Assembly: GCF_019968905.1 (NCBI RefSeq) | Contig: NZ_CP079946.1 | Coordinates: 4,030,001-4,094,000 of the forward strand | Direction: 5' to 3' | Length of the DNA: 64,000 nucleotides | Origin: Corallococcus sp. EGB | GTDB taxonomy: Bacteria; Myxococcota; Myxococcia; Myxococcales; Myxococcaceae | Shown: positions 1 through 64,000 of the stretch, piece after piece | How positions within the stretch are numbered: position 1 is the first letter of the stretch | Layout of the letters: the number at the start of each line of letters is the position of its first letter | Program-made: the position numbers and the translations under genes | Notes under the pieces: generated by a model | Databases searched by the model: none | Seen by the model: the letters and a program-made list of their open reading frames with translations, nothing else | What the model was told of the DNA's origin: nothing

Positions 1-417
1 TTGAATCCGGGCCTGGACCTGGAGGTGGGCTACTGGTTCCACCCGGAATGGCAGGGCTTCGTCCAGGTGGGCTTCACGTGGGTACACGCTGGCGGCAACG
101 ACGAGGGTGAGCTCAGCGTGCTGCCCAGCATCGTGGGCGCGAGGCACTACCACCGGCTGGAGAAGTCCCTGCGGCCGTACTGGGGCTTCGGTCTGGGCGT
201 GCAGCTGTCGTTCGGCGACTACGGCATCTTCCAGAGCACGGGCCCGCTGCCGTCCGTGGTGGGCTTCGTGGGGTTGGAGTACCTGCTGGTGGGCCACGTG
301 GCCTTCCAGTTGGAGCTGGGGACGAACATCGCGCAGGCGGTGCTGGGGCTCGCGGACGGCGGCGCGGGCAACGGCCTCAACCTGGATGTCAACGCCGGCA
401 TCGCATACCACTTCTGA
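1..417 (+). CDS. C-terminal part of an outer-membrane beta-barrel-like protein (5' end cut by window)
   Basis: The reading frame is open from the first base, so the gene almost certainly starts upstream of the window; 138 residues are visible. The residues alternate in polarity with many Gly, Tyr and Phe (for example GYWFHPEWQGFVQVGF), and the chain ends in YHF. A C-terminal aromatic is the usual signal for insertion of outer-membrane beta-barrels. No enzymatic motif is visible. The next gene, a TPR lipoprotein, begins 17 bases after the stop, so the two may be co-transcribed. It is best read as a small porin-like or structural barrel protein; its ligand cannot be deduced. Confidence 0.6.
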   Translation: MNPGLDLEVGYWFHPEWQGFVQVGFTWVHAGGNDEGELSVLPSIVGARHYHRLEKSLRPYWGFGLGVQLSFGDYGIFQSTGPLPSVVGFVGLEYLLVGHVAFQLELGTNIAQAVLGLADGGAGNGLNLDVNAGIAYHF

Positions 418-434
418 GTCTTCCGGAGCCTCTC

Positions 435-1577
435 ATGTCCTCGCGTCTGCGCGCCCTTCCGCTCCTTGCCCTGCTGGCCTCGGGGGCCTGCACCGAAACG
501 CCGAAGCTCGATCCGAAGGATCAGGCGGAGGGGCTCTATCTCCAGGGCAACTCCGAGTACCTCAAGGGCAACTTCGACGCCGCGCTCAAGTCCTTCGACG
601 AGATGAAGGCCCTGATGCCGAGCGACCCGCGCCTGCCCGCCGCGAGGGGCGAGGTGCTGCTGTCGATGAGCCGCCTGGAGGATGCCGCGAAGGAGTTCGA
701 GGCCGCGCTGCGGTTGGATCCGAAGCGCTCCACCAACTGGAGCCGGCTGGGGTTCATCCAGGCGCAGCTGGGCAAGAAGGACGAAGCCCGTCAGTCGTTG
801 CAGAAGGCGCTGGCGTTGCACGCGAAGGACTTCAACGCGCTGGAGCAGCTGGGCGAGCTGGCCGAGGACCGCGGCGACCACGACGAGGCGGTGCGTGACT
901 TCACGCAGGCGGCCGAGGCCGCGCCGGACGCGTCGAAGTCCGACCTGCTGGTGCGCGCGGTGGACGTGCTGACGAAGCAGGGGCGGCAGGACGAGGTGCT
1001 CGGGCTCATGCGCAAGGCGACGGGGCAGGGCGTGCGGACGCCGGAGGTGCTGACGGCGCTGGGGGACGCGGAGGTGCGCGCGGGCGGATTGCCGGAAGCG
1101 GCGGCGGCCTATGCGGAGGCCGCGAAGAAGTCGCCCAAGGACCCCACGCTGTGGGAGCTGGTGGCGGAGATCCAGCTCAAGCTGGGCAAGCGCGAGGAAG
1201 CGCTGAAGGCGTATGGCGAGTCATTGAAGGTGAAGGACCGCGCCATCGTGCACGTGGCGCTCGCGAGGACGCACCTGGCGGCGAACGAGCGCGCGGCGGC
1301 GGAGGGCGAGCTGCAGAAGGCCCTGGACACGGTGTCGGGTGGGGACGTGGGGGAGATGCAGGAGCTCGCGGAGCTGCTCACGTCGATGGGGCGCAAGCAG
1401 GACGCCCTGCGAATCCTGACGAGCCTGGGCGCGGAGCCGGGGCAAGTGAAGAACGTGGACCTGCAGTTGTCCACCGCGAGACTTGCGCGTGAGTTGAAGG
1501 ACACGGTCACCGTGCAGGCCGCCTGTGCCCGCGTGGCAGCGGCGGCGACGGATGGTGGCGTGGTGAAGTGCCCGTAG
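435..1577 (+). CDS. TPR-repeat lipoprotein
   Basis: 380 residues. The N-terminus is a lipoprotein signal: a short hydrophobic stretch and the lipobox LASGAC, with the acylated Cys at position 19. The remainder is helical tetratricopeptide-like repeats of about 34 residues (for example GLYLQGNSEYLKGNFDAALK and later units around residues 75-110, 180-215 and 230-260). TPR proteins act as scaffolds, so a periplasmic or outer-membrane-attached assembly role is likely, but no partner can be named. The ATG at 435 has GGAG seven bases upstream. It follows an outer-membrane barrel gene, which fits an envelope role. The stop lies only two bases before the remnant toxin gene that follows. Confidence 0.85.
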   Translation: MSSRLRALPLLALLASGACTETPKLDPKDQAEGLYLQGNSEYLKGNFDAALKSFDEMKALMPSDPRLPAARGEVLLSMSRLEDAAKEFEAALRLDPKRSTNWSRLGFIQAQLGKKDEARQSLQKALALHAKDFNALEQLGELAEDRGDHDEAVRDFTQAAEAAPDASKSDLLVRAVDVLTKQGRQDEVLGLMRKATGQGVRTPEVLTALGDAEVRAGGLPEAAAAYAEAAKKSPKDPTLWELVAEIQLKLGKREEALKAYGESLKVKDRAIVHVALARTHLAANERAAAEGELQKALDTVSGGDVGEMQELAELLTSMGRKQDALRILTSLGAEPGQVKNVDLQLSTARLARELKDTVTVQAACARVAAAATDGGVVKCP

Positions 1578-1579
1578 GC

Positions 1580-1915
1580 ATGTGCCGTGGATGGCTGTGC
1601 CTGATGCTGCTGTGCCTCCTGACGGGCTGCGCGTCCGGCCGGGTCGTGCGTCTGGAGACAGGGCGCGCGGAGTCCTTGGTCGTGACACAGTGAATCCGCG
1701 AGCGGTGCTCGCCACCGTGACGGCCTCCGTCACGGTTTATCTGCTGCTGTGGTCCTTGCCGGAGCCCGTGTCCAAGGGGCTCACGGCGCTGATGACCGCG
1801 ACGGCCATCGCATATCTGGGCGTGGACACGGTGTGGGGGGTTGTTGAACGGATGGTTGACGCTGGTGAAGCAGGCCGACCGCGCGATGACGTTCGACGAA
1901 CTGCGCGAAGCAGGG
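1580..1915 (+). pseudogene. Fossil of a SitA-type swarm-inhibition toxin lipoprotein
   Basis: The ATG at 1580 starts a 37-codon frame (stop 1691-1693) that encodes a lipoprotein signal, LLTGC, followed by ASGRVVRLETGRAESLV, the start expected of SitA polymorphic toxin lipoproteins of myxobacteria. The family normally continues for several hundred residues. Here, around 1685, the sequence jumps in another frame straight to the membrane segment NPRAVLATVTASVTVYLLLW (about 1690-1750). At a run of six G near 1835 the frame shifts again, and LLNGWLTLVKQADRA continues in the third frame. So there is one internal deletion with frame change and one homopolymer frameshift. No toxin domain remains. The family call is from memory of these proteins. 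The G-run shift could be a sequencing error, but the deletion cannot. Confidence 0.7.
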
Positions 1916-2161
1916 TGGCTCATCCGCTGCATCGATGATGAAGCCTCTGAAGAGGTGATCCGGTGGACGCCTGAAGATGGCCGGCCGGACCGGGTGGGCC
2001 AGTACCGTGACGTCGACGGCATGCGCATCGATCCGCCGCAGGTCGGCGATGCTCAGGTCTTCCGGACGTGGGGCTGGTCCATCGCCCTCATCGTCTCCGA
2101 GGACATCAAGCTCGCCCTGGAGCGCATCCGCGCCACGGGCGTCCGCTTCACCCCCGTTTGA
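1916..2161 (+). pseudogene. C-terminal remnant of an imm11-family immunity gene fused to the toxin fossil
   Basis: After FDELREAG the text changes abruptly to CIDDEASEEVIRWTPEDG and ends with TWGWSIALIVSEDIKLALE then TGVRFTPV. This is the conserved C-terminal half of imm11-type (MXAN_0049-like) immunity proteins, which normally follow sitA-like toxin genes as separate genes. The N-terminal half and the start codon are missing, and the fragment is in frame with the last toxin piece from 1841 on. The simplest reading is a deletion joining the toxin's membrane region to the immunity gene's tail. If translated from the TTG at 1841 it would give a 106-residue chimera, but no good ribosome binding site is seen. 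Confidence 0.65.
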
Positions 2162-2165
2162 GCTC

Positions 2166-2194
2166 TCCGCCCGGACCCACGGTGCCCGGGCGGA
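2166..2194. terminator. Hairpin between convergent toxin fossil and lexA
   Basis: Perfect 9-bp inverted repeat (TCCGCCCGG / CCGGGCGGA) with an 11-base loop, lying between the 3' ends of the plus-strand remnant and minus-strand lexA. It could terminate transcription from both sides. No T-run follows, so it is not a classical intrinsic terminator. Confidence 0.55.
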
Positions 2195-2210
2195 ACAGCA
2201 CCCCGGCCGC

Positions 2211-2879
2211 TTACGTCCGGCCGCCCTGCAGCTTCCGGTACACGCCCACCACCTGCCCCAGGATCATCGTGGAGCGGAAGTCGGAGCGGTTCACGTAGAT
2301 GGGCTGCATCGTCGCGTTCGCCGGCTGGAAGCGGATCCGATCCGCCTCCGGGTAGTAGCGCTTCACCGTGGCCTCGTCCTCGATGAGCGCCACCACGATC
2401 TCACCCGGCTGCGCCGACGGCGTCTTCTTCACGAAGAGGTAGTCCCCGTCGTGGATGCCGTCGTCGATCATCGACTGGCCCTTGACCCTCAGCGCGAACA
2501 CCTCCCGGCCGTTCACCCCGCCCAGGAGGAAGCTGTCGATCTTGACCGAGTCCTCCATGTGCTCCTGCGCCAGCGCCGGCGCACCCGCCGCCACCTTGCC
2601 CAGCAGGGGGATCTCCACCATGCCGGACTCCCGGCTCTTCATCCCCAGGCCCAACAGCAGCCTCGCCCGCTTGGTGGGCACCAGCGAGCGGCTCTGTTGC
2701 TCCCCGCGCGTCAGGTAGCCCTTGCGCTCCAGGGCCTTCAGGTGGTCGTTCACCCCGTTGGTCGAGCGGATGTCCATGTGCTCCCCAATCTCCCGGATGG
2801 TCGGTGGGAAGCCCCGGACCTCCGTCTCCTTCACGATGAAGGTCAGGATCTCGCGCTGGCGCTCCGTGAGCTCTTCCAT
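2211..2879 (-). CDS. lexA: SOS repressor LexA
   Basis: 222 residues, full length for the family. Residues 1-65 are the winged-helix DNA-binding domain ([12 protein letters not shown], then [11 protein letters not shown]). The autocleavage site is Ala98-Gly99 in KVAAGAPA. The S24-type catalytic dyad is Ser136 ([10 protein letters not shown]) and Lys173 ([10 protein letters not shown]). LexA represses DNA-damage genes and cleaves itself when RecA filaments form. The ATG at 2879 starts the conserved MEELTERQ sequence. The likely operator lies about 75-90 bases upstream of the start, in line with autoregulation. Downstream, the gene faces the decayed toxin locus across a hairpin. Confidence 0.96.
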
Positions 2880-2952
2880 GGCCGCACTCCTTCGCTCGGT
2901 CGCCCGCCTGCTCTGGCGGTGATGGGCAACAGAATTTCAGTGGCCCATGCTC

Positions 2953-2969
2953 CCTGAACATACGTGTAG
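2953..2969. promoter_or_regulatory. Probable LexA (SOS) box
   Basis: The 17-base element CCTGAACATACGTGTAG agrees at 16 of 17 positions, on the minus strand, with the degenerate Myxococcus xanthus LexA motif CTRHAMRYBYGTTCAGS as I remember it. It lies between lexA and the divergent sensor-kinase gene at 3076. A second GTTCAG half-site is at 2979-2984. Confidence 0.6.
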
Positions 2970-3075
2970 AGTCAATCTGTTCAGTACCCCCACCCATACC
3001 GTGCGTGCTGCGTCGGGCCCGGCTCTCTCGCGGCTTGAGGCCGCGCGTTGATCTCAGCGTACACTTGGCGCCGCC

Positions 3076-6000
3076 GTGTCCGACCTCCGCCACACGCTGC
3101 TCTTCGTCGATGACGAGGCCGACGTCCTGGACATCCTCAGCCGGATGTTCCAGCGACGCTATCGCGTCCTCACCGCTCCCCACGGCAAGGCAGCCCTGGA
3201 AATCCTGCGAACCGAGTCCGTGGACGTCCTCGTCACCGACCAGCGCATGCCGGAGATGACCGGCATCGACCTGGTCAACGCCGCTCGCGCGGAGGGCATC
3301 GACGTCACCACGCTCCTGCTGACGGCCTACACGGACCCGCAGGACATCATCGCGGCCATCAACCAGGGCCAGGTGTACCGCTACGTCACCAAGCCCTGGG
3401 ACGTGAACGACCTGCTCATCACCGTGAAGAACGCGGTGGAGTTCGCCCAGCTCAAGAAGGACAAGGAGAAGCTCATCCGCCAGCTGCACCAGCGGGTGGA
3501 GGCCCTCTTCGTCCTCTACGAGGTCAGCCGCGCCAGCGCGAACGACCCCGCCAGCTACGACGCCATCATCGACCGCGTCCTCACCGCCGTGGCCCGGGTG
3601 CTGCCGTACGACTGCGGCGCGGCCCTCATCGCGCCGGACGGGCAGCGCGGCGCCACCCTGCGCCTGCGCTGCGTGGGCAACGTGGGCGAGGAGGCGCTGC
3701 TGGGCGTCAAGGAGTCCATGCTCGGCGCGTACCGCAAGAGCAGCGGCCTGACGCTCCCGGAGGACCGGGTCATCACCCGCGTCACCGGCACCACCACCAA
3801 GGACTCCGCGTCCCCGGTCGTCTACCCCAACCAGCTCACGGTGAACCTCACCGCCGCCGGCAAGCCCGTGGGCATGCTGTCGCTGTTCTCCCACCGCGCG
3901 GACGCGTTCACGGAGGACGACGGGCTCTTGCTGGACGTGCTCGCCAACCAGACGGCGGACGCCATCCAGTCGCTGCGCTCGGCGGAAGAGGAGGCCCGCC
4001 ACCGCATGGAGCGCATGGTCGCGTCCATGGCGGACGGCGTGGTGCTCACCGACGAGAAGAACGACATCGTGGTGATGAACCCCGCGGCCCGCCGCATCCT
4101 GCACGTGGGTGAGGAGGGGCAGGGGCCCTCGAACCGGCTTCTGGAGGAGCGCCTGGGGTTCCAGCCGTTCCAACTGGTGCGCAACCTGGAGTACAGCGGC
4201 CACCAGGTGCTGCGCGAGGACGTGAAGCTCTTCGAGCGCACCGTGCAGACCACCGTGACGCCCGTCAACGACGCGCGCGGCACGCTGCGTGGCGTGTGCG
4301 TGGTGCTGCGCGACATCACCGACCAGAAGCGGCTGGAGGAGCGCAAGGACACCTTCGTGTCCATGGTGAGCCACGAGCTGCGCACGCCGCTCACCTCCAT
4401 CACCGGCGCGTTGGATCTGGTCCTCAACCGGATGGCGGGGGACATCAACGAGCGGCAGCACCGCTACCTGTCCCTGGCCAAGGACTCCGCGGAGAAGCTC
4501 AACAGCATCGTGGATGACCTGCTGGACCTGTCGAAGTACGCGCAGGGCCGGCTGAAGATGAGCTTCGAGCGCATCTACCTGGAGGAGCTCGTCCAGCGCG
4601 TGGTGGAGAAGTACGGGCCCGCGTTCGCGGAGAAGCGCATCCGCGTGGTGCCGCACCTGCCGCAGCACCCGCTGCGCGCCATGGTGGACCCCAACCGCGT
4701 GAACCAGGTGCTCAACAACCTGCTCAACAACGCGGTGAAGTTCACGCCGGAGGGCGGCGAGGTGCGCGTGGAGTTGCGCGCCACGTCCAGCCTGCCCGGC
4801 TACGTGGTGCTGTCCTGCTGGAACAGCGGCGACCCCATCCCCGAAGAGAGCCTGGAGCGCATCTTCGACCGCTTCGAGCAGGCCCGCACCCAGGCCAACC
4901 GCACCGTGCGCGGCACCGGCCTGGGCCTGCCCATCTGCCGCAACATCGTGGAGGCCCACGGCGGCCGCATCTGGTCCGAGCCTTCGCACGACGGCGTGCG
5001 CTTCATCGCCGTGCTCCCCACCGAGCCGCCCCAGGACGTGCTGTCCCAGGCGGCGGTGGACACGCTGCTGCCCGCGCCGCAGCCCATCCGCGCGGACTCG
5101 CGCGGCAAGGTGCTCATCATCGAGGGCGAGCCCGAGGTGGGCCACATCATGAAGGCCCTGCTGGGCGCCCGGGGCTACCGGGTGCGCCTGGCGGCCTCGG
5201 CGGAGGAGGGGCTGTCCGCCGCGCGCAACATGCACCCGGACGTGGTGCTGGTGTCCGTGCGGCTGCCGGACGTGGGCGTGGATGGCCTGCGCCTGGCGGA
5301 GATCCTCCGGCATGATCCGGAGACGCGCCGCGCGCCGCTCCTGCTCACCTCCGCGTTCGATGAGCGCCAGCGCGCCTTCCGGGCCGGCGCGGACGCGTTC
5401 CTCGTGCGCCCCCTGGCGGGCGACAAGCTCCTGGCCACGGTGGACTCGCTGGCGCGCGGGCGCGGCGGGGGCCGGCACGGGCGCGTGCTGGTGGTGGATG
5501 ACGACGTGAAGATCGCGTTCATCTGCCGCGAGGTGCTGGAGGGGCTGGGCTTCGAGGTCGGCGTCGCGCACAGCGTGGAGGAGGGCCGGCGCTCCCTGCG
5601 CGAGCGCAGGCCGGACGCGGTGCTCCTGGACGTCACGCTGCCGGACGGCGACGGGTTCGCGTTCCTGGAGGAGATCAAGGCCGAGCGCGCCAGCGGCCAC
5701 ATCTCCGTCATCTTCATCTCCGCGCGCACGGAGACGTCGTCCAAGGTCCGCGCGCTGAAGCTGGGTGGGGACGACTACATCACCAAGCCCTTCGACGCGC
5801 TGGAGCTGGGCGCGCGCGTGGAGAGCATGCTGCGGCGCAAGGAGCAGGAGCTGTCCTCGTCGCCCACCACGCAGCTGCCGGGCTCCACCGCCATCGAGCG
5901 CGAGGTGCAGCGCCGGCTGAGCGCGCGCCAGCCGTTCGCGTTCTGCTACCTGGACCTGGACAACCTCAAGGCCTACAACGACTACTACGGCTTCGCGAAG

Positions 6001-6416
6001 GCGGACGGCGTGGTGCGCCAGACGGGCGACCTGATGCGGGAGATCTTCCAGCAGGAGGGCGCCCCGGGGGACTTCCTGGGCCACGTGGCCGGCGACGACT
6101 TCGTCTTCATCACCTCCGTGGAGTCCGTGGACCGGGTGTGCCAGAAGGCGATTGAAGCGTTCGACCGGATCATCCCGCTCTACTACGACCGGCAGGACCG
6201 GGAGCGCGGCCACATCGAGGCGGAGGACCGCTTCGGGGAGAAGCGCCACTTCCCCATCATGAGCGTGTCCGTGGTGGCGGTGATGACGGACGGCGTGGCG
6301 CATGACCACGCGGAGCTGGCCCGCCGCGCCGCGGACATGAAGAAGCGCGCCAAGGCGATCCCCGGGTCCGTCTACCTGCGCAGTGATCCGGAGCGCGTGG
6401 TGCGGTCCGTCACCGG

Positions 6417-6420
<4 letters not shown>
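3076..6420 (+). CDS. Hybrid sensor histidine kinase with three receivers and a GGDEF-like tail
   Basis: 1114 residues, no membrane segment. Order: receiver 1 (1-120, phospho-Asp55 in VLVTDQRMP); GAF-like domain (about 140-300); PAS domain (about 310-420, MADGVVLTDEKNDIVVMNPAA); HisKA with His433 (VSHELRTPL); HATPase (to about 655, GTGLGLPICRN); receiver 2 (about 675-795); receiver 3 (about 805-925, Asp852); and a GGDEF-like domain (about 940-1105). Receiver 2 has Ser727 where the phospho-Asp belongs and IIEGEPE in place of the acidic pocket, so it is probably not phosphorylated. The GGDEF signature reads AGDDF (1005-1009), so cyclase activity is doubtful. The GTG start follows the conserved spacing to the first receiver strand. 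It overlaps the next kinase gene by ATGA, implying translational coupling. Confidence 0.93.
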
Positions 6421-8255
<1,835 letters not shown>

Positions 8256-8287
8256 AGCCCGCCGCGTGTGCTAGCTAGGGCCTTCGC

Positions 8288-9256
8288 ATGGCTGCTCCCC
8301 CATCCCGCAGGCGACAGGCGCCGTTCCTCATCGGGCTCGTGCTCATCCTGGCCGCGCTGCCGGTGGGCTGGTTCGTCTTCCTGCGGGAGCCTCCCGCGCC
8401 GCTGCCGCCGCCCGAGCCTCCGCGCCCTGTCGTCACGGCGGCGGAGGCGAAGAAGGTGGTGGAGCTGGTGCTGAGTTCGTTCGAAGGCGACGTGCAGGTG
8501 CGGCACGGCGAAGGGCCCTGGGAGTCCGCCAGCAAGGACATGCCGCTGCGGCCCACGGACGTGGTGCGCACCGGCCGCGGGTCCTGGGCGGTGGTGCTCA
8601 ACGGCGAGTCCGTGGAGCTGCGCATGGAGGCCGACACGGAGATCTCCGTGGAGGAGCTGTCGGACGAGCTGTCGAAGGTGCTGCTGGGCAGCGGTCTTGC
8701 CACCGCCACCGTGCGGGGCCGCCCCAACGTCCGCCACACCTTCGTGCTGAAGGCGAAGAACGGCGACGCGGAGGCCAGCACGTCCCAGGGTACCTTCACC
8801 ATGAGCAACAACGGCAAGGGCACCGTGAGCGTGGGCACGCGCGAGGGCGACGTGAAGCTGACCGGCAAGGAGGGCAAGTTCGTCATCGTCCGCGCCGGCC
8901 AGCGGTCCATCGTCCGCCCCGGTCAGGCCCCCACCGAGCCCGACGCCATCCCCAGCACCGTGTTCCTGAAGATGGAGTGGCCCACGCGCAAGAAGCAGCG
9001 CAAGGCGGAGCTCGCCGTGACCGGCCATACCGACCCGGGCAACCGGGTGATGGTGGACGGCGTCAGCGTGCCCACCGACGCGGACGGAAGGTTCACGCTG
9101 AACGTCTCCCTCAAGGATGGCACCAACACCGTTCAGGTGACCGCCGTGGGCGTGGGCGGCGCGCGTCAGGAGGAAAAGCGTGACCTGCGGCTCGACACGG
9201 GGCCGATCATGGATGTCGAGAACCCGTGGGGTACCACCGGAGGTTCCGCGCCCTGA
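8288..9256 (+). CDS. FecR-domain membrane-anchored protein
   Basis: 322 residues. A single N-terminal membrane helix (about 12-33) is followed by a Pro-rich linker and a FecR-like domain (about 55-215: FEGDVQVRHGEGPWESASKD, later GTREGDVKLTGKEGKFVIV). The C-terminal 80 residues form a small beta-sandwich with the pattern VTGHTDPGNRVMVDG, VSLKDGTNTVQVTA, typical of Ig-like or carbohydrate-binding folds. FecR-like proteins in myxobacteria are often not paired with a sigma factor, and none is seen here. It sits between two sensor kinases and a row of surface-protein genes, so a cell-envelope role is likely. Confidence 0.85.
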   Translation: MAAPPSRRRQAPFLIGLVLILAALPVGWFVFLREPPAPLPPPEPPRPVVTAAEAKKVVELVLSSFEGDVQVRHGEGPWESASKDMPLRPTDVVRTGRGSWAVVLNGESVELRMEADTEISVEELSDELSKVLLGSGLATATVRGRPNVRHTFVLKAKNGDAEASTSQGTFTMSNNGKGTVSVGTREGDVKLTGKEGKFVIVRAGQRSIVRPGQAPTEPDAIPSTVFLKMEWPTRKKQRKAELAVTGHTDPGNRVMVDGVSVPTDADGRFTLNVSLKDGTNTVQVTAVGVGGARQEEKRDLRLDTGPIMDVENPWGTTGGSAP

Positions 9257-9414
9257 TCCGCGTGGCGGGGCCTCGGGTCCTGTGAGAATGGGCCCACCTG
9301 GAGGGTGAGGTGGAGGGCCGGACGGGTCCGCGGGGCCGGCGAGGCGCCCCCACCGCGGCCAGCGGCAGCAAAGTGGTGCAGTCCCGGCGGAGGGCCTTGT
9401 AGAGTCGGGAAGCC

Positions 9415-11343
9415 CTGGAACGTCTCCTGCTCTCCGCGATCGTCTTGCTTTGTGCCCCGGTCTGGGCGGCTTCGCTGGAGCTGCTCGGCCCGGACGCGCC
9501 CGTGCCGCCAGAGGGCTTCGTGGTCGCGGTGGTGCGCCGGGACGCCACGGGCCAACCGGTGGCGTTCAGCCCGGCATCGGTGACCGCGGAGGGCGCGGAG
9601 CTCAAGCCCGGACCGGGGTCCCTCCCGCTGCGCACCTACGTCGTGGTGCCGAAGGCCCAGGCGCGCGAGGTGGTGGTGCGCGTGAAGGGCGACGGCGAGG
9701 AGGCCCAGGCCCGCTATGACGTGGGGCCGCCCGCGAGCCGGATGGAGCTGTCGCTGGAGCCCTCGCTTCCGGTGAAGGGCCGCGACAAGGAGGCGACGCT
9801 CACCGTGAAGCGGCTTCGGCCGGACGGCACGCCGGATGACAGCGGCGCACCGCCGGTGCTGCGCGCGAGCACCGGGCAGCTGGAGGGGCTTCAGCACATC
9901 GGGCCGGGCACGTACATCGCTCGGTACGTGCTGCCCCCCACGCGATTCCCCGAGGCGGCCATCCTCGTCGCGCTGTCCGCATGGCCGCATCCACAGTCGG
10001 TGCATGGCGCGTACGGGCGACTCCTGGTGCCGCTGGCTGCGTCGGTGAACCTGCCTGGCCGGAGCGAGCCCGGAGGTCAGGTGTCACTGGAGGTGGCCGG
10101 GACGCGCTTCGGGCCCGTGCCGGTGGACGCGTCCGGGCGCTTCGTGCTGCCGCTGGTGGTGCCGCCCGGCTACCCGCTGGCGCGCGGTGAAGTGAGGGAC
10201 GACTCGGGCCACGTGGAGCGCATCGCCATCGACCTCCAGTTGCCGCCTACGGATGGCCTCGCGTGCGTGCTCAACCCGCAGCGGTTGCCCGCGGACGGCG
10301 TGTCCCAGGCCCGGCTGCTGTGCGCGACGAGTGATCCGAAGGGGCTCCCCGTGGCGGATGCGCGCGTCACGGTGAAGGCGAAGTACGGCCGGCTGGAGGG
10401 GCCCATTCGCGACACGAACGGGATGCTGGAGTGGCGCTACACGGCGCCGCGCGCGCTCGCGGCGGATGAGCGCATCGACGCGGCGTGGCCTCAGCGGGGC
10501 CCCGGCTCACGCGAGTCGCTGCCGATGCAGCTGGTGCAGGGCGCGGTGCGCGACGTGACGGTGTCGCTGTCCGAGCCGGTGGTGCACGCGGGGTCGGTGG
10601 CGCGGGTGGGGGTGGCGGCGCGGGACGCGGCCGGGCAGCCCCGGCCGGAGGCGAAGGTGGTGGTCGTCTCTCGCGAAGGCACCGTGGGGCCCGCGGTGGA
10701 GTCCCCGCCGGGGACCTTCACGGTTCCCTGGACCGCGCCGGAGAACGGGGCCCGGTCGAGCACGGATGTGACGGTGCGCGCGTACGGCCCGGTGGGGACG
10801 GAGCCCGCACGGCTCGCGGTGTGGCGGGCGGACGCGGGGCTCGTCGCGGGCGTGGTGGACCTGGCGGGCTGGCCGGTGCCCCATCAGCCGCTGCGGGTGA
10901 ACGGCGCGGAGCGGGTGACGGGGGAGGACGGGACGCTGTTCGTGAGCGCGATGGTCCCCGGCAAGGTGCGCGTGTCGCATGCCGTGTGGTCAGGGCTCGA
11001 CGTCACGGTGCATGTGCTGGGGACGCAAGGACCGGTGTTCCCGGCGTCCGCGCCGCTGGTGCCCGCGCCCGTCGTGCAGCGCGTGGAGGTGGCGCCGCCG
11101 CTGCCGATCAACGTGCGGGTGCGGGTGGAGGGCGCGCGGGTGACGTGCTGGGCGGAGGACCCGAGCGGGAACGTGCTGAAGGAGCGCCCGCTGCACGTCG
11201 CGCTGTCCGAAGGTGAGAAGGGGGACCTGTCCGTGCAGGACGGGCTCACGCGCTTCACCGTGCACGGCGCGAAGGGCCCCGTGAGCGTGTCCGTGGCGGA
11301 CGTGCGCACCGGCGTGACGGCGGTGGAAGAGGTGCGGCCTTGA
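9415..11343 (+). CDS. Secreted Ig-like domain protein
   Basis: About 642 residues of beta-rich sequence with repeating Ig/invasin-like modules (for example LPADGVSQARLLCATSDPKG, and SVARVGVAARDAAGQPRPEA around residue 395). The start is uncertain. A clear signal peptide (ERLLLSAIVLLCAPVWAAS) is encoded from 9418, with an in-frame stop at 9400-9402. The usual start codons at hand (TTG 9445) would cut the signal in half, so I place the start at CTG 9415 or CTG 9427. The gene ends 51 bases before the giant barrel gene and looks like its co-transcribed partner. The function is unknown; it is probably a periplasmic or surface partner of the next protein. Confidence 0.8.
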   Translation: MERLLLSAIVLLCAPVWAASLELLGPDAPVPPEGFVVAVVRRDATGQPVAFSPASVTAEGAELKPGPGSLPLRTYVVVPKAQAREVVVRVKGDGEEAQARYDVGPPASRMELSLEPSLPVKGRDKEATLTVKRLRPDGTPDDSGAPPVLRASTGQLEGLQHIGPGTYIARYVLPPTRFPEAAILVALSAWPHPQSVHGAYGRLLVPLAASVNLPGRSEPGGQVSLEVAGTRFGPVPVDASGRFVLPLVVPPGYPLARGEVRDDSGHVERIAIDLQLPPTDGLACVLNPQRLPADGVSQARLLCATSDPKGLPVADARVTVKAKYGRLEGPIRDTNGMLEWRYTAPRALAADERIDAAWPQRGPGSRESLPMQLVQGAVRDVTVSLSEPVVHAGSVARVGVAARDAAGQPRPEAKVVVVSREGTVGPAVESPPGTFTVPWTAPENGARSSTDVTVRAYGPVGTEPARLAVWRADAGLVAGVVDLAGWPVPHQPLRVNGAERVTGEDGTLFVSAMVPGKVRVSHAVWSGLDVTVHVLGTQGPVFPASAPLVPAPVVQRVEVAPPLPINVRVRVEGARVTCWAEDPSGNVLKERPLHVALSEGEKGDLSVQDGLTRFTVHGAKGPVSVSVADVRTGVTAVEEVRP

Positions 11344-11393
11344 GGCCTCCGCGCCCGGCGCATCGCGATGCGCGAGCACCCCGGAGGGGCCGG

Positions 11394-14300
11394 GTGGAAC
11401 AGGCGCGGCGTCGGGCCGTGCTCCCCTGCATCCCCGTGAGCCTCCTGTTCGCGTTGCTCCTGCTGCCGTCCGCGGCGTCCGCGCAGTCGCTGTCGTCGGA
11501 TCCGGCGACGCAGGCGTCGACCATCGCCGGGCGCGTCTGCGTGGACGTGGATGGAGATGGGCTCTGTGGCCCCGATGAGCCCGGGCTCGCGGAGGTGCGC
11601 CTGGTGCTCGCCACCGGCCGCGAGGTGCGAACCGATGCCTCCGGCCGCTACCACCTCACCGGCGTGGACTCGCGCGTGCCGGACCTCACTGGCGGCCCGC
11701 ACCTGCGCCCCGGGCGCCATGCGCTGAAGGTGGATCCGCGCAGCCTGCCTCCGTCCAGTCAGGTGGTCCCCCGCGTCGCGAACGTGGAGGTGCCCTGGGG
11801 CGCCGCCGTCCTCCAGGACTTCGCCGTGCGCGCGCCGCCCACCCGCCCCCGCGCTGCCTCCGCCCCCATGGCCAGCCGCCCCCCTGAAGCGCGCGCCGAT
11901 GCTCGGGGGAACCTGCGCTTCCTCATCACCGGTCAGGCCTCTCCCGGAGACCGGGTCCGCGCGGGCGACGTGGACGCCACCGTGGAGGATTCCGGCGCGT
12001 GGCTCGCGACCGTGTTGCTGTCTCCGGGCCAGAACGTCGTCGGAATCACCACCACCTCGCCCGCCGGCGCGGTGGAGTTCGCCCAGCAGTCCTTCGACGT
12101 GGTTCGACGCGGTGAGCACGGCTGGATTGTCATCCCTCGCGAGAAGGTGCGCCTGGGCGCCGTGCGAGGGCTGTCGCCGGACGCGCCCCTGCCCACGGGC
12201 GACACCGTCCTGCGCCTGGAGGCGGCGCCCGGCACCCGGGTGGTGACCCCGGAGGCGCAGCTCGTCGCGGGACCCGAAGGCGAGGTCCGCGTGCCCGTGC
12301 GGCTCGTGCCGGGACGCAACACCGTCCCCCTCTCGCTGGCTCCGCCAGAGGCGCCCTGGAGCAGCGTTTCCGTGACCGTCGAAGCGCGCGCCCAGCCGTT
12401 CGTAGTGGGCCTGCTCGACGTGGAGGCCAGCCTCGCGCCGGCCGGCGGCGGCTTCCGGCTGCGAGGGCGCGGCGCCCTCCATGGTGAGGCCTGGCTGGGC
12501 CCCGTGCAGGTGGTGGGCGAGCTGGACCTGACCGACACCGACCTGCGCCAGCTGGACGACGCGCCGCTCGCGGACTGGCTGCGTCCCCGCTTCCCCGAGC
12601 GCTTCGAACGCTGGCCCGACCCCGACCTCGCCCCGGCGGAGTGGGGCGACGCTTCCGTGTCCCTCACGCCCAACCCCACGGAGGGGCGCCTGCGCCTGGA
12701 GGTGCGGCACGAACAGTACGGCCGCGCGGGCTTCGGCACCTACCGCGCGCTCCTGCAGGACCGCGAGGTGGGCCGCTACCACCGCCCCCTCTTCGGCCCC
12801 TACGCGGAGTTGCAGGAGCAGGTGGGCCCCGTGCGCGTGGGGCTGGACATGTTCGCTGGCGGGCTGGTGGACCCGACGCGCGGCCTGTCCGCGACGCCCG
12901 CGCACGAGGAGCTGAGCGCCACCGGCGGCAGCCTCTACTACCTGGGCGGCGCCTCCATCTCGGAGGGCTCCGAGCTGGTGCGCGTGGAGTTGCGCGACGG
13001 CGTCACCGGCCTGCCGCTGGGAGAACGACACCTCATCCGGGGCCGCGACTACGACATCGACTACCTCGCGGGCCGCATCCTCCTCGCGCGGCCGCTGTCG
13101 TTCCTCACCGGCACGCCGCTCCTGCGCACGGACGCGCTCACCCAGGCGCCAGCGCCGGTGCTCGTCGTGGACTACGCCGTGCTGCACACGGGCGACCCGC
13201 GCGACTCGGTGGGCGGCGAGGCCTGGGCGCGTTGGCGCGACACGAACGTCGGCCTGTCCGCCGTGCGCGAGCGCCGGCTGGGGGCGCCCTTCCAGCTCCT
13301 GTCGGGACGGGGCCAGACGAAGCTGTGGGGGTACTCACTGCTCGCCGAGGCCGCGAGCAGCCGGGGGACCGCGGTGGCGCCCACCGTGTTCGGCGTGTCG
13401 GACGACGGCGGCCTGTCCTTCCTCCGCCCCGTGGGCGCGCGGGACGACCATGGAGGCGCGGCGACGCTGCGCCTGAGCGGCCCCGGCGTCCTGGGCCCGG
13501 GGGCTGGCGGGTCCTTGGATGCCGCATGGCGCGAGCGCTCGCGTGGCTTCTCCGACGGCGCGCACCTGGACGTCGCCCGCTTCCGGCAGCTGTCCCTGCG
13601 CGCCACGCAGCCCGTGGGCCCGGTGTCGCTCATCCTCCTGGGCGACGAGCGCCGCTCGGCGGATCCGCGCCTGCCCTTCGAGGACACGCCCTTCGGCGCC
13701 CGCACGTTGGGCGCGGCCGTGGCCTACGAAGGCGGCGAAGGAAACGTGCGCCTGGAGCTGCGCGACAGCTGGTTGCGCGCGACGGACGTGCCCGGCGAGG
13801 GCGAAGCGCTGGAAGGTGGCCGGACCTCCCTGGGCGTGTCGGTGTCCCGCATGCTGACGTCCCGCCTCAGCGTGTCCGCGGGCCACCGGCAGCGGCTGCA
13901 CGAGCGCGGCGAAGGCCTGGGCCGGATGAACGACACGTTCACCTCCGCGGGCGTGGACCTGAGCCTGGACAACGACACATCCGTGGGCGTGAAGGGGGGC
14001 TGGGGCCCGGAGCTGGGGCCGCAGGTCTGGCTGGACGCGCGCGCGCGGCGCGGCAACGAGATGTACTACGGCGGCTACTCCGTGGACGTGGACGGGCCGG
14101 ACTTCGGTCTGGGCCGCGCGGTGACGGGGGCCCGCACGGAGGTGGGGGACGGCACCACCTTGTTCGTGGAGGACGTGAGCGCGCATGACGCGCAGGCGAT
14201 CCGCCGGGCCCGCGCCGTGGGCTTCCAGTACGCGGTGGGCCAGAGCGGCATCAACGTGGGCGCCCGCTACGAGCGCGGCGTGCGCCACCCGCTGGACATC

Positions 14301-15023
14301 GGCAGCAACCTCACGCGCGACGTGGCCAGCGTGTCCGCGCAGTGGCTGCGCGAGCGCTTCCGGGCGGACGTGCGCGCGGAGGTGCGCCATGAGGAGGGCA
14401 CTCCCGCGCGCGGTGCCTCCGGTCCGGTGGACCGGACGCAGGTGGTGCTGGCGCTGGCCGCGGAGGGTCAGCTGGCGAAGGACGTCACGGCCTCCGGACG
14501 CCTGGACTTCGCGCACACCGTGGGCCGGGAAGGGCTGGAGGCGCGGTTCGCGGAAGGCTTCGCGGCGCTCGTGTGGCGGCCCGGCCCCTGGCTGGTGGTG
14601 GCCCGCTATGGCCTCACCCGCGAGCTGTCCCCCGGGGCGCGCTTCGCCTTCGGCGACCGGGTGCTCCAGACGGTGTCGCTGATGCCGGCGGTGCGGCTGG
14701 GGGAGCGGCTCTCCGTGGCGTCGGGCCTGCACGTCGGACGCTCCAGCCTGGGCGGGTCCTCGCGCTGGGTGTGGACCGGCACGCTGCGGCCCGCGGTGCG
14801 GGTGCTGGGCGAACTGGAGGTCGCGGTGGAGGCCGCCCGGCGCACGTCCGCGGCGGACGACCAGGGGTTGACGGCGCTGCGGCCGGAGGTGGCCTGGCGG
14901 CTGGACGACCGTCTGCGGGTGGCGCTGGGGTACACCGTCCTGGGCTTCAGCGGTTTGGGTCTGGAGGCCGAATCGGAGGATGCTCGGGATCGCCTCTATC
15001 TCCGGGCGGAAGTGGCCTGGTAG
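11394..15023 (+). CDS. Giant outer-membrane protein with SdrB-like N-terminus and beta-barrel-like C-terminus
   Basis: About 1209 residues from GTG 11394, preceded by GGAGGGG. A signal peptide ends at AASA-QS. An SdrD B-like/carboxypeptidase-regulatory module follows (GRVCVDVDGDGLCGPDEPG, about residues 40-125), then small beta domains. Around residues 520-590 lies a motif seen in very large surface or transport proteins: YYLGGASISEGSELVRVELR then IRGRDYDIDYLAGRILLARP. The last 600 residues are alternating strands typical of an outer-membrane barrel, ending RAEVAW. The 5' region of the long frame up to TTG 11340 is not needed for the signal. It sits between two other large secreted-protein genes in the same direction. 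The transported or displayed cargo is unknown. Confidence 0.82.
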   Translation: MEQARRRAVLPCIPVSLLFALLLLPSAASAQSLSSDPATQASTIAGRVCVDVDGDGLCGPDEPGLAEVRLVLATGREVRTDASGRYHLTGVDSRVPDLTGGPHLRPGRHALKVDPRSLPPSSQVVPRVANVEVPWGAAVLQDFAVRAPPTRPRAASAPMASRPPEARADARGNLRFLITGQASPGDRVRAGDVDATVEDSGAWLATVLLSPGQNVVGITTTSPAGAVEFAQQSFDVVRRGEHGWIVIPREKVRLGAVRGLSPDAPLPTGDTVLRLEAAPGTRVVTPEAQLVAGPEGEVRVPVRLVPGRNTVPLSLAPPEAPWSSVSVTVEARAQPFVVGLLDVEASLAPAGGGFRLRGRGALHGEAWLGPVQVVGELDLTDTDLRQLDDAPLADWLRPRFPERFERWPDPDLAPAEWGDASVSLTPNPTEGRLRLEVRHEQYGRAGFGTYRALLQDREVGRYHRPLFGPYAELQEQVGPVRVGLDMFAGGLVDPTRGLSATPAHEELSATGGSLYYLGGASISEGSELVRVELRDGVTGLPLGERHLIRGRDYDIDYLAGRILLARPLSFLTGTPLLRTDALTQAPAPVLVVDYAVLHTGDPRDSVGGEAWARWRDTNVGLSAVRERRLGAPFQLLSGRGQTKLWGYSLLAEAASSRGTAVAPTVFGVSDDGGLSFLRPVGARDDHGGAATLRLSGPGVLGPGAGGSLDAAWRERSRGFSDGAHLDVARFRQLSLRATQPVGPVSLILLGDERRSADPRLPFEDTPFGARTLGAAVAYEGGEGNVRLELRDSWLRATDVPGEGEALEGGRTSLGVSVSRMLTSRLSVSAGHRQRLHERGEGLGRMNDTFTSAGVDLSLDNDTSVGVKGGWGPELGPQVWLDARARRGNEMYYGGYSVDVDGPDFGLGRAVTGARTEVGDGTTLFVEDVSAHDAQAIRRARAVGFQYAVGQSGINVGARYERGVRHPLDIGSNLTRDVASVSAQWLRERFRADVRAEVRHEEGTPARGASGPVDRTQVVLALAAEGQLAKDVTASGRLDFAHTVGREGLEARFAEGFAALVWRPGPWLVVARYGLTRELSPGARFAFGDRVLQTVSLMPAVRLGERLSVASGLHVGRSSLGGSSRWVWTGTLRPAVRVLGELEVAVEAARRTSAADDQGLTALRPEVAWRLDDRLRVALGYTVLGFSGLGLEAESEDARDRLYLRAEVAW

Positions 15024-15047
15024 GCGCCGGGCCGAGGGACGTCGAAC

Positions 15048-18000
15048 GTGCGACACTGGCGGATCATCCTGGGGCTGGGATTGTGCGCGGGCGTGGCTCG
15101 CGCGGAGTGGACCCACATCCAGACCCAGACGGGCCTGCCGAAGGACGTGAACGTCTTCCGGCCCGGCTTCTTCGCCGTGGCCACCGACACGCAACTGTAC
15201 GTGTCGCGCGATGGCGCCGTGACGACCCTGAACGAGGGCATGGCGGGCAGCTTCCTGCGCGGCGCCAGTTGCGTGGTGGGCATCCGCACGGACGGGACGC
15301 TGCGGAGCGTGGGCGGCTGCTCGCCGGCGGATGACGGCAAGCACCTGTTCCCCGACGGCGGCGAGCAGGAGGTGCGCGCCGTGCGCATCACGGCCGACGG
15401 AGGCGTGGGCTACGCCGCCGCCGCCGAGCCGCCCCTGATGACGCCGCAGTTCCGGACCTCGCTCCTGCCCAAGGAGGGCACGGCCGAGTGGGGCACGCTG
15501 ACTCCCCCGCTGACGGGCCTCAATGCCCAGCCGCAGCTCGCGGTGCTGCCCCCGCAGACGGACGGCCTGCCGCAGGCGCTCTTCTCCGTGTCCTCGACCA
15601 AGGCCAACTTCGTCTGGTACCGGGGCACGTCCCCGGTGTCCTACGTGGCCTCGGGCATCACCCCGCCGAACACGGCCCGCGCCGTGGCGCTGCTGCCGGG
15701 CGCGACGCCGGACAGGCCGCTCGCGTTCTTCGGCAACGACACGGGGCTGTTCCGCGGAACGCTGGGCGGCGCGGCCAACCCGTTCGAGCCCCTCCCGCTG
15801 GCGACCGGCTCCGTCGATGCGCTCGCGCTCGACGCGGCGAGCGGGTTCGGGCTGCTGCTGCTCAAGCAGCCGGATGGCAAGGTGGCGGCGTACAGCGCGG
15901 AGCCCGTGCTTCCTCCCGCGCTCCCGGGCTCGCTCTGGCGGCGGAACCCGGAGCTGCCCACGGGCATCACCCAGGCCGGCGTGCAGATGGCCTGCGCGGA
16001 CGCGTCCTACTGCGTCGCCATCCTCAACGGCTACGCGCAGAACGTCCTCATCTACGAGAACGCGGCCCCTCCCGACGTGAACGGCCTGCGCTCCATCATC
16101 GACGTGAACGAGGGCGAGACGAAGACCGAGCTGCTCATGCTGCGCGATCCAGACGGGGACGCCGTGCGGCTGTCCGCCACGGTGCGCGCTCCGGGCAGTC
16201 CCATCACCGTCGTCCCGTCACCGCTCGACTCGCGCGAGGACAGCGGGCTCAAGCTGACGCTCACCGCGCCCACGGGCATCTGCGCTTCCCAGACGTCCTA
16301 CCTGGACGTGGTGGCCTCCGACGGGCTGAGCGCGCATGACACGCCGAAGGCGGTGGCGCTGGTGCTGCATCACACCGTCGCGCCCGGGGCGCCCCAGGGC
16401 GTGGTCGAGTCGGTGGATGGCGGCGCCTTCTTCATGGGCGGGCCCACGGGCACCCTCACCCCCACGCGAGGCGCCACCGGCTGCGAGCCCATCACGTACA
16501 CCTGGGGGCCGCTCCCCGGCTCGCCGGCGCTCCCCGTGAACGCTGGCGTGGCCACGCTCACGCCTCCCTCGAGCCTGGCGGAGCGCTGCAAGCCGGGCAC
16601 GACCGTCTACACCTATGAGGTCCGCGCGGATGACGGCGAGGTGAAGTCCCCACCCACGACCGTCCCCGTGCGGATCCACCCGTGGGGGGCCCCCAAGGCG
16701 CCGTTCACGGACGCCTCGCGCGAGGTCTTCTCCGGGGCGACCCTGGCCCCCCAGCAGACCCACCTGTGCGCGGAGCCGCTTCCCGCACTGGGCCTGCCTC
16801 CGGTGTCGACGTGGTGGTCGCTCCGGGATGACTCCTCGGCGGTGGAGGTGCTGGCCCTGCAAGGGGGCGACCGCCGTCGGGTGGGCGCGGAGGCTGTCGA
16901 GGGCCAATCGGTGCTGCTCGCCTCGGCGACGTGCGTGAACACGGAGAAGGTGAACCTGCGGGCCTTCAATCGCATCACCGTGGATGGCATCGCGCTCACG
17001 AGCCCCGCGGCCGACGTGGAGGTCTCCGTGAAGCCGCGCTGGGTGCCGCTGGATTCGGTGAAGCCCATGGTGACGCTGGAGAAGCCGGAAGAGCGCAAGG
17101 TGCGGGGCCGCGTGGCGACGGAGCCCCTGGTCAACTGCGCGGGCTCGCGGCCCCTCACCACGGTGGTGACGCTGGAGGACCCGGTGGACCCGGGCCGGGT
17201 GTTCGATACGAAGGCGTACCCGTGGGCCGCGGGCACCTTCGAGCTGGACCTGCCCCCCACCTGCGGCAGCGCCAGCTACACCGTGCGGGTCCGCTCCTCG
17301 GAGTCGTCGGCGGACGGCGGCACCGTCCAGGCTCCCGAGGCGGTCCAGTCCGTCACGCGGGACGCGCGCGACGTGGTGCTGGGCGAGCTGAGCGGCGAGC
17401 TCATCGCCACCTGCGGCGAGGGCGCGCGGGGAACGCTGCGCCAGACGATTCCGGAGGGGGCCTGCTCGACGGTGGACCTGTCGTGGGCACCGACCGGAGG
17501 GCCGGCGCTGGAGCGGCTCGTCACGGAAGGGGACTCGGCGGCGCTGGCCACGGTGGATACGGAGCTGGAGTCCCTGGTGGGCGCGCACGTCACCCTGGAC
17601 GTGTCGGCCACGGGCGAGGGCGCCAGCGGTGCGGCGCGCGAGCACTCGGTGCGCATTGGCGCGCGGCCCTTCGTGACGGTGGAGCGGCGCGCGGAGCCGG
17701 GCGCGGGCGTCAACGCCGGCCAGGTGGGCGTCACGGTGACGCTGCGCAACGACACGGCCTGCGACGTGCGCTCCATCCGCTACGTGGAGAGCGTCACCGG
17801 CGCGCAGGTGGTGCCCCAGAGCGTGACGCTGAACGGCCAGCCGGTGACGCCGGTGGACGCGTCCGAGCAGCACTTCGCGCTGGAGCCGGTGCCGCTGACC
17901 GCGGGCTCCTCCGCGACGCTCACGTACGTGGTGCGCACGGGGCTGCTGACCCCGCCGAAGTACTCCGGTACGGCGACGCTGCGCGAGGTCGTCGTGTCCC

Positions 18001-18131
18001 GGGCGGAGCCGCCGCCGGACTCCACGTCGGGCTGCGGGTGCTCCGGCGGAGGCTCGGGCGTGACGGCCTTCGGGCTGGGGGCGCTGGCGTGGGCCGCGCG
18101 CCGCCGCCGGGGCGTCAGAGCCCGAAGCTGA
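15048..18131 (+). CDS. Large secreted protein with MYXO-CTERM sorting tail
   Basis: 1027 residues. Signal peptide RHWRIILGLGLCAGVARA at the N-terminus. The body contains beta-propeller-like and cadherin/Ig-like stretches (INVNEGETKTELLMLRDPDG-like text near residue 350, repeated Cys pairs). The C-terminus is a textbook MYXO-CTERM: SGCGCSGGGS, a hydrophobic helix (GVTAFGLGALAWAA) and RRRRG. In myxobacteria this tail is processed and leads to surface attachment. The GTG start has GAGGGA upstream and lies 24 bases after the barrel gene, so the three large genes are probably one operon. Its 3' end overlaps the convergent response-regulator gene by 17 bases. Confidence 0.88.
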   Translation: MRHWRIILGLGLCAGVARAEWTHIQTQTGLPKDVNVFRPGFFAVATDTQLYVSRDGAVTTLNEGMAGSFLRGASCVVGIRTDGTLRSVGGCSPADDGKHLFPDGGEQEVRAVRITADGGVGYAAAAEPPLMTPQFRTSLLPKEGTAEWGTLTPPLTGLNAQPQLAVLPPQTDGLPQALFSVSSTKANFVWYRGTSPVSYVASGITPPNTARAVALLPGATPDRPLAFFGNDTGLFRGTLGGAANPFEPLPLATGSVDALALDAASGFGLLLLKQPDGKVAAYSAEPVLPPALPGSLWRRNPELPTGITQAGVQMACADASYCVAILNGYAQNVLIYENAAPPDVNGLRSIIDVNEGETKTELLMLRDPDGDAVRLSATVRAPGSPITVVPSPLDSREDSGLKLTLTAPTGICASQTSYLDVVASDGLSAHDTPKAVALVLHHTVAPGAPQGVVESVDGGAFFMGGPTGTLTPTRGATGCEPITYTWGPLPGSPALPVNAGVATLTPPSSLAERCKPGTTVYTYEVRADDGEVKSPPTTVPVRIHPWGAPKAPFTDASREVFSGATLAPQQTHLCAEPLPALGLPPVSTWWSLRDDSSAVEVLALQGGDRRRVGAEAVEGQSVLLASATCVNTEKVNLRAFNRITVDGIALTSPAADVEVSVKPRWVPLDSVKPMVTLEKPEERKVRGRVATEPLVNCAGSRPLTTVVTLEDPVDPGRVFDTKAYPWAAGTFELDLPPTCGSASYTVRVRSSESSADGGTVQAPEAVQSVTRDARDVVLGELSGELIATCGEGARGTLRQTIPEGACSTVDLSWAPTGGPALERLVTEGDSAALATVDTELESLVGAHVTLDVSATGEGASGAAREHSVRIGARPFVTVERRAEPGAGVNAGQVGVTVTLRNDTACDVRSIRYVESVTGAQVVPQSVTLNGQPVTPVDASEQHFALEPVPLTAGSSATLTYVVRTGLLTPPKYSGTATLREVVVSRAEPPPDSTSGCGCSGGGSGVTAFGLGALAWAARRRRGVRARS

Positions 18132-19476
18132 TGCGCTGGCGGCGGTTGGGCGTCTGCTGACGCTCCTCCAGCACGCCGGACAGCTCCAGGCCGCGCAGGG
18201 TGGCCAGGGCCTCGCGCTCGGACAGGTCCGTGAGGGCGAGCAGGTCCTCCACCGTCTTCGTGCCGTCCGCGAACGCGAGCAGCATCGCCTGCGGCCCCGC
18301 CAGCTTCAGCTCGTGCAGGCCGTAGGGCGGATCCGCCGCGGGGAACAGCCGGCGTCCGGGCGCCATGCGCTGGCGCAGCGTCACCAGCGTCTCCGTGCGC
18401 GCGACGCCTTCGAGGATGAGGTCGCCGGGGAAGAGCGACAGCGGCACCAGGTCCGCGCGCTGCGGCCGCATGGGGCTGAAGCCGTAGCCGCCCTCCGTCC
18501 ACCCGAAGGTGGACCAGAGGATGTCCTTCACCTGCTCCTCCAGCAGCTGACGGCGCTGCCGCGGGCTCAGCAGGCCGCGCTTGAGCAGCGCTTCGCCGGT
18601 GCGCAGCGAGTGCTCGCGCGCGTAGCCCGCCGCCTCCGCGAGCTGGGCCTCCGTGAGCGCGCCCTTGCGCAGGCAGAAGCGGCCGAAGCGCTCCGGGGCC
18701 AGGTTGGACGCGGCGTACACGACGCGGCCCGCCTCGAAGTAGACGACCTTGAGCACCGTGCCCTGGCGCAGCTTCAGCTCGCCGTGGTGGCGCGACTCGT
18801 AATAGGCGTTGAGCAGCCGCGGCACCGACGTGTGCGCCAGGTCTCCGCTGAGGGACCATTCGGGCAGCTGGCGCCGCTGGCGCACGCGGGCGGGCGCGGC
18901 CTCCGTCCACACGGCGTCGCGCTGGGCGAAGGGCAGCGGCAGGGCCTCCGACACGTCGGAGCCCTCCTCGGGCGCGACGGGCTCCGGCTGCTCGGAAGGG
19001 GAGAGGACGGACTCGAGCGCGGGCTCCTGTGGCGTGGATGGCTCCGGCTCCTCGACCAGCTCCTCCAGGACGAGCAGGTCCACCTCGTCGAGCAGCTCGC
19101 CGTGCGTCACGGGCGGCACGCCGGCGGCCTCCTCCAGCGCGTCCATCACGGCGTCCAGTTCGAAGGGCTTCTCGAAGAAGGCGCGCGCGCCGTGCACCTG
19201 CGTGGCCTCCTGGGCGAAGCGGTCGCCCTTGTAGACGCCGCTGACGGCGATGGCGGGGATGCCATGCGCGCGCAGGGCGCCCAGCACTTCACTGCCGCGG
19301 ATGTCCGGCAGGAGCAGGTCCACGAGCGCGGCGTCGTAGCGGGTGTGGGGGCCCAGGGCCTCCAGCGCGGACTCACCGGTGAAGACGGTGACCGCCTCAT
19401 GGCCCCGGGTCTGCGCGACCGTGGCGATGAGGGAGGCGAGTTCCTGGTTGTCCTCCACGATGAGCAGTCGCGCCAT
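18115..19476 (-). CDS. Response regulator with DUF4388 (PATAN) domain
   Basis: 453 residues. Residues 1-120 are a receiver (LLIVEDNQELASLI, phospho-Asp53 in LVDLLLPDI, Lys103 in FEKPF). After a Pro/Glu-rich linker (about 120-225) comes a DUF4388/PATAN domain (about 225-400: LSGDLAHTSVPRLLNAYYES, later GRFCLRKGALTEAQLAEA), frequent in myxobacterial and cyanobacterial response regulators involved in motility or protein interaction. There is no DNA-binding domain. The ATG at 19476 gives MARLLIVEDN; longer upstream frame is not conserved-looking. It is divergent from the VOC gene, with 27 bases between the start codons. Confidence 0.9.
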   Translation of the reverse strand: MARLLIVEDNQELASLIATVAQTRGHEAVTVFTGESALEALGPHTRYDAALVDLLLPDIRGSEVLGALRAHGIPAIAVSGVYKGDRFAQEATQVHGARAFFEKPFELDAVMDALEEAAGVPPVTHGELLDEVDLLVLEELVEEPEPSTPQEPALESVLSPSEQPEPVAPEEGSDVSEALPLPFAQRDAVWTEAAPARVRQRRQLPEWSLSGDLAHTSVPRLLNAYYESRHHGELKLRQGTVLKVVYFEAGRVVYAASNLAPERFGRFCLRKGALTEAQLAEAAGYAREHSLRTGEALLKRGLLSPRQRRQLLEEQVKDILWSTFGWTEGGYGFSPMRPQRADLVPLSLFPGDLILEGVARTETLVTLRQRMAPGRRLFPAADPPYGLHELKLAGPQAMLLAFADGTKTVEDLLALTDLSEREALATLRGLELSGVLEERQQTPNRRQRISFGL

Positions 19477-19503
19477 GGGCCGGCAGACCCTACCATCATC
19501 CCC

Positions 19504-19893
19504 ATGAAGGACGTTCAGGGCTTCCACCACGTGGCGATTCAGGCGAAGGACGTGGAGCGCGTGACCGCGTTCTATCGCGACCTGCTGGGCTTTCCGGAAC
19601 TCAAGCGCCACCTGCGGGAGGACGGCACCCTGCGGAGCATCTGGGTAGGCGTCCCCGGGGGCGCCTTCCTGGCCATCGAGGCGGTGGACGGGACACCGGA
19701 GGTGGTGCCGTTCCGCCACTCCGCGCCGGGGCTCTTGATGGTGGTGTTCCGCATCCCGCGCGAGGCGCGGGGTGGGGTGGTGGAGACCTTGGCCCGCGCG
19801 GGGGTGCCGCTGGAGCACGAGACGCGCTGGACGCTCTACGTGCGGGACCCGGAGGGCAACCGGGTGGGGCTGAGCCACCATCCGGACGACTAG
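19504..19893 (+). CDS. VOC (glyoxalase/bleomycin-resistance fold) family protein
   Basis: 129 residues, the normal size for a single VOC unit pair. FHHVAIQAKDVERVTAFYRD is the opening beta-alpha unit with a metal-ligand His, and LYVRDPEGNRVGLSHH the closing unit. The family covers glyoxalases, dioxygenases and resistance proteins; metal-ligand positions (His, Glu) look present, but the substrate cannot be assigned. ATG 19504 was chosen because it starts directly at the conserved fold; the longer upstream frame is antisense to the response regulator. Confidence 0.85.
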   Translation: MKDVQGFHHVAIQAKDVERVTAFYRDLLGFPELKRHLREDGTLRSIWVGVPGGAFLAIEAVDGTPEVVPFRHSAPGLLMVVFRIPREARGGVVETLARAGVPLEHETRWTLYVRDPEGNRVGLSHHPDD

Positions 19894-19934
19894 GGCTGCG
19901 CGCCTGGCCGGGTGCTTGCGGAGGGGGATGGGGC

Positions 19935-21602
19935 ATGGCTACAAGCGGCCCCATGCGCCTGGGTGAAATGCTGGTGAAGGACGGCCTGGTGTCGGCGGCG
20001 GGGCTGGAGGAGGCGCTGGAGTCGCAGGTGGTCCACGGCGGCCGGCTGGGGACGAACCTGGTGGAGCTGGGGCTCCTGTCCGAGCAGGACCTGGCGAAGG
20101 CGCTGGGCCGGCTTCACAACTGTGCCTACGCGTCCGGGGAGATGGTACCCGACCCGAAGGCCGTGGCGCTGGTGAACCTGAACGAGGCGGACGACAAGGA
20201 GTTCCTGCCGATGCGGGCGGACGCGACGCGGTTGAGCGTCGCGGTGGTGAACCCGCATGACTTCCCGACGTTGGACGCCATCGCGTTCAAGACGGGCAAG
20301 CGCGTGGTGCCGGTGGTCATCCCCGAGTTCCGGATGAACCAGCTGCTGCGCCGGCACGCGAAGGCGTTCCGGCAGCTGCGCGCCATCGACATGGAGGCGG
20401 TCCGCCCGAGGCCCGCGAAGGGCGCGGCGGCGGAAGTGGCGAAGGCAGCGGAGCGGCCGCCGGACCTGATGAGCGAGGAGGAGTTCCAGTCCGTCTACGC
20501 GCAGGCGCTGCGCGGCGGTTCGGATGCGGAAGCGGACGTGCTGGAAGGGGAGCTTGTCATCACCGGCGAGGAGGTGATGGAGGCGCCCGTGGCCGCGCCG
20601 CCGCAGGGCGGGCCCGCGCAGCCGCGAGCCGGAGCGACCGCGTCCCCGCGAGTGGACATCCCCGCGCACATCGCGCCGCCGGTTCCGGCGCAGGGAGTGC
20701 CCGCGCAGGCGGCCCGTGCCGGGAATCCGGCGGGGCAGGGCGCGGGAGTGCCCGCGCATCTGGCGGGGCAGCCTGGGGTGCAGGGTGTGCCGGCGCATGT
20801 CGCGGCTCAGGCGGGCACCCAGGGCACGGCTTCGCGTCCGGCGGCTCAGGCTGGAGCACAAGGAGTGCCCGCGCATCTCGCAGGTCAGCCGGGAGCGCCG
20901 GGCCTGCCCGCGCACGTGGCGGCCCAGGCGGGCGCACCGGGCGTGCCCGCGCATCTCGCGGCTCCGCCTGGAGCGCGGAGCGTAGCGGCCCAAGCGGGAG
21001 TGCCAGCGCAGGCTCGTGGCGGGGTCGGCGTGCCCACGCAGGTCGCGGCGCAGGCCGGCGCGACGGGCGCGCCCGCGACTCCTCCGGTGGCCGCGAAGCA
21101 GGTGGCTCCTCCGACGCCGCTCACGTTCCCCGAGGCCCAGGCGGAGCTGGCGCGCAGCTCGGACCGCGAGGACGTGGCCCGCACGGTGCTCCGCTTCGCG
21201 ATGGGCAAGTGGCGCCGGTGCCTGCTCTTGTCCGTGCAGGGCAACCTCGTCACCGGCTGGCACGGCATGGGGCAGGGCGTGAGCAACGAAGCCGTCCGCC
21301 GTATCGGCGTGCCGCTGCGCGACCAGAGCACCTTCCGACTCGTGCGCGACCTGCGCTCCCACTACGTCGGTCCGGTGAAGCGCGACGCGGCGATGGGCAT
21401 GTTCTACCGCCTGCTCGGCGGAGGCTTCCCCGCGACGGCGGTCATCCTGCCGCTCCTCGTGCGCGGCAAGGTGGTCCACCTGCTCTACGTGGACAACGGC
21501 GCGGAGCAGTTCACCCCGCCGGACGTGGGCGAATTGCTCATCCTCTCGCAGGGCGTGGGCCGCTCGTACGAAGCGATGATGCGGCGTCGCAAGAGCGCAT
21601 AG
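19935..21602 (+). CDS. PilB/GspE N-terminal-like (MshEN) protein with repeat linker, no ATPase
   Basis: 555 residues. Residues about 7-150 match the GspE/PilB N-terminal domain (RLGEMLVKDGLVSAAGLEEA, LGTNLVELGLLSEQDLAKAL), which in some family members binds cyclic-di-GMP. The Walker ATPase expected in PilB or GspE is absent. Instead there is a linker of 13-residue repeats (about 272-349) and a C-terminal globular domain of about 170 residues (FRLVRDLRSHYVGPVKRDAA, ILPLLVRGKVVHLLYVDNGA) that resembles a GAF-like fold. ATG 19935 has a GGAGGGGGAT ribosome site. It may be a regulator or effector of type IV pili or secretion; this is inference from the domain only. Confidence 0.85.
   Translation: MATSGPMRLGEMLVKDGLVSAAGLEEALESQVVHGGRLGTNLVELGLLSEQDLAKALGRLHNCAYASGEMVPDPKAVALVNLNEADDKEFLPMRADATRLSVAVVNPHDFPTLDAIAFKTGKRVVPVVIPEFRMNQLLRRHAKAFRQLRAIDMEAVRPRPAKGAAAEVAKAAERPPDLMSEEEFQSVYAQALRGGSDAEADVLEGELVITGEEVMEAPVAAPPQGGPAQPRAGATASPRVDIPAHIAPPVPAQGVPAQAARAGNPAGQGAGVPAHLAGQPGVQGVPAHVAAQAGTQGTASRPAAQAGAQGVPAHLAGQPGAPGLPAHVAAQAGAPGVPAHLAAPPGARSVAAQAGVPAQARGGVGVPTQVAAQAGATGAPATPPVAAKQVAPPTPLTFPEAQAELARSSDREDVARTVLRFAMGKWRRCLLLSVQGNLVTGWHGMGQGVSNEAVRRIGVPLRDQSTFRLVRDLRSHYVGPVKRDAAMGMFYRLLGGGFPATAVILPLLVRGKVVHLLYVDNGAEQFTPPDVGELLILSQGVGRSYEAMMRRRKSA
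20748..20981 (+). repeat. Six tandem 39-bp coding repeats
   Basis: Six units of 39 bases begin at 20748, 20787, 20826, 20865, 20904 and 20943, encoding VPAHLAGQPGVQG and variants (LPAHVAAQAGAPG and so on). A further degenerate unit follows. They form the Ala/Pro/Gly linker of the MshEN-like protein and could vary in copy number between strains. Confidence 0.85.
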
Positions 21603-21606
21603 CGCC

Positions 21607-22566
21607 TCAATCGTCGCCGGTGGCCCGCTCCGGTGCGCCACCCAGCACGGGCATCGCATCCGGACGGTCCCACAGGACGAAGTGGCTGCACCCGTCCAGC
21701 TCCACCACGTCGAGCCCCGGCTTCGCGCGCCCGGCGCTCTCCCGCATGGAGGCGGACTCCAGCACCCGGTCCTTCCCCGGAACGAGCACCGTCCCGCGCC
21801 GCACGTTGGCGAACAGGGACGCATCGCGCGTCTGGCTCCACGCCTCGATGTCCCGCAGGTTGGCCATCATCGTCGCCACCCGCTTCGGGTTGAACGGGAA
21901 GGCCATGATGAGCTCGCGCTTGCGAGCGTTCTCCAGCGGTCCCCACGCGTCCCGGTTGTGCCGCGCAATGGGCGCCATCCGCCACAGGGGAAGCAGGAAC
22001 GGCAGCAGCCAGAGCTGCGAGGGCGTCAGGCTCCGGTAGGGGCGGGCCTGCGGGAGCACGGGCGCCTCCAGCACCACCTCCACGCGCTCGAACAGGTCCG
22101 GCCGCAGCTGCGCGGCCTCCAACACCACTGCGCCGCCCCGCGAATGTCCATGGACGCGCACCACGTCCGTCCGGGGAAGGTGCTCCAGGGCCTGCACCAG
22201 CACCGCGGCGTCATGGGCGATGGTGCCCTCGGGTTCCGTTGGCACCCTCGCCCACGGGGCGGACTCCTCACGCGGGTCGGTGATGGGCAGGTGGTAGTCG
22301 CAGCTCGTCAGCAGGATGAGCTGGAGGTCGGGCTCGCGGTAGTGGTGCGTGAAGTAGCGCATGTCCGCCGCGAAGCCATGCATGACGATGACCGTGGCGC
22401 GGGGGTGCTCGCAGCGACGCTCGGCGATGACGGCCTTGCCCACCCGGTAGACGTGTCCGTCGAAGGGCTCGCTCGCGCGGGGCATGCCCACCCGGTGCAT
22501 CAACCACCAGCGCGCGGTGGGCACGAGCACGGCGGCGCCAGCGAGGACTCCAAGAGCGACGAACAT
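21607..22566 (-). CDS. Alpha/beta hydrolase, membrane-anchored
   Basis: 319 residues. An N-terminal hydrophobic helix (FVALGVLAGAAVLVPTARWW) anchors or exports it. The alpha/beta-hydrolase features are clear: oxyanion-loop text VIVMHGFAADMRYF, nucleophile Ser142 in GHSRGG, and His295 in DGCSHFVLWD; an Asp near KDRVLES probably completes the triad. The substrate is unknown (esterase or lipase-like). The gene is convergent with the MshEN protein, with only four bases between stops. Confidence 0.85.
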   Translation of the reverse strand: MFVALGVLAGAAVLVPTARWWLMHRVGMPRASEPFDGHVYRVGKAVIAERRCEHPRATVIVMHGFAADMRYFTHHYREPDLQLILLTSCDYHLPITDPREESAPWARVPTEPEGTIAHDAAVLVQALEHLPRTDVVRVHGHSRGGAVVLEAAQLRPDLFERVEVVLEAPVLPQARPYRSLTPSQLWLLPFLLPLWRMAPIARHNRDAWGPLENARKRELIMAFPFNPKRVATMMANLRDIEAWSQTRDASLFANVRRGTVLVPGKDRVLESASMRESAGRAKPGLDVVELDGCSHFVLWDRPDAMPVLGGAPERATGDD

Positions 22567-22874
22567 GCACTCACCCGGGACGGAGGGGCCGGCGCCTTGT
22601 GGCGGACGGCCCGTGACACGGCGCGCATCATAAGGGCCGGGTTGGCCTCCCGCCGCTTCAAGGCGCGGCGGTGTCTGTCAGGTGCTGGCAGGGCTTCCGC
22701 CAGGCGGGGGCCCGCCGGCCCAATTCCTTGCAGAGGTCCTGGAGCCCGGATGCCCAGCGAGCGCCCCGGCATCACGGCCTGGTCCTGGCGCTCTTTCGGC
22801 TCGCGACCGAACTGGCTCGTGAGGCCGGCGGCATCACATTCCTGGAAGGCATCCACATTCGTCTCTTTGGCGCC
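22567..22874. other. Non-coding interval upstream of the hydrolase gene
   Basis: 308 bases between the hydrolase start and the end of the protease gene. No frame with coding character was seen on either strand. It should hold the hydrolase promoter, but I could not identify a convincing -35/-10 pair, hairpin terminator or RNA gene. Confidence 0.4.
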
Positions 22875-23795
22875 CTACCTGACGGCGCTGAGGATCCGGA
22901 TCTGCGTGTTGATCCACGGGATGTAGTGGGAGACCCGCGTGTAGATGCCGGGCAACCCTGCCCGCGCGCAGCCCACCCCGAAGCTCACGATGCCCTCGAG
23001 CACGTAGCCCTGGGGACCTTGGACGACGAGCGGCCCGCCGCTGTCGCCCTGGCATGCGTCCTTGCCCCCCTCCTGATACCCGGCCCCGAACATGGCATTT
23101 TCGTCGATGGTGATTCCTTGACGCCTGTAGCTGTTGGCGACGTCCTGATGCCTGAGGACGGGGACTCCCACCTGCATCAAGAGGCTGGACGTGTCGTATC
23201 CGCCCTCCCGTGTCTTGCCCCAGCCGGCGACCGTCGCCATCGTATTTTCAGCGACGAGCTCCCCGGACGCGGGGAGGCAGACAGGGACGCGCGTATTGCC
23301 GCCCGCGAGCGGAGCTGCCACGTTGGGGCGCATGCCCGAGGACTGGCCGCAGGCCCTGGCGACGGCCGTATCGAACTTGATGGGCTTGTCGAGCTTGAGG
23401 ACGGCGATGTCGTTCATCGTCGTGTGCGGGTTGTACTGGGGATGATAGACGGCTCGCATCACCCGGGCTGTCACCTGCGTGGACGTGGGGCGGTTCAGGT
23501 CATGCGCACCCGCGGATGCCGTGACGTTGGAGACGCCGTCATAGACGCAATGGGCGGAGGTGAGGACGATGTCGCTCTCCTCCTTGTCGCCCACGCGCAC
23601 CAGGCTGCCCCCGCAGAAATGGCTGCCGTTCTGCTGAAGGCTGACAATCCAGGGGATGGAGTTCGGCCGGGCGTCGATGCCTCCGACGATCTCCTGCTCC
23701 GTCTGACCCACTGTATCGATCAGGTCCTGCTCGGACTCCGAACCACCGCACCCGAGAAGACCGACCGCGACGACGACTCCACTCATGAAGCGCAC
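22875..23795 (-). CDS. Trypsin-like serine protease lipoprotein (S1 family)
   Basis: 306 residues from GTG 23795, which has AGGAGG four bases upstream; ATG 23786 is the alternative. A lipobox VGLLGC (Cys16) indicates a lipoprotein. The S1 fold starts at IVGG (36-39). The triad is His82 (TSAHC), Asp129 (NDIAVLKL) and Ser252 (GDSGGP). Asp246 lies at the pocket-bottom position of trypsin, predicting cleavage after Arg or Lys. The residue before IVGG is Glu rather than Arg or Lys, so activation would not be by a trypsin-like cut. The likely role is extracellular or surface proteolysis. Two TGACNNGTCA palindromes lie about 100 bases upstream. Confidence 0.92.
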   Translation of the reverse strand: MRFMSGVVVAVGLLGCGGSESEQDLIDTVGQTEQEIVGGIDARPNSIPWIVSLQQNGSHFCGGSLVRVGDKEESDIVLTSAHCVYDGVSNVTASAGAHDLNRPTSTQVTARVMRAVYHPQYNPHTTMNDIAVLKLDKPIKFDTAVARACGQSSGMRPNVAAPLAGGNTRVPVCLPASGELVAENTMATVAGWGKTREGGYDTSSLLMQVGVPVLRHQDVANSYRRQGITIDENAMFGAGYQEGGKDACQGDSGGPLVVQGPQGYVLEGIVSFGVGCARAGLPGIYTRVSHYIPWINTQIRILSAVR

Positions 23796-23894
23796 GCAAC
23801 CTCCTGGTTCAAGTGCGGAGTGAGAAAGCAAGCGACATGCCGCGAGCATGCGCCCTGGCTGTCTGGAGGAGACGCGCGCCAGCACGTCGCCGTG

Positions 23895-23928
23895 TGACAC
23901 GTCAGCGGAGGCACATGACGCGTCAGCG
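23895..23928. promoter_or_regulatory. Tandem TGACNNGTCAGCG elements
   Basis: Two near-identical 13-base elements, TGACACGTCAGCG (23895) and TGACGCGTCAGCG (23916), each palindromic as TGAC-NN-GTCA, are spaced exactly 21 bases apart. They lie upstream of the minus-strand protease gene, and the second overlaps the stop of the FecR gene. The two-turn spacing suggests two bound dimers on one DNA face. The binding protein is unknown. Confidence 0.45.
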
Positions 23929-25197
23929 TTCCATGGAGACGACCGCGTCGCGTGCGCGGTCCTCGGCCGGCCCCGTCACCACCAGCCTGCGGGCCTTCTG
24001 GAACAGTGGCACGGGTGGATCCTCCGCCATGTAGACGCCCCAGTAGTACTCGCCGGGAGGGAGGCCGGGCACCACCACCTGCTGCGGGCTGCCCTCTCGC
24101 ACGAGCACCGGGTTCCTCAGCTCCCGGTCACGCGCGACGACCAGCCGGTAGCTCGGCGCTCCGCCGGGGGACTGCCACGCGAAGACCAGGGCCTCGGATG
24201 CCGGACCCGCCGGGGACTGGTAGCCGTCCCGTGGCGTGACGAGCAGCCCTCGGGGCAACTGGCGCTCCACGAAGATGCGGCGGGCGAAGCCGGACTCGCC
24301 GGGCCGCCCTTCCGCGTCCAGCGCGGACACGCGCCAGACGAACACGCCGGGCCCCGGCGGGACGAACGTGAAGGCCAGGCCCTCCACCTGCGTGTCCACG
24401 ATGCGCTGGCGGAAGCCCAGGTCGCGCGCCACCTGCACCTGGTAGCTGCGCGCGCCGTCCAACGGCTTCCAGTTCAGGGGGATGCGCAGCTCCGGGCTCC
24501 ACGCGATGCGCGCGTCCACGCCCGGCGAGAGGCTGGTGGGGAAGGGCGGGCCATCGTGCTCGGCATCCTCCAGGCCTCGCGCGACGTCCAGCCCGTTGCC
24601 CGCCTCGAGGGTGCGGCGGTGCGTGCCCTCGGACAGCAGCAGCCGACCGCGGGACACGCTCAGGTGCATGCCGCGCGCGGTGCGGGTGACGCGGAACTCC
24701 GTGGTGCCGGCGTGCGCCCCCGCCGTGAGCGCCACCTGCCGCCCGTTGTCTCCGCGAAGCACGAGCGGCCCGCCGGACAGCGCGTCCTCGGGGATCAGGC
24801 CCCGGGCCGTTCCCGACTCCAGCGCCACCACCGAGCCGGCTTCCGCCGAAGGCGCGGACCGCTCCACCATGACCACGGTGCGCTCCTCCAACTCGATGCG
24901 GCCACCGCCCCGAAGCTCGATGCGCGTGGAGGCATCCGGACCGGTGCGCACCCAGTCGCCGGAGCGGAACGTGGCGCCCGCCTCGAACGGCTCCCAATAA
25001 GCGCTCGCCGTACGCAGCGCGTCCACGTGACCGCGCGCGACCGCGCACGTGGCCACGATGGCGTCCAGCTCCTGAGACACGGTCCCCACCGCCCCCTCGT
25101 CCTCCGAGGTCCGGGCGCAACCCGCGATCCACAGGAGCAGGACGCACCCCAGGACGCTGCAACGTGGAAGCTCGGAATCGCGCATGGCGTCAGTCAT
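23923..25197 (-). CDS. FecR-domain lipoprotein
   Basis: 424 residues from ATG 25197 (ATG 25185 is also possible). A lipobox LWIAGC near residue 27 predicts a lipoprotein. A FecR-like beta-domain follows (about 75-200: FRSGDWVRTGPDASTRIELR, then ALTAGAHAGTTEFRVTRTAR). The C-terminal half contains two fibronectin-III-like modules (IPLNWKPLDGARSYQVQVAR; VFAWQSPGGAPSYRLVVARD). This FecR plus FN3 layout is common in myxobacterial envelope proteins. It lies 63 bases behind a Ser/Thr kinase gene on the same strand and is probably co-transcribed with it. Confidence 0.85.
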   Translation of the reverse strand: MTDAMRDSELPRCSVLGCVLLLWIAGCARTSEDEGAVGTVSQELDAIVATCAVARGHVDALRTASAYWEPFEAGATFRSGDWVRTGPDASTRIELRGGGRIELEERTVVMVERSAPSAEAGSVVALESGTARGLIPEDALSGGPLVLRGDNGRQVALTAGAHAGTTEFRVTRTARGMHLSVSRGRLLLSEGTHRRTLEAGNGLDVARGLEDAEHDGPPFPTSLSPGVDARIAWSPELRIPLNWKPLDGARSYQVQVARDLGFRQRIVDTQVEGLAFTFVPPGPGVFVWRVSALDAEGRPGESGFARRIFVERQLPRGLLVTPRDGYQSPAGPASEALVFAWQSPGGAPSYRLVVARDRELRNPVLVREGSPQQVVVPGLPPGEYYWGVYMAEDPPVPLFQKARRLVVTGPAEDRARDAVVSMER

Positions 25198-25260
25198 ACG
25201 GAGCCACCGCGCCCGGTGGATCGCCCGCGCCGCGGCGGCCTCCACGCGGGAAGGGCGCGC

Positions 25261-27210
25261 TCACCGAACCCTCCAACCCGAGGGCGCCTTGCGCAACTCC
25301 TCCTCCAGGAATCGAAGCCGGACGCGAACCGCGCTCCGCTCGGGCGCCGCCTCCAGCGCGGCACGCAGGTGTGCCATCGCCTCCGCCACGTCCCCGCGCC
25401 GTGTCGCCTCCGTGGCCAGGCGCTCGAACGTATCCGCCAGCGCCGCCAGCCTGGAGCGCACGCGTGGATCCTCGGGCCGCAGCGCCCGCGCGGCCTGCAG
25501 TTGCGCCAGCGCCGTGTCCTCGCCCGCGCCCGACAGCTTCGCCACCGCGATGAGCCGGTCCGCGCGAGACAGATGCCGCGCCAGCGCCACCTCCCTCGTA
25601 TGCAGCGGCCACAGCAACGCCACCCCCGTCGCGCACAGGACGGTGAGCGCCAGCGCGCCCCACCGCAGCGCGCGCCCGTGCCGCGCGGCCGCCAGCTTCA
25701 CGGCCGCCGGGATGCGCCGCTCCACGGCATGGCGCCACCGGCGGTAGCGCGGGAACGCATGCGACCGGTCCTTGTTCCGCGCGATCCCCATCAGCGCTTC
25801 CGTCTCGCGCCGGGCCTGATCCAGCGAGTCGCCGAACAGCTCGTGCATCGTCTGCACCAGGTCGAAGGGGGGCAGGGTGCTCCGCACCTGCTCCAGCGCC
25901 TGCCGCAGCACCTTCGCGCTGGAGGCCCGGGCGGACGGCTCCGGCTCGGTGGCCCACTGCACCAGGCGCTCCAGCTCCGGTGTCACCTGGGAGTTGAAGT
26001 GGGACGGCTTCAACAGCCCGGGGGGCCCCTCCGTGCCGCAGGCCGCCTCCGAGGCCCGGTGCAGCGTGAGCAGCTCATAGAGCACCAGCCCCATGCCGTG
26101 GATGTCCCACGCGGGCTCCGGACGGCCGCCAGCCGCCTGCTCCGGCGCCATGTACGCGCGCTTGCCCACCACCAGCAGGTCATTGCCGCTGGCGATGCTG
26201 GCGGACGCCACGCCCATGTCCACCAGCTTCACCTCGCCGTGCAGCCCCACCAGCACGTTGCCCGGGCTCACGTCGCGGTGCACCAGGTGCAGCGGGCGTC
26301 CATCCAGGTCGCGCTGCCCGTGCAGGTACTCCAGCGCCTTGCCCAGCTCGATGGCCACCGCCACCGCCAGCGCCACCGGCGGCGGCCGGCCGCGCCGCCG
26401 CAGCGCCTGCACCAGGTCCGCGCCGTTGCGGCCGTGCACGTACTCCATGGCCATGAAGGGCCGGCCCGCCGCGCTGCCCACGTCGAACACCTGGATGACG
26501 TTGGGGTGCTGAAACGTGGCGCTCAAGCGCGCCTCGGTGAGGAACAGCGCCGACAGGCGCGGGTGGCGCGCGTACTCCTGGAACACCAGCTTGAGCGCCA
26601 CCAGCTTGTCCACGCCCTCGGCCATCGTGCGCCGGGCGAGGATGACCTCCGCCATGCCGCCCGCGCCCAGCCGCTGGAGCAGCTGATACCGCCCGAACGC
26701 GTCGAACGGCCGCAGCCCGCCCTGCCACGCCTCCGGGTCGCGCACGTGCAGCAGCTCCAGGTGCGAGTAGTCATTCAGCGCGGACATGCCATCCACGGTG
26801 GAGCGCGGCCGGATGCCCACCGGGGTCGGCTCCTCCCTCCACGTCGCCTCGCTCGCCGCGGGCGCGCCGCCGGGGGAGCTCGCGGCGGGCGCCGCCACCG
26901 GGGGGGGCGGGGGTTCGCGGGGGCTCAGGGGCAGGGGCAGGCTGCCCGCGTCCAACGCGACGAACTTCACGAAGTAGCCGCGCACCCAGCCGGACACGCC
27001 GTGCTCCATCACCCGCACGCGGCCGGACACCACGGGCCCGTCCCCCTGGAAGGCCACCTGGAGCGCGAACTCCGTCCCGATGGGCTGCGGCGTGTCCTCG
27101 GGGACGAACAGGCCGTGCTCCGTCATGCTCTTCCACAGCCGCGCGCGGGACTCCGGCGCATCCGCGAACGGCAACCGGAACAGCCGGCCCTTCCTCTTTG
27201 GCTGCTTCAC
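25261..27210 (-). CDS. PilZ-Ser/Thr protein kinase with membrane helix and TPR-like tail
   Basis: 649 residues. Residues 1-95 resemble a PilZ-type domain (GTEFALQVAFQGDGPVVSGR, VKFVALD), followed by a Pro/Ala linker. The kinase spans about 174-440: glycine loop LGAGGMAEV, Lys207, catalytic loop HRDVSPGN (Asp313) and DMG (331-333) in place of DFG. Met at the middle position is tolerated in other kinases, so activity is plausible. A membrane helix lies near residue 545 and a helical, TPR-like segment forms the extracytoplasmic tail. PilZ at the N-terminus suggests a link to cyclic-di-GMP; the usual RxxxR motif is not obvious, so this is uncertain. Confidence 0.9.
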   Translation of the reverse strand: MKQPKRKGRLFRLPFADAPESRARLWKSMTEHGLFVPEDTPQPIGTEFALQVAFQGDGPVVSGRVRVMEHGVSGWVRGYFVKFVALDAGSLPLPLSPREPPPPPVAAPAASSPGGAPAASEATWREEPTPVGIRPRSTVDGMSALNDYSHLELLHVRDPEAWQGGLRPFDAFGRYQLLQRLGAGGMAEVILARRTMAEGVDKLVALKLVFQEYARHPRLSALFLTEARLSATFQHPNVIQVFDVGSAAGRPFMAMEYVHGRNGADLVQALRRRGRPPPVALAVAVAIELGKALEYLHGQRDLDGRPLHLVHRDVSPGNVLVGLHGEVKLVDMGVASASIASGNDLLVVGKRAYMAPEQAAGGRPEPAWDIHGMGLVLYELLTLHRASEAACGTEGPPGLLKPSHFNSQVTPELERLVQWATEPEPSARASSAKVLRQALEQVRSTLPPFDLVQTMHELFGDSLDQARRETEALMGIARNKDRSHAFPRYRRWRHAVERRIPAAVKLAAARHGRALRWGALALTVLCATGVALLWPLHTREVALARHLSRADRLIAVAKLSGAGEDTALAQLQAARALRPEDPRVRSRLAALADTFERLATEATRRGDVAEAMAHLRAALEAAPERSAVRVRLRFLEEELRKAPSGWRVR

Positions 27211-27266
27211 GCGTGTGCCTCCCCCGACGGATGGCCGGTGTGCTGCGCGTCACGGCCCGCTTCGCG

Positions 27267-27650
27267 TCAGGGCGAAGCGGTCAACGTCACCTGGATGGGC
27301 TCCGGCCGGTCGCCCACCATCACCTCGGCCCGCCACGTCGCGTGGCCCTCCAATCGCACGCTCACCTGATGAACGCCGGGCGAGAGCGGCAGCAGCGCCC
27401 CCATCTGCCGCGCGAGCCCCATGGCGCGGCCATCCACGAAGACGCGCGCGTGCTCCGGCATCACGTCCAGGCGCAGCCCCGTCACCCCCGGGCGCTCCGG
27501 CTTCGCCGCGGGAGCGGGCCGCAGGGAACGGAAGTCCTTCCGCCGCAAGAGCGCCAGGGCATCGACGTCCCGCGGGGCCGGGGCGCGCGTACAGGCGCAG
27601 GCCCCCGCCATCAGGAGCAGGATGAAGCGGCGTCTCGGATGCGCAGGCAT
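27267..27650 (-). CDS. Small PEGA-domain lipoprotein
   Basis: 127 residues. Lipoprotein signal with Cys near position 18 (LLMAGACACTRAP). The C-terminal half is a PEGA domain (LDVMPEHARVFVDGRAMGLA, PLSPGVHQVSVRLEGHA), a surface beta-fold often found next to Ser/Thr kinases in myxobacteria. ATG 27650 starts the signal directly. It is 56 bases upstream of the kinase gene and likely heads a three-gene run PEGA-kinase-FecR. Confidence 0.8.
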   Translation of the reverse strand: MPAHPRRRFILLLMAGACACTRAPAPRDVDALALLRRKDFRSLRPAPAAKPERPGVTGLRLDVMPEHARVFVDGRAMGLARQMGALLPLSPGVHQVSVRLEGHATWRAEVMVGDRPEPIQVTLTASP

Positions 27651-27999
27651 GACAGGGATTGGAGCGTGAGCGCGGGGGACTCCGTCAAGGCACCGGCCCT
27701 CGCGTCGCAATCGCTGTTCCCACCCATACAACCCGGCGAAAGCAGCGCTCGCGGGAGGTGCCTTCCAGACCCACCGGCCCAGGCCGTCATCCCGAGCGAA
27801 TAAGGGATGTTCGCATGTGGGCGGACGGGCGCCGTCCGTGGCCCATGACGCCGTGCGCCCGAGCGACGCCGCGTGCGGTCCGCAGGACCCGGCAGGTGGC
27901 TGGGTTTGAGAGGCATTGGGCGGGGGCTGGGTCAAGGCGGATCCATGCATGTCAGACGCCGCCCGTAACCTGCGACACGTTCCAGCCCGAGTCCCACCC
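27651..27999. other. Divergent intergenic region
   Basis: 349 bases between the divergent PEGA lipoprotein and oxygenase genes; it must carry promoters for both. A perfect 7-bp hairpin with a 3-base loop (CGGACGG-GCG-CCGTCCG, 27822-27838) is the only clear structure. No convincing sigma-70 pair or coding frame was found. Confidence 0.4.
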
Positions 28000-29001
28000 A
28001 TGACGACCCGACATCCCATGCCCGCCACCGCGCCACGGACACCGGCTCCGTCCCTGCCTCCCAGACCCTTCGCCTCCGCGCGCGATGGCCTCGTGCGCAG
28101 ACAGCCCCAGCGCTTCGCGGACATCCGGCCGCTGCGGCTGGAGGACTTCGTGTCCGGGACGCCGCGCCAGCGGGAGTCCTTCGCGCGGCGGCTCGTCACC
28201 TACCTGTCCGAGCGAGGCTTCTTCTACCTGGAGCGTCCCGCGGCCTTCCTGGAGCGCCACGCGCTGGCGGGGCTGTTCGAGCGCTACGAGGCGACCTTCC
28301 AGCACGCGCTGCTCGCGCATCCGTACCTGCACGCGCTCCTGCCCGCGGCCACGGTGTTCGAGACGGGCTACAACGCCACCTGGTTCCCGGAGTCGCCGGA
28401 GGTGCGCCAGCCCATCGAGGCCTTCATGGCCAAGCCCGCGATGTGGACGGGCTTCCGCCGCCGCGTGGTGCCGGAGCCGGTGCGGGAGCTCCTGGAGGCC
28501 TCCGAGGACGCGTACGACGCCTGCCACGCCGTGGGCATCGCGCTGCTGGAGGCGCTGGAGCGGGGCTACGGCCTGCGCGCCGGTGGGCTCACGCGGCTGT
28601 TCCGCCGCCGCACGGAAGGGGCGGTGCGGTTCGTGAAGTACCACGCGCCCAGCACCGCGCGGCGCAGGCGGGAGGTGGTGGCGCACGCGTCGGAGCCGCA
28701 CTCGGACAAGAGCTTCTTCACCTTCAACATGGGGGAGTCCCGCCCGGGGCTGGTGTGGCTGGATGGGGACACGCCGCGCCTGATGCCCAACGATGAAGGG
28801 CACTGGCTCATCACCTCCGGCCGGTTCTCGGAAGGGCTGACGCGCGAGCTGGACGCGCCGGTGCGCGCGTTCCGCCACACGGTGCACAACGCCGGCGAGC
28901 GCGTGGTCATCCTGGGCTTCGTCACGCCCGAGGGCGACCTGCACGACCTGCCGCTGGACGCGTGGCCCACGCCGCCGCTCGCGGGAGGCGCCCGTGGCTG
29001 A
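28000..29001 (+). CDS. 2-oxoglutarate/Fe(II)-type oxygenase (isopenicillin N synthase-like)
   Basis: 333 residues from ATG 28000 (ATG 28018 possible). N-terminal region RPLRLEDFVSGTPRQRESFA and GFFYLERP match the start of the isopenicillin N synthase-like family. The facial triad is visible: His234-x-Asp236 (EPHSDKSFF) and a distal His (293 or 296 in FRHTVHN), with Arg301 as probable 2-oxoglutarate anchor. Such enzymes hydroxylate, desaturate or cyclise small molecules. It is the first gene of a tight operon with a deacetylase, a glycosyltransferase and a methyltransferase, overlapping the next gene by eight bases. The substrate is unknown, probably a glycoconjugate or its precursor. Confidence 0.82.
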   Translation: MTTRHPMPATAPRTPAPSLPPRPFASARDGLVRRQPQRFADIRPLRLEDFVSGTPRQRESFARRLVTYLSERGFFYLERPAAFLERHALAGLFERYEATFQHALLAHPYLHALLPAATVFETGYNATWFPESPEVRQPIEAFMAKPAMWTGFRRRVVPEPVRELLEASEDAYDACHAVGIALLEALERGYGLRAGGLTRLFRRRTEGAVRFVKYHAPSTARRRREVVAHASEPHSDKSFFTFNMGESRPGLVWLDGDTPRLMPNDEGHWLITSGRFSEGLTRELDAPVRAFRHTVHNAGERVVILGFVTPEGDLHDLPLDAWPTPPLAGGARG

Positions 29002-29725
29002 GCGCGCGCGCGACCCGAAGCAAGAGGCAGCGGAGCACGTCTTCTTCTCCCCGCATCCGGACGACGTGGCGCTGTGCGCGTACGCGAGCCTGCTCGGAGT
29101 ACCCCGAGGCGTCGTGCCCACCCTCGTCACGGTCTTCTCGCAGAGCTGCTGGGAGTTCGCTCTGCCGGTGGACCCCTCGCGGGCGATGGCGGTGACGTCG
29201 CTGCGGATGGGCGAGGACCGGCGGTTCGCCCGGGCGCACGGCGCGGACCTGGTGCACCTGGGCTTCCGCGACACCAGCCTGCGTGCACCACCGGGGGGGC
29301 TTCCCGAGCCGGAGGAGGCCCGGGCCGCGCTGGCCTCGCGCGTGCGGCTGGCCCTGGAGGAGGTGCTCGTGAACGTCTCCCCGGACGCGGTCTGCTACGT
29401 GCCGCTGGGCATCTCCAGCCACGTGGACCACCTGATGGTGCGCGACGCGGTGCGGGCCCTGCGCGGCGGACGGAACGTCGTCTACTACGAGGACCTGCCG
29501 TACTCCGCGCACCACCCGGAGGACGAAATCGTCGACTACGCCTGGGCGCTCGGGCTGTCGCCCCGGTGCCTGGACATGACGGCGCTGTGGGCCGCGAAGG
29601 TGCGCGGGCTGTCCTTCTACGCCAGCCAGCTGGAGCCCCACACGCTGCCCGCGGTGGAGGCGCACGCGCGGCGGTTGGGCTCGGGCCGGGGGCTGTGCGA
29701 GCGCGTCTGGACGGTGGCGTCATGA
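28994..29725 (+). CDS. PIG-L family N-acetylglucosamine-type deacetylase
   Basis: 243 residues from GTG 28994. The motif SPHPDDVALC carries zinc ligands His21 and Asp24 and catalytic Asp23; the third ligand is in SSHVDHLMVR (His146). The family removes N-acetyl groups from sugar amines in GlcNAc-containing molecules such as mycothiol, bacillithiol or antibiotic precursors. It overlaps its neighbours on both sides (8 bases and ATGA), so translation is coupled. Co-location with a glycosyltransferase and a NodS-like methyltransferase suggests it frees an amine that is methylated later; this is inference. Confidence 0.9.
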   Translation: MAERARDPKQEAAEHVFFSPHPDDVALCAYASLLGVPRGVVPTLVTVFSQSCWEFALPVDPSRAMAVTSLRMGEDRRFARAHGADLVHLGFRDTSLRAPPGGLPEPEEARAALASRVRLALEEVLVNVSPDAVCYVPLGISSHVDHLMVRDAVRALRGGRNVVYYEDLPYSAHHPEDEIVDYAWALGLSPRCLDMTALWAAKVRGLSFYASQLEPHTLPAVEAHARRLGSGRGLCERVWTVAS

Positions 29726-31635
29726 GCACGCGGGAACCCTGGGCGGAGGGGGACATGCTGGTGCACCTCTCCTATGAAGCCACCCGCACGCTGGGCGGCA
29801 TGGGCGTGGTGCTGGAGCACCTGGTGTCCGCGCCCGAGTACCGGCAGGCCTTCCCTCGCACGCTGCTGGTGAGCCCCACGGTGCGGCCGTGCGGCCTGGG
29901 CACCTACGCGCCGGAGGAGTCGCTGGCGCGCGACCTGGAGGCGCACGGCGAGGTGTTCTACAGCGGCCTGCGCCGGGACAACCCGGAGCGGTGGACGCGC
30001 GTCTTCCAGCCGGTGGAGGAGCAGCACGACGTGTCGTTCATCTACGGGCGGCGCGACGCGCCGGGCGGCCCCGTGGAGGTGCTGCTCGTGGACCTCACGG
30101 ACGTGCTCCGGGGCTACCGGGTGCGCCTGGGCACGCTGCCGAAGTTCCTGGCGCGGCTGCACACGCTGCTCGGCGTGGACCTCCCGTTCGACTGCCGGGG
30201 TCCGCGTCCGGCGGCGTGGCGGGGGCTGTCGCGCATGTGGCGCAAGCGCTTCGGTACGCGGCTGGGCGCGGCGCCCTGGGTCAACCGCCTGTTCCGCAAG
30301 GCCGTGCGGCATGGCCTGCTGGACGCGCCCGCGCTGGACCATGACGCGATGCTGGCCATCGTGCTCGCGGAGCCCGTCTTCGACGCGCTGGAGCGGCTGC
30401 GTCCGAAGGATGGCGCGGGGACGGTCATCCTGGCGCAGGAGCACCTGTCGCTGCCGCTCGCGTACAAGGCGCTGCTGGACGGGCGCGCCTGGTGCCGCAC
30501 CGTGTACTACGCGGGCGAGGTGCGCACGCCCCGGGTGCTCGTGGAGTACGGCCAGGGAGGGCAGGGCCCGTCCGACGCGCGCTTCTACAACATCCAGCGC
30601 CTGGCGATGGAGCAGGGGAAGACGCTGGACGAGGTGTATCCGGTGGGCACCTGGCCCAGCTTCCAGATCCTGCGCAACGGCCACCTGTGCGACCGCGTGG
30701 GCGCGGTGAGCGCGTCCGTGGCGGACGAGCTGCGCTTCCTGGACACGCGCTATTCGCTCCAGCCGGTGACGGTGGTGCCCCACGGGCACCGGCCCATCGA
30801 GACGGGCTGGGACGCGAAGGAGGCCTCGCGGGCGAAGGTGCTGGCCCATGCGCGCAGGCAGTGGGGGAGGGACTTCCGCCTGCTGCTCACGCACATCGCG
30901 AGGGACGAGGTCTGCAAGGGACTCTGGCGCGACGTGGACGTGTGCGAGCACCTGGCCACGCGGCTGCCCCCGGAGCGCAAGCCCGCGCTGCTGGTGATGG
31001 TGACGGAGTGGAACGACGCGGAGCCGTCCGACAACCTGCGCGCCCTGAGGACGCGGGTGGACGCGTTCAACGCGAAGGACACGGGCCTGCACATCGCGCT
31101 GGTGAACCAGCCCACGTGGCCCGAGGGATTGGACTTCACGCGGGATGACCTCCACCGCGCCACGGACGTGTCCCTGGGCCAGTCGCTGTATGAGTCGTAC
31201 GGCCTGGCGCAGCTGGAGGCCCTGGGCTGCGGCGCCATCTGCGTCATCTCCGGAGTGAGCGGCGCCCGGCGCGCCCTGAAGGCGCTGTGCGAGCGCCAGG
31301 GGCTGTCGGAGGCGGCGCATCCGAACCTGGTGGTGTCGGATCCGGTGGCGGATGCCCGGGCGGCGCGCCTGGCGCACTCGGTGGAGACGTGGAAGGCGCT
31401 GCCCGCGAGCGTGCTGCGGGAAGAGGAGCTGCGCACCGCGGAGCGCGTGGCGGAGGAGGTGGTGCGCCGCCTCCCGCGCGACGCGCACGAGGGCCGCCTC
31501 CTGCTGGCGACGGGCTGGGCGCTGTCCGAGCGGCTGCGCTGGGAGCCGCTCATCCGCGAACAGCTGCTGCCGCTGCTGCGCTTCCCGAAGCAGGAGGCGC
31601 AGGACGTGTCCGACTGGAGCGCGGCCCTCGGCTGA
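29722..31635 (+). CDS. GT-B glycosyltransferase (group 1/GT4-like)
   Basis: 637 residues. The opening VHLSYEATRTLGGMGVVLEH is like the N-terminal acceptor/donor loop of glycogen-synthase-type GT-B enzymes. The C-terminal half has the GT4 signature E-x7-E (ESYGLAQLEALGCG) and the preceding phosphate-binding area DVSLGQSLY. At 637 residues it is longer than a simple GT4, with an insertion of about 200 residues between the two Rossmann domains. ATG overlaps the deacetylase stop (ATGA). Substrate sugar and acceptor are unknown. Confidence 0.88.
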   Translation: MSTREPWAEGDMLVHLSYEATRTLGGMGVVLEHLVSAPEYRQAFPRTLLVSPTVRPCGLGTYAPEESLARDLEAHGEVFYSGLRRDNPERWTRVFQPVEEQHDVSFIYGRRDAPGGPVEVLLVDLTDVLRGYRVRLGTLPKFLARLHTLLGVDLPFDCRGPRPAAWRGLSRMWRKRFGTRLGAAPWVNRLFRKAVRHGLLDAPALDHDAMLAIVLAEPVFDALERLRPKDGAGTVILAQEHLSLPLAYKALLDGRAWCRTVYYAGEVRTPRVLVEYGQGGQGPSDARFYNIQRLAMEQGKTLDEVYPVGTWPSFQILRNGHLCDRVGAVSASVADELRFLDTRYSLQPVTVVPHGHRPIETGWDAKEASRAKVLAHARRQWGRDFRLLLTHIARDEVCKGLWRDVDVCEHLATRLPPERKPALLVMVTEWNDAEPSDNLRALRTRVDAFNAKDTGLHIALVNQPTWPEGLDFTRDDLHRATDVSLGQSLYESYGLAQLEALGCGAICVISGVSGARRALKALCERQGLSEAAHPNLVVSDPVADARAARLAHSVETWKALPASVLREEELRTAERVAEEVVRRLPRDAHEGRLLLATGWALSERLRWEPLIREQLLPLLRFPKQEAQDVSDWSAALG

Positions 31636-31677
31636 GCCGCCCCTGACGGAGTCCCTTTCCAAGTGGGAGTGCGAAGC

Positions 31678-32781
31678 ATGGCTGAGATGGAGAAGGCCCC
31701 GGCGCTCATCGTCGTGGCCCACCCGGAGGACGTCGTGCGCCTGTTCAGCACGGTGGCGCCGGGGGCGGACGTGGCGGTGGTGATGGAGCACGGGAGCACG
31801 GGCCGGGAGCTGGAGGCCGTGGGCCGGGCCCTGGGCGCGAGGAGCACGCACCTCCTGCTGTGCCCCTCGGAGGTGGGGCCGTGGTGCCGCGAGCAACGCG
31901 CCCGGAGCGACGTCCGCGTCTACACGCACAGCCCCCAGGAGGACGCGCCGCTGCACCGCGAGGTGGCGCTGCTCGCCAGCCGCGCCTTCGACCGGCTGTG
32001 GGTGCCCGCCACGGGGGCGCGGCCCACCGTCTGCACGGTGCTGGATGACGCGGCCTTCCAGCGCAAGCTGGGCCTGCTCAATTCGCTCTACCGGGAGCGT
32101 CCGGATGGAGCCGCTTCCGGCGCATGCACGGACCCCGTGCGCGACGGGCCCGGCATCGAGGCCTTCACCGAAGTCCGGGCCGGGGACATGGTGCGCGCCC
32201 TGTCCCTCACGAAGCCGGAGGTCTTCGCGGAGCTCGCGGACCCGTGGGGCTTCGCCCATTCCACCTACGAGGTCGAGCGCTTCGCCCTCACGGAGGAGGT
32301 CCTCGCGACGCTGCGCCACGCGGGCCCGCCCCGGCGCGTGGTGGACGTGGGCGCCTGCGAGGGGATGATGACCGGCCACCTGCTGTCACTCTTCCCGGAC
32401 GCGAACGTCCAGGCCGTGGAGTCGGAGCCCCGCTTCGTCGCGCGCCTGAGGGAGCGGCTGGGGCGCCACGCGCGCGTGCGCATCGTGCAGGCCCGCGCGG
32501 AGGACGTGGCGCTGGAGGCGGACCTGGTGCTGCTCGCGGAGGTGCTCTACTACCTCTCCGACGACGCCTGCCGCGACCTCCTGGACCGGCTGCGCGCGTC
32601 CCACGTGCTCACGTCCTACGGCGGAGGCTTCGGCGCCCGGGTGCACGCCGCGCTCGCCGGGCGAGGCTGGAGGTGCGTCCAGGCCGCGGCGCTTCCGGGC
32701 CGCATCGAGCCCGTGGACGGCGCTTCGAGCCCGCTGCTCGTGCGCCGCGCGGGCACTGAAATCCGGCTCTGGGAACAGTGA
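31678..32781 (+). CDS. Fusion of PIG-L-like domain and NodS-like SAM methyltransferase
   Basis: 367 residues from ATG 31678 (GGGAG eight bases upstream). Residues 1-160 resemble a PIG-L deacetylase, but the motif reads VVAHPEDVV: His15 and Asp18 remain and the catalytic Asp is Glu17. The later His-rich motif is reduced to a single His93. Residues 185-365 are a class I methyltransferase of NodS type: DPWGFAHSTYEVERF, SAM loop VVDVGACEGMMTG, and LLAEVLYYLSDD. NodS methylates a sugar amine exposed by deacetylation in Nod-factor synthesis. Last gene of the four-gene run, 42 bases after the glycosyltransferase. Confidence 0.87.
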   Translation: MAEMEKAPALIVVAHPEDVVRLFSTVAPGADVAVVMEHGSTGRELEAVGRALGARSTHLLLCPSEVGPWCREQRARSDVRVYTHSPQEDAPLHREVALLASRAFDRLWVPATGARPTVCTVLDDAAFQRKLGLLNSLYRERPDGAASGACTDPVRDGPGIEAFTEVRAGDMVRALSLTKPEVFAELADPWGFAHSTYEVERFALTEEVLATLRHAGPPRRVVDVGACEGMMTGHLLSLFPDANVQAVESEPRFVARLRERLGRHARVRIVQARAEDVALEADLVLLAEVLYYLSDDACRDLLDRLRASHVLTSYGGGFGARVHAALAGRGWRCVQAAALPGRIEPVDGASSPLLVRRAGTEIRLWEQ

Positions 32782-33001
32782 ACACAAGAATTCACGGGTG
32801 AGACTCCGGGGTCTCCCGCGGGAGGGGGCTCGGTTCTCGCGGAACGCTCTGGCGTCTGGAGTTGACGCTTATCCGTGTCTGAGAAGAGTGTATTGCCAAT
32901 CCCGCGCGAACTCTCCAGCATGGCCATGCCCGCAGCCCCCGTTGCCGGGCATGGCCCCGAGGATGCCCCGGCCCGGGCATCCCCGTGCGGAGAGCTCCGC
33001 G

Positions 33002-34501
33002 ATGAGAATCCACCTGTCCGAAGCCGACGTGTCCACGCGGTCGCGCCAGCTCTATGAAGCGCAATGTCTGTCTTTGGCGCGGCGCACGGACCGGACCTTC
33101 GTCGCCCTGGTGGTGTTGCAGTGGCTCGCGGGCATCGCGGCGGCGGTGTTCGTGTCGCCGCGCGTCTGGGCGGGCCTGGAGAGCGCGGTCCGGTTCCATG
33201 TGGAGGCGGCGGTGGGGCTGGGGCTGCTCTTCAGCGCGCCGCCGGTGGTGCTCGCGCTGACGCGTCCCGGTCGCGCGTCCACCCGGCACGTCATCGCGGT
33301 GGGGCAGGCGCTGATGTCCGGGCTGCTCGTCCACCTCATGGGCGGCCGCATCGAGACGCACTTCCACATCTTCGGCTCGCTGGCGCTGTTCTCCTTCTAC
33401 CGGGATTGGAAGGTCCTGCTCACCTTCAGCGGCGTGGTGGTGGCGGACCTCGTCCTGCGCGGCTCGCTCTGGCCGGAGTCCATCTTCGGCGTCCACGCGC
33501 ATGAAGCCTGGCGGTGGCTGGAGCACACGGCGTGGGTGGCCTTCGAGGACCTCTTCCTCATCGTCGCCTGCGTGCAGGGCCAGCGCGCCCTGGAGACGAT
33601 GGCCCGGCGCGAGGCGCAGCTGGAGCTGTCCCGGGCCGCGGTCGAGGAGCAGGTCGTCCAGCCGCTCATGGGCACCGCGAGCGCACTGCGCAGTTCGGTG
33701 ACGACGCTGATGGAGTCCACCCGCGAGCAGCGCCAGGAGCTCACCCGGCAGGCCCGCGCGCTGGAGGAGACGCGGGTGACGGCGGAGGAGATCCGCCAGA
33801 CGTCGCTGGCGGCCTCCGCGCAGGCGGCCCGGGTGCTGGGCGCCACGCAGGAGGCCGGGAACGTGGGCGAGGCGGTGGAGGAGGCCATCGGCCGCAGCGT
33901 GGAGGGGCTGGCGGACGTGCGCGCGCAGTCGGTGGACCTCACCGAGCGCATCCAGGCGCTGGCCACGCACACGGAGCGGATCGCCGGCATCACCCGGACG
34001 GTGCAGGACCTGGCGGACCAGTCCAACGTGCTCGCCATCAACGCGGCCATCGAGGCGGCGAGGGCCGGGGACGTGGGCAAGGGCTTCGCGGTGGTGGCAC
34101 GGGAGATGCGAGGCCTGGCGTCCCAGTCCGTGACGGCCACGCAACAGGTGCGCGCGGTGCTGGATGACACGCGTTCGCGAATCCAGGGGGTGGTGGAACT
34201 CACCCGCCAGGGTGGCGAGCGCATGGGCCGGGGCATCGAGACCATCCGGGCCTCCGGCGAACGGCTGGGCATGCTGTCCGGCCTGGTGAAGGGCAACGCG
34301 GATGCCGTGCGGCAGATTTCGGCGTCGGTGAGCCAGCAGTCCGCGGGCGTGTCGCAAATCTTCAACGCCGTGTCGGACCTGAACGCGGTGATGCAGGCCT
34401 CGGTGGCCCGCGTGGAGGCCACCCACGCCGCGGCGGACCGCCTCCAGCAGGTCACCGACCAGGTCCACGCGGTCATCGCGCTCTATCAAGAGAGGACCTG
34501 A
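33002..34501 (+). CDS. Methyl-accepting chemotaxis-type protein with polytopic sensor
   Basis: 499 residues. The first 195 residues hold about six membrane helices and the sequence ETHFHIFGSLALFSFYRDWK, a conserved His-rich segment that I recall from other bacterial sensor proteins. No HAMP domain is seen. Residues about 200-499 are a long coiled coil with the MCP hairpin tip DLADQSNVLAINAAIEAARA and GFAVVAREMRGLASQS, the site that contacts CheA/CheW. ATG 33002 has GGAGAG seven bases upstream; the longer upstream frame lacks coding character. It stands alone without che genes, so which chemosensory system it feeds is unknown. Confidence 0.92.
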   Translation: MRIHLSEADVSTRSRQLYEAQCLSLARRTDRTFVALVVLQWLAGIAAAVFVSPRVWAGLESAVRFHVEAAVGLGLLFSAPPVVLALTRPGRASTRHVIAVGQALMSGLLVHLMGGRIETHFHIFGSLALFSFYRDWKVLLTFSGVVVADLVLRGSLWPESIFGVHAHEAWRWLEHTAWVAFEDLFLIVACVQGQRALETMARREAQLELSRAAVEEQVVQPLMGTASALRSSVTTLMESTREQRQELTRQARALEETRVTAEEIRQTSLAASAQAARVLGATQEAGNVGEAVEEAIGRSVEGLADVRAQSVDLTERIQALATHTERIAGITRTVQDLADQSNVLAINAAIEAARAGDVGKGFAVVAREMRGLASQSVTATQQVRAVLDDTRSRIQGVVELTRQGGERMGRGIETIRASGERLGMLSGLVKGNADAVRQISASVSQQSAGVSQIFNAVSDLNAVMQASVARVEATHAAADRLQQVTDQVHAVIALYQERT

Positions 34502-34534
34502 ACGGTCGCCGACACGCGGCCTGTCTTGGAGTAC

Positions 34535-35755
34535 ATGGACGCCATGAACTCCAGACTCCGTCGTTTTCTTTCGTTTTCCTCGGTTCCCCTCTTCTTGAGC
34601 TGCGGCGCGGCCGCGGTGTCGGATACACCCGCGGACGCGCTGTCCGCGCGGGCGCAGGAGCTGGCCTCGGGCACGCCCGCGGGCAACGGGGTGGTGTTGT
34701 TCCTCAACGAGTGGGCCACGACCTTCGCCGTGCTGGACACGCAGGTGCCGCTCAACTCGCAGGCGGCGCAGAGCATCATCAACTTCCGCTACGGGCCGGA
34801 TGGCATCGCGCACACGGCGGATGACCGGCGCTTCGTCTCCATCGAGCAGGTGGCCGCGCTGCAGAACGTGGGACCGGCGGCGCTGACGGCGCTGGAGACG
34901 TACGCCCGGGGCACGGGCCGGGTGGACCTGCCGGTGGACGGCTGGGTGGGCACGTTCCAGGGCGTGTCCTTCAACGTGGCGGAGGCCCGCCGCGTGCTGG
35001 CGGTGGTGAACACGCAGTCGCTGGCGGCGCTGCAGACCACGTACAACGTGCCGGCGGTGGCGGCGGACGCGATGGTGGCGGCGCGGCCGTTCTACGACAT
35101 CCTCAAGCTGGGCCGGCTGCCGTCCGTGGACGCGGCGGCGCTGCAGAACCTCAAGGCGGCCACGCAGGAGGGCGCGGAGGGCGACCCGTGCACGGGCGCG
35201 GCGACGTGCGGGACGGGGCTGCACTGCGAGGGCATCCCGTATGACGGCTCCAGCCCCTACGGCCGCTGTGTGACGACGGCGAGCATCCCGGGCGACGGCG
35301 CGTCGTGCTCGCGCTTCGTGCCGTGTGAGGAGGGGCTCGCGTGCCACGGGCTGGACTCGGGCGCGACGGAGGGCTGGTGCCGGCCGGCGTGGATGTCGGG
35401 CGAGTTCACGGCGTTCGCGGACCTGGCGTTGCCGGGGAACACGACGCCGCGGACGTCGACGCAGCCGGTGGTGGGCCTGGCGACGGTGCCGGAGGACATC
35501 ACGGTGGAGCTGGACCTGGCGCACAACAACCCGTCCAAGCTGGTGCTCACGCTGGAGGATCCGGGCGGTGAGACGGCGCTCCTGTGGGACGGCCCCAACG
35601 AGGGCACGCCGCCCAAGCGCATCCCGGTGACGCGAGGCATTCCGCGCGACGGCTCCGTCAACGGCCTGTGGAAGCTGCACGTCGTCAACCCGTCGGGCAC
35701 GGGCAACGGCAAGCTGCGCGAGTGGAAGCTGAAGCTCACCAGCCGCTGGGACTGA
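34535..35755 (+). CDS. Secreted lipoprotein with P-domain-like C-terminus
   Basis: About 406 residues. Lipobox LFLSCG near residue 24. Residues about 45-215 are helical, with the phrase IEQVAALQNVGPAALTALE, which looks like helix-hairpin-helix. Residues 220-285 are Cys-rich (CTGAATCGTGLHCEG). The last 120 residues resemble a proprotein-convertase P-domain (ITVELDLAHNNPSKLVLTLE, PRDGSVNGLWKLHV). ATG 34544 is an alternative start. Function unknown; P-domains usually accompany secreted proteases, but no protease domain is present. Confidence 0.8.
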   Translation: MDAMNSRLRRFLSFSSVPLFLSCGAAAVSDTPADALSARAQELASGTPAGNGVVLFLNEWATTFAVLDTQVPLNSQAAQSIINFRYGPDGIAHTADDRRFVSIEQVAALQNVGPAALTALETYARGTGRVDLPVDGWVGTFQGVSFNVAEARRVLAVVNTQSLAALQTTYNVPAVAADAMVAARPFYDILKLGRLPSVDAAALQNLKAATQEGAEGDPCTGAATCGTGLHCEGIPYDGSSPYGRCVTTASIPGDGASCSRFVPCEEGLACHGLDSGATEGWCRPAWMSGEFTAFADLALPGNTTPRTSTQPVVGLATVPEDITVELDLAHNNPSKLVLTLEDPGGETALLWDGPNEGTPPKRIPVTRGIPRDGSVNGLWKLHVVNPSGTGNGKLREWKLKLTSRWD

Positions 35756-35791
35756 TGCGCCCATCCTTCGAGTCCATCGAAGAATGATTTG

Positions 35792-35820
35792 ACGCCCGCG
35801 GGGCTTGTCCTCGCGGGCGT
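35792..35820 (+). terminator. Hairpin after the P-domain lipoprotein
   Basis: Perfect 9-bp stem ACGCCCGCG / CGCGGGCGT with an 11-base loop, 37 bases after the stop codon. There is no T-run, which is common for hairpins in such GC-rich genomes. Confidence 0.55.
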
Positions 35821-35856
35821 TCGGAGGGACACAGGACGCCACCGGAGGTCTTCCCG

Positions 35857-36288
35857 ATGACCGTGCCCTCGCAGCCCGCGGACAACGCCGGCCTCGCGTA
35901 CGCCCTGGCCCGGGTGGGCCTGGGGCTCAACATCGCCCTTCACGGCCTCGTCCGCCTGCCGCAGCTCACGGCGTTCGCGGCGGGCATGCGCGACTCCTTC
36001 GACAAGAGCCCGCTGCCGCCCGCGTGGGTGTACGCGGTGAGCCTGGCCATCCCGGTGGCGGAGGCGGTGATTGGCCTGTTGTTGTTTCTGGGCGTGGAGG
36101 TGCGGCGCGTGCTCGTCGCGGGGGCGCTGCTGATGCTGCTGCTCATTGGCGGCGCCTGCTCCGCGCAGAACTGGAACGCGGCGAGCATCCAGATGACCTA
36201 CCTGGGCTTCTACGTCGTCCTCCTCGCCACCGCCCATCACGACTCCCGCTCCGTGGATGCGTGGCGGCGGGCCCGTCGCGCGGGGTAG
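35857..36288 (+). CDS. DoxX-like integral membrane protein
   Basis: 143 residues with four predicted membrane helices (about 12-32, 57-78, 83-103, 110-128). The opening ARVGLGLNIALHGLVRLPQL is DoxX-like. DoxX-family proteins are small membrane proteins associated with redox or quinone functions, but the exact activity is unknown. GGAGG lies eight bases before the ATG. No operon partner is evident; the next gene begins 39 bases later. Confidence 0.8.
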   Translation: MTVPSQPADNAGLAYALARVGLGLNIALHGLVRLPQLTAFAAGMRDSFDKSPLPPAWVYAVSLAIPVAEAVIGLLLFLGVEVRRVLVAGALLMLLLIGGACSAQNWNAASIQMTYLGFYVVLLATAHHDSRSVDAWRRARRAG

Positions 36289-36327
36289 GTGTGCTATCAC
36301 TGGGAGTCTCTTCAGCCGGGAGTCTCC

Positions 36328-36816
36328 GTGAAAGCACGTCTGTGGATGGTGTTCGCGTCGTTGTCGTTGGGCTTGCTTGCCGCCTGCGGCAACGTGGATG
36401 AAGCATCATTGACGCAGTCGGAGTCCGAGCTCGGCGCCGAATGTCCCTGTGGGGGCGTGGGCCCGTCGAACTGTCTGCCGTGTGCCTTCATCTGCGGCGA
36501 CGGCGTCTGTGACTTCCGCCACGGAGAGTCCAGCGACAACTGCGCCGAGGACTGCCCTCCGCTTGCCTCCTGCGGCGACGGCTGGTGCAACAACGGCGAG
36601 ACGTCCAGCACGTGTCCCCAGGACTGCGGCCCGGTCATCTGGTGCGGCGACGGTAGCTGCAACGGCGCGGAGACGTCCGCGACCTGCCCGCAGGACTGCA
36701 ATGGCCCGTCCTGCGGTGACGGCCTGTGTGACTTCAGCGAGATGAACTGGTGCACGGCGGACTGCCCTCCGCCCTGCACCGGACCGAACTGCCCGCAGCA
36801 GCCGCAGAACCTGTAG
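36328..36816 (+). CDS. Cys-rich repeat lipoprotein
   Basis: 162 residues from GTG 36328, with GGGAG five bases upstream. Lipobox GLLAAC near residue 16. After a short acidic region there are four tandem units of about 23 residues with the pattern CGDGxCxxGExSxxCxxDC (for example CGDGWCNNGETSSTCPQDC), giving many potential disulfides. Such repeats occur in secreted proteins of myxobacteria. The chain ends in a Pro/Gln tail. No known function; probably a rigid surface or extracellular module. Confidence 0.8.
   Translation: MKARLWMVFASLSLGLLAACGNVDEASLTQSESELGAECPCGGVGPSNCLPCAFICGDGVCDFRHGESSDNCAEDCPPLASCGDGWCNNGETSSTCPQDCGPVIWCGDGSCNGAETSATCPQDCNGPSCGDGLCDFSEMNWCTADCPPPCTGPNCPQQPQNL
36493..36765 (+). 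repeat. Four tandem Cys-rich coding repeats
   Basis: Four units of roughly 66-72 bases, each encoding CGDGxC followed by two more Cys and ending DC. The fourth unit is shortened (CGDGLCDFSEMNWCTADC). Confidence 0.75.
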
Positions 36817-36845
36817 CAGGGGTGGATGTGCTGGCGGCGGGGCCT

Positions 36846-38003
36846 TCAGCGGAAGGGCCCCGTCACCTCGAAGGTGATGCCATTGCCGCTGGCGCCGGTG
36901 GTGCCGCGCTGCGAGCTGAAGTACAGCCGCTTGCCATCCGGGCTGAACGCGGGGCCGGTGATCTCCGACGCGTTGTGCCCCACCAACTGGAGGAACGGCG
37001 CCACCACCCTGTCCGGCGTGATGAGGCAGAGCTCCAGGTTGCCGCCGTCCTCGGCCACGTAGATGTCGCCCGAGCGCGCCACCGTCACGTTGTCCACGCC
37101 GGTCAGCGGTGAGTTCGCGTAGAGGTCGTCGTCGTAGATGATCTCCAGCCGTGCCGTGGCGGGCGTGTACGCCCACACGCGGTTGTCCCCCTTGGTGGTG
37201 AAGTAGATGACGCCGCTGTCGTACCAGCAGCCCTCGCCCCCGTTGAACACGGTGGACTGGGATGCGTTGGACTGCTGCGACGCCGGCTGCGCCGGGGACA
37301 CCGTCACCCAGCTCACCGCTGCGCCGGTGAGCGGATCCCCCGTCACCTTTGCCACGGCCAGCGTGCCCGTACTCAGCGAGGGGTATGCGGAAGGGGTGAA
37401 GCGGTAGAAGCGCCCGCTCGTGCTGTCCTCGGTGAGGTAGAGCCGCCGCTCCACTGGATCCACCGCCACGGCCTCGTGCGCGAAGGTGCCCAGCGCCGGC
37501 CGCACCGAGCCCTGGGACGGGCGCAGCGGGTCGCATTCCCAGACGCGGCCTCCGCTGTATTCCTCGCACGACAGCCACGTCTGCCACGGCGTGGGCCCGC
37601 CCGCGCAGTTGCTGCGTGTGCCAGACAGGATGCGGTACGCGTCCACCACCGCGCCGCTGCCGTCGAAGCGCAGCGCGCTGGCGCCGCCGGAGGTCATCTC
37701 GCTGTTGGACACGTACACCCAGCCGCCATCCCCGCTGGGGAAGCACGTGCCGCCGTCGGGCGCCGCGTGCCACGTGTAGCCCGTGGAGGCCACAGCGCTC
37801 CCCGAGCGCGCGACGATGCGGGACGTAAAGCCCGCGGGGAGCCGCACGCCCCGGGCATCCGCTGTTCCCGCCAGCGCGCCGTAGGGCCCGGGGCCGGGCT
37901 TCGCGGGGGCGGCGTAGGCGTTGCGCCAGAACGCGGGGCCCAGGACGAGGGCTCCACCTCCCAGCGCGGAGAGTCGAAGGAAGTGACGACGGTCCGGGCG
38001 CAT
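36846..38003 (-). CDS. PhoX/DUF839-like beta-propeller protein, Tat-exported
   Basis: 385 residues. The N-terminus MRPDRRHFLRLSALGGG is a twin-arginine signal (RRHFLR), ending AYA. The body matches the PhoX/DUF839 family: GYTWHAAPDGGTCFPSGDGG, SCEEYSGGRVWECDP, TFAHEAVAVDPVERRLYLTE and IYFTTKGDNRVWAY. PhoX enzymes are Ca/Fe alkaline phosphatases; this protein is shorter than PhoX, so a phosphatase activity is only possible. ATG 38003 has GGAGGAG upstream. It is convergent with the Cys-rich gene. Confidence 0.88.
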   Translation of the reverse strand: MRPDRRHFLRLSALGGGALVLGPAFWRNAYAAPAKPGPGPYGALAGTADARGVRLPAGFTSRIVARSGSAVASTGYTWHAAPDGGTCFPSGDGGWVYVSNSEMTSGGASALRFDGSGAVVDAYRILSGTRSNCAGGPTPWQTWLSCEEYSGGRVWECDPLRPSQGSVRPALGTFAHEAVAVDPVERRLYLTEDSTSGRFYRFTPSAYPSLSTGTLAVAKVTGDPLTGAAVSWVTVSPAQPASQQSNASQSTVFNGGEGCWYDSGVIYFTTKGDNRVWAYTPATARLEIIYDDDLYANSPLTGVDNVTVARSGDIYVAEDGGNLELCLITPDRVVAPFLQLVGHNASEITGPAFSPDGKRLYFSSQRGTTGASGNGITFEVTGPFR

Positions 38004-38167
38004 CCGTGCTCCTCCAGGCAGAAGCGGAACAATGGGAGCGCGCAGCTTCACGTCCGCCGGCCCCTGGTGTCGCCACGTCGGCGTGAGAACGGGTTGACAG
38101 GCGCGTCACGGCGATGGGGGCAGGGTGGGTGGCGGTGCGGCGCGCGGAGGTGTTATCGCAGGGGGCC

Positions 38168-38650
38168 ATGCGCTCTCGCCTCGCGCCGCTCGTCGCCTCC
38201 GCGTTGCTCGTTCCCGTGCTGACAGGCGCGTGCGCCAGCGGTCCATCGCAGCGTGCGGAGGAGCCCGGCGAGGAGCGCCTGCCGCGAAGGAGCCCCATGA
38301 ATCCGGATGACCCCTCCCTCAAGCGCGGTGAGGCGCTGTTGCGCCATGGCACCGGCCGCGACGCGGTCCTGCCTGCCGAGCCGGCTCCCGCCGTGCAGGA
38401 CCTCGGAGCCCGAGCAGGGTTCGGCCAGACCTGGACAGCGTGCTCGGCCCGGGCGTCGGTCTATCTGTTCGACGGCTACGACGAAGCAAGCCATGCGCAG
38501 GTGCGGCTGATGAAGCAGGTGCCCGAGGGAAAGCAGGGCGCCGGCACGGTCAACGGAGACTGGCTCGTGTGGGCAACCGCCGATGCGACGGACGAGGCCG
38601 GCCGCGACGTCATCGAACGGGTGGTCTCCGCCTTCGCAGGAGAGGAGTGA
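38168..38650 (+). CDS. Small lipoprotein
   Basis: 160 residues. Signal MRSRLAPLVASALLVPVLTG with lipobox LTGAC (Cys near 22). The rest is a small hydrophilic domain with VQDLGARAGFGQTWTACSAR and VYLFDGYDEASHAQVRLM. No recognised family. AGGGGG precedes ATG 38168. It may be linked to the pilin-like gene that follows. Confidence 0.75.
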   Translation: MRSRLAPLVASALLVPVLTGACASGPSQRAEEPGEERLPRRSPMNPDDPSLKRGEALLRHGTGRDAVLPAEPAPAVQDLGARAGFGQTWTACSARASVYLFDGYDEASHAQVRLMKQVPEGKQGAGTVNGDWLVWATADATDEAGRDVIERVVSAFAGEE

Positions 38651-38654
38651 GGCC

Positions 38655-38711
38655 ATGAATCAGACGACAGGGTGGGGCGCCTTCTTGCATCCGGGAGACG
38701 TGCAGGGATGA
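38655..38711 (+). other. 18-codon ORF coupled to the pilin-like gene
   Basis: ATG 38655, placed behind the very strong purine run GGAGAGGAGTGAGG, opens an 18-codon frame whose stop overlaps the next ATG (GATGA, 38708-38711). The peptide (MNQTTGWGAFLHPGDVQG) is not recognised. It may serve translational coupling only. Confidence 0.35.
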
Positions 38712-39310
38712 GCCCGCGCCCGGAGGGGGAAGGGCGTTCCGGACGGAAGGGATTCTTCATCGTCCTGGGCGTGATGGCTTGTTCGTTCCTGGGGATCGTG
38801 GCCGTCAACACGGTCCGCAACTTCGTGCGCTTCGGTCAGCGTGCCCGCGCGGCGGAGTGCAAGTCGAACCTGAGAGCCTGGTACAAGCGTCAGCAGGCCC
38901 ACTTCCGAGACACGCGCACCTACGAGCCGGTCTTCGCGAAGGTGGGTTTCGCGCCCGAGCGTAACAACCGCTATGCCTACTTCGCGGGCACGGGGCCGAT
39001 GGAGCTCCGCGGCACAGAGCGAAGCGACATCCCCGAGGGGGCGGTGGCCATCGGGGTGGACACCTTCCGGTTCACCTACCTGCGTCCCCTCGACGTGGAG
39101 GCACTTCCTCTCTCAGTGAAGGCTCGGCTCGGCGTCTCCGGCGAATGCCCCGCCTGCGACATCACCCTGGTCTGCGCGGGGAATACGGACGACGACCCGA
39201 CCCTGGACCTCTGGATCCTCTCCACCGGTCCGCTGGACCTCCAGGACGTGAACGGAGATGCCGCGGAACCCGGTGTCCCCGTGCAGCTCGTGGACGACAC
39301 CCAGGAGTGA
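38708..39310 (+). CDS. Type IV pilin-like (pseudopilin-like) membrane protein
   Basis: 200 residues from ATG 38708. One N-terminal membrane helix (FFIVLGVMACSFLGIVAVNT) is followed by RARAAECKSNLRAWYKRQQA and later ERNNRYAYF, a pattern seen in pilin-like proteins of this group. The classical prepilin peptidase site (G/F-T-x-x-E) is not obvious, so processing by PilD is uncertain. The C-terminal part holds Cys pairs (GECPACDITLVC) and an acidic tail. GTG 38672 is an alternative start. Confidence 0.7.
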   Translation: MSPRPEGEGRSGRKGFFIVLGVMACSFLGIVAVNTVRNFVRFGQRARAAECKSNLRAWYKRQQAHFRDTRTYEPVFAKVGFAPERNNRYAYFAGTGPMELRGTERSDIPEGAVAIGVDTFRFTYLRPLDVEALPLSVKARLGVSGECPACDITLVCAGNTDDDPTLDLWILSTGPLDLQDVNGDAAEPGVPVQLVDDTQE

Positions 39311-39468
39311 CGGCTTCGCCGCCGTCACTCGGTGTGGCTCGGAGCCCCTCCGCTCATGCGCGAACCACCCGCGTAGCACGCGTTCTCGGTGTGCAAGGCG
39401 CTGTGGATCGACGAGCCCTCGTACGTCCTCCAGTTCGTCTTGCTGGAGCGCGACTGAGGGAGGGGGTT

Positions 39469-39488
39469 ATATTAGGATTGACTAATAT
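39469..39488. promoter_or_regulatory. Palindromic operator ATATTAG-N6-CTAATAT
   Basis: A perfect 7-bp inverted repeat with six-base spacer sits 44 bases before the SRPBCC start and is strikingly AT-rich for this genome. TTGACT lies inside it (39479-39484) and could be a -35 element. AT-rich palindromes of this sort are typical ArsR-family operators, and the second gene downstream encodes an ArsR protein. The 39311-39468 stretch before it shows only short open frames. Confidence 0.65.
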
Positions 39489-39532
39489 GAGTGCGGACTG
39501 TAGTGATTCCGGTGAACGGAGGAGGTCCGCAC

Positions 39533-40159
39533 ATGCTTCACCAGCTCATTGGCGCCCAGTTCCGCACCTGCGTGGAACGCGATCACGAAGGCAAGCCGGC
39601 CCACGTGGTGGTCGCGCAGCGCGTGTACCCCACGGACATCGAGGACCTGTGGGACGCGGTCACCAACGCCGAGCGCATCCCGCGGTGGTTCGCGCCCGTC
39701 GAGGGAGCGCTGCACAAGGGCGGCCGCTATCAGATCAAGGGGAACGCGGGCGGGACGATCACCCGCTGTGACAAGCCCTCGGCGTTCGATCTGACCTGGG
39801 AGATGAACGGAGGGATGAGCTGGGTGACCGTCCGTCTGACGCCGGAGGGCAAGGGCACGCGGCTGACGCTCGAGCACATCGTGCACAGCGCGGACGTGGA
39901 ACAGTTCTGGAGCCAGTTCGGTCCCGGCGCCACGGGCGTGGGATGGGACCTGGGCTTCCTGGGCCTGGGCGAGCACCTCGCAACCGGCAAGGACGTGGCC
40001 GCGGAGGCCGCCGCCTCCTGGGTTGCCTCCGACGAGGCCAAGGCGTTCATGCGAGCGTGCGCCCAGGCCTGGGCCGACGCCCACGTGGCGGCCGGGGAGG
40101 CGCCGGACGTGGCACGGGGGATGGCCGAGCGCACGGCCGCGTTCTATACCGGGGGCTGA
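39533..40159 (+). CDS. SRPBCC/AHSA1-family protein
   Basis: 208 residues from ATG 39533, preceded by GGAGGAGG seven bases upstream. The domain carries the AHSA1-like pattern VAQRVYPTDIEDLWDAVTNA, RIPRWFAPVEG, GGRYQI and LEHIVH. SRPBCC proteins bind hydrophobic ligands in a helix-grip fold. About 60 extra C-terminal residues form helices. Its stop overlaps the start of an ArsR regulator by one base (TGATG). SRPBCC-ArsR pairs are a common arrangement in bacteria; the signal is unknown. Confidence 0.88.
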   Translation: MLHQLIGAQFRTCVERDHEGKPAHVVVAQRVYPTDIEDLWDAVTNAERIPRWFAPVEGALHKGGRYQIKGNAGGTITRCDKPSAFDLTWEMNGGMSWVTVRLTPEGKGTRLTLEHIVHSADVEQFWSQFGPGATGVGWDLGFLGLGEHLATGKDVAAEAAASWVASDEAKAFMRACAQAWADAHVAAGEAPDVARGMAERTAAFYTGG

Positions 40160-40488
40160 TGCACGCCTTCGACGTCCTCGGTGATCCGGTCCGCCGCCGC
40201 ATCCTGGAGCTGCTCGCGGAAGGCGAGCACGCTTCGGGTGAGGTCGTGGAGGTCATCCAGCGAGAGTTCGGCATCACCCAGTCGGCCGTCTCGCAGCACC
40301 TGAAGGTCCTGCGGGACAACGGCTTCGCCACGGTGCGGGTGGACGGCGCCCGGCGCCTCTACGCCGTGGACGCCGCGCCGCTGGCGGAGGTGGACGCCTG
40401 GCTGGACCGCTTCCGCGCGTTCTGGACGCCCAGGTTGGACGCCCTGGCTACAGAAGTCGCGCGGGGCAAGAAGAAGCGCGGCGGCTAG
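40159..40488 (+). CDS. ArsR/SmtB-family transcriptional regulator
   Basis: 109 residues, typical size. Winged-helix domain: FDVLGDPVRRRILELL, then ITQSAVSQHLKVLRDNGFATVRVDG. No Cys metal-binding site is present, so it is a non-metal ArsR, as is usual for the SRPBCC-linked type. The ATG overlaps the SRPBCC stop, so the two are co-translated. It probably autoregulates through the palindrome at 39469. Confidence 0.92.
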   Translation: MHAFDVLGDPVRRRILELLAEGEHASGEVVEVIQREFGITQSAVSQHLKVLRDNGFATVRVDGARRLYAVDAAPLAEVDAWLDRFRAFWTPRLDALATEVARGKKKRGG

Positions 40489-40523
40489 CGAGCAGGCGCG
40501 CCACGCGGGCACACCTTGTCGCT

Positions 40524-40540
40524 GGACGCGACGCGCGTCC
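40524..40540 (+). terminator. GC hairpin after arsR-like gene
   Basis: Perfect 7-bp stem GGACGCG / CGCGTCC with a 3-base loop, 36 bases past the stop. A second inverted repeat (GGGCTCC 40553 / GGAGCCC 40575) lies just before the ribosome site of the OmpA-like gene. Confidence 0.4.
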
Positions 40541-40595
40541 CTCGGCAGCCTCGGGCTCCGGCTCCCTTTCCCCTGGAGCCCAAGGAGTTCCACGA

Positions 40596-41111
40596 ATGAA
40601 GCTCAAGGCGCTCTGCATCGCCGTATCGCTGCTGGCCGTCCCGGGCGTGGCCGCCGCGCAAAGCCCTTTCGATTCCATCAAGAAGGCCGCGGGCGACGCC
40701 GGCAAGTCCACCGTCGAGAAGCGCGTCAACACGAAGCTGACGGAGGAGGCGAAGAAGAACCAGTGCAGCTTCAAGACGGGCACCGCCGAGCTGGCGCCCG
40801 GCTGCGACGCGAAGCTCAAGAAGCTGACCAACGTCCTCATCGACGCGAAGAAGCAGCTCGTCGCCGCTGGCGTCAAGAGCTACAAGTTCGAGGTCTCCGG
40901 CCACACCGACTCCACGGGTGACGCCGCGAAGAACAAGACGCTCAGCGAGCAGCGCGCGGAGACCATCGTCAAGGAGCTGGTCGCGCGCGGAATCCCCCGC
41001 GGCGAAATCACCGCCGTGGGCTACGGCTCCGAGCGCCCCCTGGAGAAGCCGGACAACACCGAGGCGAAGAAGGCGAAGAACCGCCGCTACGAGCTCCAGG
41101 TCCGGCTGTAA
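40596..41111 (+). CDS. OmpA-family peptidoglycan-binding protein
   Basis: 171 residues. Signal peptide to VAAAQ. The OmpA-like domain covers about residues 55-171: SFKTGTAELAPG, VSGHTDSTGDAAKNKTLSEQ, RAETIVKELVARGIP, GYGSERPL, KAKNRRYELQV. The Asp and Arg residues that hold diaminopimelate in this family are present. There is no barrel, so it is a soluble periplasmic tether. AAGGAG precedes the ATG. A strong hairpin follows the stop. Confidence 0.92.
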   Translation: MKLKALCIAVSLLAVPGVAAAQSPFDSIKKAAGDAGKSTVEKRVNTKLTEEAKKNQCSFKTGTAELAPGCDAKLKKLTNVLIDAKKQLVAAGVKSYKFEVSGHTDSTGDAAKNKTLSEQRAETIVKELVARGIPRGEITAVGYGSERPLEKPDNTEAKKAKNRRYELQVRL

Positions 41112-41130
41112 TCCCTCTCACGGAGGACCG

Positions 41131-41155
41131 AGGGCGGCGTCCCTGGCGCCGCCCT
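41131..41155 (+). terminator. Hairpin after OmpA-like gene
   Basis: Perfect 9-bp stem AGGGCGGCG / CGCCGCCCT with a 7-base loop, 19 bases after the stop, followed by TTGCCATT. Confidence 0.65.
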
Positions 41156-41250
41156 TGCCATTCCAGACGGGCGCACGACTAGACTCCCTCCGTGGCAGGG
41201 GGATGCCAGGAAAGGCCGTGCGAAATGAATGAGGCCGAGGTGGACCTTGC

Positions 41251-42945
41251 TCAGGGGGACCTGGGGACAAGGACGTAACCCACGTCCACGTTGCTGATGG
41301 TGGGCAGGCAGGTCGGGCTCGTTCCGGCCATGCTGGCCTTCCAGCAGAGCTGGTTGCCCGGGAGGCTGGAGACATCGAGGATGACTTCCTGGGCTCCCGC
41401 GGGGAACGTCACCGGCTGCCAGGTGGGCGTGAAGTTGCGAATGCAGAAGTCCTGGCTGTCGCACACGCGGCAGTCCGTGGCCACCGCATACGAAATGGCG
41501 GCGCTGGCATCACAACCGGAGTCCAGCGCGTCGTCCTTGCGGAAGCGCACCTGGGAGATGGCGCACCAGGGCAGCATCGTGCGGGTGCCGGGATACCTCA
41601 CGTACGACCTCACCTCGCTGCTCACGTCTCCCCGGAACTGGAAGACGGCGTCATTGAAGTCCCGGTCGCCGCCCCCGCTGAAATCCTCGAAGGCCAGGAG
41701 CCAATTCCGCGGGGTGTCGCTGGGCGCCGCCAGGATGACGTGGGGCATGTTGCCGTTGCCCGAGACAGGAACGACGCGGGCTTCCATGGGAAGCGAGGTG
41801 TTGCCGTAGGGCGCCGTCCCGAGCCGGGTCAGGGCTTCCGGGTCCAGCCAGCCGCAAAGGTTCTGGCCGGTGGCCGCGACGGCACATGCACCGCTGCGCG
41901 GGTTGGGCTGTTCGGGGAGGCACTCCTCTGAGTACGCGCATCCGATGTTGCGGGCCGCGACAGGCGACTTGCCCACGGGGTCCTGGTCCAGGTTCCACTT
42001 CGCTCTGGAGAAGAACACGGATGTGGAGGTCTTCAGGTGCAGGGTGCACTGCCCGTTGGCCGCCTTGCGCAGACACGGATACACCCGGCCCTCATCAGGG
42101 CTGGTGACGGCGTCGTTCGCGACGACCAGGTAGAAGACGAGCTCCCGTTCCGCCTTGATGGCTCCCAGGTCCACCGTCTGTCCACTCCCCGGGAAGAAGA
42201 CGGGGTGGCCCAGTCCTCGGTAGTTGTTCAATGCGTGAGCGGGCTCCAGCAGGTTGGGGATGCGCGCGTAGAGCCCATTGTCCGAGAACCCCGTCCTCGG
42301 GACGGCGACCATGTTGCTTCCCACCACGTCGACTCTCACGTCGGGGTGCGTGCCGGGGCGGGCGTCCGGCAGGAGTGCGCCGGACGTGAAGGTGCTGTCA
42401 CAGCCCTCCCTCAGCGCCAGATCGGGCTGGCTGTAGGTGAAGCCTCCCGAGGTGAAGGCCTTGTTGCAGCGCCGGGTCGCGCCCACGTATGGGCGGGCCT
42501 GGGGGCCGGTGGCGGGGGCGAGGTTGTAGATGTCCTCCTGCAGGTCCGCGATGCCATTGCCGTTGGAATCCCGCAGATTGCCATTCAGGTCGAGGTAGCC
42601 CCGCGTGATGAGCTCATCCACGTAGAGGTAGCCCAGGGAGGGGCGCGTGCCGGAGGCGTCATGCACATACGTGGCGGTCACCCGCTGGTTCACCGGGAGC
42701 ACGATGCTTTCAGCGGACGTGAGCGCCAGTGGCGGGGTGGCGCGCAGCGTCTGCTGCGGTGTGAGCGTCATCTGCTGCAGGTACTCGAAGGACTCCTCCG
42801 AGAAGGGCGGCTCCCAATCGGCTTCCAGGTCGAGATTGTAGCAACCGGGCTGCGACGTTTGGGCGCTGGCCGGTCCTGGGAACGCCACGGACAGCAAGGT
42901 GCCCCAGGCCATCAAGCCCAGGACGTGAAGGGAATGCAGGCGCAC
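41251..42945 (-). CDS. Secreted protein with DUF4114 domain
   Basis: 564 residues from GTG 42945, which has GAGGAG seven bases upstream. Signal peptide ends at ASAQ. The middle contains a Ca-binding-looking segment (DLNGNLRDSNGNGIADLQED) and a DUF4114-like core (LLAFEDFSGGGDRDFNDAVF). Several Cys pairs suggest disulfides (CAISQ, CDSQDFC). DUF4114 is found in large extracellular or adhesive proteins. No anchor is visible, so it may be released. It shares strand and neighbourhood with the O-methyltransferase gene but is separated from it by 130 bases. Confidence 0.85.
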   Translation of the reverse strand: MRLHSLHVLGLMAWGTLLSVAFPGPASAQTSQPGCYNLDLEADWEPPFSEESFEYLQQMTLTPQQTLRATPPLALTSAESIVLPVNQRVTATYVHDASGTRPSLGYLYVDELITRGYLDLNGNLRDSNGNGIADLQEDIYNLAPATGPQARPYVGATRRCNKAFTSGGFTYSQPDLALREGCDSTFTSGALLPDARPGTHPDVRVDVVGSNMVAVPRTGFSDNGLYARIPNLLEPAHALNNYRGLGHPVFFPGSGQTVDLGAIKAERELVFYLVVANDAVTSPDEGRVYPCLRKAANGQCTLHLKTSTSVFFSRAKWNLDQDPVGKSPVAARNIGCAYSEECLPEQPNPRSGACAVAATGQNLCGWLDPEALTRLGTAPYGNTSLPMEARVVPVSGNGNMPHVILAAPSDTPRNWLLAFEDFSGGGDRDFNDAVFQFRGDVSSEVRSYVRYPGTRTMLPWCAISQVRFRKDDALDSGCDASAAISYAVATDCRVCDSQDFCIRNFTPTWQPVTFPAGAQEVILDVSSLPGNQLCWKASMAGTSPTCLPTISNVDVGYVLVPRSP

Positions 42946-43076
42946 GAAGTGACTCCTCGGTGGAAGGGGCTGGCTGAATGGGACGGGCAATGCCTGACGT
43001 CATCTGACAACAGGCGGCGGGCTGGGATGTCCTGCCCGTGCAGTCGCTCACTCCGCGCGACCCGCCGCGCCGCTGC

Positions 43077-44102
43077 TCAGCCCTTCACCGCTTCGATGAT
43101 GCTGCTCCCGCTCTGGGTGGCGATGAGGCGCTCCACCTTCCAGGAGGTCGCGGTGAGCAGCGAGTAGAACTCCTCGCGGGTGCGTTCACGCCCGCTGGCG
43201 ACCACCAGCATGTTGAGGTCCATCAGGTGGGTGGGGTCCGGGTTCCGGTTGTCCGGAATCACCAGCTCCACCACGAAGAGCCGCGCGCCGGCAGGGGCGG
43301 CCTCATGGAGCCGGCGCAGGATCGTCGTGGAGACGTCGTCATCCCAGTCGTGGAGGATGTGCTTGAGCAGGTAGGCCTCGGCGGCGGGGATGCCGGGCTC
43401 GAAGAAGCTCCCGGCCACCACCTCCACCCGGTTGGCGAGTCCGCGGGACGCCAGGACGGGCTTCGCGCTCTCGGCGACCTGGGGCAGCTCGAAGAGGATG
43501 CCCCGGCAGGACGGGTGGGCGCGCAGCACCTGCGCCAGCAGGTCGCCGTGGCTTCCTCCAATGTCCGCCACGCGCGCGAAGCGGGCGAAGTCGACGTGGT
43601 GCGCCACCTCGCTGGACACCATCTCGGACCAGTTCCCCATGGACCTGGCGAAGTGCTCCGCCTCCTCGGGGTTGCGCGCGAAGTGTTCCCAGATGTCGCA
43701 GCCGAGCGCGGCCTGCACCGGAGAACTCCCGGTGCGGATCGCGTCGGTGAGACGCCCCCAGGGCAGCCAGTGCGACGGGCTGGCTTGGGTGATGGCCAGC
43801 TCCCGCAGCGAGCCGGGGACGTTCGAGCACAGGCCTTCGCCCATGGCCGTCAGCGCGAAGGTCCGCTCGGCGAAGGCCACGAAGAGGCCCGCGGCGAGGC
43901 CGCCGCGCATCAGCCGGAACAAGGCGTCCGGGTGGACTCGCAGCTCGGCCGCCAGCGAATCACTGTCGCGAGGACCTCCCGCGAGCTTGTCCGCGATCCC
44001 CAGCAGCGCCACCGTGCCAACGACCTGGGTGCGCCAGTAGCTTGTGATGGCCGCGTGCAACTGCTGCGTGGGGGACGGTGTTTCGCCGAGCGTGGAGTCC
44101 AT
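43077..44102 (-). CDS. SAM-dependent O-methyltransferase
   Basis: 341 residues. N-terminal winged-helix dimerisation domain (1-90: WRTQVVGTVALLGIADKLAG). The SAM motif is ADIGGSHGDLLAQVLRAHP, and LLKHILHDWDDD is the catalytic His region of plant- and polyketide-type O-methyltransferases; the terminal segment includes GRERTREEFYSLL. The family methylates small aromatic or polyketide substrates. No biosynthetic neighbours are seen, so the substrate is unknown. Confidence 0.92.
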   Translation of the reverse strand: MDSTLGETPSPTQQLHAAITSYWRTQVVGTVALLGIADKLAGGPRDSDSLAAELRVHPDALFRLMRGGLAAGLFVAFAERTFALTAMGEGLCSNVPGSLRELAITQASPSHWLPWGRLTDAIRTGSSPVQAALGCDIWEHFARNPEEAEHFARSMGNWSEMVSSEVAHHVDFARFARVADIGGSHGDLLAQVLRAHPSCRGILFELPQVAESAKPVLASRGLANRVEVVAGSFFEPGIPAAEAYLLKHILHDWDDDVSTTILRRLHEAAPAGARLFVVELVIPDNRNPDPTHLMDLNMLVVASGRERTREEFYSLLTATSWKVERLIATQSGSSIIEAVKG

Positions 44103-44269
44103 GGCGTGACTCTAATCCCGTTTCTTTCAGCCGGCGCCCCATTGCCTGCGGTGGGGTGCCGGCTGGATTTGACCCGGGATGCGACTGGCGGATGACGCCT
44201 CCCGCCGTCCCTCCGGCGCGGCTCAGCGTCTAGCTGGGGCGGATTTCGTGGCGGACTTGTCCGCGCGTG

Positions 44270-45097
44270 TCAGCGTCCCTGGAAGCGGGGCGGGCGGCGC
44301 TCGGCGAACGCGGAGAAGGCCTCCGCGAAGTCGTGCGATTGGAGGAAGGCCGAGTTCCACACCGCCACGTAGCGCAGCCCGTCCGCGATGGATTTGTCCG
44401 CGCAGTACTCCATCACCTGCTTGGCGCCCTGGACCACGAGCGGCGGGTTGTCCGCGATGCGCCGCGCCGTCGCGCGGGCCTCCGTGAGCAGGGCCTCGGG
44501 GGAGGGGAAGACCTCGTTGACCAGGCCCATGCGCAGCGCGCGCGCCGCGTCCACGTCGCCGCCGGTGTAGGCCAGCTCGCGCGTGTTCCCCTCGCCAATG
44601 ATGCGCGGCAGCCGCTGGAGCGCGCCCAGGTCCGCGACGATGCCGACCTTCACCTCGCGCAGGGAGAACTTCGCCTCCTGCGAGCAGTACCGGAAATCAC
44701 ACGCGGCGATGAGGTCCATGCCCCCGCCAATGCACCAGCCATGCACCGCGGCGATGACGGGCTTCCTGCACCGGGCCAGCCCCTCCGTCGCCTGCTGCAT
44801 GTCGCCAATCAGCTTCAAGAGCTTGCCGCGCTCCAACGCCAGGTTGCTCTCGCCGGCGAGCAGCGGCCCCAGGGACTCCATCATCCCCATCAGGTCCAGG
44901 CCGTAGGTGAAGTTCTGGCCTTCGCCCCGCACCAGCACCACGCGCACGGCGTCGTCGGAGTCCAGCGCGCGGAGCACCTCGGGCATCTCCCGCCAGAAGT
45001 CGGGGCCCATGGCGTTGCCCTTGCCCGGCCCGGTGAGCACCACCTCGGCGACCCCGTCGCCCTTCTCGATGCGCAATGACTTGTATGTGCCGTCCAT
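44270..45097 (-). CDS. Enoyl-CoA hydratase/isomerase, delta3,5-delta2,4-dienoyl-CoA isomerase-like
   Basis: 275 residues from ATG 45097 (AGGAGG upstream). Crotonase fold with HGWCIGGGMDLIAACDFRYC (oxyanion hole) and REVKVGIVADLGALQRLPRI. The acidic residues of dienoyl-CoA isomerases are kept: Asp in ACDFRYC, Glu in REV and Asp in VADLG, as in the mammalian ECH1 family. So beta-oxidation of unsaturated fatty acids with odd double bonds is likely. No fatty-acid operon surrounds it. Confidence 0.9.
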   Translation of the reverse strand: MDGTYKSLRIEKGDGVAEVVLTGPGKGNAMGPDFWREMPEVLRALDSDDAVRVVLVRGEGQNFTYGLDLMGMMESLGPLLAGESNLALERGKLLKLIGDMQQATEGLARCRKPVIAAVHGWCIGGGMDLIAACDFRYCSQEAKFSLREVKVGIVADLGALQRLPRIIGEGNTRELAYTGGDVDAARALRMGLVNEVFPSPEALLTEARATARRIADNPPLVVQGAKQVMEYCADKSIADGLRYVAVWNSAFLQSHDFAEAFSAFAERRPPRFQGR

Positions 45098-45261
45098 CCG
45101 TTCCCTCCTGGCGAAGTGTGCGGACGGCACTTGAGCAGATACCGCGGCGTCGACCGTGGGTGTTTTGATGGCGCTGCAATTGTCCGCCCTGCGTCGACAT
45201 TGAGTTCATCCACTATGTAGCTTTGCAGGAGTAGCGCGGCAGCCGTGCAAGGCAGGCACTC

Positions 45262-45522
45262 GTGAAGGCAAGCAAGCTCGCTTCGTTGGCAGCGGCCCTG
45301 GCTGTGTTCGCTTCGCTGACCATTCCGACGTCCTCGGAGGCAATGGGTGTGTGTGACCTTGACCCGGACACCAGCTATTACAGCTGGTTCGCGCACACCT
45401 TCGGCATGTGTAACGTGGGTGGTGACGCTGGCACCGGTGCTCCTGTCATGAGGATGGGGATGACAATGCGGGCCGCGTGGCTTTCCGCGCGAGGCCAATG
45501 GCATCCTGCATTCCGGAGCTGA
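45262..45522 (+). CDS. Small secreted protein
   Basis: 86 residues from GTG 45262. The signal peptide (KASKLASLAAALAVFASLTI) ends near SSEA. The mature part is about 60 residues with CDLDPDTSYYSWFAHTFGMC (two Cys) and a Met/Gly-rich end. No recognised family. The last 15 residues could be read-through past a decayed end; the hairpin at 45572 separates it from the opposing gene. Confidence 0.55.
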   Translation: MKASKLASLAAALAVFASLTIPTSSEAMGVCDLDPDTSYYSWFAHTFGMCNVGGDAGTGAPVMRMGMTMRAAWLSARGQWHPAFRS

Positions 45523-45571
45523 CGTTTCCCCTGGGCTCCCGTACGCGAAACCCTCCCGGCGACAAGGGATG

Positions 45572-45601
45572 GCCGCGCCTCCCGGCGAAGAGAGGCGCGG
45601 C
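45572..45601. terminator. Bidirectional hairpin between convergent genes
   Basis: Perfect 10-bp stem GCCGCGCCTC / GAGGCGCGGC with a 10-base loop, located between the stops of the small secreted gene and the repeat lipoprotein. Confidence 0.65.
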
Positions 45602-45614
45602 GCACGTCTGGGCT

Positions 45615-46415
45615 TCAGCAGCCCGTCTTGAGCGTGGTCGTCGTCGTCCCGGTCCGGTCCGTGAGGATATATTTGGTGGTGGACGTGGAGATGAAGAGCT
45701 CCGCGCCCGCGACCCCATCCGAGTTGCACGCCGCGGTGATCGTGAAGTTGGTGCTGAACGCGTAGTACTGCGAAGTGCGGCTCGAGTCGTGGATGATGGA
45801 GATGCCCTGGCCGGAGCTGTTCTGCGCCACGACGACGATGTCCGCGCCCGCGACGCCGTTCGTGTCGACCACCGTGTTGATCTGATACGTGCCGGAGAAC
45901 GGATAGAAGGTGCTGTTGGCGCTCCGGTGCCGGATGACGCTGACGCCGCCCGCCGCGGCCGTGACGATCTCCGCGCCCGCGACTCCGTCCGTGTCGCTCA
46001 CGTTGACGATCGAGAAGTTGCCGGTGAAGCTGTAGAAGCTCGACGTCCCCTTCTTGTCGGTGATGACGCTGATGCCGCCGCTGGTGACGACCACCACCTC
46101 CAGGCCCGCCGTCCCATCCAGATCCATGGTGGCGTTGTTGACGGCGAAGCTCCCTGTGAAACTGTAGACCTTCGTCGTGCCCTTCGACGGGTGGTAGATG
46201 GAGATGCCCGTCAGGCTGGTGGTGAGCTGGTCGGTGGTGCCGTCGCCATCGAAGTCGCCGCTGACGGTGAGCGCCGCCTCCTGCGCCGCGGGGGCCGGTG
46301 ACTCCAACGGCTCCTCGGACGCGCCTCCACACCCCAGCGCGAGCGTGGCCACGAGCGCGGCCCCACGCATGCCCATCCACCGCCACATCCCATTCATTCG
46401 TGACACATTCTTCAT
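45615..46415 (-). CDS. VCBS/FG-GAP-like repeat lipoprotein
   Basis: 266 residues from ATG 46415. Lipobox LALGC near residue 29. After a linker the chain consists of about four similar units of roughly 48 residues (SGDFDGDGTTDQLTTSLTGI; NVSDTDGVAGAEIVTAAAGG; VVDTNGVAGADIVVVAQNSS), each with an Asp-rich DxDG-type loop that could bind calcium. This resembles VCBS or FG-GAP propeller repeats of surface adhesins. It ends in KTGC. The longer upstream frame is low-complexity and not part of the gene. Confidence 0.8.
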   Translation of the reverse strand: MKNVSRMNGMWRWMGMRGAALVATLALGCGGASEEPLESPAPAAQEAALTVSGDFDGDGTTDQLTTSLTGISIYHPSKGTTKVYSFTGSFAVNNATMDLDGTAGLEVVVVTSGGISVITDKKGTSSFYSFTGNFSIVNVSDTDGVAGAEIVTAAAGGVSVIRHRSANSTFYPFSGTYQINTVVDTNGVAGADIVVVAQNSSGQGISIIHDSSRTSQYYAFSTNFTITAACNSDGVAGAELFISTSTTKYILTDRTGTTTTTLKTGC

Positions 46416-46665
46416 GATGCCCCCCTTGAGGGCTCGCGAGAGCCCGGGGTGAATGCTGTCATGTCCACGGATAGAATGGAAATCGAGGCGGCGGATCAGC
46501 GCTCGGCAGTTTGAGGTGGAGCGCCGCCGGCCGGCTCGCCCTGTCTCATGGCCCGGGGCAGGGCGGGTGACACCGTCGTGTGCGCCGGATGCGGGGTGAC
46601 GTAGAGTGGCCGCGGATCCGCGCCCCGCGCTCCCCGGACGAGGGGCGCACTTGAAGGACTGAGCC

Positions 46666-49065
46666 ATGAGCGACCCCGCCGCGACCGCGGGCCTGGAACG
46701 GAATGCCTCCCTGCGCGCGTCGTGGCTCGCGCGGTGTGTGACCGCGGTGCTCGGGCTGGGCGTGGTCCTGCTGGTGCTGCGCGCAAGCCCGCTGCCGGAG
46801 CCGGTGCCTGCCTCGGCGCCCGGGGAGCGGTTCTCCGCCGCGCGCGCTCGGGAGCACCTGCGCTTCATCGGCGCGGAGCCTCACGCGATTGGAACGCCGA
46901 GGCACGCGGCGGTGCGCGACTACCTCCAGGCGCGCCTGGGCGAGCTGGGCGCCGAGGTCCAGCTTCAACGGGAGGCCGTCTTCGCGCCCGCGCAGGGGGT
47001 TCCCCGTCCCGCGGCGAACGTGGAGAACATCGTCGGCCGGCTGCGCGCGAAGGACGGCGCGAAGGGCACGACCGTGATGCTGGTGGCCCACTACGACTCC
47101 GTGCCCACGGGCCCGGGCGCGTCCGACAACGGGGCCGCCGTCGCGTCCATCCTGGAGGTGGCGCGGGCACTCCAGCAGGGGCCGGCGCTCGCGGGCGACG
47201 TGCTGTTCCTGTTCACGGACGCGGAGGAGCAGCACCTCCTGGGCAGCACCGCCTTCGCGGCGTCGCATCCCTGGGCCCGCGAATCCGGCGTCATCCTCAA
47301 CGTGGATGCGCGCGGCAACGCGGGGCCGCTCCTGATGTTCGAGGTCTCCCCGGGCGGCGGCTGGCTCGTGCGCAGGCTCGCCGAGGAGGCCCCGGACGTG
47401 GGCGCCGGCTCGCTCTTCACGGCCGTGTACCAGCGCATGAAGAACGCCACGGACTTCACGGCGCTCCGGCAGGGGGGGTGGCAGGGGCTGAACTTCGCCA
47501 ACGTGGAGGGCACGCAGGCCTACCACTCGCGCAAGGAGACCGTGGACGTGGTCTCCGACGGGCTCCTCCAGCAGCAGGGCGACACGCTGCTCGCGCTCAC
47601 CCGGCGCATCTCCCGCGAGGCGTCCGTGCCCCAGGGCGAGGAGCTCATCTACTTCAACGCGGGCCCGCTGCGCGTCCACTACCCCAGGGCCTGGGCCGTC
47701 CCGCTGGCGCTCGTCTGGGTCGGCCTCTTCGTGTTCGCGGTCTTCCGGGCGCGCCGGCGCAAGCAGTTGCGCGTGTGGGCCGTGTTCCGGGAGGCGGCGG
47801 TGCTGTTGGTCGTGGGCTTCCTGGCCAGCAGCCTGACGAGGCTCTCGTGGCCGCTGCTGAAGGTGCTCCAGCCCGCCTTCCGCGCCGTCAGCCGTTCGGA
47901 GACGCAGGACAACGCGCGCTTCTTCCTCGCGGTGGTGTTGCTGGTGATGGCGGTGATGGGCGTGGGGCTGTTCCTCCGCCGGCGCGCCCCGGTGCTGGAG
48001 CTGGCGGCCGGCGGATGCGTGCCGTGGGCGGTGCTCTGCGTCCTGGTGAGCGTCGTGCTGCCGGGCGCGAGCGCGCTGTTCCTCTGGCCCCTGGCGGGCA
48101 TGGTCGTGCTGCTCCTGTGGCTGGGAGGCCGTGGGGCGCAGCCGCTCACGCCATGGCACGTGCCGCTGTGGGGCCTGGCGGCGCTGCCGCTCCTGCTGCT
48201 CTTGCCGTCCGTGCTGGCCACCTTCTTCACGGTGCTTCCGCTGGAGCGGGCCGCGGTGCCGTCCGACCTGGTGATGCTCGGCATCTGCCTGCTCGCGCCC
48301 GGCTGGCTGTGGTTGGCGGGCCGGGCGCTGCCGTGGGCCTCGGGCGGGGCCGCGCTCCTGGCGCTGGGCCTGCTGGTGTCGCTCGCCGTGGGCCAGCGCT
48401 TCGACGCGAAGCAAGCGCGTCCCTCGGGCGTGCTGTACCTGGTGGACGCGGATGCGAAGACCGCGCGCTGGGTGTCCTCGGATGCGGTGCTCAACGACTG
48501 GACGCGGGCCTACCTGGGCAACGCCCCGAAGCGTGAGGCCGTGGACGCGTTGCCGGAGGTGAAGGGGCCGTTCTGGAACGCGCCCGCGCCCGCGCCGGGG
48601 GACGACATGCGCGGCCCCGCTGTCGATTCACGAATGGAGCCGGGGGAGGGCGGGCGCCGGAAGGTGGCGCTCCACATCACTCCCTCCCATCCGGACGCGG
48701 CCTTCGTGGACGTGCAGGTGCTGCCCGGGGACGCGGTGGCGTCCGTGCGGCTCGCGGGCCAGCAGGCCTCGGGTGACGTGCTGCGGACTCGCGACGCGGC
48801 CCAGGGCGTGCTGCTGCGCTACTGGGTGCCGTCCGCCGAAGGCTTCGACCTGGAGCTGGAGCTGATGGCCGGTGCCAGTCCCACCGTGAGGGTGGGGGAG
48901 CACACCTATGCGATGCCCGCGCCGGTGACGCAGGGGCTGCCCGCGCGCCCGGAGGACACCATGCCGGTGCCCTTTGGTGAAGGCCTGGACGAGGGCACGC
49001 GGGTGACGCGCACGCTGCGGCTGGAAGCGGCGGCCCCAGCGGTCTCTCCCAGCCCCACGCCCTGA
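46666..49065 (+). CDS. M28-family zinc aminopeptidase with polytopic C-terminus
   Basis: 799 residues. Helix at 20-40, then an M28 catalytic domain (about 60-330). The metal ligands are all seen: His in VAHYDSVP, Asp in GPGASDNGAAV, Glu-Glu in DAEEQHLLG, Asp in LNVDARGN, and His in AYHSRKETVD. The following 270 residues hold about eight membrane helices. The last 170 residues form a soluble domain. The architecture resembles ER-metallopeptidase-like membrane M28 proteins. It should cleave peptides in the periplasm. Confidence 0.92.
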   Translation: MSDPAATAGLERNASLRASWLARCVTAVLGLGVVLLVLRASPLPEPVPASAPGERFSAARAREHLRFIGAEPHAIGTPRHAAVRDYLQARLGELGAEVQLQREAVFAPAQGVPRPAANVENIVGRLRAKDGAKGTTVMLVAHYDSVPTGPGASDNGAAVASILEVARALQQGPALAGDVLFLFTDAEEQHLLGSTAFAASHPWARESGVILNVDARGNAGPLLMFEVSPGGGWLVRRLAEEAPDVGAGSLFTAVYQRMKNATDFTALRQGGWQGLNFANVEGTQAYHSRKETVDVVSDGLLQQQGDTLLALTRRISREASVPQGEELIYFNAGPLRVHYPRAWAVPLALVWVGLFVFAVFRARRRKQLRVWAVFREAAVLLVVGFLASSLTRLSWPLLKVLQPAFRAVSRSETQDNARFFLAVVLLVMAVMGVGLFLRRRAPVLELAAGGCVPWAVLCVLVSVVLPGASALFLWPLAGMVVLLLWLGGRGAQPLTPWHVPLWGLAALPLLLLLPSVLATFFTVLPLERAAVPSDLVMLGICLLAPGWLWLAGRALPWASGGAALLALGLLVSLAVGQRFDAKQARPSGVLYLVDADAKTARWVSSDAVLNDWTRAYLGNAPKREAVDALPEVKGPFWNAPAPAPGDDMRGPAVDSRMEPGEGGRRKVALHITPSHPDAAFVDVQVLPGDAVASVRLAGQQASGDVLRTRDAAQGVLLRYWVPSAEGFDLELELMAGASPTVRVGEHTYAMPAPVTQGLPARPEDTMPVPFGEGLDEGTRVTRTLRLEAAAPAVSPSPTP

Positions 49066-49069
49066 CCGC

Positions 49070-49092
49070 CGGCGTCTCTCTGGAGACAGCCG
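49070..49092. terminator. Hairpin between convergent M28 and DUF72 genes
   Basis: CGGCGTCTC / GAGACaGCCG: nine paired bases with one bulged A and a 4-base loop, between the two stops. Confidence 0.4.
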
Positions 49093-49097
49093 CGGGC

Positions 49098-49859
49098 TCA
49101 GCGCGGCGCACGTGGACCGTCGAGTCGCAGCAACGTCAGGGCATTCGGGAGGGCCGCCCCTTCGGCCGTGTTGTCGAAGATGCACCACACGCGCCGGCCG
49201 GCCTGCTCGTGGCTGGCGATGTCCGCTGCCAACGTCTCCAGGTACGGCTGTGAATAGGCCGAGGAATACATCTTCGGCGAGCCATGGAGCCGGTAGTAGA
49301 CGACCTCCGCGTCAGGGACGGGAGGCACCTCCACCGCGGGCGGATCCGCCCGGACGTAGCGGATGCGGGCATCGTCCAGCGTGCGCCGGGCCTCGTCCGT
49401 GGCCCAGCTCCGGTGTCGGGGCTCGCAGACGATGTCGACTCCGGTCCGCTCCCGCAGGGCCTGGAAGAAGGCGCGCGCCGTGCCGGGCTCGTGCGGGAGG
49501 CTGGGCGGCAACTGCACCAGCAAACATCCCAGCTTCGCCTCCAGGTGGCCCGCCTCCCCCAGGAAGCGTTCGAGCGGCTCCCGCGCGTCGCGCAATCTCA
49601 GCTCGTGGGTGATGACCTTCGGGACCTTCACCGCGAAGCGGAACGCCTCCGGAACGCTGTCGCGCCAGCGGGCATAGGTGCCGGGCCGGTGCGGCCGGTA
49701 GAAGGACGAGTTGATCTCCACGGCGGGGAGGACGCGCGCATAGCGCTCCAGGTGGGTGCCCGTCGTGGGGAAGTGCTCAGCCATCGCACTCGACAGGCTC
49801 CAGCCGGCACAGCCGACGTGACAGCGTTCGTGGACATGCGTGGACGGTCCCTGGCGCAT
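49098..49859 (-). CDS. DUF72 family protein (YecE-like)
   Basis: 253 residues. The TIM-barrel-like DUF72 signature is clear: VGCAGWSL, YARVLPAVEINSSFYRPHRP, FRFAVKVPKVITHELRL, LLVQLPPSL and VYYRLHGSPKMYSSAYSQP. Function is unknown; structures suggest a barrel. ATG 49859 was used. It is convergent with the M28 peptidase gene. Confidence 0.93.
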   Translation of the reverse strand: MRQGPSTHVHERCHVGCAGWSLSSAMAEHFPTTGTHLERYARVLPAVEINSSFYRPHRPGTYARWRDSVPEAFRFAVKVPKVITHELRLRDAREPLERFLGEAGHLEAKLGCLLVQLPPSLPHEPGTARAFFQALRERTGVDIVCEPRHRSWATDEARRTLDDARIRYVRADPPAVEVPPVPDAEVVYYRLHGSPKMYSSAYSQPYLETLAADIASHEQAGRRVWCIFDNTAEGAALPNALTLLRLDGPRAPR

Positions 49860-50003
49860 GCCGGGAATCTGGGCACGAGAGGTCGTGACGGCATGGGCGC
49901 TGTCGAGCGGGCTCCGCCGATGGTGAAAATCGTGTGCGCGCCCGACTGGGCCATGGTGTCAAGCCCTCGCCGGAGGACCACGCCTGGGAGGAGCTGGGAC
50001 CCT

Positions 50004-50933
50004 TCATCCCGCCGCGAGCCCCCGGGGCACCGTGGGCTCGAGCGCGGCGAAGAGGCGGAGCGCGGCGTCTCCGATCTCCTTGCGCCAGGCCATCCGCCAG
50101 GGCCGCCGCAGGGGCCCGGACGCGAGCCGCTTCACGACGAGGTCGCCCTTGCCCAGGTGCGGAGTGGTGATCCACTCGGAGAGCACCGCGATGCCCAGGC
50201 CCGCGCGGGCCACGTCGAGGATCGCCTCCGTGAGCGGCAGCCGCTCCATGCGGAGCCGGGGGCGCTCGCGGCCGAAGACCTGCGACATGAACCAGTGCGA
50301 CTCCGCCGCGGGCGTCTGCCCCGCCAGGAGCGTGTTCTCACGGAGGTCCTCCAGGGTGAGCGCCCGTCGGGAGGCCAGCGGGTGTGTCGCGGCCACCACG
50401 AAGACAATCTCATCCGAGAAGAGCGGCCGTACCTCCAGCCCGGCGCGAGGCACGGATGACGTCGTGAGGAGCGCCACGTCGAGCTCTCCCGCCACCAGCG
50501 CCGGAACCGGGTCCCGGGTGTGCTCCACCGCCAGGGACAGGTGGAGGCCCGGCAGGCTCTTGCGCAGCGTCACCAGCACGGACGGCAGCCAGTGGTACGC
50601 GGTGTAGCACTCGCACACGAGCCGGAGGCGGATGGACGGCGCCACTGGCGCGCGCACGCGGTGCTCCAGGTCGCCCAACTCCACGAGGAGCCGCGTGGCG
50701 CCCTCGACGAGCTCCTGTCCCGCGGGCGTGGGCACCAACCCGCGAGGGGTCCGGTCGAAGAGCCGCGCTCCAAGCCGCTCCTCCGCGGAGAGCAGGGCGC
50801 GGCTCACCGCCGGCTGCGTGAGGTGCAGGACCTCCGCGGCCCGGGCCGTGGTGCCCGCGGAGGCCAGGGCCAGCACCACGCGCAGGTCGCGCACGTCGAG
50901 GCGAGGGGAGGGCGGAGGAGCAATGTCATCCAT
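50004..50933 (-). CDS. LysR-family transcriptional regulator
   Basis: 309 residues. HTH at 15-75: LASAGTTARAAEVLHLTQPA, VSRALLSAEERLGARLF. The co-inducer domain follows (LRLVCECYTAYHWLPSVLV, LDVALLTTS, GLGIAVLSEW), similar to MetR-type regulators. It is divergent from a glutathione S-transferase gene, with 106 bases between, which contain the palindrome at 50953. It probably controls that gene and itself. Confidence 0.92.
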   Translation of the reverse strand: MDDIAPPPSPRLDVRDLRVVLALASAGTTARAAEVLHLTQPAVSRALLSAEERLGARLFDRTPRGLVPTPAGQELVEGATRLLVELGDLEHRVRAPVAPSIRLRLVCECYTAYHWLPSVLVTLRKSLPGLHLSLAVEHTRDPVPALVAGELDVALLTTSSVPRAGLEVRPLFSDEIVFVVAATHPLASRRALTLEDLRENTLLAGQTPAAESHWFMSQVFGRERPRLRMERLPLTEAILDVARAGLGIAVLSEWITTPHLGKGDLVVKRLASGPLRRPWRMAWRKEIGDAALRLFAALEPTVPRGLAAG

Positions 50934-50952
50934 GCATCGAGCCTATGCAAAC

Positions 50953-50969
50953 GATGCGTTGGACGCATC
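50953..50969. promoter_or_regulatory. LysR-type operator GATGCG-TTGGA-CGCATC
   Basis: Perfect 6-bp inverted repeat with a 5-base spacer containing the LysR T-N11-A pattern, 20 bases upstream of the LysR start and 71 before the GST start. A related copy (CGATGC and ATGCA steps at 50935-50950) adjoins it. Confidence 0.6.
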
Positions 50970-51039
50970 CCTCCCGGAGGCGGAGAGTGTGCCCCGTCGT
51001 TCAGCGAAGGCCCACGTTTGACGTCCTGGAGGACATCCC

Positions 51040-51678
51040 ATGCAGCTCTATTTCTCTCCCCTGGCGTGCTCCGCCGCGACCCGCATCTGCTTGTACGAAG
51101 CGGGGGCGGAGGCGGCGTTCATCGAAGTCGATTCGAAGACGAAGCGGACGCATGACGGAAACAACTACCTGGAGGTCCATCCGCTGGGGCTCGTGCCCGC
51201 GCTGCGCACCGACGACGGCGACGTGCTCACGGAGAATGCCTCCATCCTGCAATACCTGGCGGAGACGCTGCCCCAGGCGGGCCTCGCACCCGCGGACAGC
51301 CGGGGGCGCGTGCGGCTCCGGCAGTGGCTGTCCTTCATCGGCACCGAGCTGCACAAGGCGACATTCGCCCCACTGCTCGACGCCTCGGCGAACGAGGGGG
51401 CGAAGAGCTACGCCCTGGAGAAGGGGGCCGGACGGCTCTCCTACCTGGAGAAGCACCTGGCCGGCCGTGAGTTCCTCCTGGACCGCTTCAGCGTCGCGGA
51501 CGCGTACCTGGTGACGGTGCTGAACTGGCACGTGGCCACGCCCATCGATCTGTCGAAGTGGCCCGCGCTCCTCGCGTACTTCGCACGGTTGCAGGACCGG
51601 CCCAGCGTCGCGAAGGCCTTCCTGGAGGAGCGGAAGCTCTATGGGGCCGAACTCGAAAGGCGCAAGGCGCGCACGTAG
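51040..51678 (+). CDS. Glutathione S-transferase
   Basis: 212 residues. Beta-class-like N-terminal thioredoxin fold (MQLYFSPLACSAATRICLYE; ENASILQYLAETLP), with Ser/Cys near position 10 as in bacterial beta GSTs. The helical C-terminal domain includes DRFSVADAYLVTVLNW, the conserved fold motif. GGAGG lies seven bases before the ATG. Divergent from the LysR gene and probably under its control. Confidence 0.93.
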   Translation: MQLYFSPLACSAATRICLYEAGAEAAFIEVDSKTKRTHDGNNYLEVHPLGLVPALRTDDGDVLTENASILQYLAETLPQAGLAPADSRGRVRLRQWLSFIGTELHKATFAPLLDASANEGAKSYALEKGAGRLSYLEKHLAGREFLLDRFSVADAYLVTVLNWHVATPIDLSKWPALLAYFARLQDRPSVAKAFLEERKLYGAELERRKART

Positions 51679-51745
51679 AGCGCGGGTCCCTGGGCAGGCG
51701 AGCAGCCAGTGCCGCCGAGAGTCGTGCAATTTCGGGCGGCACATA

Positions 51746-52618
51746 ATGTTCGTGTGGGTGATGAGCAAGTCCCCGCGGTGCAACAAGGCTCGCCCGGTCG
51801 CTTCACCGCTGTGGGCCCTCCTGGTGCTCGGTCTGCTGACCGGGTGTCCGCTGATGGCCAGCTACCCCGACGAGGCCGGGCCTCGCTACGGCGGGGATTA
51901 CCGGCCCGTCGTCCCCACCGCCACCGGGGCTCCCTCCTCGGTCACCGTGGTGACGTACAACCTCGCCTTCGCCGAGCACGTCACGGAGGCCATCACATCC
52001 CTGTCGAGCCCTCCGCTCGCGGGGGCGGATGTCATCGCGATGCAGGAGATGGACGCGCCCTCCGTGGAGCGGATCGCGAAGGAGCTGGGGCTGGCCTATG
52101 TCTATTACCCGGCCTCCGTGGCGAAGGACGGCGATGACTTCGGCAACGCGGTGTTGAGCCGCTGGCCCATCATCGCGGACAAGAAGATCAACCTTCCCCA
52201 CGACGACCCGTATCACCAGCAACACCGCATCGGCGTCGCCGCGACGGTGGACATCCAGGGGACTCCCTTCCAGGTGGTCTCCGTGCACGGCGCGACGCCC
52301 ATCGTCGGGTTGGGAGCGAGGCTGGACCAGGCGGAGACCGTCATCCACGCGGTGGAAGGCGCGGCGCCGTCGCAGGTCATCGCAGGTGACTTCAACACCT
52401 CCGACCCGGGCAGCCTCAAGCAGACCGTGAAGCTGTTCACGGACTGGGGCTTCACCTGGGCCTCCGAGGGCGCGGGGGACACCGTGGACTCCATCATCGG
52501 CAAGCTGACGCTCGACTCCGTCTTCACCAGGGGGCTCACTCCGGTGGCGCGCGGCGTGGACGAGCGTCCTTCCGGGAGTGATCACCAGCCGGTGTGGGTG
52601 CGCTTCGCATGGCCGTGA
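51746..52618 (+). CDS. Endonuclease/exonuclease/phosphatase-family lipoprotein
   Basis: About 290 residues from ATG 51746 (ATG 51761 equally possible). Lipobox LLTGC. The metal-dependent EEP fold is shown by VVTYNLAFAE, VIAMQEMDAP, AGDFNTSDPGS and GSDHQPVWVRF, containing the Asn, Glu, Asp-Asn and Asp-His active-site residues. Being a lipoprotein it acts outside the cytoplasm, possibly as an extracellular DNase or a phosphatase. Its stop overlaps the next start (TGATG). Confidence 0.9.
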   Translation: MFVWVMSKSPRCNKARPVASPLWALLVLGLLTGCPLMASYPDEAGPRYGGDYRPVVPTATGAPSSVTVVTYNLAFAEHVTEAITSLSSPPLAGADVIAMQEMDAPSVERIAKELGLAYVYYPASVAKDGDDFGNAVLSRWPIIADKKINLPHDDPYHQQHRIGVAATVDIQGTPFQVVSVHGATPIVGLGARLDQAETVIHAVEGAAPSQVIAGDFNTSDPGSLKQTVKLFTDWGFTWASEGAGDTVDSIIGKLTLDSVFTRGLTPVARGVDERPSGSDHQPVWVRFAWP

Positions 52619-53289
52619 TGACACCGAGGCACGGCATGAAGGCGCTGGGGGCGGGGGCGCTGCTCCTCGTCGCCCCCGGCTGCATGAGCGGGGCGCGGAA
52701 CCTGGGCGCGGCGACGACGCCCGTGGGGACGACCGAGGTCGGCGTCTCCGTCAACACGATTGCCTTCGAGCGCGGCCGGGAGCGGGCGTATCTGCCCAAC
52801 CCCGAGCTCACCTTCCGCAAGGGGGCTGGCGAGAACTGGGATTGGGGCGGCCGCCTCACGCTCCTGGGACTCGAGCTGGGGACCCGGCATCGGCTCGTCG
52901 AGCGTTCGCCCTGGACCCTGTCACTCGCCCCAAGCGTGGGCGTCTTTTACGTGCCCGTCACCAACAACTCCACGGAGCCGGTCAACTTCCGGCTCGGCGC
53001 GCAGGCGCTGGTCGACTACCGGCTCAATGCCAGGTGGACCCTCACCGGGGGCGCGTCGCTGATGGGAGGCTTCGCGGGCCCGCTCACCGTCTTCCAGGGC
53101 CGGTTCGCCGGCGCGAGCCTCCTCGTTTCTCCCGGAGGCTCGCTGGGTGTCGCGTACCGGCTGACGCCGTCCATGGAGCTGCGCGCCGAGGGCGGCCTCG
53201 AGCTGCCGTTCGACGTGCGCGAGGGCCGTCGTCACCCGGGCGGCTATGCCGGGCTGACGCTGCGGTGGGGACACACCGGCCGTCATTGA
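52618..53289 (+). CDS. Lipoprotein with outer-membrane-like beta strands
   Basis: 223 residues from ATG 52618, which overlaps the nuclease stop; ATG 52636 is an alternative that starts at the signal. Lipobox LVAPGC. The body alternates short strands (VGVSVNTIAFERGRERAYLP, TLTGGASLMGGFAGP, GAYRLTPSMELRAEGG-like text) and ends LTLRWGHTGRH. This looks like a small barrel-like protein. Function unknown; coupled to the nuclease gene. Confidence 0.75.
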   Translation: MTPRHGMKALGAGALLLVAPGCMSGARNLGAATTPVGTTEVGVSVNTIAFERGRERAYLPNPELTFRKGAGENWDWGGRLTLLGLELGTRHRLVERSPWTLSLAPSVGVFYVPVTNNSTEPVNFRLGAQALVDYRLNARWTLTGGASLMGGFAGPLTVFQGRFAGASLLVSPGGSLGVAYRLTPSMELRAEGGLELPFDVREGRRHPGGYAGLTLRWGHTGRH

Positions 53290-53331
53290 CGCAAAAGCCA
53301 TCGTGAGCCAGCCGCGTCAAGGGGGCCCACG

Positions 53332-54066
53332 TCAGTCCTTCCGTGCCGGCCAATCCCTTTCGGAGCGCATGTCGCATCCGGGCTCCGGTGGGGCGCGCTG
53401 GCGGAACCGGCGGGCGGCGAGCGCCTCATAGGCGGCGTAGGACAGGGGTACGAGCAGGGCGAAGAAGAGCGTGACCGGGGGCAGGGCGCGGTGGGCCAGC
53501 GGATCCCTCACGTGTGAGGCCATGGCCGCGAGGAGGCGCCCCGGCTCCGAGAGCACGTCCCAGCTGTTCCAGCGCTCCACCCGGCCCAGGTAGATGCCAT
53601 AGCCACACAGGACGGACGTGACGGCGACGAAGGCCCACGCCGCCTTGCGTCCCCAGCGCTCCTCCAGCCACCGCTTCCAGATTTCCAATGACAGCAGGCC
53701 CAGCATCCACCCGATGGCGGCGAACAGGGCCAGCAGGGCGGCGTCGAACCAGAGCGGAACCACGGGCCGCTGACGCAGGTGGATGAAGTCCGTGACGAGG
53801 TAGGGCGCGTTGGGAAACAGCGCGAGCCAGCCCAACGCCAGCGGTGTCAGGAGCCACGGCCGGTCCAGGCCTCGCGCCATGAGCACCCGCGCGACCAGGG
53901 CCAGGGTGTAGGGCGCCCACGCGAGGAACAGGTTCCACGACAGGAAGGCGTAGCTGGCGCGCTCGCTCCAGTCGAGCCGGACGGCCAGCAGGTCCACCGC
54001 GAGCATGCTGCAGACAATCGCGGGCAGCAGGCCATGGCCGCACGGGGGGGAAGGAGGTCTGGACAT
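53332..54066 (-). CDS. DUF1361 integral membrane protein
   Basis: 244 residues with about six membrane helices. Strong DUF1361 text: FLSWNLFLAWAPYTLALVAR, WLALFPNAPYLVTDFIHLRQ, VPLWFDAALLALFAAIGWML, YGIYLGRVERWNSWDVL. The family has no assigned function. ATG 54066 fits the first helix better than GTG 54111. Confidence 0.9.
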   Translation of the reverse strand: MSRPPSPPCGHGLLPAIVCSMLAVDLLAVRLDWSERASYAFLSWNLFLAWAPYTLALVARVLMARGLDRPWLLTPLALGWLALFPNAPYLVTDFIHLRQRPVVPLWFDAALLALFAAIGWMLGLLSLEIWKRWLEERWGRKAAWAFVAVTSVLCGYGIYLGRVERWNSWDVLSEPGRLLAAMASHVRDPLAHRALPPVTLFFALLVPLSYAAYEALAARRFRQRAPPEPGCDMRSERDWPARKD

Positions 54067-54263
54067 GGTGGCGTGTGGCGAGCCAGCCGCGCCCCGTGGC
54101 GGAATGACCACGGAGGAAGCGGCCCCGGGAAGGGCGTGGAGCCGGGTGCGCCGTCGATGGAGCCTTCGGCCTGGGCTTGGAGCAATGCGCGGGCCAGCAC
54201 CCTGCGTGCGAGGCGAGGGAATTCTGGGAGAGACTGGGCCCCGTCCCGTTCCCCAGGTGAGTC

Positions 54264-55670
54264 ATGGTCCACGCTCCAGTCCTGCTCGCGGCGCTGATGC
54301 TCGCGGGCGCAGCGCCCGCTCCGGATGAAGCCGCGATGTGGAAGGCGATCTTCTCGCTGGAGCAGCCCGTCCCCGCGGTCCGAGCCAGCTCGGAGGCCAC
54401 GCTGCTCAAGGGCGGCGCCACGGCCTACGGCGTCCTGGCGAAGGTCGCGCGGGTCGGGGGGATGGAGCAGGCCCTGGAGGCCATGGGTCACCCCTCCTCC
54501 TGCAGCTTCACCGTCCAGCAGCGCTTCCGGGAGATGCAGCCGAACCGCGCGTCGCTGTCATCGAGGGCCGCGGAGCTGCTGGGACGGATGCTGGCGGAGG
54601 ACGCGACCCTCCGGCAGAAGGCGCAGCGGTCCGAGGACCCCTTCGACCGGGGATTGGCCCTCGCGGCATCCGCCCGGACCCCCGCGACGCAAGTGGATGC
54701 CTTGATGGCGATGCGGATGGAGCCCGACCCGAAGCTGCGGCTGTGGGCGACCTCGTTCGCCGAGTGCTTCACGCGCCTGGCCGCGAAACGGGACGACGGC
54801 TCCGAGGAGGCCTTGAGCGCCGCGTCGCGCGAGCTGGAGGAGCTGGCGGACGCGGTGCGGGCGCCCCTGCGGTGCGTTGAACCCGAGGAACTGGAGCCGG
54901 TCCTCGTGGAGGAGCTGGTCAAGGGATTGGCCACGCCCTCGGGGTGGTCCGGGACCGATGACTCCATGAGGTTCTACGTGCGGCGTGAGAACGGCGAACG
55001 GGTGGAGCTGAGCGCCGCGTGCGCGGTGGCGGCCTATGACGCGGCGGCGGCGAAGGGCACCTACGAAGAAGGATTGATCATGAGCATCGCCACCATGATG
55101 CAAGGCGATTGGAAGCTCCGGCAGGCCGCGGGACAACGGCTCGCGCGCGACCTGGAGCACGTGCCGGAGCAGAAGCGCAACCGGACGGCCGCGGAGCTGG
55201 TGATCGCGGGCCATGAAGTGAAGAAGAAGGTGACCTTCGACGCCTCGAGGCTCGACTGGAACCAGGTCGAGCTGGAGGCCGCCGTGCGGCAGGGCAACCC
55301 CGAGGCCAGGGCCGCCATCCAGAGGCTCATCCTCTGCCGCAACGGGGTGGATCAACGGGACCTGTCCCTGCTGGGCTACGCAGGGACGAAGGCGGCGGCG
55401 GACAAGGCGTATGAGCTCGCGCAGAAGTGTCCCCAGGGGAAGGCGTCGGCCGTCGCGGCGCTGGTGCGGTTGAAGGACCCCAGGGCCGTGACGCTCCTCT
55501 CCCAGGCGATGGCCGACTGGGGCTTCGACCAGGAACCGCTGAAGCGGGCCATCTTGGAGTCCTACACCCCGAAGCTGGGGGAGCAGTTGAAGGCCATGGA
55601 TGCCAGGGGCAGTCCGCAGGTCCGCTCCATGCTGCAGTTTCTGAGGGCCGCGGGCGTGATGAAGCCGTGA
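54264..55670 (+). CDS. Secreted HEAT-repeat-like protein
   Basis: 468 residues. Signal peptide (VHAPVLLAALMLAGAAPAPD). The rest is alpha-helical with repeating pairs such as AVRASSEATLLKGGATAYGV and ALVRLKDPRAVTLLSQAMAD, consistent with HEAT/armadillo-like repeats. No catalytic motif. Cys residues appear at several places (CFTR, CVEPEE, CRNGVD). Function unknown. A strong hairpin closes it 35 bases after the stop. Confidence 0.8.
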   Translation: MVHAPVLLAALMLAGAAPAPDEAAMWKAIFSLEQPVPAVRASSEATLLKGGATAYGVLAKVARVGGMEQALEAMGHPSSCSFTVQQRFREMQPNRASLSSRAAELLGRMLAEDATLRQKAQRSEDPFDRGLALAASARTPATQVDALMAMRMEPDPKLRLWATSFAECFTRLAAKRDDGSEEALSAASRELEELADAVRAPLRCVEPEELEPVLVEELVKGLATPSGWSGTDDSMRFYVRRENGERVELSAACAVAAYDAAAAKGTYEEGLIMSIATMMQGDWKLRQAAGQRLARDLEHVPEQKRNRTAAELVIAGHEVKKKVTFDASRLDWNQVELEAAVRQGNPEARAAIQRLILCRNGVDQRDLSLLGYAGTKAAADKAYELAQKCPQGKASAVAALVRLKDPRAVTLLSQAMADWGFDQEPLKRAILESYTPKLGEQLKAMDARGSPQVRSMLQFLRAAGVMKP

Positions 55671-55704
55671 TGCAGCGTCAGGAGGGCTGAGGCGTCACAC
55701 AGCA

Positions 55705-55739
55705 AGGCCCCGGACGCGCTCGGGCGGTCCGGGGCCTTC
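55705..55739. terminator. Strong bidirectional hairpin
   Basis: Perfect 12-bp stem AAGGCCCCGGAC / GTCCGGGGCCTT with an 11-base loop between convergent genes. It is the most stable hairpin noticed in the window and has A/T ends suited to both directions. Confidence 0.8.
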
Positions 55740-55761
55740 GTGCTTCAGCAGCCGTATCCGG

Positions 55762-58700
55762 CTACTTCACCGTCACCCGCCAGGTGGGGCTCTCCGTGGT
55801 GCCACCCTGGCCGTCCTCGGCGAGGACCTTCCAGAAGTAGTCCCGGCCGCCCTCCAGCGTCGCCGTCCTGGACTGCTCGGCCCCCACCTTGGTGCAGGCG
55901 GCGAAGGTGAAGCGCGTGTTCACGTTCCAGACGCAGTGCCGGTAGGAGACCATGTCGCCGTCCTTGTCGTACGCCTCCTTCCACTTGAAGGTCGCCGCCG
56001 ACGACGTGACGGTGTTCTCCTGCGGCGACACCAGCGCCGGCGACTCGGGCGGCAGGTTCCGGCCCAGCTTCTCCGTGGTGATGAACGTGCCGGCGAAGCC
56101 CGGCTCACCCGTCGATGACACGTCCTGTACGCACTCGCGCCGGCGCTCCTCCGACACGCCCTTGCACAGCGCCTCCGCCTCCTCCAGCGGGAGGGCCTTC
56201 AGCGGATCCACCACCGGAATGCCCACGGGCGCCTTCGTGATGCGGCACTGGTCCGCCTTGTATTCCGGCCAGCCGCGCAGCGTGTACGACGCGGTGGAGT
56301 ACCCGGAGGCGTAGTCGAAGAGGGACGTCTCCTTCGTCACCCGCCAGGACTCGCCGAACTTCTCGTACAGCCCGACGTGCCGGTCCGTCAGGTCCCCGGG
56401 GAGCGCCCCCAGCTGCGACCCATCCGACAGCGTGGGCAGCCAGTTGCCCGGGGCGATGGGGCCCAGCAGGCCCTCCGTGGCGCGCGCCTGCTCCACGCCG
56501 ATGTTCATGTACCAGAGGTGATAGTGCGCCCACCAATCCACCGTGATGGTGATGCGCGTGCCTCCCGGTGACTCGATGCGGATGCCGCCGCTCGCGGGCG
56601 TGGACGTGATGCGTCCTCCGGAGGGCAGCAGCAGCTCCTTGTCCAACGTCACCGGCTTGCCGTCGACGCGCAGCTCCAGCAGCTCCGGCTTCTCCACGTT
56701 CATCTGGTAGCTGATGCGATGCGGGCCCACGCGCGCCGCCACCGCCGTGGTGATGCTCACGCAGCCCGTCAGGCCGGTGTGCTCATCCGGCCCCACGGGC
56801 TGCTCGGTCTGCACCGGCGTGTGGCGCGCCTGGAGCTCCAGGTCCAGGTCGCGCAGCAGCACGTACTCGCCCGCGCCCTGGAAGTCGTAGCGCACGCCGT
56901 CCACCGTCGTCAGGTGCGGGTCGCCCCACGTGGAGGGATTGCCGCCCAGGATCCACCGCTTGATGGTTTCGATGTCCGTCCTGCTCAGCGGCGGGCCCCC
57001 ACACGGCATCATCCCGAACGGGCAGTCCTCGGACGTGCGGGTGATGCGGTCATACAGCGGGCCCGCGAGGCTGGTGGCGTAGAGGACGGCCTTGTTGAAC
57101 GGCGCCAGGAGCGGGCTCACGCCCGGGCTGCTCTGGTCCTCGGCCAGGTTCAGGAAGGTGCTGTGGTTCTTGTACGGCGGGTAGTCCAGCCCGCCGTGGC
57201 ACTCGACGCAGCCCTTGTTGAAGATGCGCTGCACGTCCGTGTACGTCGGGACGGCGTTCGCGGCCGGCAGCGAGGCCAGCGAGGCGTTCACCGCCGGAAT
57301 CAGGTTGGCGCAGGTGTAGGGCGCTGACAGGCCGGGGAAGGGGTCCGCCGTCAGGCTGGCGGAGAGCTCCGTCTGGAGGGCGCTCTGGTACGTGCTGAAC
57401 ACGTCCGCGAAGCCGTAGGCGCGCGAGCGGCCACGCACGCCCATGGACCACTTGTCCACCGACACGCCCAGCGGCTCCAGGAAGTATCGATAGAGCGTCA
57501 CCGGATCGGTGTTGTCGTTGTACCGCTCGCGGTCCACGAGGATGCCGCCCATGACCGTCGCGTCGGGGCCCGGATTGTCGATGGGGCGGCGGAACACCTC
57601 GCCCCGCAGCCGGGACAGCGACGCATCCGTCGACGCGCTGGTCGCCGCGCCGTACTGCGCGATGAGGCCATTCACGGTCGTTCCGGTCACCAGGTACACG
57701 TCGCCCGTGCGGCTCAGGTTGAGCTTTTCGATATCGGCCTTGCGGCGCGGGATGCTCTGGGTGCGCGCCAGGGTGTTCGCGCGCAGGGCATTGATGCTCA
57801 TGCCGTTGCGCGACGTGAAGAACGCCTGGTCCACCGCCAGGCCCGCGGGGGTGCTCTGCACCGTGTTCAGCGACGCGTTGATGCTGAGGCAGCCCTGGGT
57901 GATGGCCAGGGCCACCGGGCGCGGGTCGACGTACACGCTGCCGGTCGCCCAGCGATGGCTGGCGAGCTCGTCGGCGATCCGCCGCTGGTTGAGGCTGCCG
58001 TCCAGGCCGCCCAGCAGGTCGAACAGCTGCACGCCGCGCCCTTCGTCAGAGGAGATGGGCGAGTCATGGAACAGTGTGACGGACGCGCCGCCCCGGGGAA
58101 CGGTCGTGAGCGCGCCGGTGCCCGCCAGCCCGTCGAAGGAGTACGCCGTCGCGATGGTCGCGGTCCCCGACGGTGCGGGCTCCGTCGTCACCGGGGCCGA
58201 CGTGTCGAAGGAGAAGCGGGGCGTGCCGTCGCCGGGGCCGCCCCGGTAGCGCGTGATGAGGTGGGGGCTGCCCGCGGGCAGCCGTCCCGGCGGCTGCAGC
58301 CGCAGCTGTTCGATGAGCCGCCGCACCTCGGGCTGTGTCCGCCACGTCCAGGGATTGAAGAGCTTGCGGAACGCGGCGGTGTCCACCGAGCCCTGGTAGA
58401 GCCGGTCCCGGTTGAAGGGGAGCATCCCGCCCCAGCTGTCGTACGGGTCCCAGTTGGGCTTGTTCTTCGTCTTGACGAGGCCCGGCGGAACGCCGTCCGT
58501 CCCAGGAGTGCCCGTGCGGTTGAGCACGTTGCGCGTCGAGTGGCAGCTCGAGCACTTCACGTCATCCTTCTCGATGTGGCGCGAGCGAGGAGGGATGGCG
58601 CCCATCTGCGGGATGGACGTGAGGATGATCTCATGGAAGCGGAAGTTCTTCGTCGCCTCGTCCCACTGCATGTACTCGATGACGTCCGGATGCGAGCCCG

Positions 58701-59355
58701 GATAGGACGCGTGCGGCGCGGGCCCGATGGAGAAGACGGACCGGGCGTTCTTGCTGGCGAGCAGGAGGCGCGGGTGCTCCGCCGTCCCCGTCTGGAGGCT
58801 CTCCGAGCGCGCCATCAGGATGGGGCTGGCCCGGTACTCGTCCGGCAGGGCGCTGATGAAGCGGGCCACGGTGTTCGTCGCCGCGTTGATGGGGTCGTTG
58901 AGGTACGCCTCGATCTCCTCCGGCGTGATGGCGCTGGCGTTGGCGACGGGGATGGGATTGACGGTGCCCGCGGCGAGCCGGAAGACCGGCTTCACGGAGC
59001 GCGCCACGTTCATGGTCAGGGTGCAGGTGCTGGCCGTTCCCGTGCAGTCCGGTGTGGACGTCAGGTCCGCGTCCAGGTCGATGTTCCAGCCCGCGAAGGT
59101 GGAGCCCGCGGACGGCGTGGCGGTGAGGGTGACGCTGGCGGTGGATGCGTACGTCTCGTCACAGTCGCTGGCCGGGTTGGCGGTGCAGTTGATGCCCGTC
59201 GCCGTGACGGTGCCGGAGCCAAGCCCCAGGGGCATGACCCGGAGCGCCGCGGCTTCGGCGCTCGCCGCGCCCAGGGAGGTTGCGAGGACCAGCGCGCCCA
59301 GGGCTGGGCGGATGTGGGGCCAGGGGAATGAAGCAATGAGTCGGTGACGTCTCAT
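55762..59355 (-). CDS. Secreted cytochrome c/VWD mosaic protein
   Basis: 1197 residues. Signal peptide to EAAA (about 35). Next comes a small beta-domain with GSTFAGWNIDLDADL (bacterial repeat-like, about 40-125). Two heme c motifs are present, CSSCH (Cys268) and CVECH (Cys716). A VWD-type domain begins near residue 810 (WGDPHLTTVDGVRYDFQGAGEY), and an Ig/FN3-like domain ends the chain (KWKEAYDKDGDMVSYRHCVW). So heme-binding and animal-like VWD modules share one chain. The ATG at 59355 has GGAGG upstream. It is 169 bases behind a lipoprotein gene and may follow the TonB receptor transcript. Confidence 0.85.
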   Translation of the reverse strand: MRRHRLIASFPWPHIRPALGALVLATSLGAASAEAAALRVMPLGLGSGTVTATGINCTANPASDCDETYASTASVTLTATPSAGSTFAGWNIDLDADLTSTPDCTGTASTCTLTMNVARSVKPVFRLAAGTVNPIPVANASAITPEEIEAYLNDPINAATNTVARFISALPDEYRASPILMARSESLQTGTAEHPRLLLASKNARSVFSIGPAPHASYPGSHPDVIEYMQWDEATKNFRFHEIILTSIPQMGAIPPRSRHIEKDDVKCSSCHSTRNVLNRTGTPGTDGVPPGLVKTKNKPNWDPYDSWGGMLPFNRDRLYQGSVDTAAFRKLFNPWTWRTQPEVRRLIEQLRLQPPGRLPAGSPHLITRYRGGPGDGTPRFSFDTSAPVTTEPAPSGTATIATAYSFDGLAGTGALTTVPRGGASVTLFHDSPISSDEGRGVQLFDLLGGLDGSLNQRRIADELASHRWATGSVYVDPRPVALAITQGCLSINASLNTVQSTPAGLAVDQAFFTSRNGMSINALRANTLARTQSIPRRKADIEKLNLSRTGDVYLVTGTTVNGLIAQYGAATSASTDASLSRLRGEVFRRPIDNPGPDATVMGGILVDRERYNDNTDPVTLYRYFLEPLGVSVDKWSMGVRGRSRAYGFADVFSTYQSALQTELSASLTADPFPGLSAPYTCANLIPAVNASLASLPAANAVPTYTDVQRIFNKGCVECHGGLDYPPYKNHSTFLNLAEDQSSPGVSPLLAPFNKAVLYATSLAGPLYDRITRTSEDCPFGMMPCGGPPLSRTDIETIKRWILGGNPSTWGDPHLTTVDGVRYDFQGAGEYVLLRDLDLELQARHTPVQTEQPVGPDEHTGLTGCVSITTAVAARVGPHRISYQMNVEKPELLELRVDGKPVTLDKELLLPSGGRITSTPASGGIRIESPGGTRITITVDWWAHYHLWYMNIGVEQARATEGLLGPIAPGNWLPTLSDGSQLGALPGDLTDRHVGLYEKFGESWRVTKETSLFDYASGYSTASYTLRGWPEYKADQCRITKAPVGIPVVDPLKALPLEEAEALCKGVSEERRRECVQDVSSTGEPGFAGTFITTEKLGRNLPPESPALVSPQENTVTSSAATFKWKEAYDKDGDMVSYRHCVWNVNTRFTFAACTKVGAEQSRTATLEGGRDYFWKVLAEDGQGGTTESPTWRVTVK

Positions 59356-59524
59356 GCGGGGACCTCCGTGGGAGTGCCCACGGACGCTGCAAGGCGATGG
59401 CCGCGCTCAACCGCCTGGAATCACCCCCCCCGCGCCCACGCCCCCGTGGCCTGGGAGGCCACAAGCCCACTCGGATGTGGCCCCCCCGGCAACACCTGGC
59501 CCCTGGCCTGGCGGGAACGCTGCT

Positions 59525-60448
59525 TCAGGGGCTCCAGCGAGCCCGGCGCACCACCCATGAGCTGCCGCCGCGCCCGTCGCGCACCACGGCCCAGAACGTC
59601 ACCTCCTGGGCCGCCGCGCCCTCGGCCGGCTCCCACTCCACGCGGTGCCGTCCCTGCTGGCCACCGATGTCCGCGCCGCCCGTCTCCGACAGGTTGAACT
59701 TCCCCAGCGTGCTGTACCAGCCAATGACCCACGCCTCCTTGAGGTGGATGGCCTCCAGCCGCAGGCCCGGCACCACGTAGTCCTCCTCCCGGTCCGACAC
59801 GTCGTCGACCGTCACCACGAAGGGGCCCGGGCCGCTCAGCTCCAGGGGCTCGTTCTCCGGCCAGGGCACGTCGTCCACCCGCAGGCCCGGGAGCACCGGC
59901 TGCACGTTGGCCTTCATGCCCTCCACCACCGGGCACCAGAAGACCATCAGCTTCTGCGCGTAGACCTCCTCGCTGCCCGCGGACACGCGGAGGACGAGCG
60001 GCATGCGGATGCCTCCCAGCCCCTTGTACGAGTCCTCCTCCAGCACGCGCTCCAGCAGGAGCCTGTCCCCCGCGACCCGGGCCGCGCCGGGGCGGATGGG
60101 GAGCGTCAGCTCGCCCGCGGTCGTGGTGCCCTCCGCGAGCAGCACCCGGTCCGCCACGGTCGCGCACGTGCGGTCGGCCTGGGCCGCGCACGCCCACAGC
60201 GCATACTGGATGGGGCGCCCCTCTCCGGCGGGATCCACCAGCAGCGCGCGGTACGTCACCTCCGCCGCGAGCTCGTCGAACGCCTCGGGCGTCTGCTCGC
60301 AGGTGGAGGCGATGAGCTCCGGCTGCTCCGTGGAGACGCCGAGCACCCGCAGGTCATGCACGTTCGACGGCTTGTCCTCGGGGTCCACGCAGGCGACGGC
60401 CGCCAGCCCCCACAGCAGCAGGACTCCGGCGTTGAGCAGGGTCTTCAT
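59525..60448 (-). CDS. Lipoprotein partner of TonB-dependent receptor
   Basis: 307 residues. Lipobox LAAVAC (Cys20). The protein holds beta-sandwich-like domains with Cys pairs (ALWACAAQADRTCATVADRV) and GRHRVEWEPAEGA near the end. No known family. It begins one base after the stop of the TonB-dependent receptor, so they are surely co-transcribed. By analogy with SusD-like partners it may bind the substrate at the surface, but the sequence is not SusD. Confidence 0.82.
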   Translation of the reverse strand: MKTLLNAGVLLLWGLAAVACVDPEDKPSNVHDLRVLGVSTEQPELIASTCEQTPEAFDELAAEVTYRALLVDPAGEGRPIQYALWACAAQADRTCATVADRVLLAEGTTTAGELTLPIRPGAARVAGDRLLLERVLEEDSYKGLGGIRMPLVLRVSAGSEEVYAQKLMVFWCPVVEGMKANVQPVLPGLRVDDVPWPENEPLELSGPGPFVVTVDDVSDREEDYVVPGLRLEAIHLKEAWVIGWYSTLGKFNLSETGGADIGGQQGRHRVEWEPAEGAAAQEVTFWAVVRDGRGGSSWVVRRARWSP

Positions 60449-60449
60449 G

Positions 60450-63197
60450 TCAGAAGCTTCCTTTCACGCCCACCACGGGGAGGATGGGGATGCCGGGCAC
60501 CTCGTACTCGCGGCGCTGCCGGTAGTCGTTGAACGTGAACTCGGTGTTCTTCGCGTTGTAGAGGTTCTGCACGTCCAGGTAGAGCCCCAGCGTCCAGCGC
60601 TGGAACTGCCAGCTCTTGTCCACCCGCACGTCCAGCTGGTGGAAGCCGCGCATTCGCGCCGACGCGTAGGGGCCGTACGTGCCGCTGAAGCGGTTGCGGT
60701 CCACCTGGTACACGTCAAACGTGTGGTCGAGCGGCGTCGTGGGGCGGCCGGTGGTGTAGCGGAAGCGCCCGCCCAGCTCCCAGCCGTTGCCCAGCACGTA
60801 GTTGCTCACCAGCGTGAGGATGTGCGTCTGGTCGAAGGGGCTGAGGCCGTACGCCGTATCGTCGCCGGTGGGACCGAAGCCTCCGAAGTCTCCGCTCCTT
60901 TCGGGGACGCGGCCCGCGCGCCCGTCGAGCGACTGGCTGAAGGTGTACGACAACCAGCCGGACCACTTGTCCGTCGCGGACGCGCGCTGCTTCTTCACCA
61001 TCACCTCCACGCCCAGGGCGCGGCCGATGCCGTCGTTGGAGTACGGCACCTGGAACACGCCGCCTCCGGGGAGCGAGACGATCTGCCCGGGCGCCACGAT
61101 GTTGCTGAAGCGGCGGTTGAAGAAGCCCGTCACGTCGACGTTGAAGACGTCGGTCAGGCGGTGCTCCACGCCCAGGCTGCTCTGGAACGCGCGCTGGTAC
61201 GCGAGGTCCGGGTTGCCGTACGGCAGCGTGATGAAGCGGAACGTCTCACCCGGCTGGCTGTAGAGGCCGAGCGAGCCCTTGAGCTGGGTGCGCTCGGTGG
61301 CGTTGAAGGCCACCCACAGCCGGGGATCCAACGCCACGTTCCGGGCGTCGCCCGCGCGCTGGTAGTTGGCGCGCAGCCCGGGGGTGAAGGTGAACCGCCC
61401 CACCTTCCAGTCCGCCTCCACGAAGAGCGCGCCGTCGAAGGAGCCCAGGCCAATGTGCTCCACCAGCAGCTCGCCCACGGACTCGGCGCCGGGGAAGGCC
61501 ACATACTCGAAGTTCTCCGGGGCGGGGAACTCCACGTCGAAGGACTGGTGCTCGTACACCAGGTCCAGGCCCGTGCGCACCGTGACGGCGGGGGACAGCT
61601 CCAGGCCCAGCACCTCGCGCGCGCCCACGGTGTAGCCCACGCCGTCCTGCTTGGCGGAGCCGAACTTGAAGCTGGTGCCGTCGTAGCCCACGTAGGGCGT
61701 GAAGACGGAGGTGAGGTTGCCCTTGCGGTACGTCCAGTCACCCTTGATGCGGTGGAAGAGGGTGTGCGTGTCCACCGTCAGGTCGCGCTCGGTCTCCGGG
61801 CCGGAGGACACCAGGCGCAGCTGATCATCACTGCCGAAGGCCATGACGTAGCCGGTGCTGCGCCCGCCGCCCGCCAGCGACTGCGCCTCCTCCTCCGAGC
61901 GGGCCTCCCGCTTCGCGCCGAAGTCCACGCGCACCTGGTAGTCCCAGTAGCGCGGCACCACGGACAGCGTGCTGCCCTCGTCCTTGGGGAGGACGGCGGG
62001 CAGGAGCGCGTCGATGTACGAGCGCCGCGCGGCGGCGGCCACGCTGACGCCGTCCGTCACGGGGGCCTCCAGGAAGAAGCCCGCGTCCAGCAGGTCCACC
62101 TTCGCCGCGCCATGGAACGTGTCGGCGGCGCCCTTGCGCGTGCCCACCTCCACGATGCCGCCCACCGCGCGGCCGTACTGGCTGCCGTAGCCGCCCGGGA
62201 AGAAGTCGAGCTGGTCGATGAACTCGGCGTTCACCACCGAGGGGCCGCCGAGGAGGTGGAAGAGGAGGGGGATGCGGACCCCGTCCATCATCGTCGCCGT
62301 CTGGCCGGGGTTGGAGCCGCGCACCAGCAGCTCGCCGGAGATGAACGGCGCGCGCGCCACGCCCGGCAGGGTCTGGATGACGCGGATGGGGTCTCCGAAG
62401 GTGCCCGGCGTCCGCTGCGCCTCCTGGCGCGTGATGGTGCGGCGCACGACCTCCTTCTTCGGCCGCTCGGAGCGCACCACCGTCTCCAGCGCGCCGCCGG
62501 ACGGGGCGAGGAAGAAGTTCACCTCCGTCGTCTCGTTCTCCTGGAGCAGCTCCTTGGTCTGGTAGAGCTGGTAGCCGGACGCCACCACGCGCACGGCGCA
62601 CTCGCCCGGGGGCACCTCCAGGCTGAAGCGGCCGTCCGCGTCCGACACGGCCTCGGGGGCCTCCGGGTCGTCACCGCAGCGCACGGTGGCTCCGGCCACG
62701 CGCGAGCGGCTGCCGCGGGAGATGAGCTGGCCCTTGAGCGTCGCCGTCCTCGCCTCCGGGGCCTGCTCCGTCGTGGGGGCCTGCTCGGGGGGAGCGTTGA
62801 GGGTGAAGTGGTAGACGTACTCCACCTGCACGGGCGCGGGCACCCCGTCCACCTCCGCCGGAGAGAAGCGGAACTGGCGCACCGCCTCGATGGCCGCCTC
62901 GTCGAAGCCGTGGCCCGCGGGCTCCGTGGGCAGCACGTCCGACACGGAGCCGTCCGCGGCGATGGTGATGATGAGGCGCACGGAGGCGGTGAGCCCTTCC
63001 GCGAGCGCTTCAGGCGGGTAGGGGGCCTCCACCTGCCGCAGCAGCTCCGGAGGCTTCGTCATCACCGGCTGGGCCTGCGCGGGCGGGGCCGCTTCCGCGG
63101 GCGGCGCGCCGGCCTGCGGCGCCTGCGCCAGCGCAGGAGTTCCCAGCAGGAGCGAGGCCGCGGCGAGCGCGCTTCGGGCGTTCAGGTTCAGGGACAT
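60450..63197 (-). CDS. TonB-dependent receptor with N-terminal TonB C-terminal domain
   Basis: 915 residues. Signal peptide to ALAQ. Residues about 45-135 are a TonB-C-type domain (VEAPYPPEALAEGLTASVRL, GFDEAAIEAVRQFRFSPAEV) that normally belongs to the energy-transducing partner. A carboxypeptidase-regulatory-like module (about 150-230, GATVRCGDDPEAPEAVSDAD), plug domain (FISGELLVRGSNPGQTATMM, GGYGSQYGRAVGGIVEVGTR) and beta-barrel ending VKGSF follow. Such receptors take up large ligands (siderophores, oligosaccharides, peptides). The fusion may let the receptor interact with another receptor or the TonB system directly; this is inference. Confidence 0.9.
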   Translation of the reverse strand: MSLNLNARSALAAASLLLGTPALAQAPQAGAPPAEAAPPAQAQPVMTKPPELLRQVEAPYPPEALAEGLTASVRLIITIAADGSVSDVLPTEPAGHGFDEAAIEAVRQFRFSPAEVDGVPAPVQVEYVYHFTLNAPPEQAPTTEQAPEARTATLKGQLISRGSRSRVAGATVRCGDDPEAPEAVSDADGRFSLEVPPGECAVRVVASGYQLYQTKELLQENETTEVNFFLAPSGGALETVVRSERPKKEVVRRTITRQEAQRTPGTFGDPIRVIQTLPGVARAPFISGELLVRGSNPGQTATMMDGVRIPLLFHLLGGPSVVNAEFIDQLDFFPGGYGSQYGRAVGGIVEVGTRKGAADTFHGAAKVDLLDAGFFLEAPVTDGVSVAAAARRSYIDALLPAVLPKDEGSTLSVVPRYWDYQVRVDFGAKREARSEEEAQSLAGGGRSTGYVMAFGSDDQLRLVSSGPETERDLTVDTHTLFHRIKGDWTYRKGNLTSVFTPYVGYDGTSFKFGSAKQDGVGYTVGAREVLGLELSPAVTVRTGLDLVYEHQSFDVEFPAPENFEYVAFPGAESVGELLVEHIGLGSFDGALFVEADWKVGRFTFTPGLRANYQRAGDARNVALDPRLWVAFNATERTQLKGSLGLYSQPGETFRFITLPYGNPDLAYQRAFQSSLGVEHRLTDVFNVDVTGFFNRRFSNIVAPGQIVSLPGGGVFQVPYSNDGIGRALGVEVMVKKQRASATDKWSGWLSYTFSQSLDGRAGRVPERSGDFGGFGPTGDDTAYGLSPFDQTHILTLVSNYVLGNGWELGGRFRYTTGRPTTPLDHTFDVYQVDRNRFSGTYGPYASARMRGFHQLDVRVDKSWQFQRWTLGLYLDVQNLYNAKNTEFTFNDYRQRREYEVPGIPILPVVGVKGSF

Positions 63198-63242
63198 GGG
63201 GCGCGGAGCATACGGGATGCGGCCCGCGCCGCGCGCCGTTCC

Positions 63243-64000
63243 TCAGCTTCCGGTTTCGTGGGGGGACGCCCGCGTGTAGCGCCAGAAGGTGAAGCCTGAA
63301 GGCTGGGCGATGGGGGCAGGGTCCCGGACGAAGCGGAGGCCGTGCAGCTCCCGCTCCTGGGGCTCCCCTGCTTCGTCGTCATCCGGGGTACGCACCCAGA
63401 CGAGCGTCCGTGTCCGCGCCAGCTCCGCCATGTGGAAGGGCGAACGCTGGGCGTAGTTGGGCGCCGGCACCGGCTTCGCCTGGACCTCCAGCGGTTGCAC
63501 CGCCGCCAGCCGATAGACATTCCAGTAGCCCCCCACCAGCAGGGTTCCGGGCGCCATCCGGGCCAGCGTCTGAGCCGCGTCGAGCAGCTGCTCGTGCTGC
63601 TCCTGCACTCGCGGCGGATGGGCCCAGCTCCAGGCCAGGGCCACCCCCATCGCTGTCACGCCCGACGCGCCGGTGACTCGCAGCGCCCGGGCTGGCAGCC
63701 ATCGCGCCAGGTGGTGCAGGAGCAGTGAGCACAGGCCCACCAGGAGCATCAGGTGCGCCAGCGCGAAGTAGCGCGGTGCGAAGAGGTTGACGCGCACGTG
63801 CTCCACCGCGACCAGCAACGCCAGCTGCGCCAGCGCCGCGAGCCCGCATGCGAGCGCCATCCATGCCGGCTCGGACAGCTCCGCCCACGCGGCCCGTCCC
63901 CGCCGCGCGTGGCGCACGAGCCACGTACCCGCGAGCCCGAAGCCCACGAGCAGCAGGCCGCCTTGCGGCACCGGTCCCGACCACAACGAGGCCAGCACCT
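63243..64000 (-). CDS. C-terminal part of a polytopic membrane protein (5' end cut by window)
   Basis: At least 252 residues; the frame stays open to the end of the window, so the N-terminus lies outside. About four membrane helices (GGLLLVGFGLAGTWL; ACGLAALAQLALLVAVE; FALAHLMLLVGLCSLLLHHL; GASGVTAMGVALAWSW) are followed by a soluble domain with LLDAAQTLARMAPGTLLVGG. The layout resembles PMT/GT39-type glycosyltransferase C-termini, but that cannot be confirmed. It precedes the TonB receptor gene by 45 bases. Confidence 0.6.
   Translation of the reverse strand, partial: VLASLWSGPVPQGGLLLVGFGLAGTWLVRHARRGRAAWAELSEPAWMALACGLAALAQLALLVAVEHVRVNLFAPRYFALAHLMLLVGLCSLLLHHLARWLPARALRVTGASGVTAMGVALAWSWAHPPRVQEQHEQLLDAAQTLARMAPGTLLVGGYWNVYRLAAVQPLEVQAKPVPAPNYAQRSPFHMAELARTRTLVWVRTPDDDEAGEPQERELHGLRFVRDPAPIAQPSGFTFWRYTRASPHETGS

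Follow-up and report, generated by a model that had tools for sequence, protein, structure and literature searches.

Positions 28000-32781 of the window (the whole stretch of 64,000 nucleotides of Corallococcus sp. EGB that was analyzed) hold a cassette of four co-directional genes, under 5 kb in all, in the order OG-PIGL-GT-MT:

28000..29001, + strand: OG, 2OG-Fe(II) oxygenase-like protein, 333 aa (weak PF03171 match, intact motif)
28994..29725, + strand: PIGL, PIG-L/LmbE-like de-N-acetylase, 243 aa, GTG start (PF02585)
29722..31635, + strand: GT, divergent GT-B (GT4-like) glycosyltransferase, 637 aa (PF20706)
31678..32781, + strand: MT, apparent PIG-L-like N-terminal domain and NodS-like class I SAM methyltransferase, 367 aa (PF05401, profile comparison)
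31678..32217, + strand: putative PIG-L-like N-terminal domain of MT, boundary approximate (hhalign)
32218..32781, + strand: SAM methyltransferase domain of MT, boundary approximate (PF05401, motif I DVGACEG)

OG overlaps PIGL by 8 bp and PIGL overlaps GT by 4 bp, while GT and MT are separated by 42 bp, or by 27 bp if MT begins at the in-frame GTG at 31663, which would lengthen it to 372 aa. This layout, with all genes on the + strand, agrees with the original prediction of a compact operon of overlapping or nearly touching genes. With the start codons that we chose, on which the comparison depends, the 8 and 4 bp overlaps were found again in 17 of 18 complete cassettes, the exception being locus L069. 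A scan of the locus for promoters and terminators found none, and none of the cassette genes encodes a transporter, an acyltransferase or a sugar-nucleotide enzyme.

Distribution and conservation of the cassette

OG, GT and MT were used one at a time as queries against 195 whole genomes from the phylum (E ≤ 1e-10). OG was found in 19 genomes and GT in the identical 19; MT was found in 18 of these, and in the nineteenth the contig stops inside GT. PIG-L as a Pfam family is common in the phylum (135/189 genomes), and each of the 19 loci has PIGL in place, flanked by OG and GT. The original prediction had staked itself on the genes being conserved together, and they are: 18 cassettes are complete, one more is truncated where its contig ends, and the gene order never varies. 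The co-occurrence of OG, GT and MT at these loci is beyond chance, and the four genes form a real unit. Comparison of the window genes with seven relatives gave dN/dS values of 0.19-0.48; the cassette genes are under purifying selection.

MT was found in all 16 genomes of the same genus, and presence outside the genus is patchy, with the cassette in one of six genomes of genus g8 among the matches listed. The commonest flanks in the genus are a kinase (12/16), an MCP (14/16) and a P-domain protein (14/16, two contigs ending before this gene). Among 12 relatives, 1 was found to have the kinase flank and 6 the P-domain gene, which did not suffice to establish an empty site. Four window neighbors were sought near the cassettes of two genomes from other genera, G057 (20 kb) and G139 (19 kb), and none was there; in G139, a relative of the gene at 34526-35755 lies on a different contig from the cassette.

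Beyond the whole genomes of this phylum, plasmids were searched with all four proteins and phages with MT. GT had no match on plasmids and MT none in phages, and PIGL had a single plasmid match (26% identity), in a run with a 2-deoxy-scyllo-inosose synthase and a glycosyltransferase. Exact GT peptides used in a contig search matched two close relatives. Our own four-sequence model, run without a positive control on about 1.5 kb of flank, found no NodS-like methyltransferase (E ≤ 1e-4) next to 30 further PIG-L loci from the phylum.

Domain assignments and conserved residues

PIGL scores 39.7 bits against PF02585 (cut-off 28.2), which bears out the earlier claim that the deacetylase is PIG-L and not NodB. 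Its motif comprises H21-P-D23-D24 and H146; HPDD is present in 19/19 sequences, and H143, D145 and H146 are invariant in 17/17. As the available part of the source describes them, PIG-L/LmbE enzymes have an HXD1D2 plus H metal motif, a spacer of 97-148 residues and an Asp as general base (PMC4101496); in PIGL the spacer is 121 residues, within this range. In a PDB profile search the best match was Dbv21, over residues 14-239, nearly the whole length (E=1.3e-6). PIGL is in this respect like the glycopeptide pseudoaglycone deacetylases (Dbv21, teicoplanin Orf2), and the cassette could accordingly tailor a glycosylated product, peptide or polyketide, that is assembled by genes at another place in the genome; A40926 is tailored in this way by Dbv21 and its glycosyltransferase. 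ORFs judged NRPS-like on inspection, not by a family search, occur 1-4 kb away from the cassette in both G139 and G057. However, these are unlike each other, no glycopeptide NRPS or NRPS-like ORF is among the ten other window ORFs scanned beside the cassette (a scan that stopped at 35755 and in which four ORFs had no Pfam match), and the usual flanks in the genus are the kinase, MCP and P-domain genes, so that we regard such a role as quite unlikely.

GT scores 28.1 bits against PF20706, a GT4-type family that Pfam names "GT4-conflict" (cut-off 26), and 19.2 bits against PF00534, below the cut-off of 26.4. R394...K399 and E491-x7-E499 are invariant in 17/17, and the family score together with these E-x7-E and R...K residues places GT among GT4-like GT-B enzymes. 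The family name, as well as a match of the PADLOC model mad2 to MT (E=6.3e-10), could point to a conflict or defense system. Yet PF20706 is not specific, because the glycosyltransferase beside the plasmid 2-deoxy-scyllo-inosose synthase scores 35.7, above the cassette's GT, and the mad2 match covers residues 176-305 only, within the methyltransferase domain; on these grounds we rejected a defense system. Moreover, OG, PIGL and GT had no PADLOC match at E ≤ 0.01, MT had no match among phages, and the presence of MT throughout the genus is unlike a typical variable defense island, all of which makes this explanation extremely improbable.

The original prediction called MT a NodS-like methyltransferase, and this stands at the superfamily level: MT scores 31.9 bits against PF05401 NodS (cut-off 24) and higher, 35.5, against Methyltransf_25; NodS is matched at E ≤ 1 by 17/17 members, and motif I, DVGACEG, is kept in 18/18. 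It does not extend to NodS proper, as the NCBIfam NodS equivalog gives 31.8 bits, far below its cut-off of 300. "NodS-like" thus denotes a superfamily match only, and N-methylation by MT is therefore something we infer, its sequence fitting N-, O- and C-methylation alike.

The original prediction overlooked that MT seems to begin with a reduced version of a PIG-L domain, about 180 residues long. These residues contain H15-P-E17-D18 and H93 (HPED...H), in which Glu replaces the Asp base and the spacer is 74 residues versus 97-148, a departure from the PIG-L rule that makes deacetylase activity of this domain doubtful. Aligned by hhalign with 25 PIG-L proteins, the domain scored 37.3 (probability 71%), and 38.1 (74%) once the rows from the cassette itself were removed; the controls reached at most 17.8 for 40 column-shuffled copies, 18.0 for the C-terminal half of MT and 25.0 for GT. 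The match emerged only against this broader PIG-L set: profile comparison of narrow MT and PIGL alignments (A4, A2) covered 14 columns over HPED/HPDD only, with a probability of 0.8%, and the domain alone had no match in Pfam. The predicted structure of MT, made with three close homologues in the alignment, was poor (mean pLDDT 43.7). Searching PDB folds with this model yielded nothing at E ≤ 0.001, and the 50 matches listed were mostly Rossmann-type, none being named PIG-L; given the model, this search speaks neither for nor against the domain.

OG scores 13.9 bits against PF03171 (E=0.07), under the gathering cut-off of 23. This family is matched at E ≤ 1 by 16 of 17 aligned homologues (best 0.012), the copy of G139 scoring 20.1 bits and the copies of G057 and G018 giving no match. 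The best PDB profile match is 8xhy, an Fe/2OG dioxygenase (E=0.035). An HxD...H...R pattern is present in 19/19 homologues, with H234, D236 and H293 as candidate metal ligands and R301 as candidate 2OG-binding residue, all in the last third of the protein. The predicted structure, again with three close homologues in the alignment, is a model (mean pLDDT 35.4) too poor to show or deny the double-stranded beta-helix of this enzyme class. The 2OG-Fe oxygenase of the original prediction is thus a probable assignment, carried by the motif but with PF03171 below cut-off.

Comparison with known systems

The original prediction likened the cassette to Nod factor synthesis, in which, according to the available part of one account, deacetylation is followed by SAM-dependent N-methylation of the terminal residue (PMC5080398). 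The chemical likeness to NodB and NodS holds, with N-methylation in the cassette being conjectural, but the analogy is loose: the cassette has PIG-L in place of NodB, and no NodA or NodC model is among the matches of its four proteins. The Nod factor pathway proper was rejected, MT being far below the NodS equivalog cut-off.

By analogy, the steps of aminoglycoside and thiol biosynthesis in which a glycosyltransferase is followed by a PIG-L enzyme seem nearer. KanN and GenD are LmbE/PIG-L-like. So is BtrD of butirosin (PMC4101496). Excerpts of the literature on gentamicin describe a glycosyltransferase and then a deacetylase acting on GlcNAc conjugates, as well as SAM-dependent N-methylation (GenM1, GenD, GenN; PMC12689558), and the 2OG dioxygenase KanJ acts on kanamycin B (PMC5533434). 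From these excerpts, the gentamicin, kanamycin and butirosin pathways would share with the cassette GlcNAc transfer and deacetylation, as well as methylation of amino sugars at nitrogen by SAM and their oxidation by 2OG enzymes, whereas the four genes include no 2-deoxystreptamine gene. The genome has one 2-deoxy-scyllo-inosose-synthase-like match (31%), far from the cassette, which may equally be a dehydroquinate synthase.

Bacillithiol (BshA/BshB/BshC) and mycothiol (MshA/MshB) synthesis likewise use a GT4-type glycosyltransferase and then a PIG-L deacetylase, but the BshA and BshB1 scores in the cassette are weak (17 of 273.7 and 14.6 of 182.5 bits), far under the cut-offs. The bacillithiol pathway was rejected since a search of the genome for the BshC cysteine ligase gave no match (3/14 control genomes matched). 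N-methyl-bacillithiol also differs in that NmbA, in the available part of its description, methylates the cysteine amine and not the sugar amine (PMC12719100), the latter being the target proposed here. With BshC absent and a single 31% match to 2-deoxy-scyllo-inosose synthase, the bacillithiol pathway is not present as such, and the aminoglycoside pathway probably is not either.

The pairing of PIG-L with a NodS-like methyltransferase is not unique to this locus, because it is present on annotated sphingomonad plasmids (Sphingobium xenophagum NZ_CP022747.1 and Novosphingobium resinovorum NZ_CP128493.1), in runs that join four annotated glycosyltransferases each, an oxidoreductase, PIG-L and an adjacent NodS-like methyltransferase. 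Unlike the cassette, these runs have an annotated acyl-CoA dehydrogenase in place of OG (SfnB/DszC-like below cut-offs; in Pfam, one of the two is unmatched and the other reaches 21.4 of the 22.4 bits required), and their methyltransferase is without the N-terminal extension. In the available text on a Stenotrophomonas phage, a PIG-L deacetylase and a SAM methyltransferase are both among the moron genes, their adjacency not being stated.

The glycosyltransferases of these runs would suit the tailoring of a cell-surface or spore-coat polysaccharide, in which GT would add a hexosamine branch, PIGL would deacetylate it in the cytosol, and MT and OG would modify it before export. The GT4-like character of GT and the presence of MT in every genome of the genus, as for a common surface trait, are consistent with this. 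However, no flippase, polymerase, export or sugar-nucleotide gene lies in the cassette or in the ten other window ORFs scanned as far as 35755, four of them unmatched in Pfam, and the patchy presence outside the genus fits an accessory product, leaving a surface role unlikely, if worth weighing.

Proposed pathway

We give an even chance to the four genes acting as a single biosynthetic unit whose enzymes produce an amino-sugar glycoside and tailor it. For this unit we infer the order of steps, the donor, the acceptor, the N-methylation and the part played by the N-terminal domain of MT, as follows. GT would move an N-acetylhexosamine from a nucleotide sugar onto an acceptor, probably small and cytosolic, and PIGL would strip the acetyl group, like BtrD in butirosin and Dbv21 in the A40926 glycopeptide. 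MT would then methylate the freed amine with SAM, its PIG-L-like domain perhaps gripping the deacetylated sugar, and OG would hydroxylate or oxidize the product with 2-oxoglutarate and Fe(II).

These are known enzyme types in an unusual set, and the product is probably an amino-sugar compound of which we found no description. In the open-licence literature, we found no report combining PIG-L, NodS, glycosyltransferase and methyltransferase, none of a gene cluster with PIG-L, a glycosyltransferase, a methyltransferase and a 2-oxoglutarate enzyme, none of a PIG-L deacetylase in myxobacteria, and no Corallococcus biosynthetic gene cluster with a glycosyltransferase and a deacetylase. More tentatively, and with doubt outweighing belief, we suggest that the cassette makes an undescribed N-methylated, oxidized amino-sugar conjugate and that the PIG-L domain of MT has lost its deacetylase chemistry and become a sugar-gripping module. 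A single operon would then have one working and one repurposed PIG-L, with a hydrolase fold put to new use as the companion of a methyltransferase domain. Each of the 16 Corallococcus-like genomes searched would hold an unrecognized amino-sugar pathway, whose four genes are small enough for whole transfer into a laboratory myxobacterium, and which would also hint at what the sphingomonad runs do, where PIG-L and a NodS-like methyltransferase go with a different oxidoreductase.

Layout and distribution of the cassette

The window (G000:C1:4030001-4094000) comes from a source genome of 9.43 Mb and carries the cassette as a run of four genes.

OG: first gene of the run 28000-32781, + strand, 333 aa, putative 2OG-Fe(II)-type oxygenase
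PIGL: second gene of the run 28000-32781, + strand, 243 aa, PIG-L deacetylase
GT: third gene of the run 28000-32781, + strand, 637 aa, GT-B glycosyltransferase
MT: last gene, ATG start at 31678, run end at 32781, + strand, 367 aa, NodS-matching methyltransferase

The original prediction described these genes as overlapping or nearly touching, an observation that is correct: overlaps of 8 bp (OG/PIGL) and 4 bp (PIGL/GT), with start codons as chosen here, recur in 17 of 18 complete cassettes. A consensus scan for promoters and terminators, which is little informative for this organism, found none. Among named relatives, Corallococcus exercitus AB043A and C. interemptor AB047A come closest at this locus (91% and 93% GT identity, respectively).

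The cassette is a real unit. Searching 195 genomes of the phylum (E<=1e-10), we found GT in 19, OG in the identical 19 and MT in 18 of these, with gene order and strand constant among carriers; the genes are conserved together, contrary to the refuting case named in the original prediction. The carriers comprise all 16 same-genus genomes and one genome each from three further genera (G057, G139 and G018); the G018 copy is a 3.5 kb contig with OG-PIGL-GT that ends inside GT. Among the six genus-g8 genomes listed, only G057 has the cassette. PIG-L genes as a family are frequent (135/189 genomes of the phylum, two copies in the window's own genome), as are weaker MT-domain matches (44/98 genomes at E<=0.001), which beyond 17 cassettes cover only part of MT.

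None of four proteins that flank the cassette in the window was found near the G057 cassette (20 kb searched) or the G139 cassette (19 kb searched), and the G139 relative of the 34526-35755 gene is located on another contig. Same-genus flanks vary, with the kinase at 12/16 cassettes, the MCP gene at 14/16 and the P-domain gene at 14/16, the remaining two contigs ending before reaching the latter. The MCP gene (32798-34501), which follows MT, is a dispensable neighbour, since G010 and G008 (loci L034 and L041) lack it in the space from MT to the P-domain gene. Crude Nei-Gojobori dN/dS values, from DNA of 73% GC, are 0.19-0.48 for all four genes (7 comparisons each), indicating purifying selection.

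Domain assignments of PIGL, GT and OG

PIGL scores 39.7 bits on the Pfam PIG-L family (cut-off 28.2). In a profile search of the PDB, its residues 14-239 match Dbv21, the pseudoaglycone deacetylase of A40926 (E=1.3e-6); a single-sequence PDB search found no relative. PIGL follows the HXD1D2 + H rule with H21, D23, D24 and H146, and its D24-H146 spacing of 121 residues falls within the 97-148 stated for the LmbE-like superfamily in PMC4101496. Its sole match in the plasmid search is a PIG-L gene of Sodalis praecaptivus (26% identity), which sits in one run with genes for a GT and a 2-deoxy-scyllo-inosose synthase. This apparent aminoglycoside-type run (L077:1410-16323, plasmid NZ_CP006570.1) also contains genes for an aminotransferase, a radical SAM protein and an ABC transporter.

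GT clears only PF20706 "GT4-conflict" (28.1 bits, cut-off 26), and because a GT adjoining a 2-deoxy-scyllo-inosose synthase scores higher on this family (35.7), we read the cassette enzyme simply as a divergent GT-B/GT4 enzyme. E491-x7-E499 and R394...K399 are invariant in 17/17 aligned members, and PDB searches found no solved structures close to GT.

OG has the weakest domain call of the cassette, with E=0.07 against PF03171, under the cut-off. This family is matched at E<=1 by 16/17 aligned members and by the G139 copy with 20.1 bits; the G057 and G018 copies gave no PF03171 match. The top PDB profile match is an Fe/2OG dioxygenase (E=0.035), a single-sequence PDB search gave none, and the H234-x-D236...H293...R301 pattern is kept in 19/19 copies. 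By our own estimate, OG is very likely a 2OG-Fe(II) oxygenase. Its family extends beyond the cassette, as shown by a hypothetical protein with 35.6% identity to OG over 80% length on a plasmid of Nostoc sp. TCL26-01 (NZ_CP040303.1, L076:8968-9840). The Nostoc gene adjoins a GUN4-domain gene, and the 18.6 kb inspected there contain no gene annotated as GT or PIG-L.

The two regions of MT

MT scores 35.5 bits on Methyltransf_25 and 31.9 on Pfam NodS (cut-off 24), the latter matched at E<=1 by 17/17 members. The NodS Pfam match stands, but MT falls far under the NodS equivalog cut-off (31.8 vs 300 bits). The proposed comparison with Nod factor synthesis is loose.

The original prediction overlooked a probable PIG-L-like N-terminal domain in MT. 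Residues 1-180 match no Pfam family, and their AHPED and THSPQE-x-AP-x-HR motifs are kept in 18/18. In profile comparison with 25 aligned PIG-L proteins, this region scored 37.3 (71% probability) in local and 36.9 (85%) in global mode; leaving out the PIGL rows of the cassette itself gave 38.1 (74%). By comparison, none of 40 column-shuffled copies exceeded 17.8, the C-terminal half of MT scored 18.0 and GT 25.0; true PIGL scored 129.0. The alignment pairs the PIG-L zinc ligands with H15, D18 and H93; a Glu occupies the Asp base position, and the spacer of 74 residues lies outside the published range. Counting against PIG-L homology, a narrow profile comparison with PIGL found next to nothing, and a fold search with the poor predicted model (mean pLDDT 43.7, blocks of 61-77 within residues 1-80) returned generic fold matches only. 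Constraint is about equal in the two regions (dN/dS 0.20-0.34 N-terminal, 0.26-0.53 C-terminal). We take residues 1-180 to be a PIG-L domain that has shrunk and was probably repurposed.

Proposed route and related arrangements

The cassette route probably runs from GT through PIGL and MT to OG, such that GT would transfer an N-acetylhexosamine to an acceptor, PIGL would release the amine, MT would methylate it and OG would oxidise the product. The first two steps have firm precedents in GenM1 then GenD of gentamicin (PMC12689558), KanN of kanamycin (PMC5533434) and BtrD of butirosin (PMC4101496). The same sources describe SAM N-methylation of an amino sugar by GenN (gentamicin, PMC12689558) and 2OG oxidation of one by KanJ (kanamycin, PMC5533434). 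The bacillithiol ligase (BshC) was not found in the window's own genome, and for 2-deoxystreptamine synthesis this genome holds just one distant match.

A plasmid search with MT gave three matches (32-35% identity over the methyltransferase domain). Two, from Sphingobium xenophagum and Novosphingobium resinovorum, come directly after a PIG-L gene, in runs that each include four genes annotated as GTs and one oxidoreductase labelled acyl-CoA dehydrogenase. On the NodS model, the Sphingobium MT reaches 67.9 bits, and the oxidoreductase of this plasmid lies far under the SfnB and DszC model cut-offs; some acyl-CoA-dehydrogenase-fold flavin enzymes oxidise amino sugars. Around the third match, on a Nonomuraea plasmid, no PIG-L/GT run was recognised among the ORFs of this unannotated record. 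Because the sphingomonad plasmids combine PIG-L, a NodS-like MT, GTs and an oxidoreductase, a PIG-L, a NodS-like MT, a GT and an oxidising enzyme may form a recurring recipe, of which OG with the PIG-L-like extension may be the myxobacterial variant. The open-licence literature searched contained no description of this four-gene set; the enzyme kinds are known, but no precedent for their combination or for the fused MT came up in the searches.

NRPS-like ORFs, recognised by eye, lie ~1 kb from the G139 cassette (L069:13163-17125) and ~4 kb from that of G057 (L049:16013-19944); the two differ, and the ten window ORFs scanned include no such ORF. Elsewhere in the window, 3076-11343 encodes two histidine kinases, one a hybrid with a GGDEF domain and three receiver-domain stretches, the other of Cache-HAMP type, as well as a protein bearing invasin/Ig-like (Big) domains.
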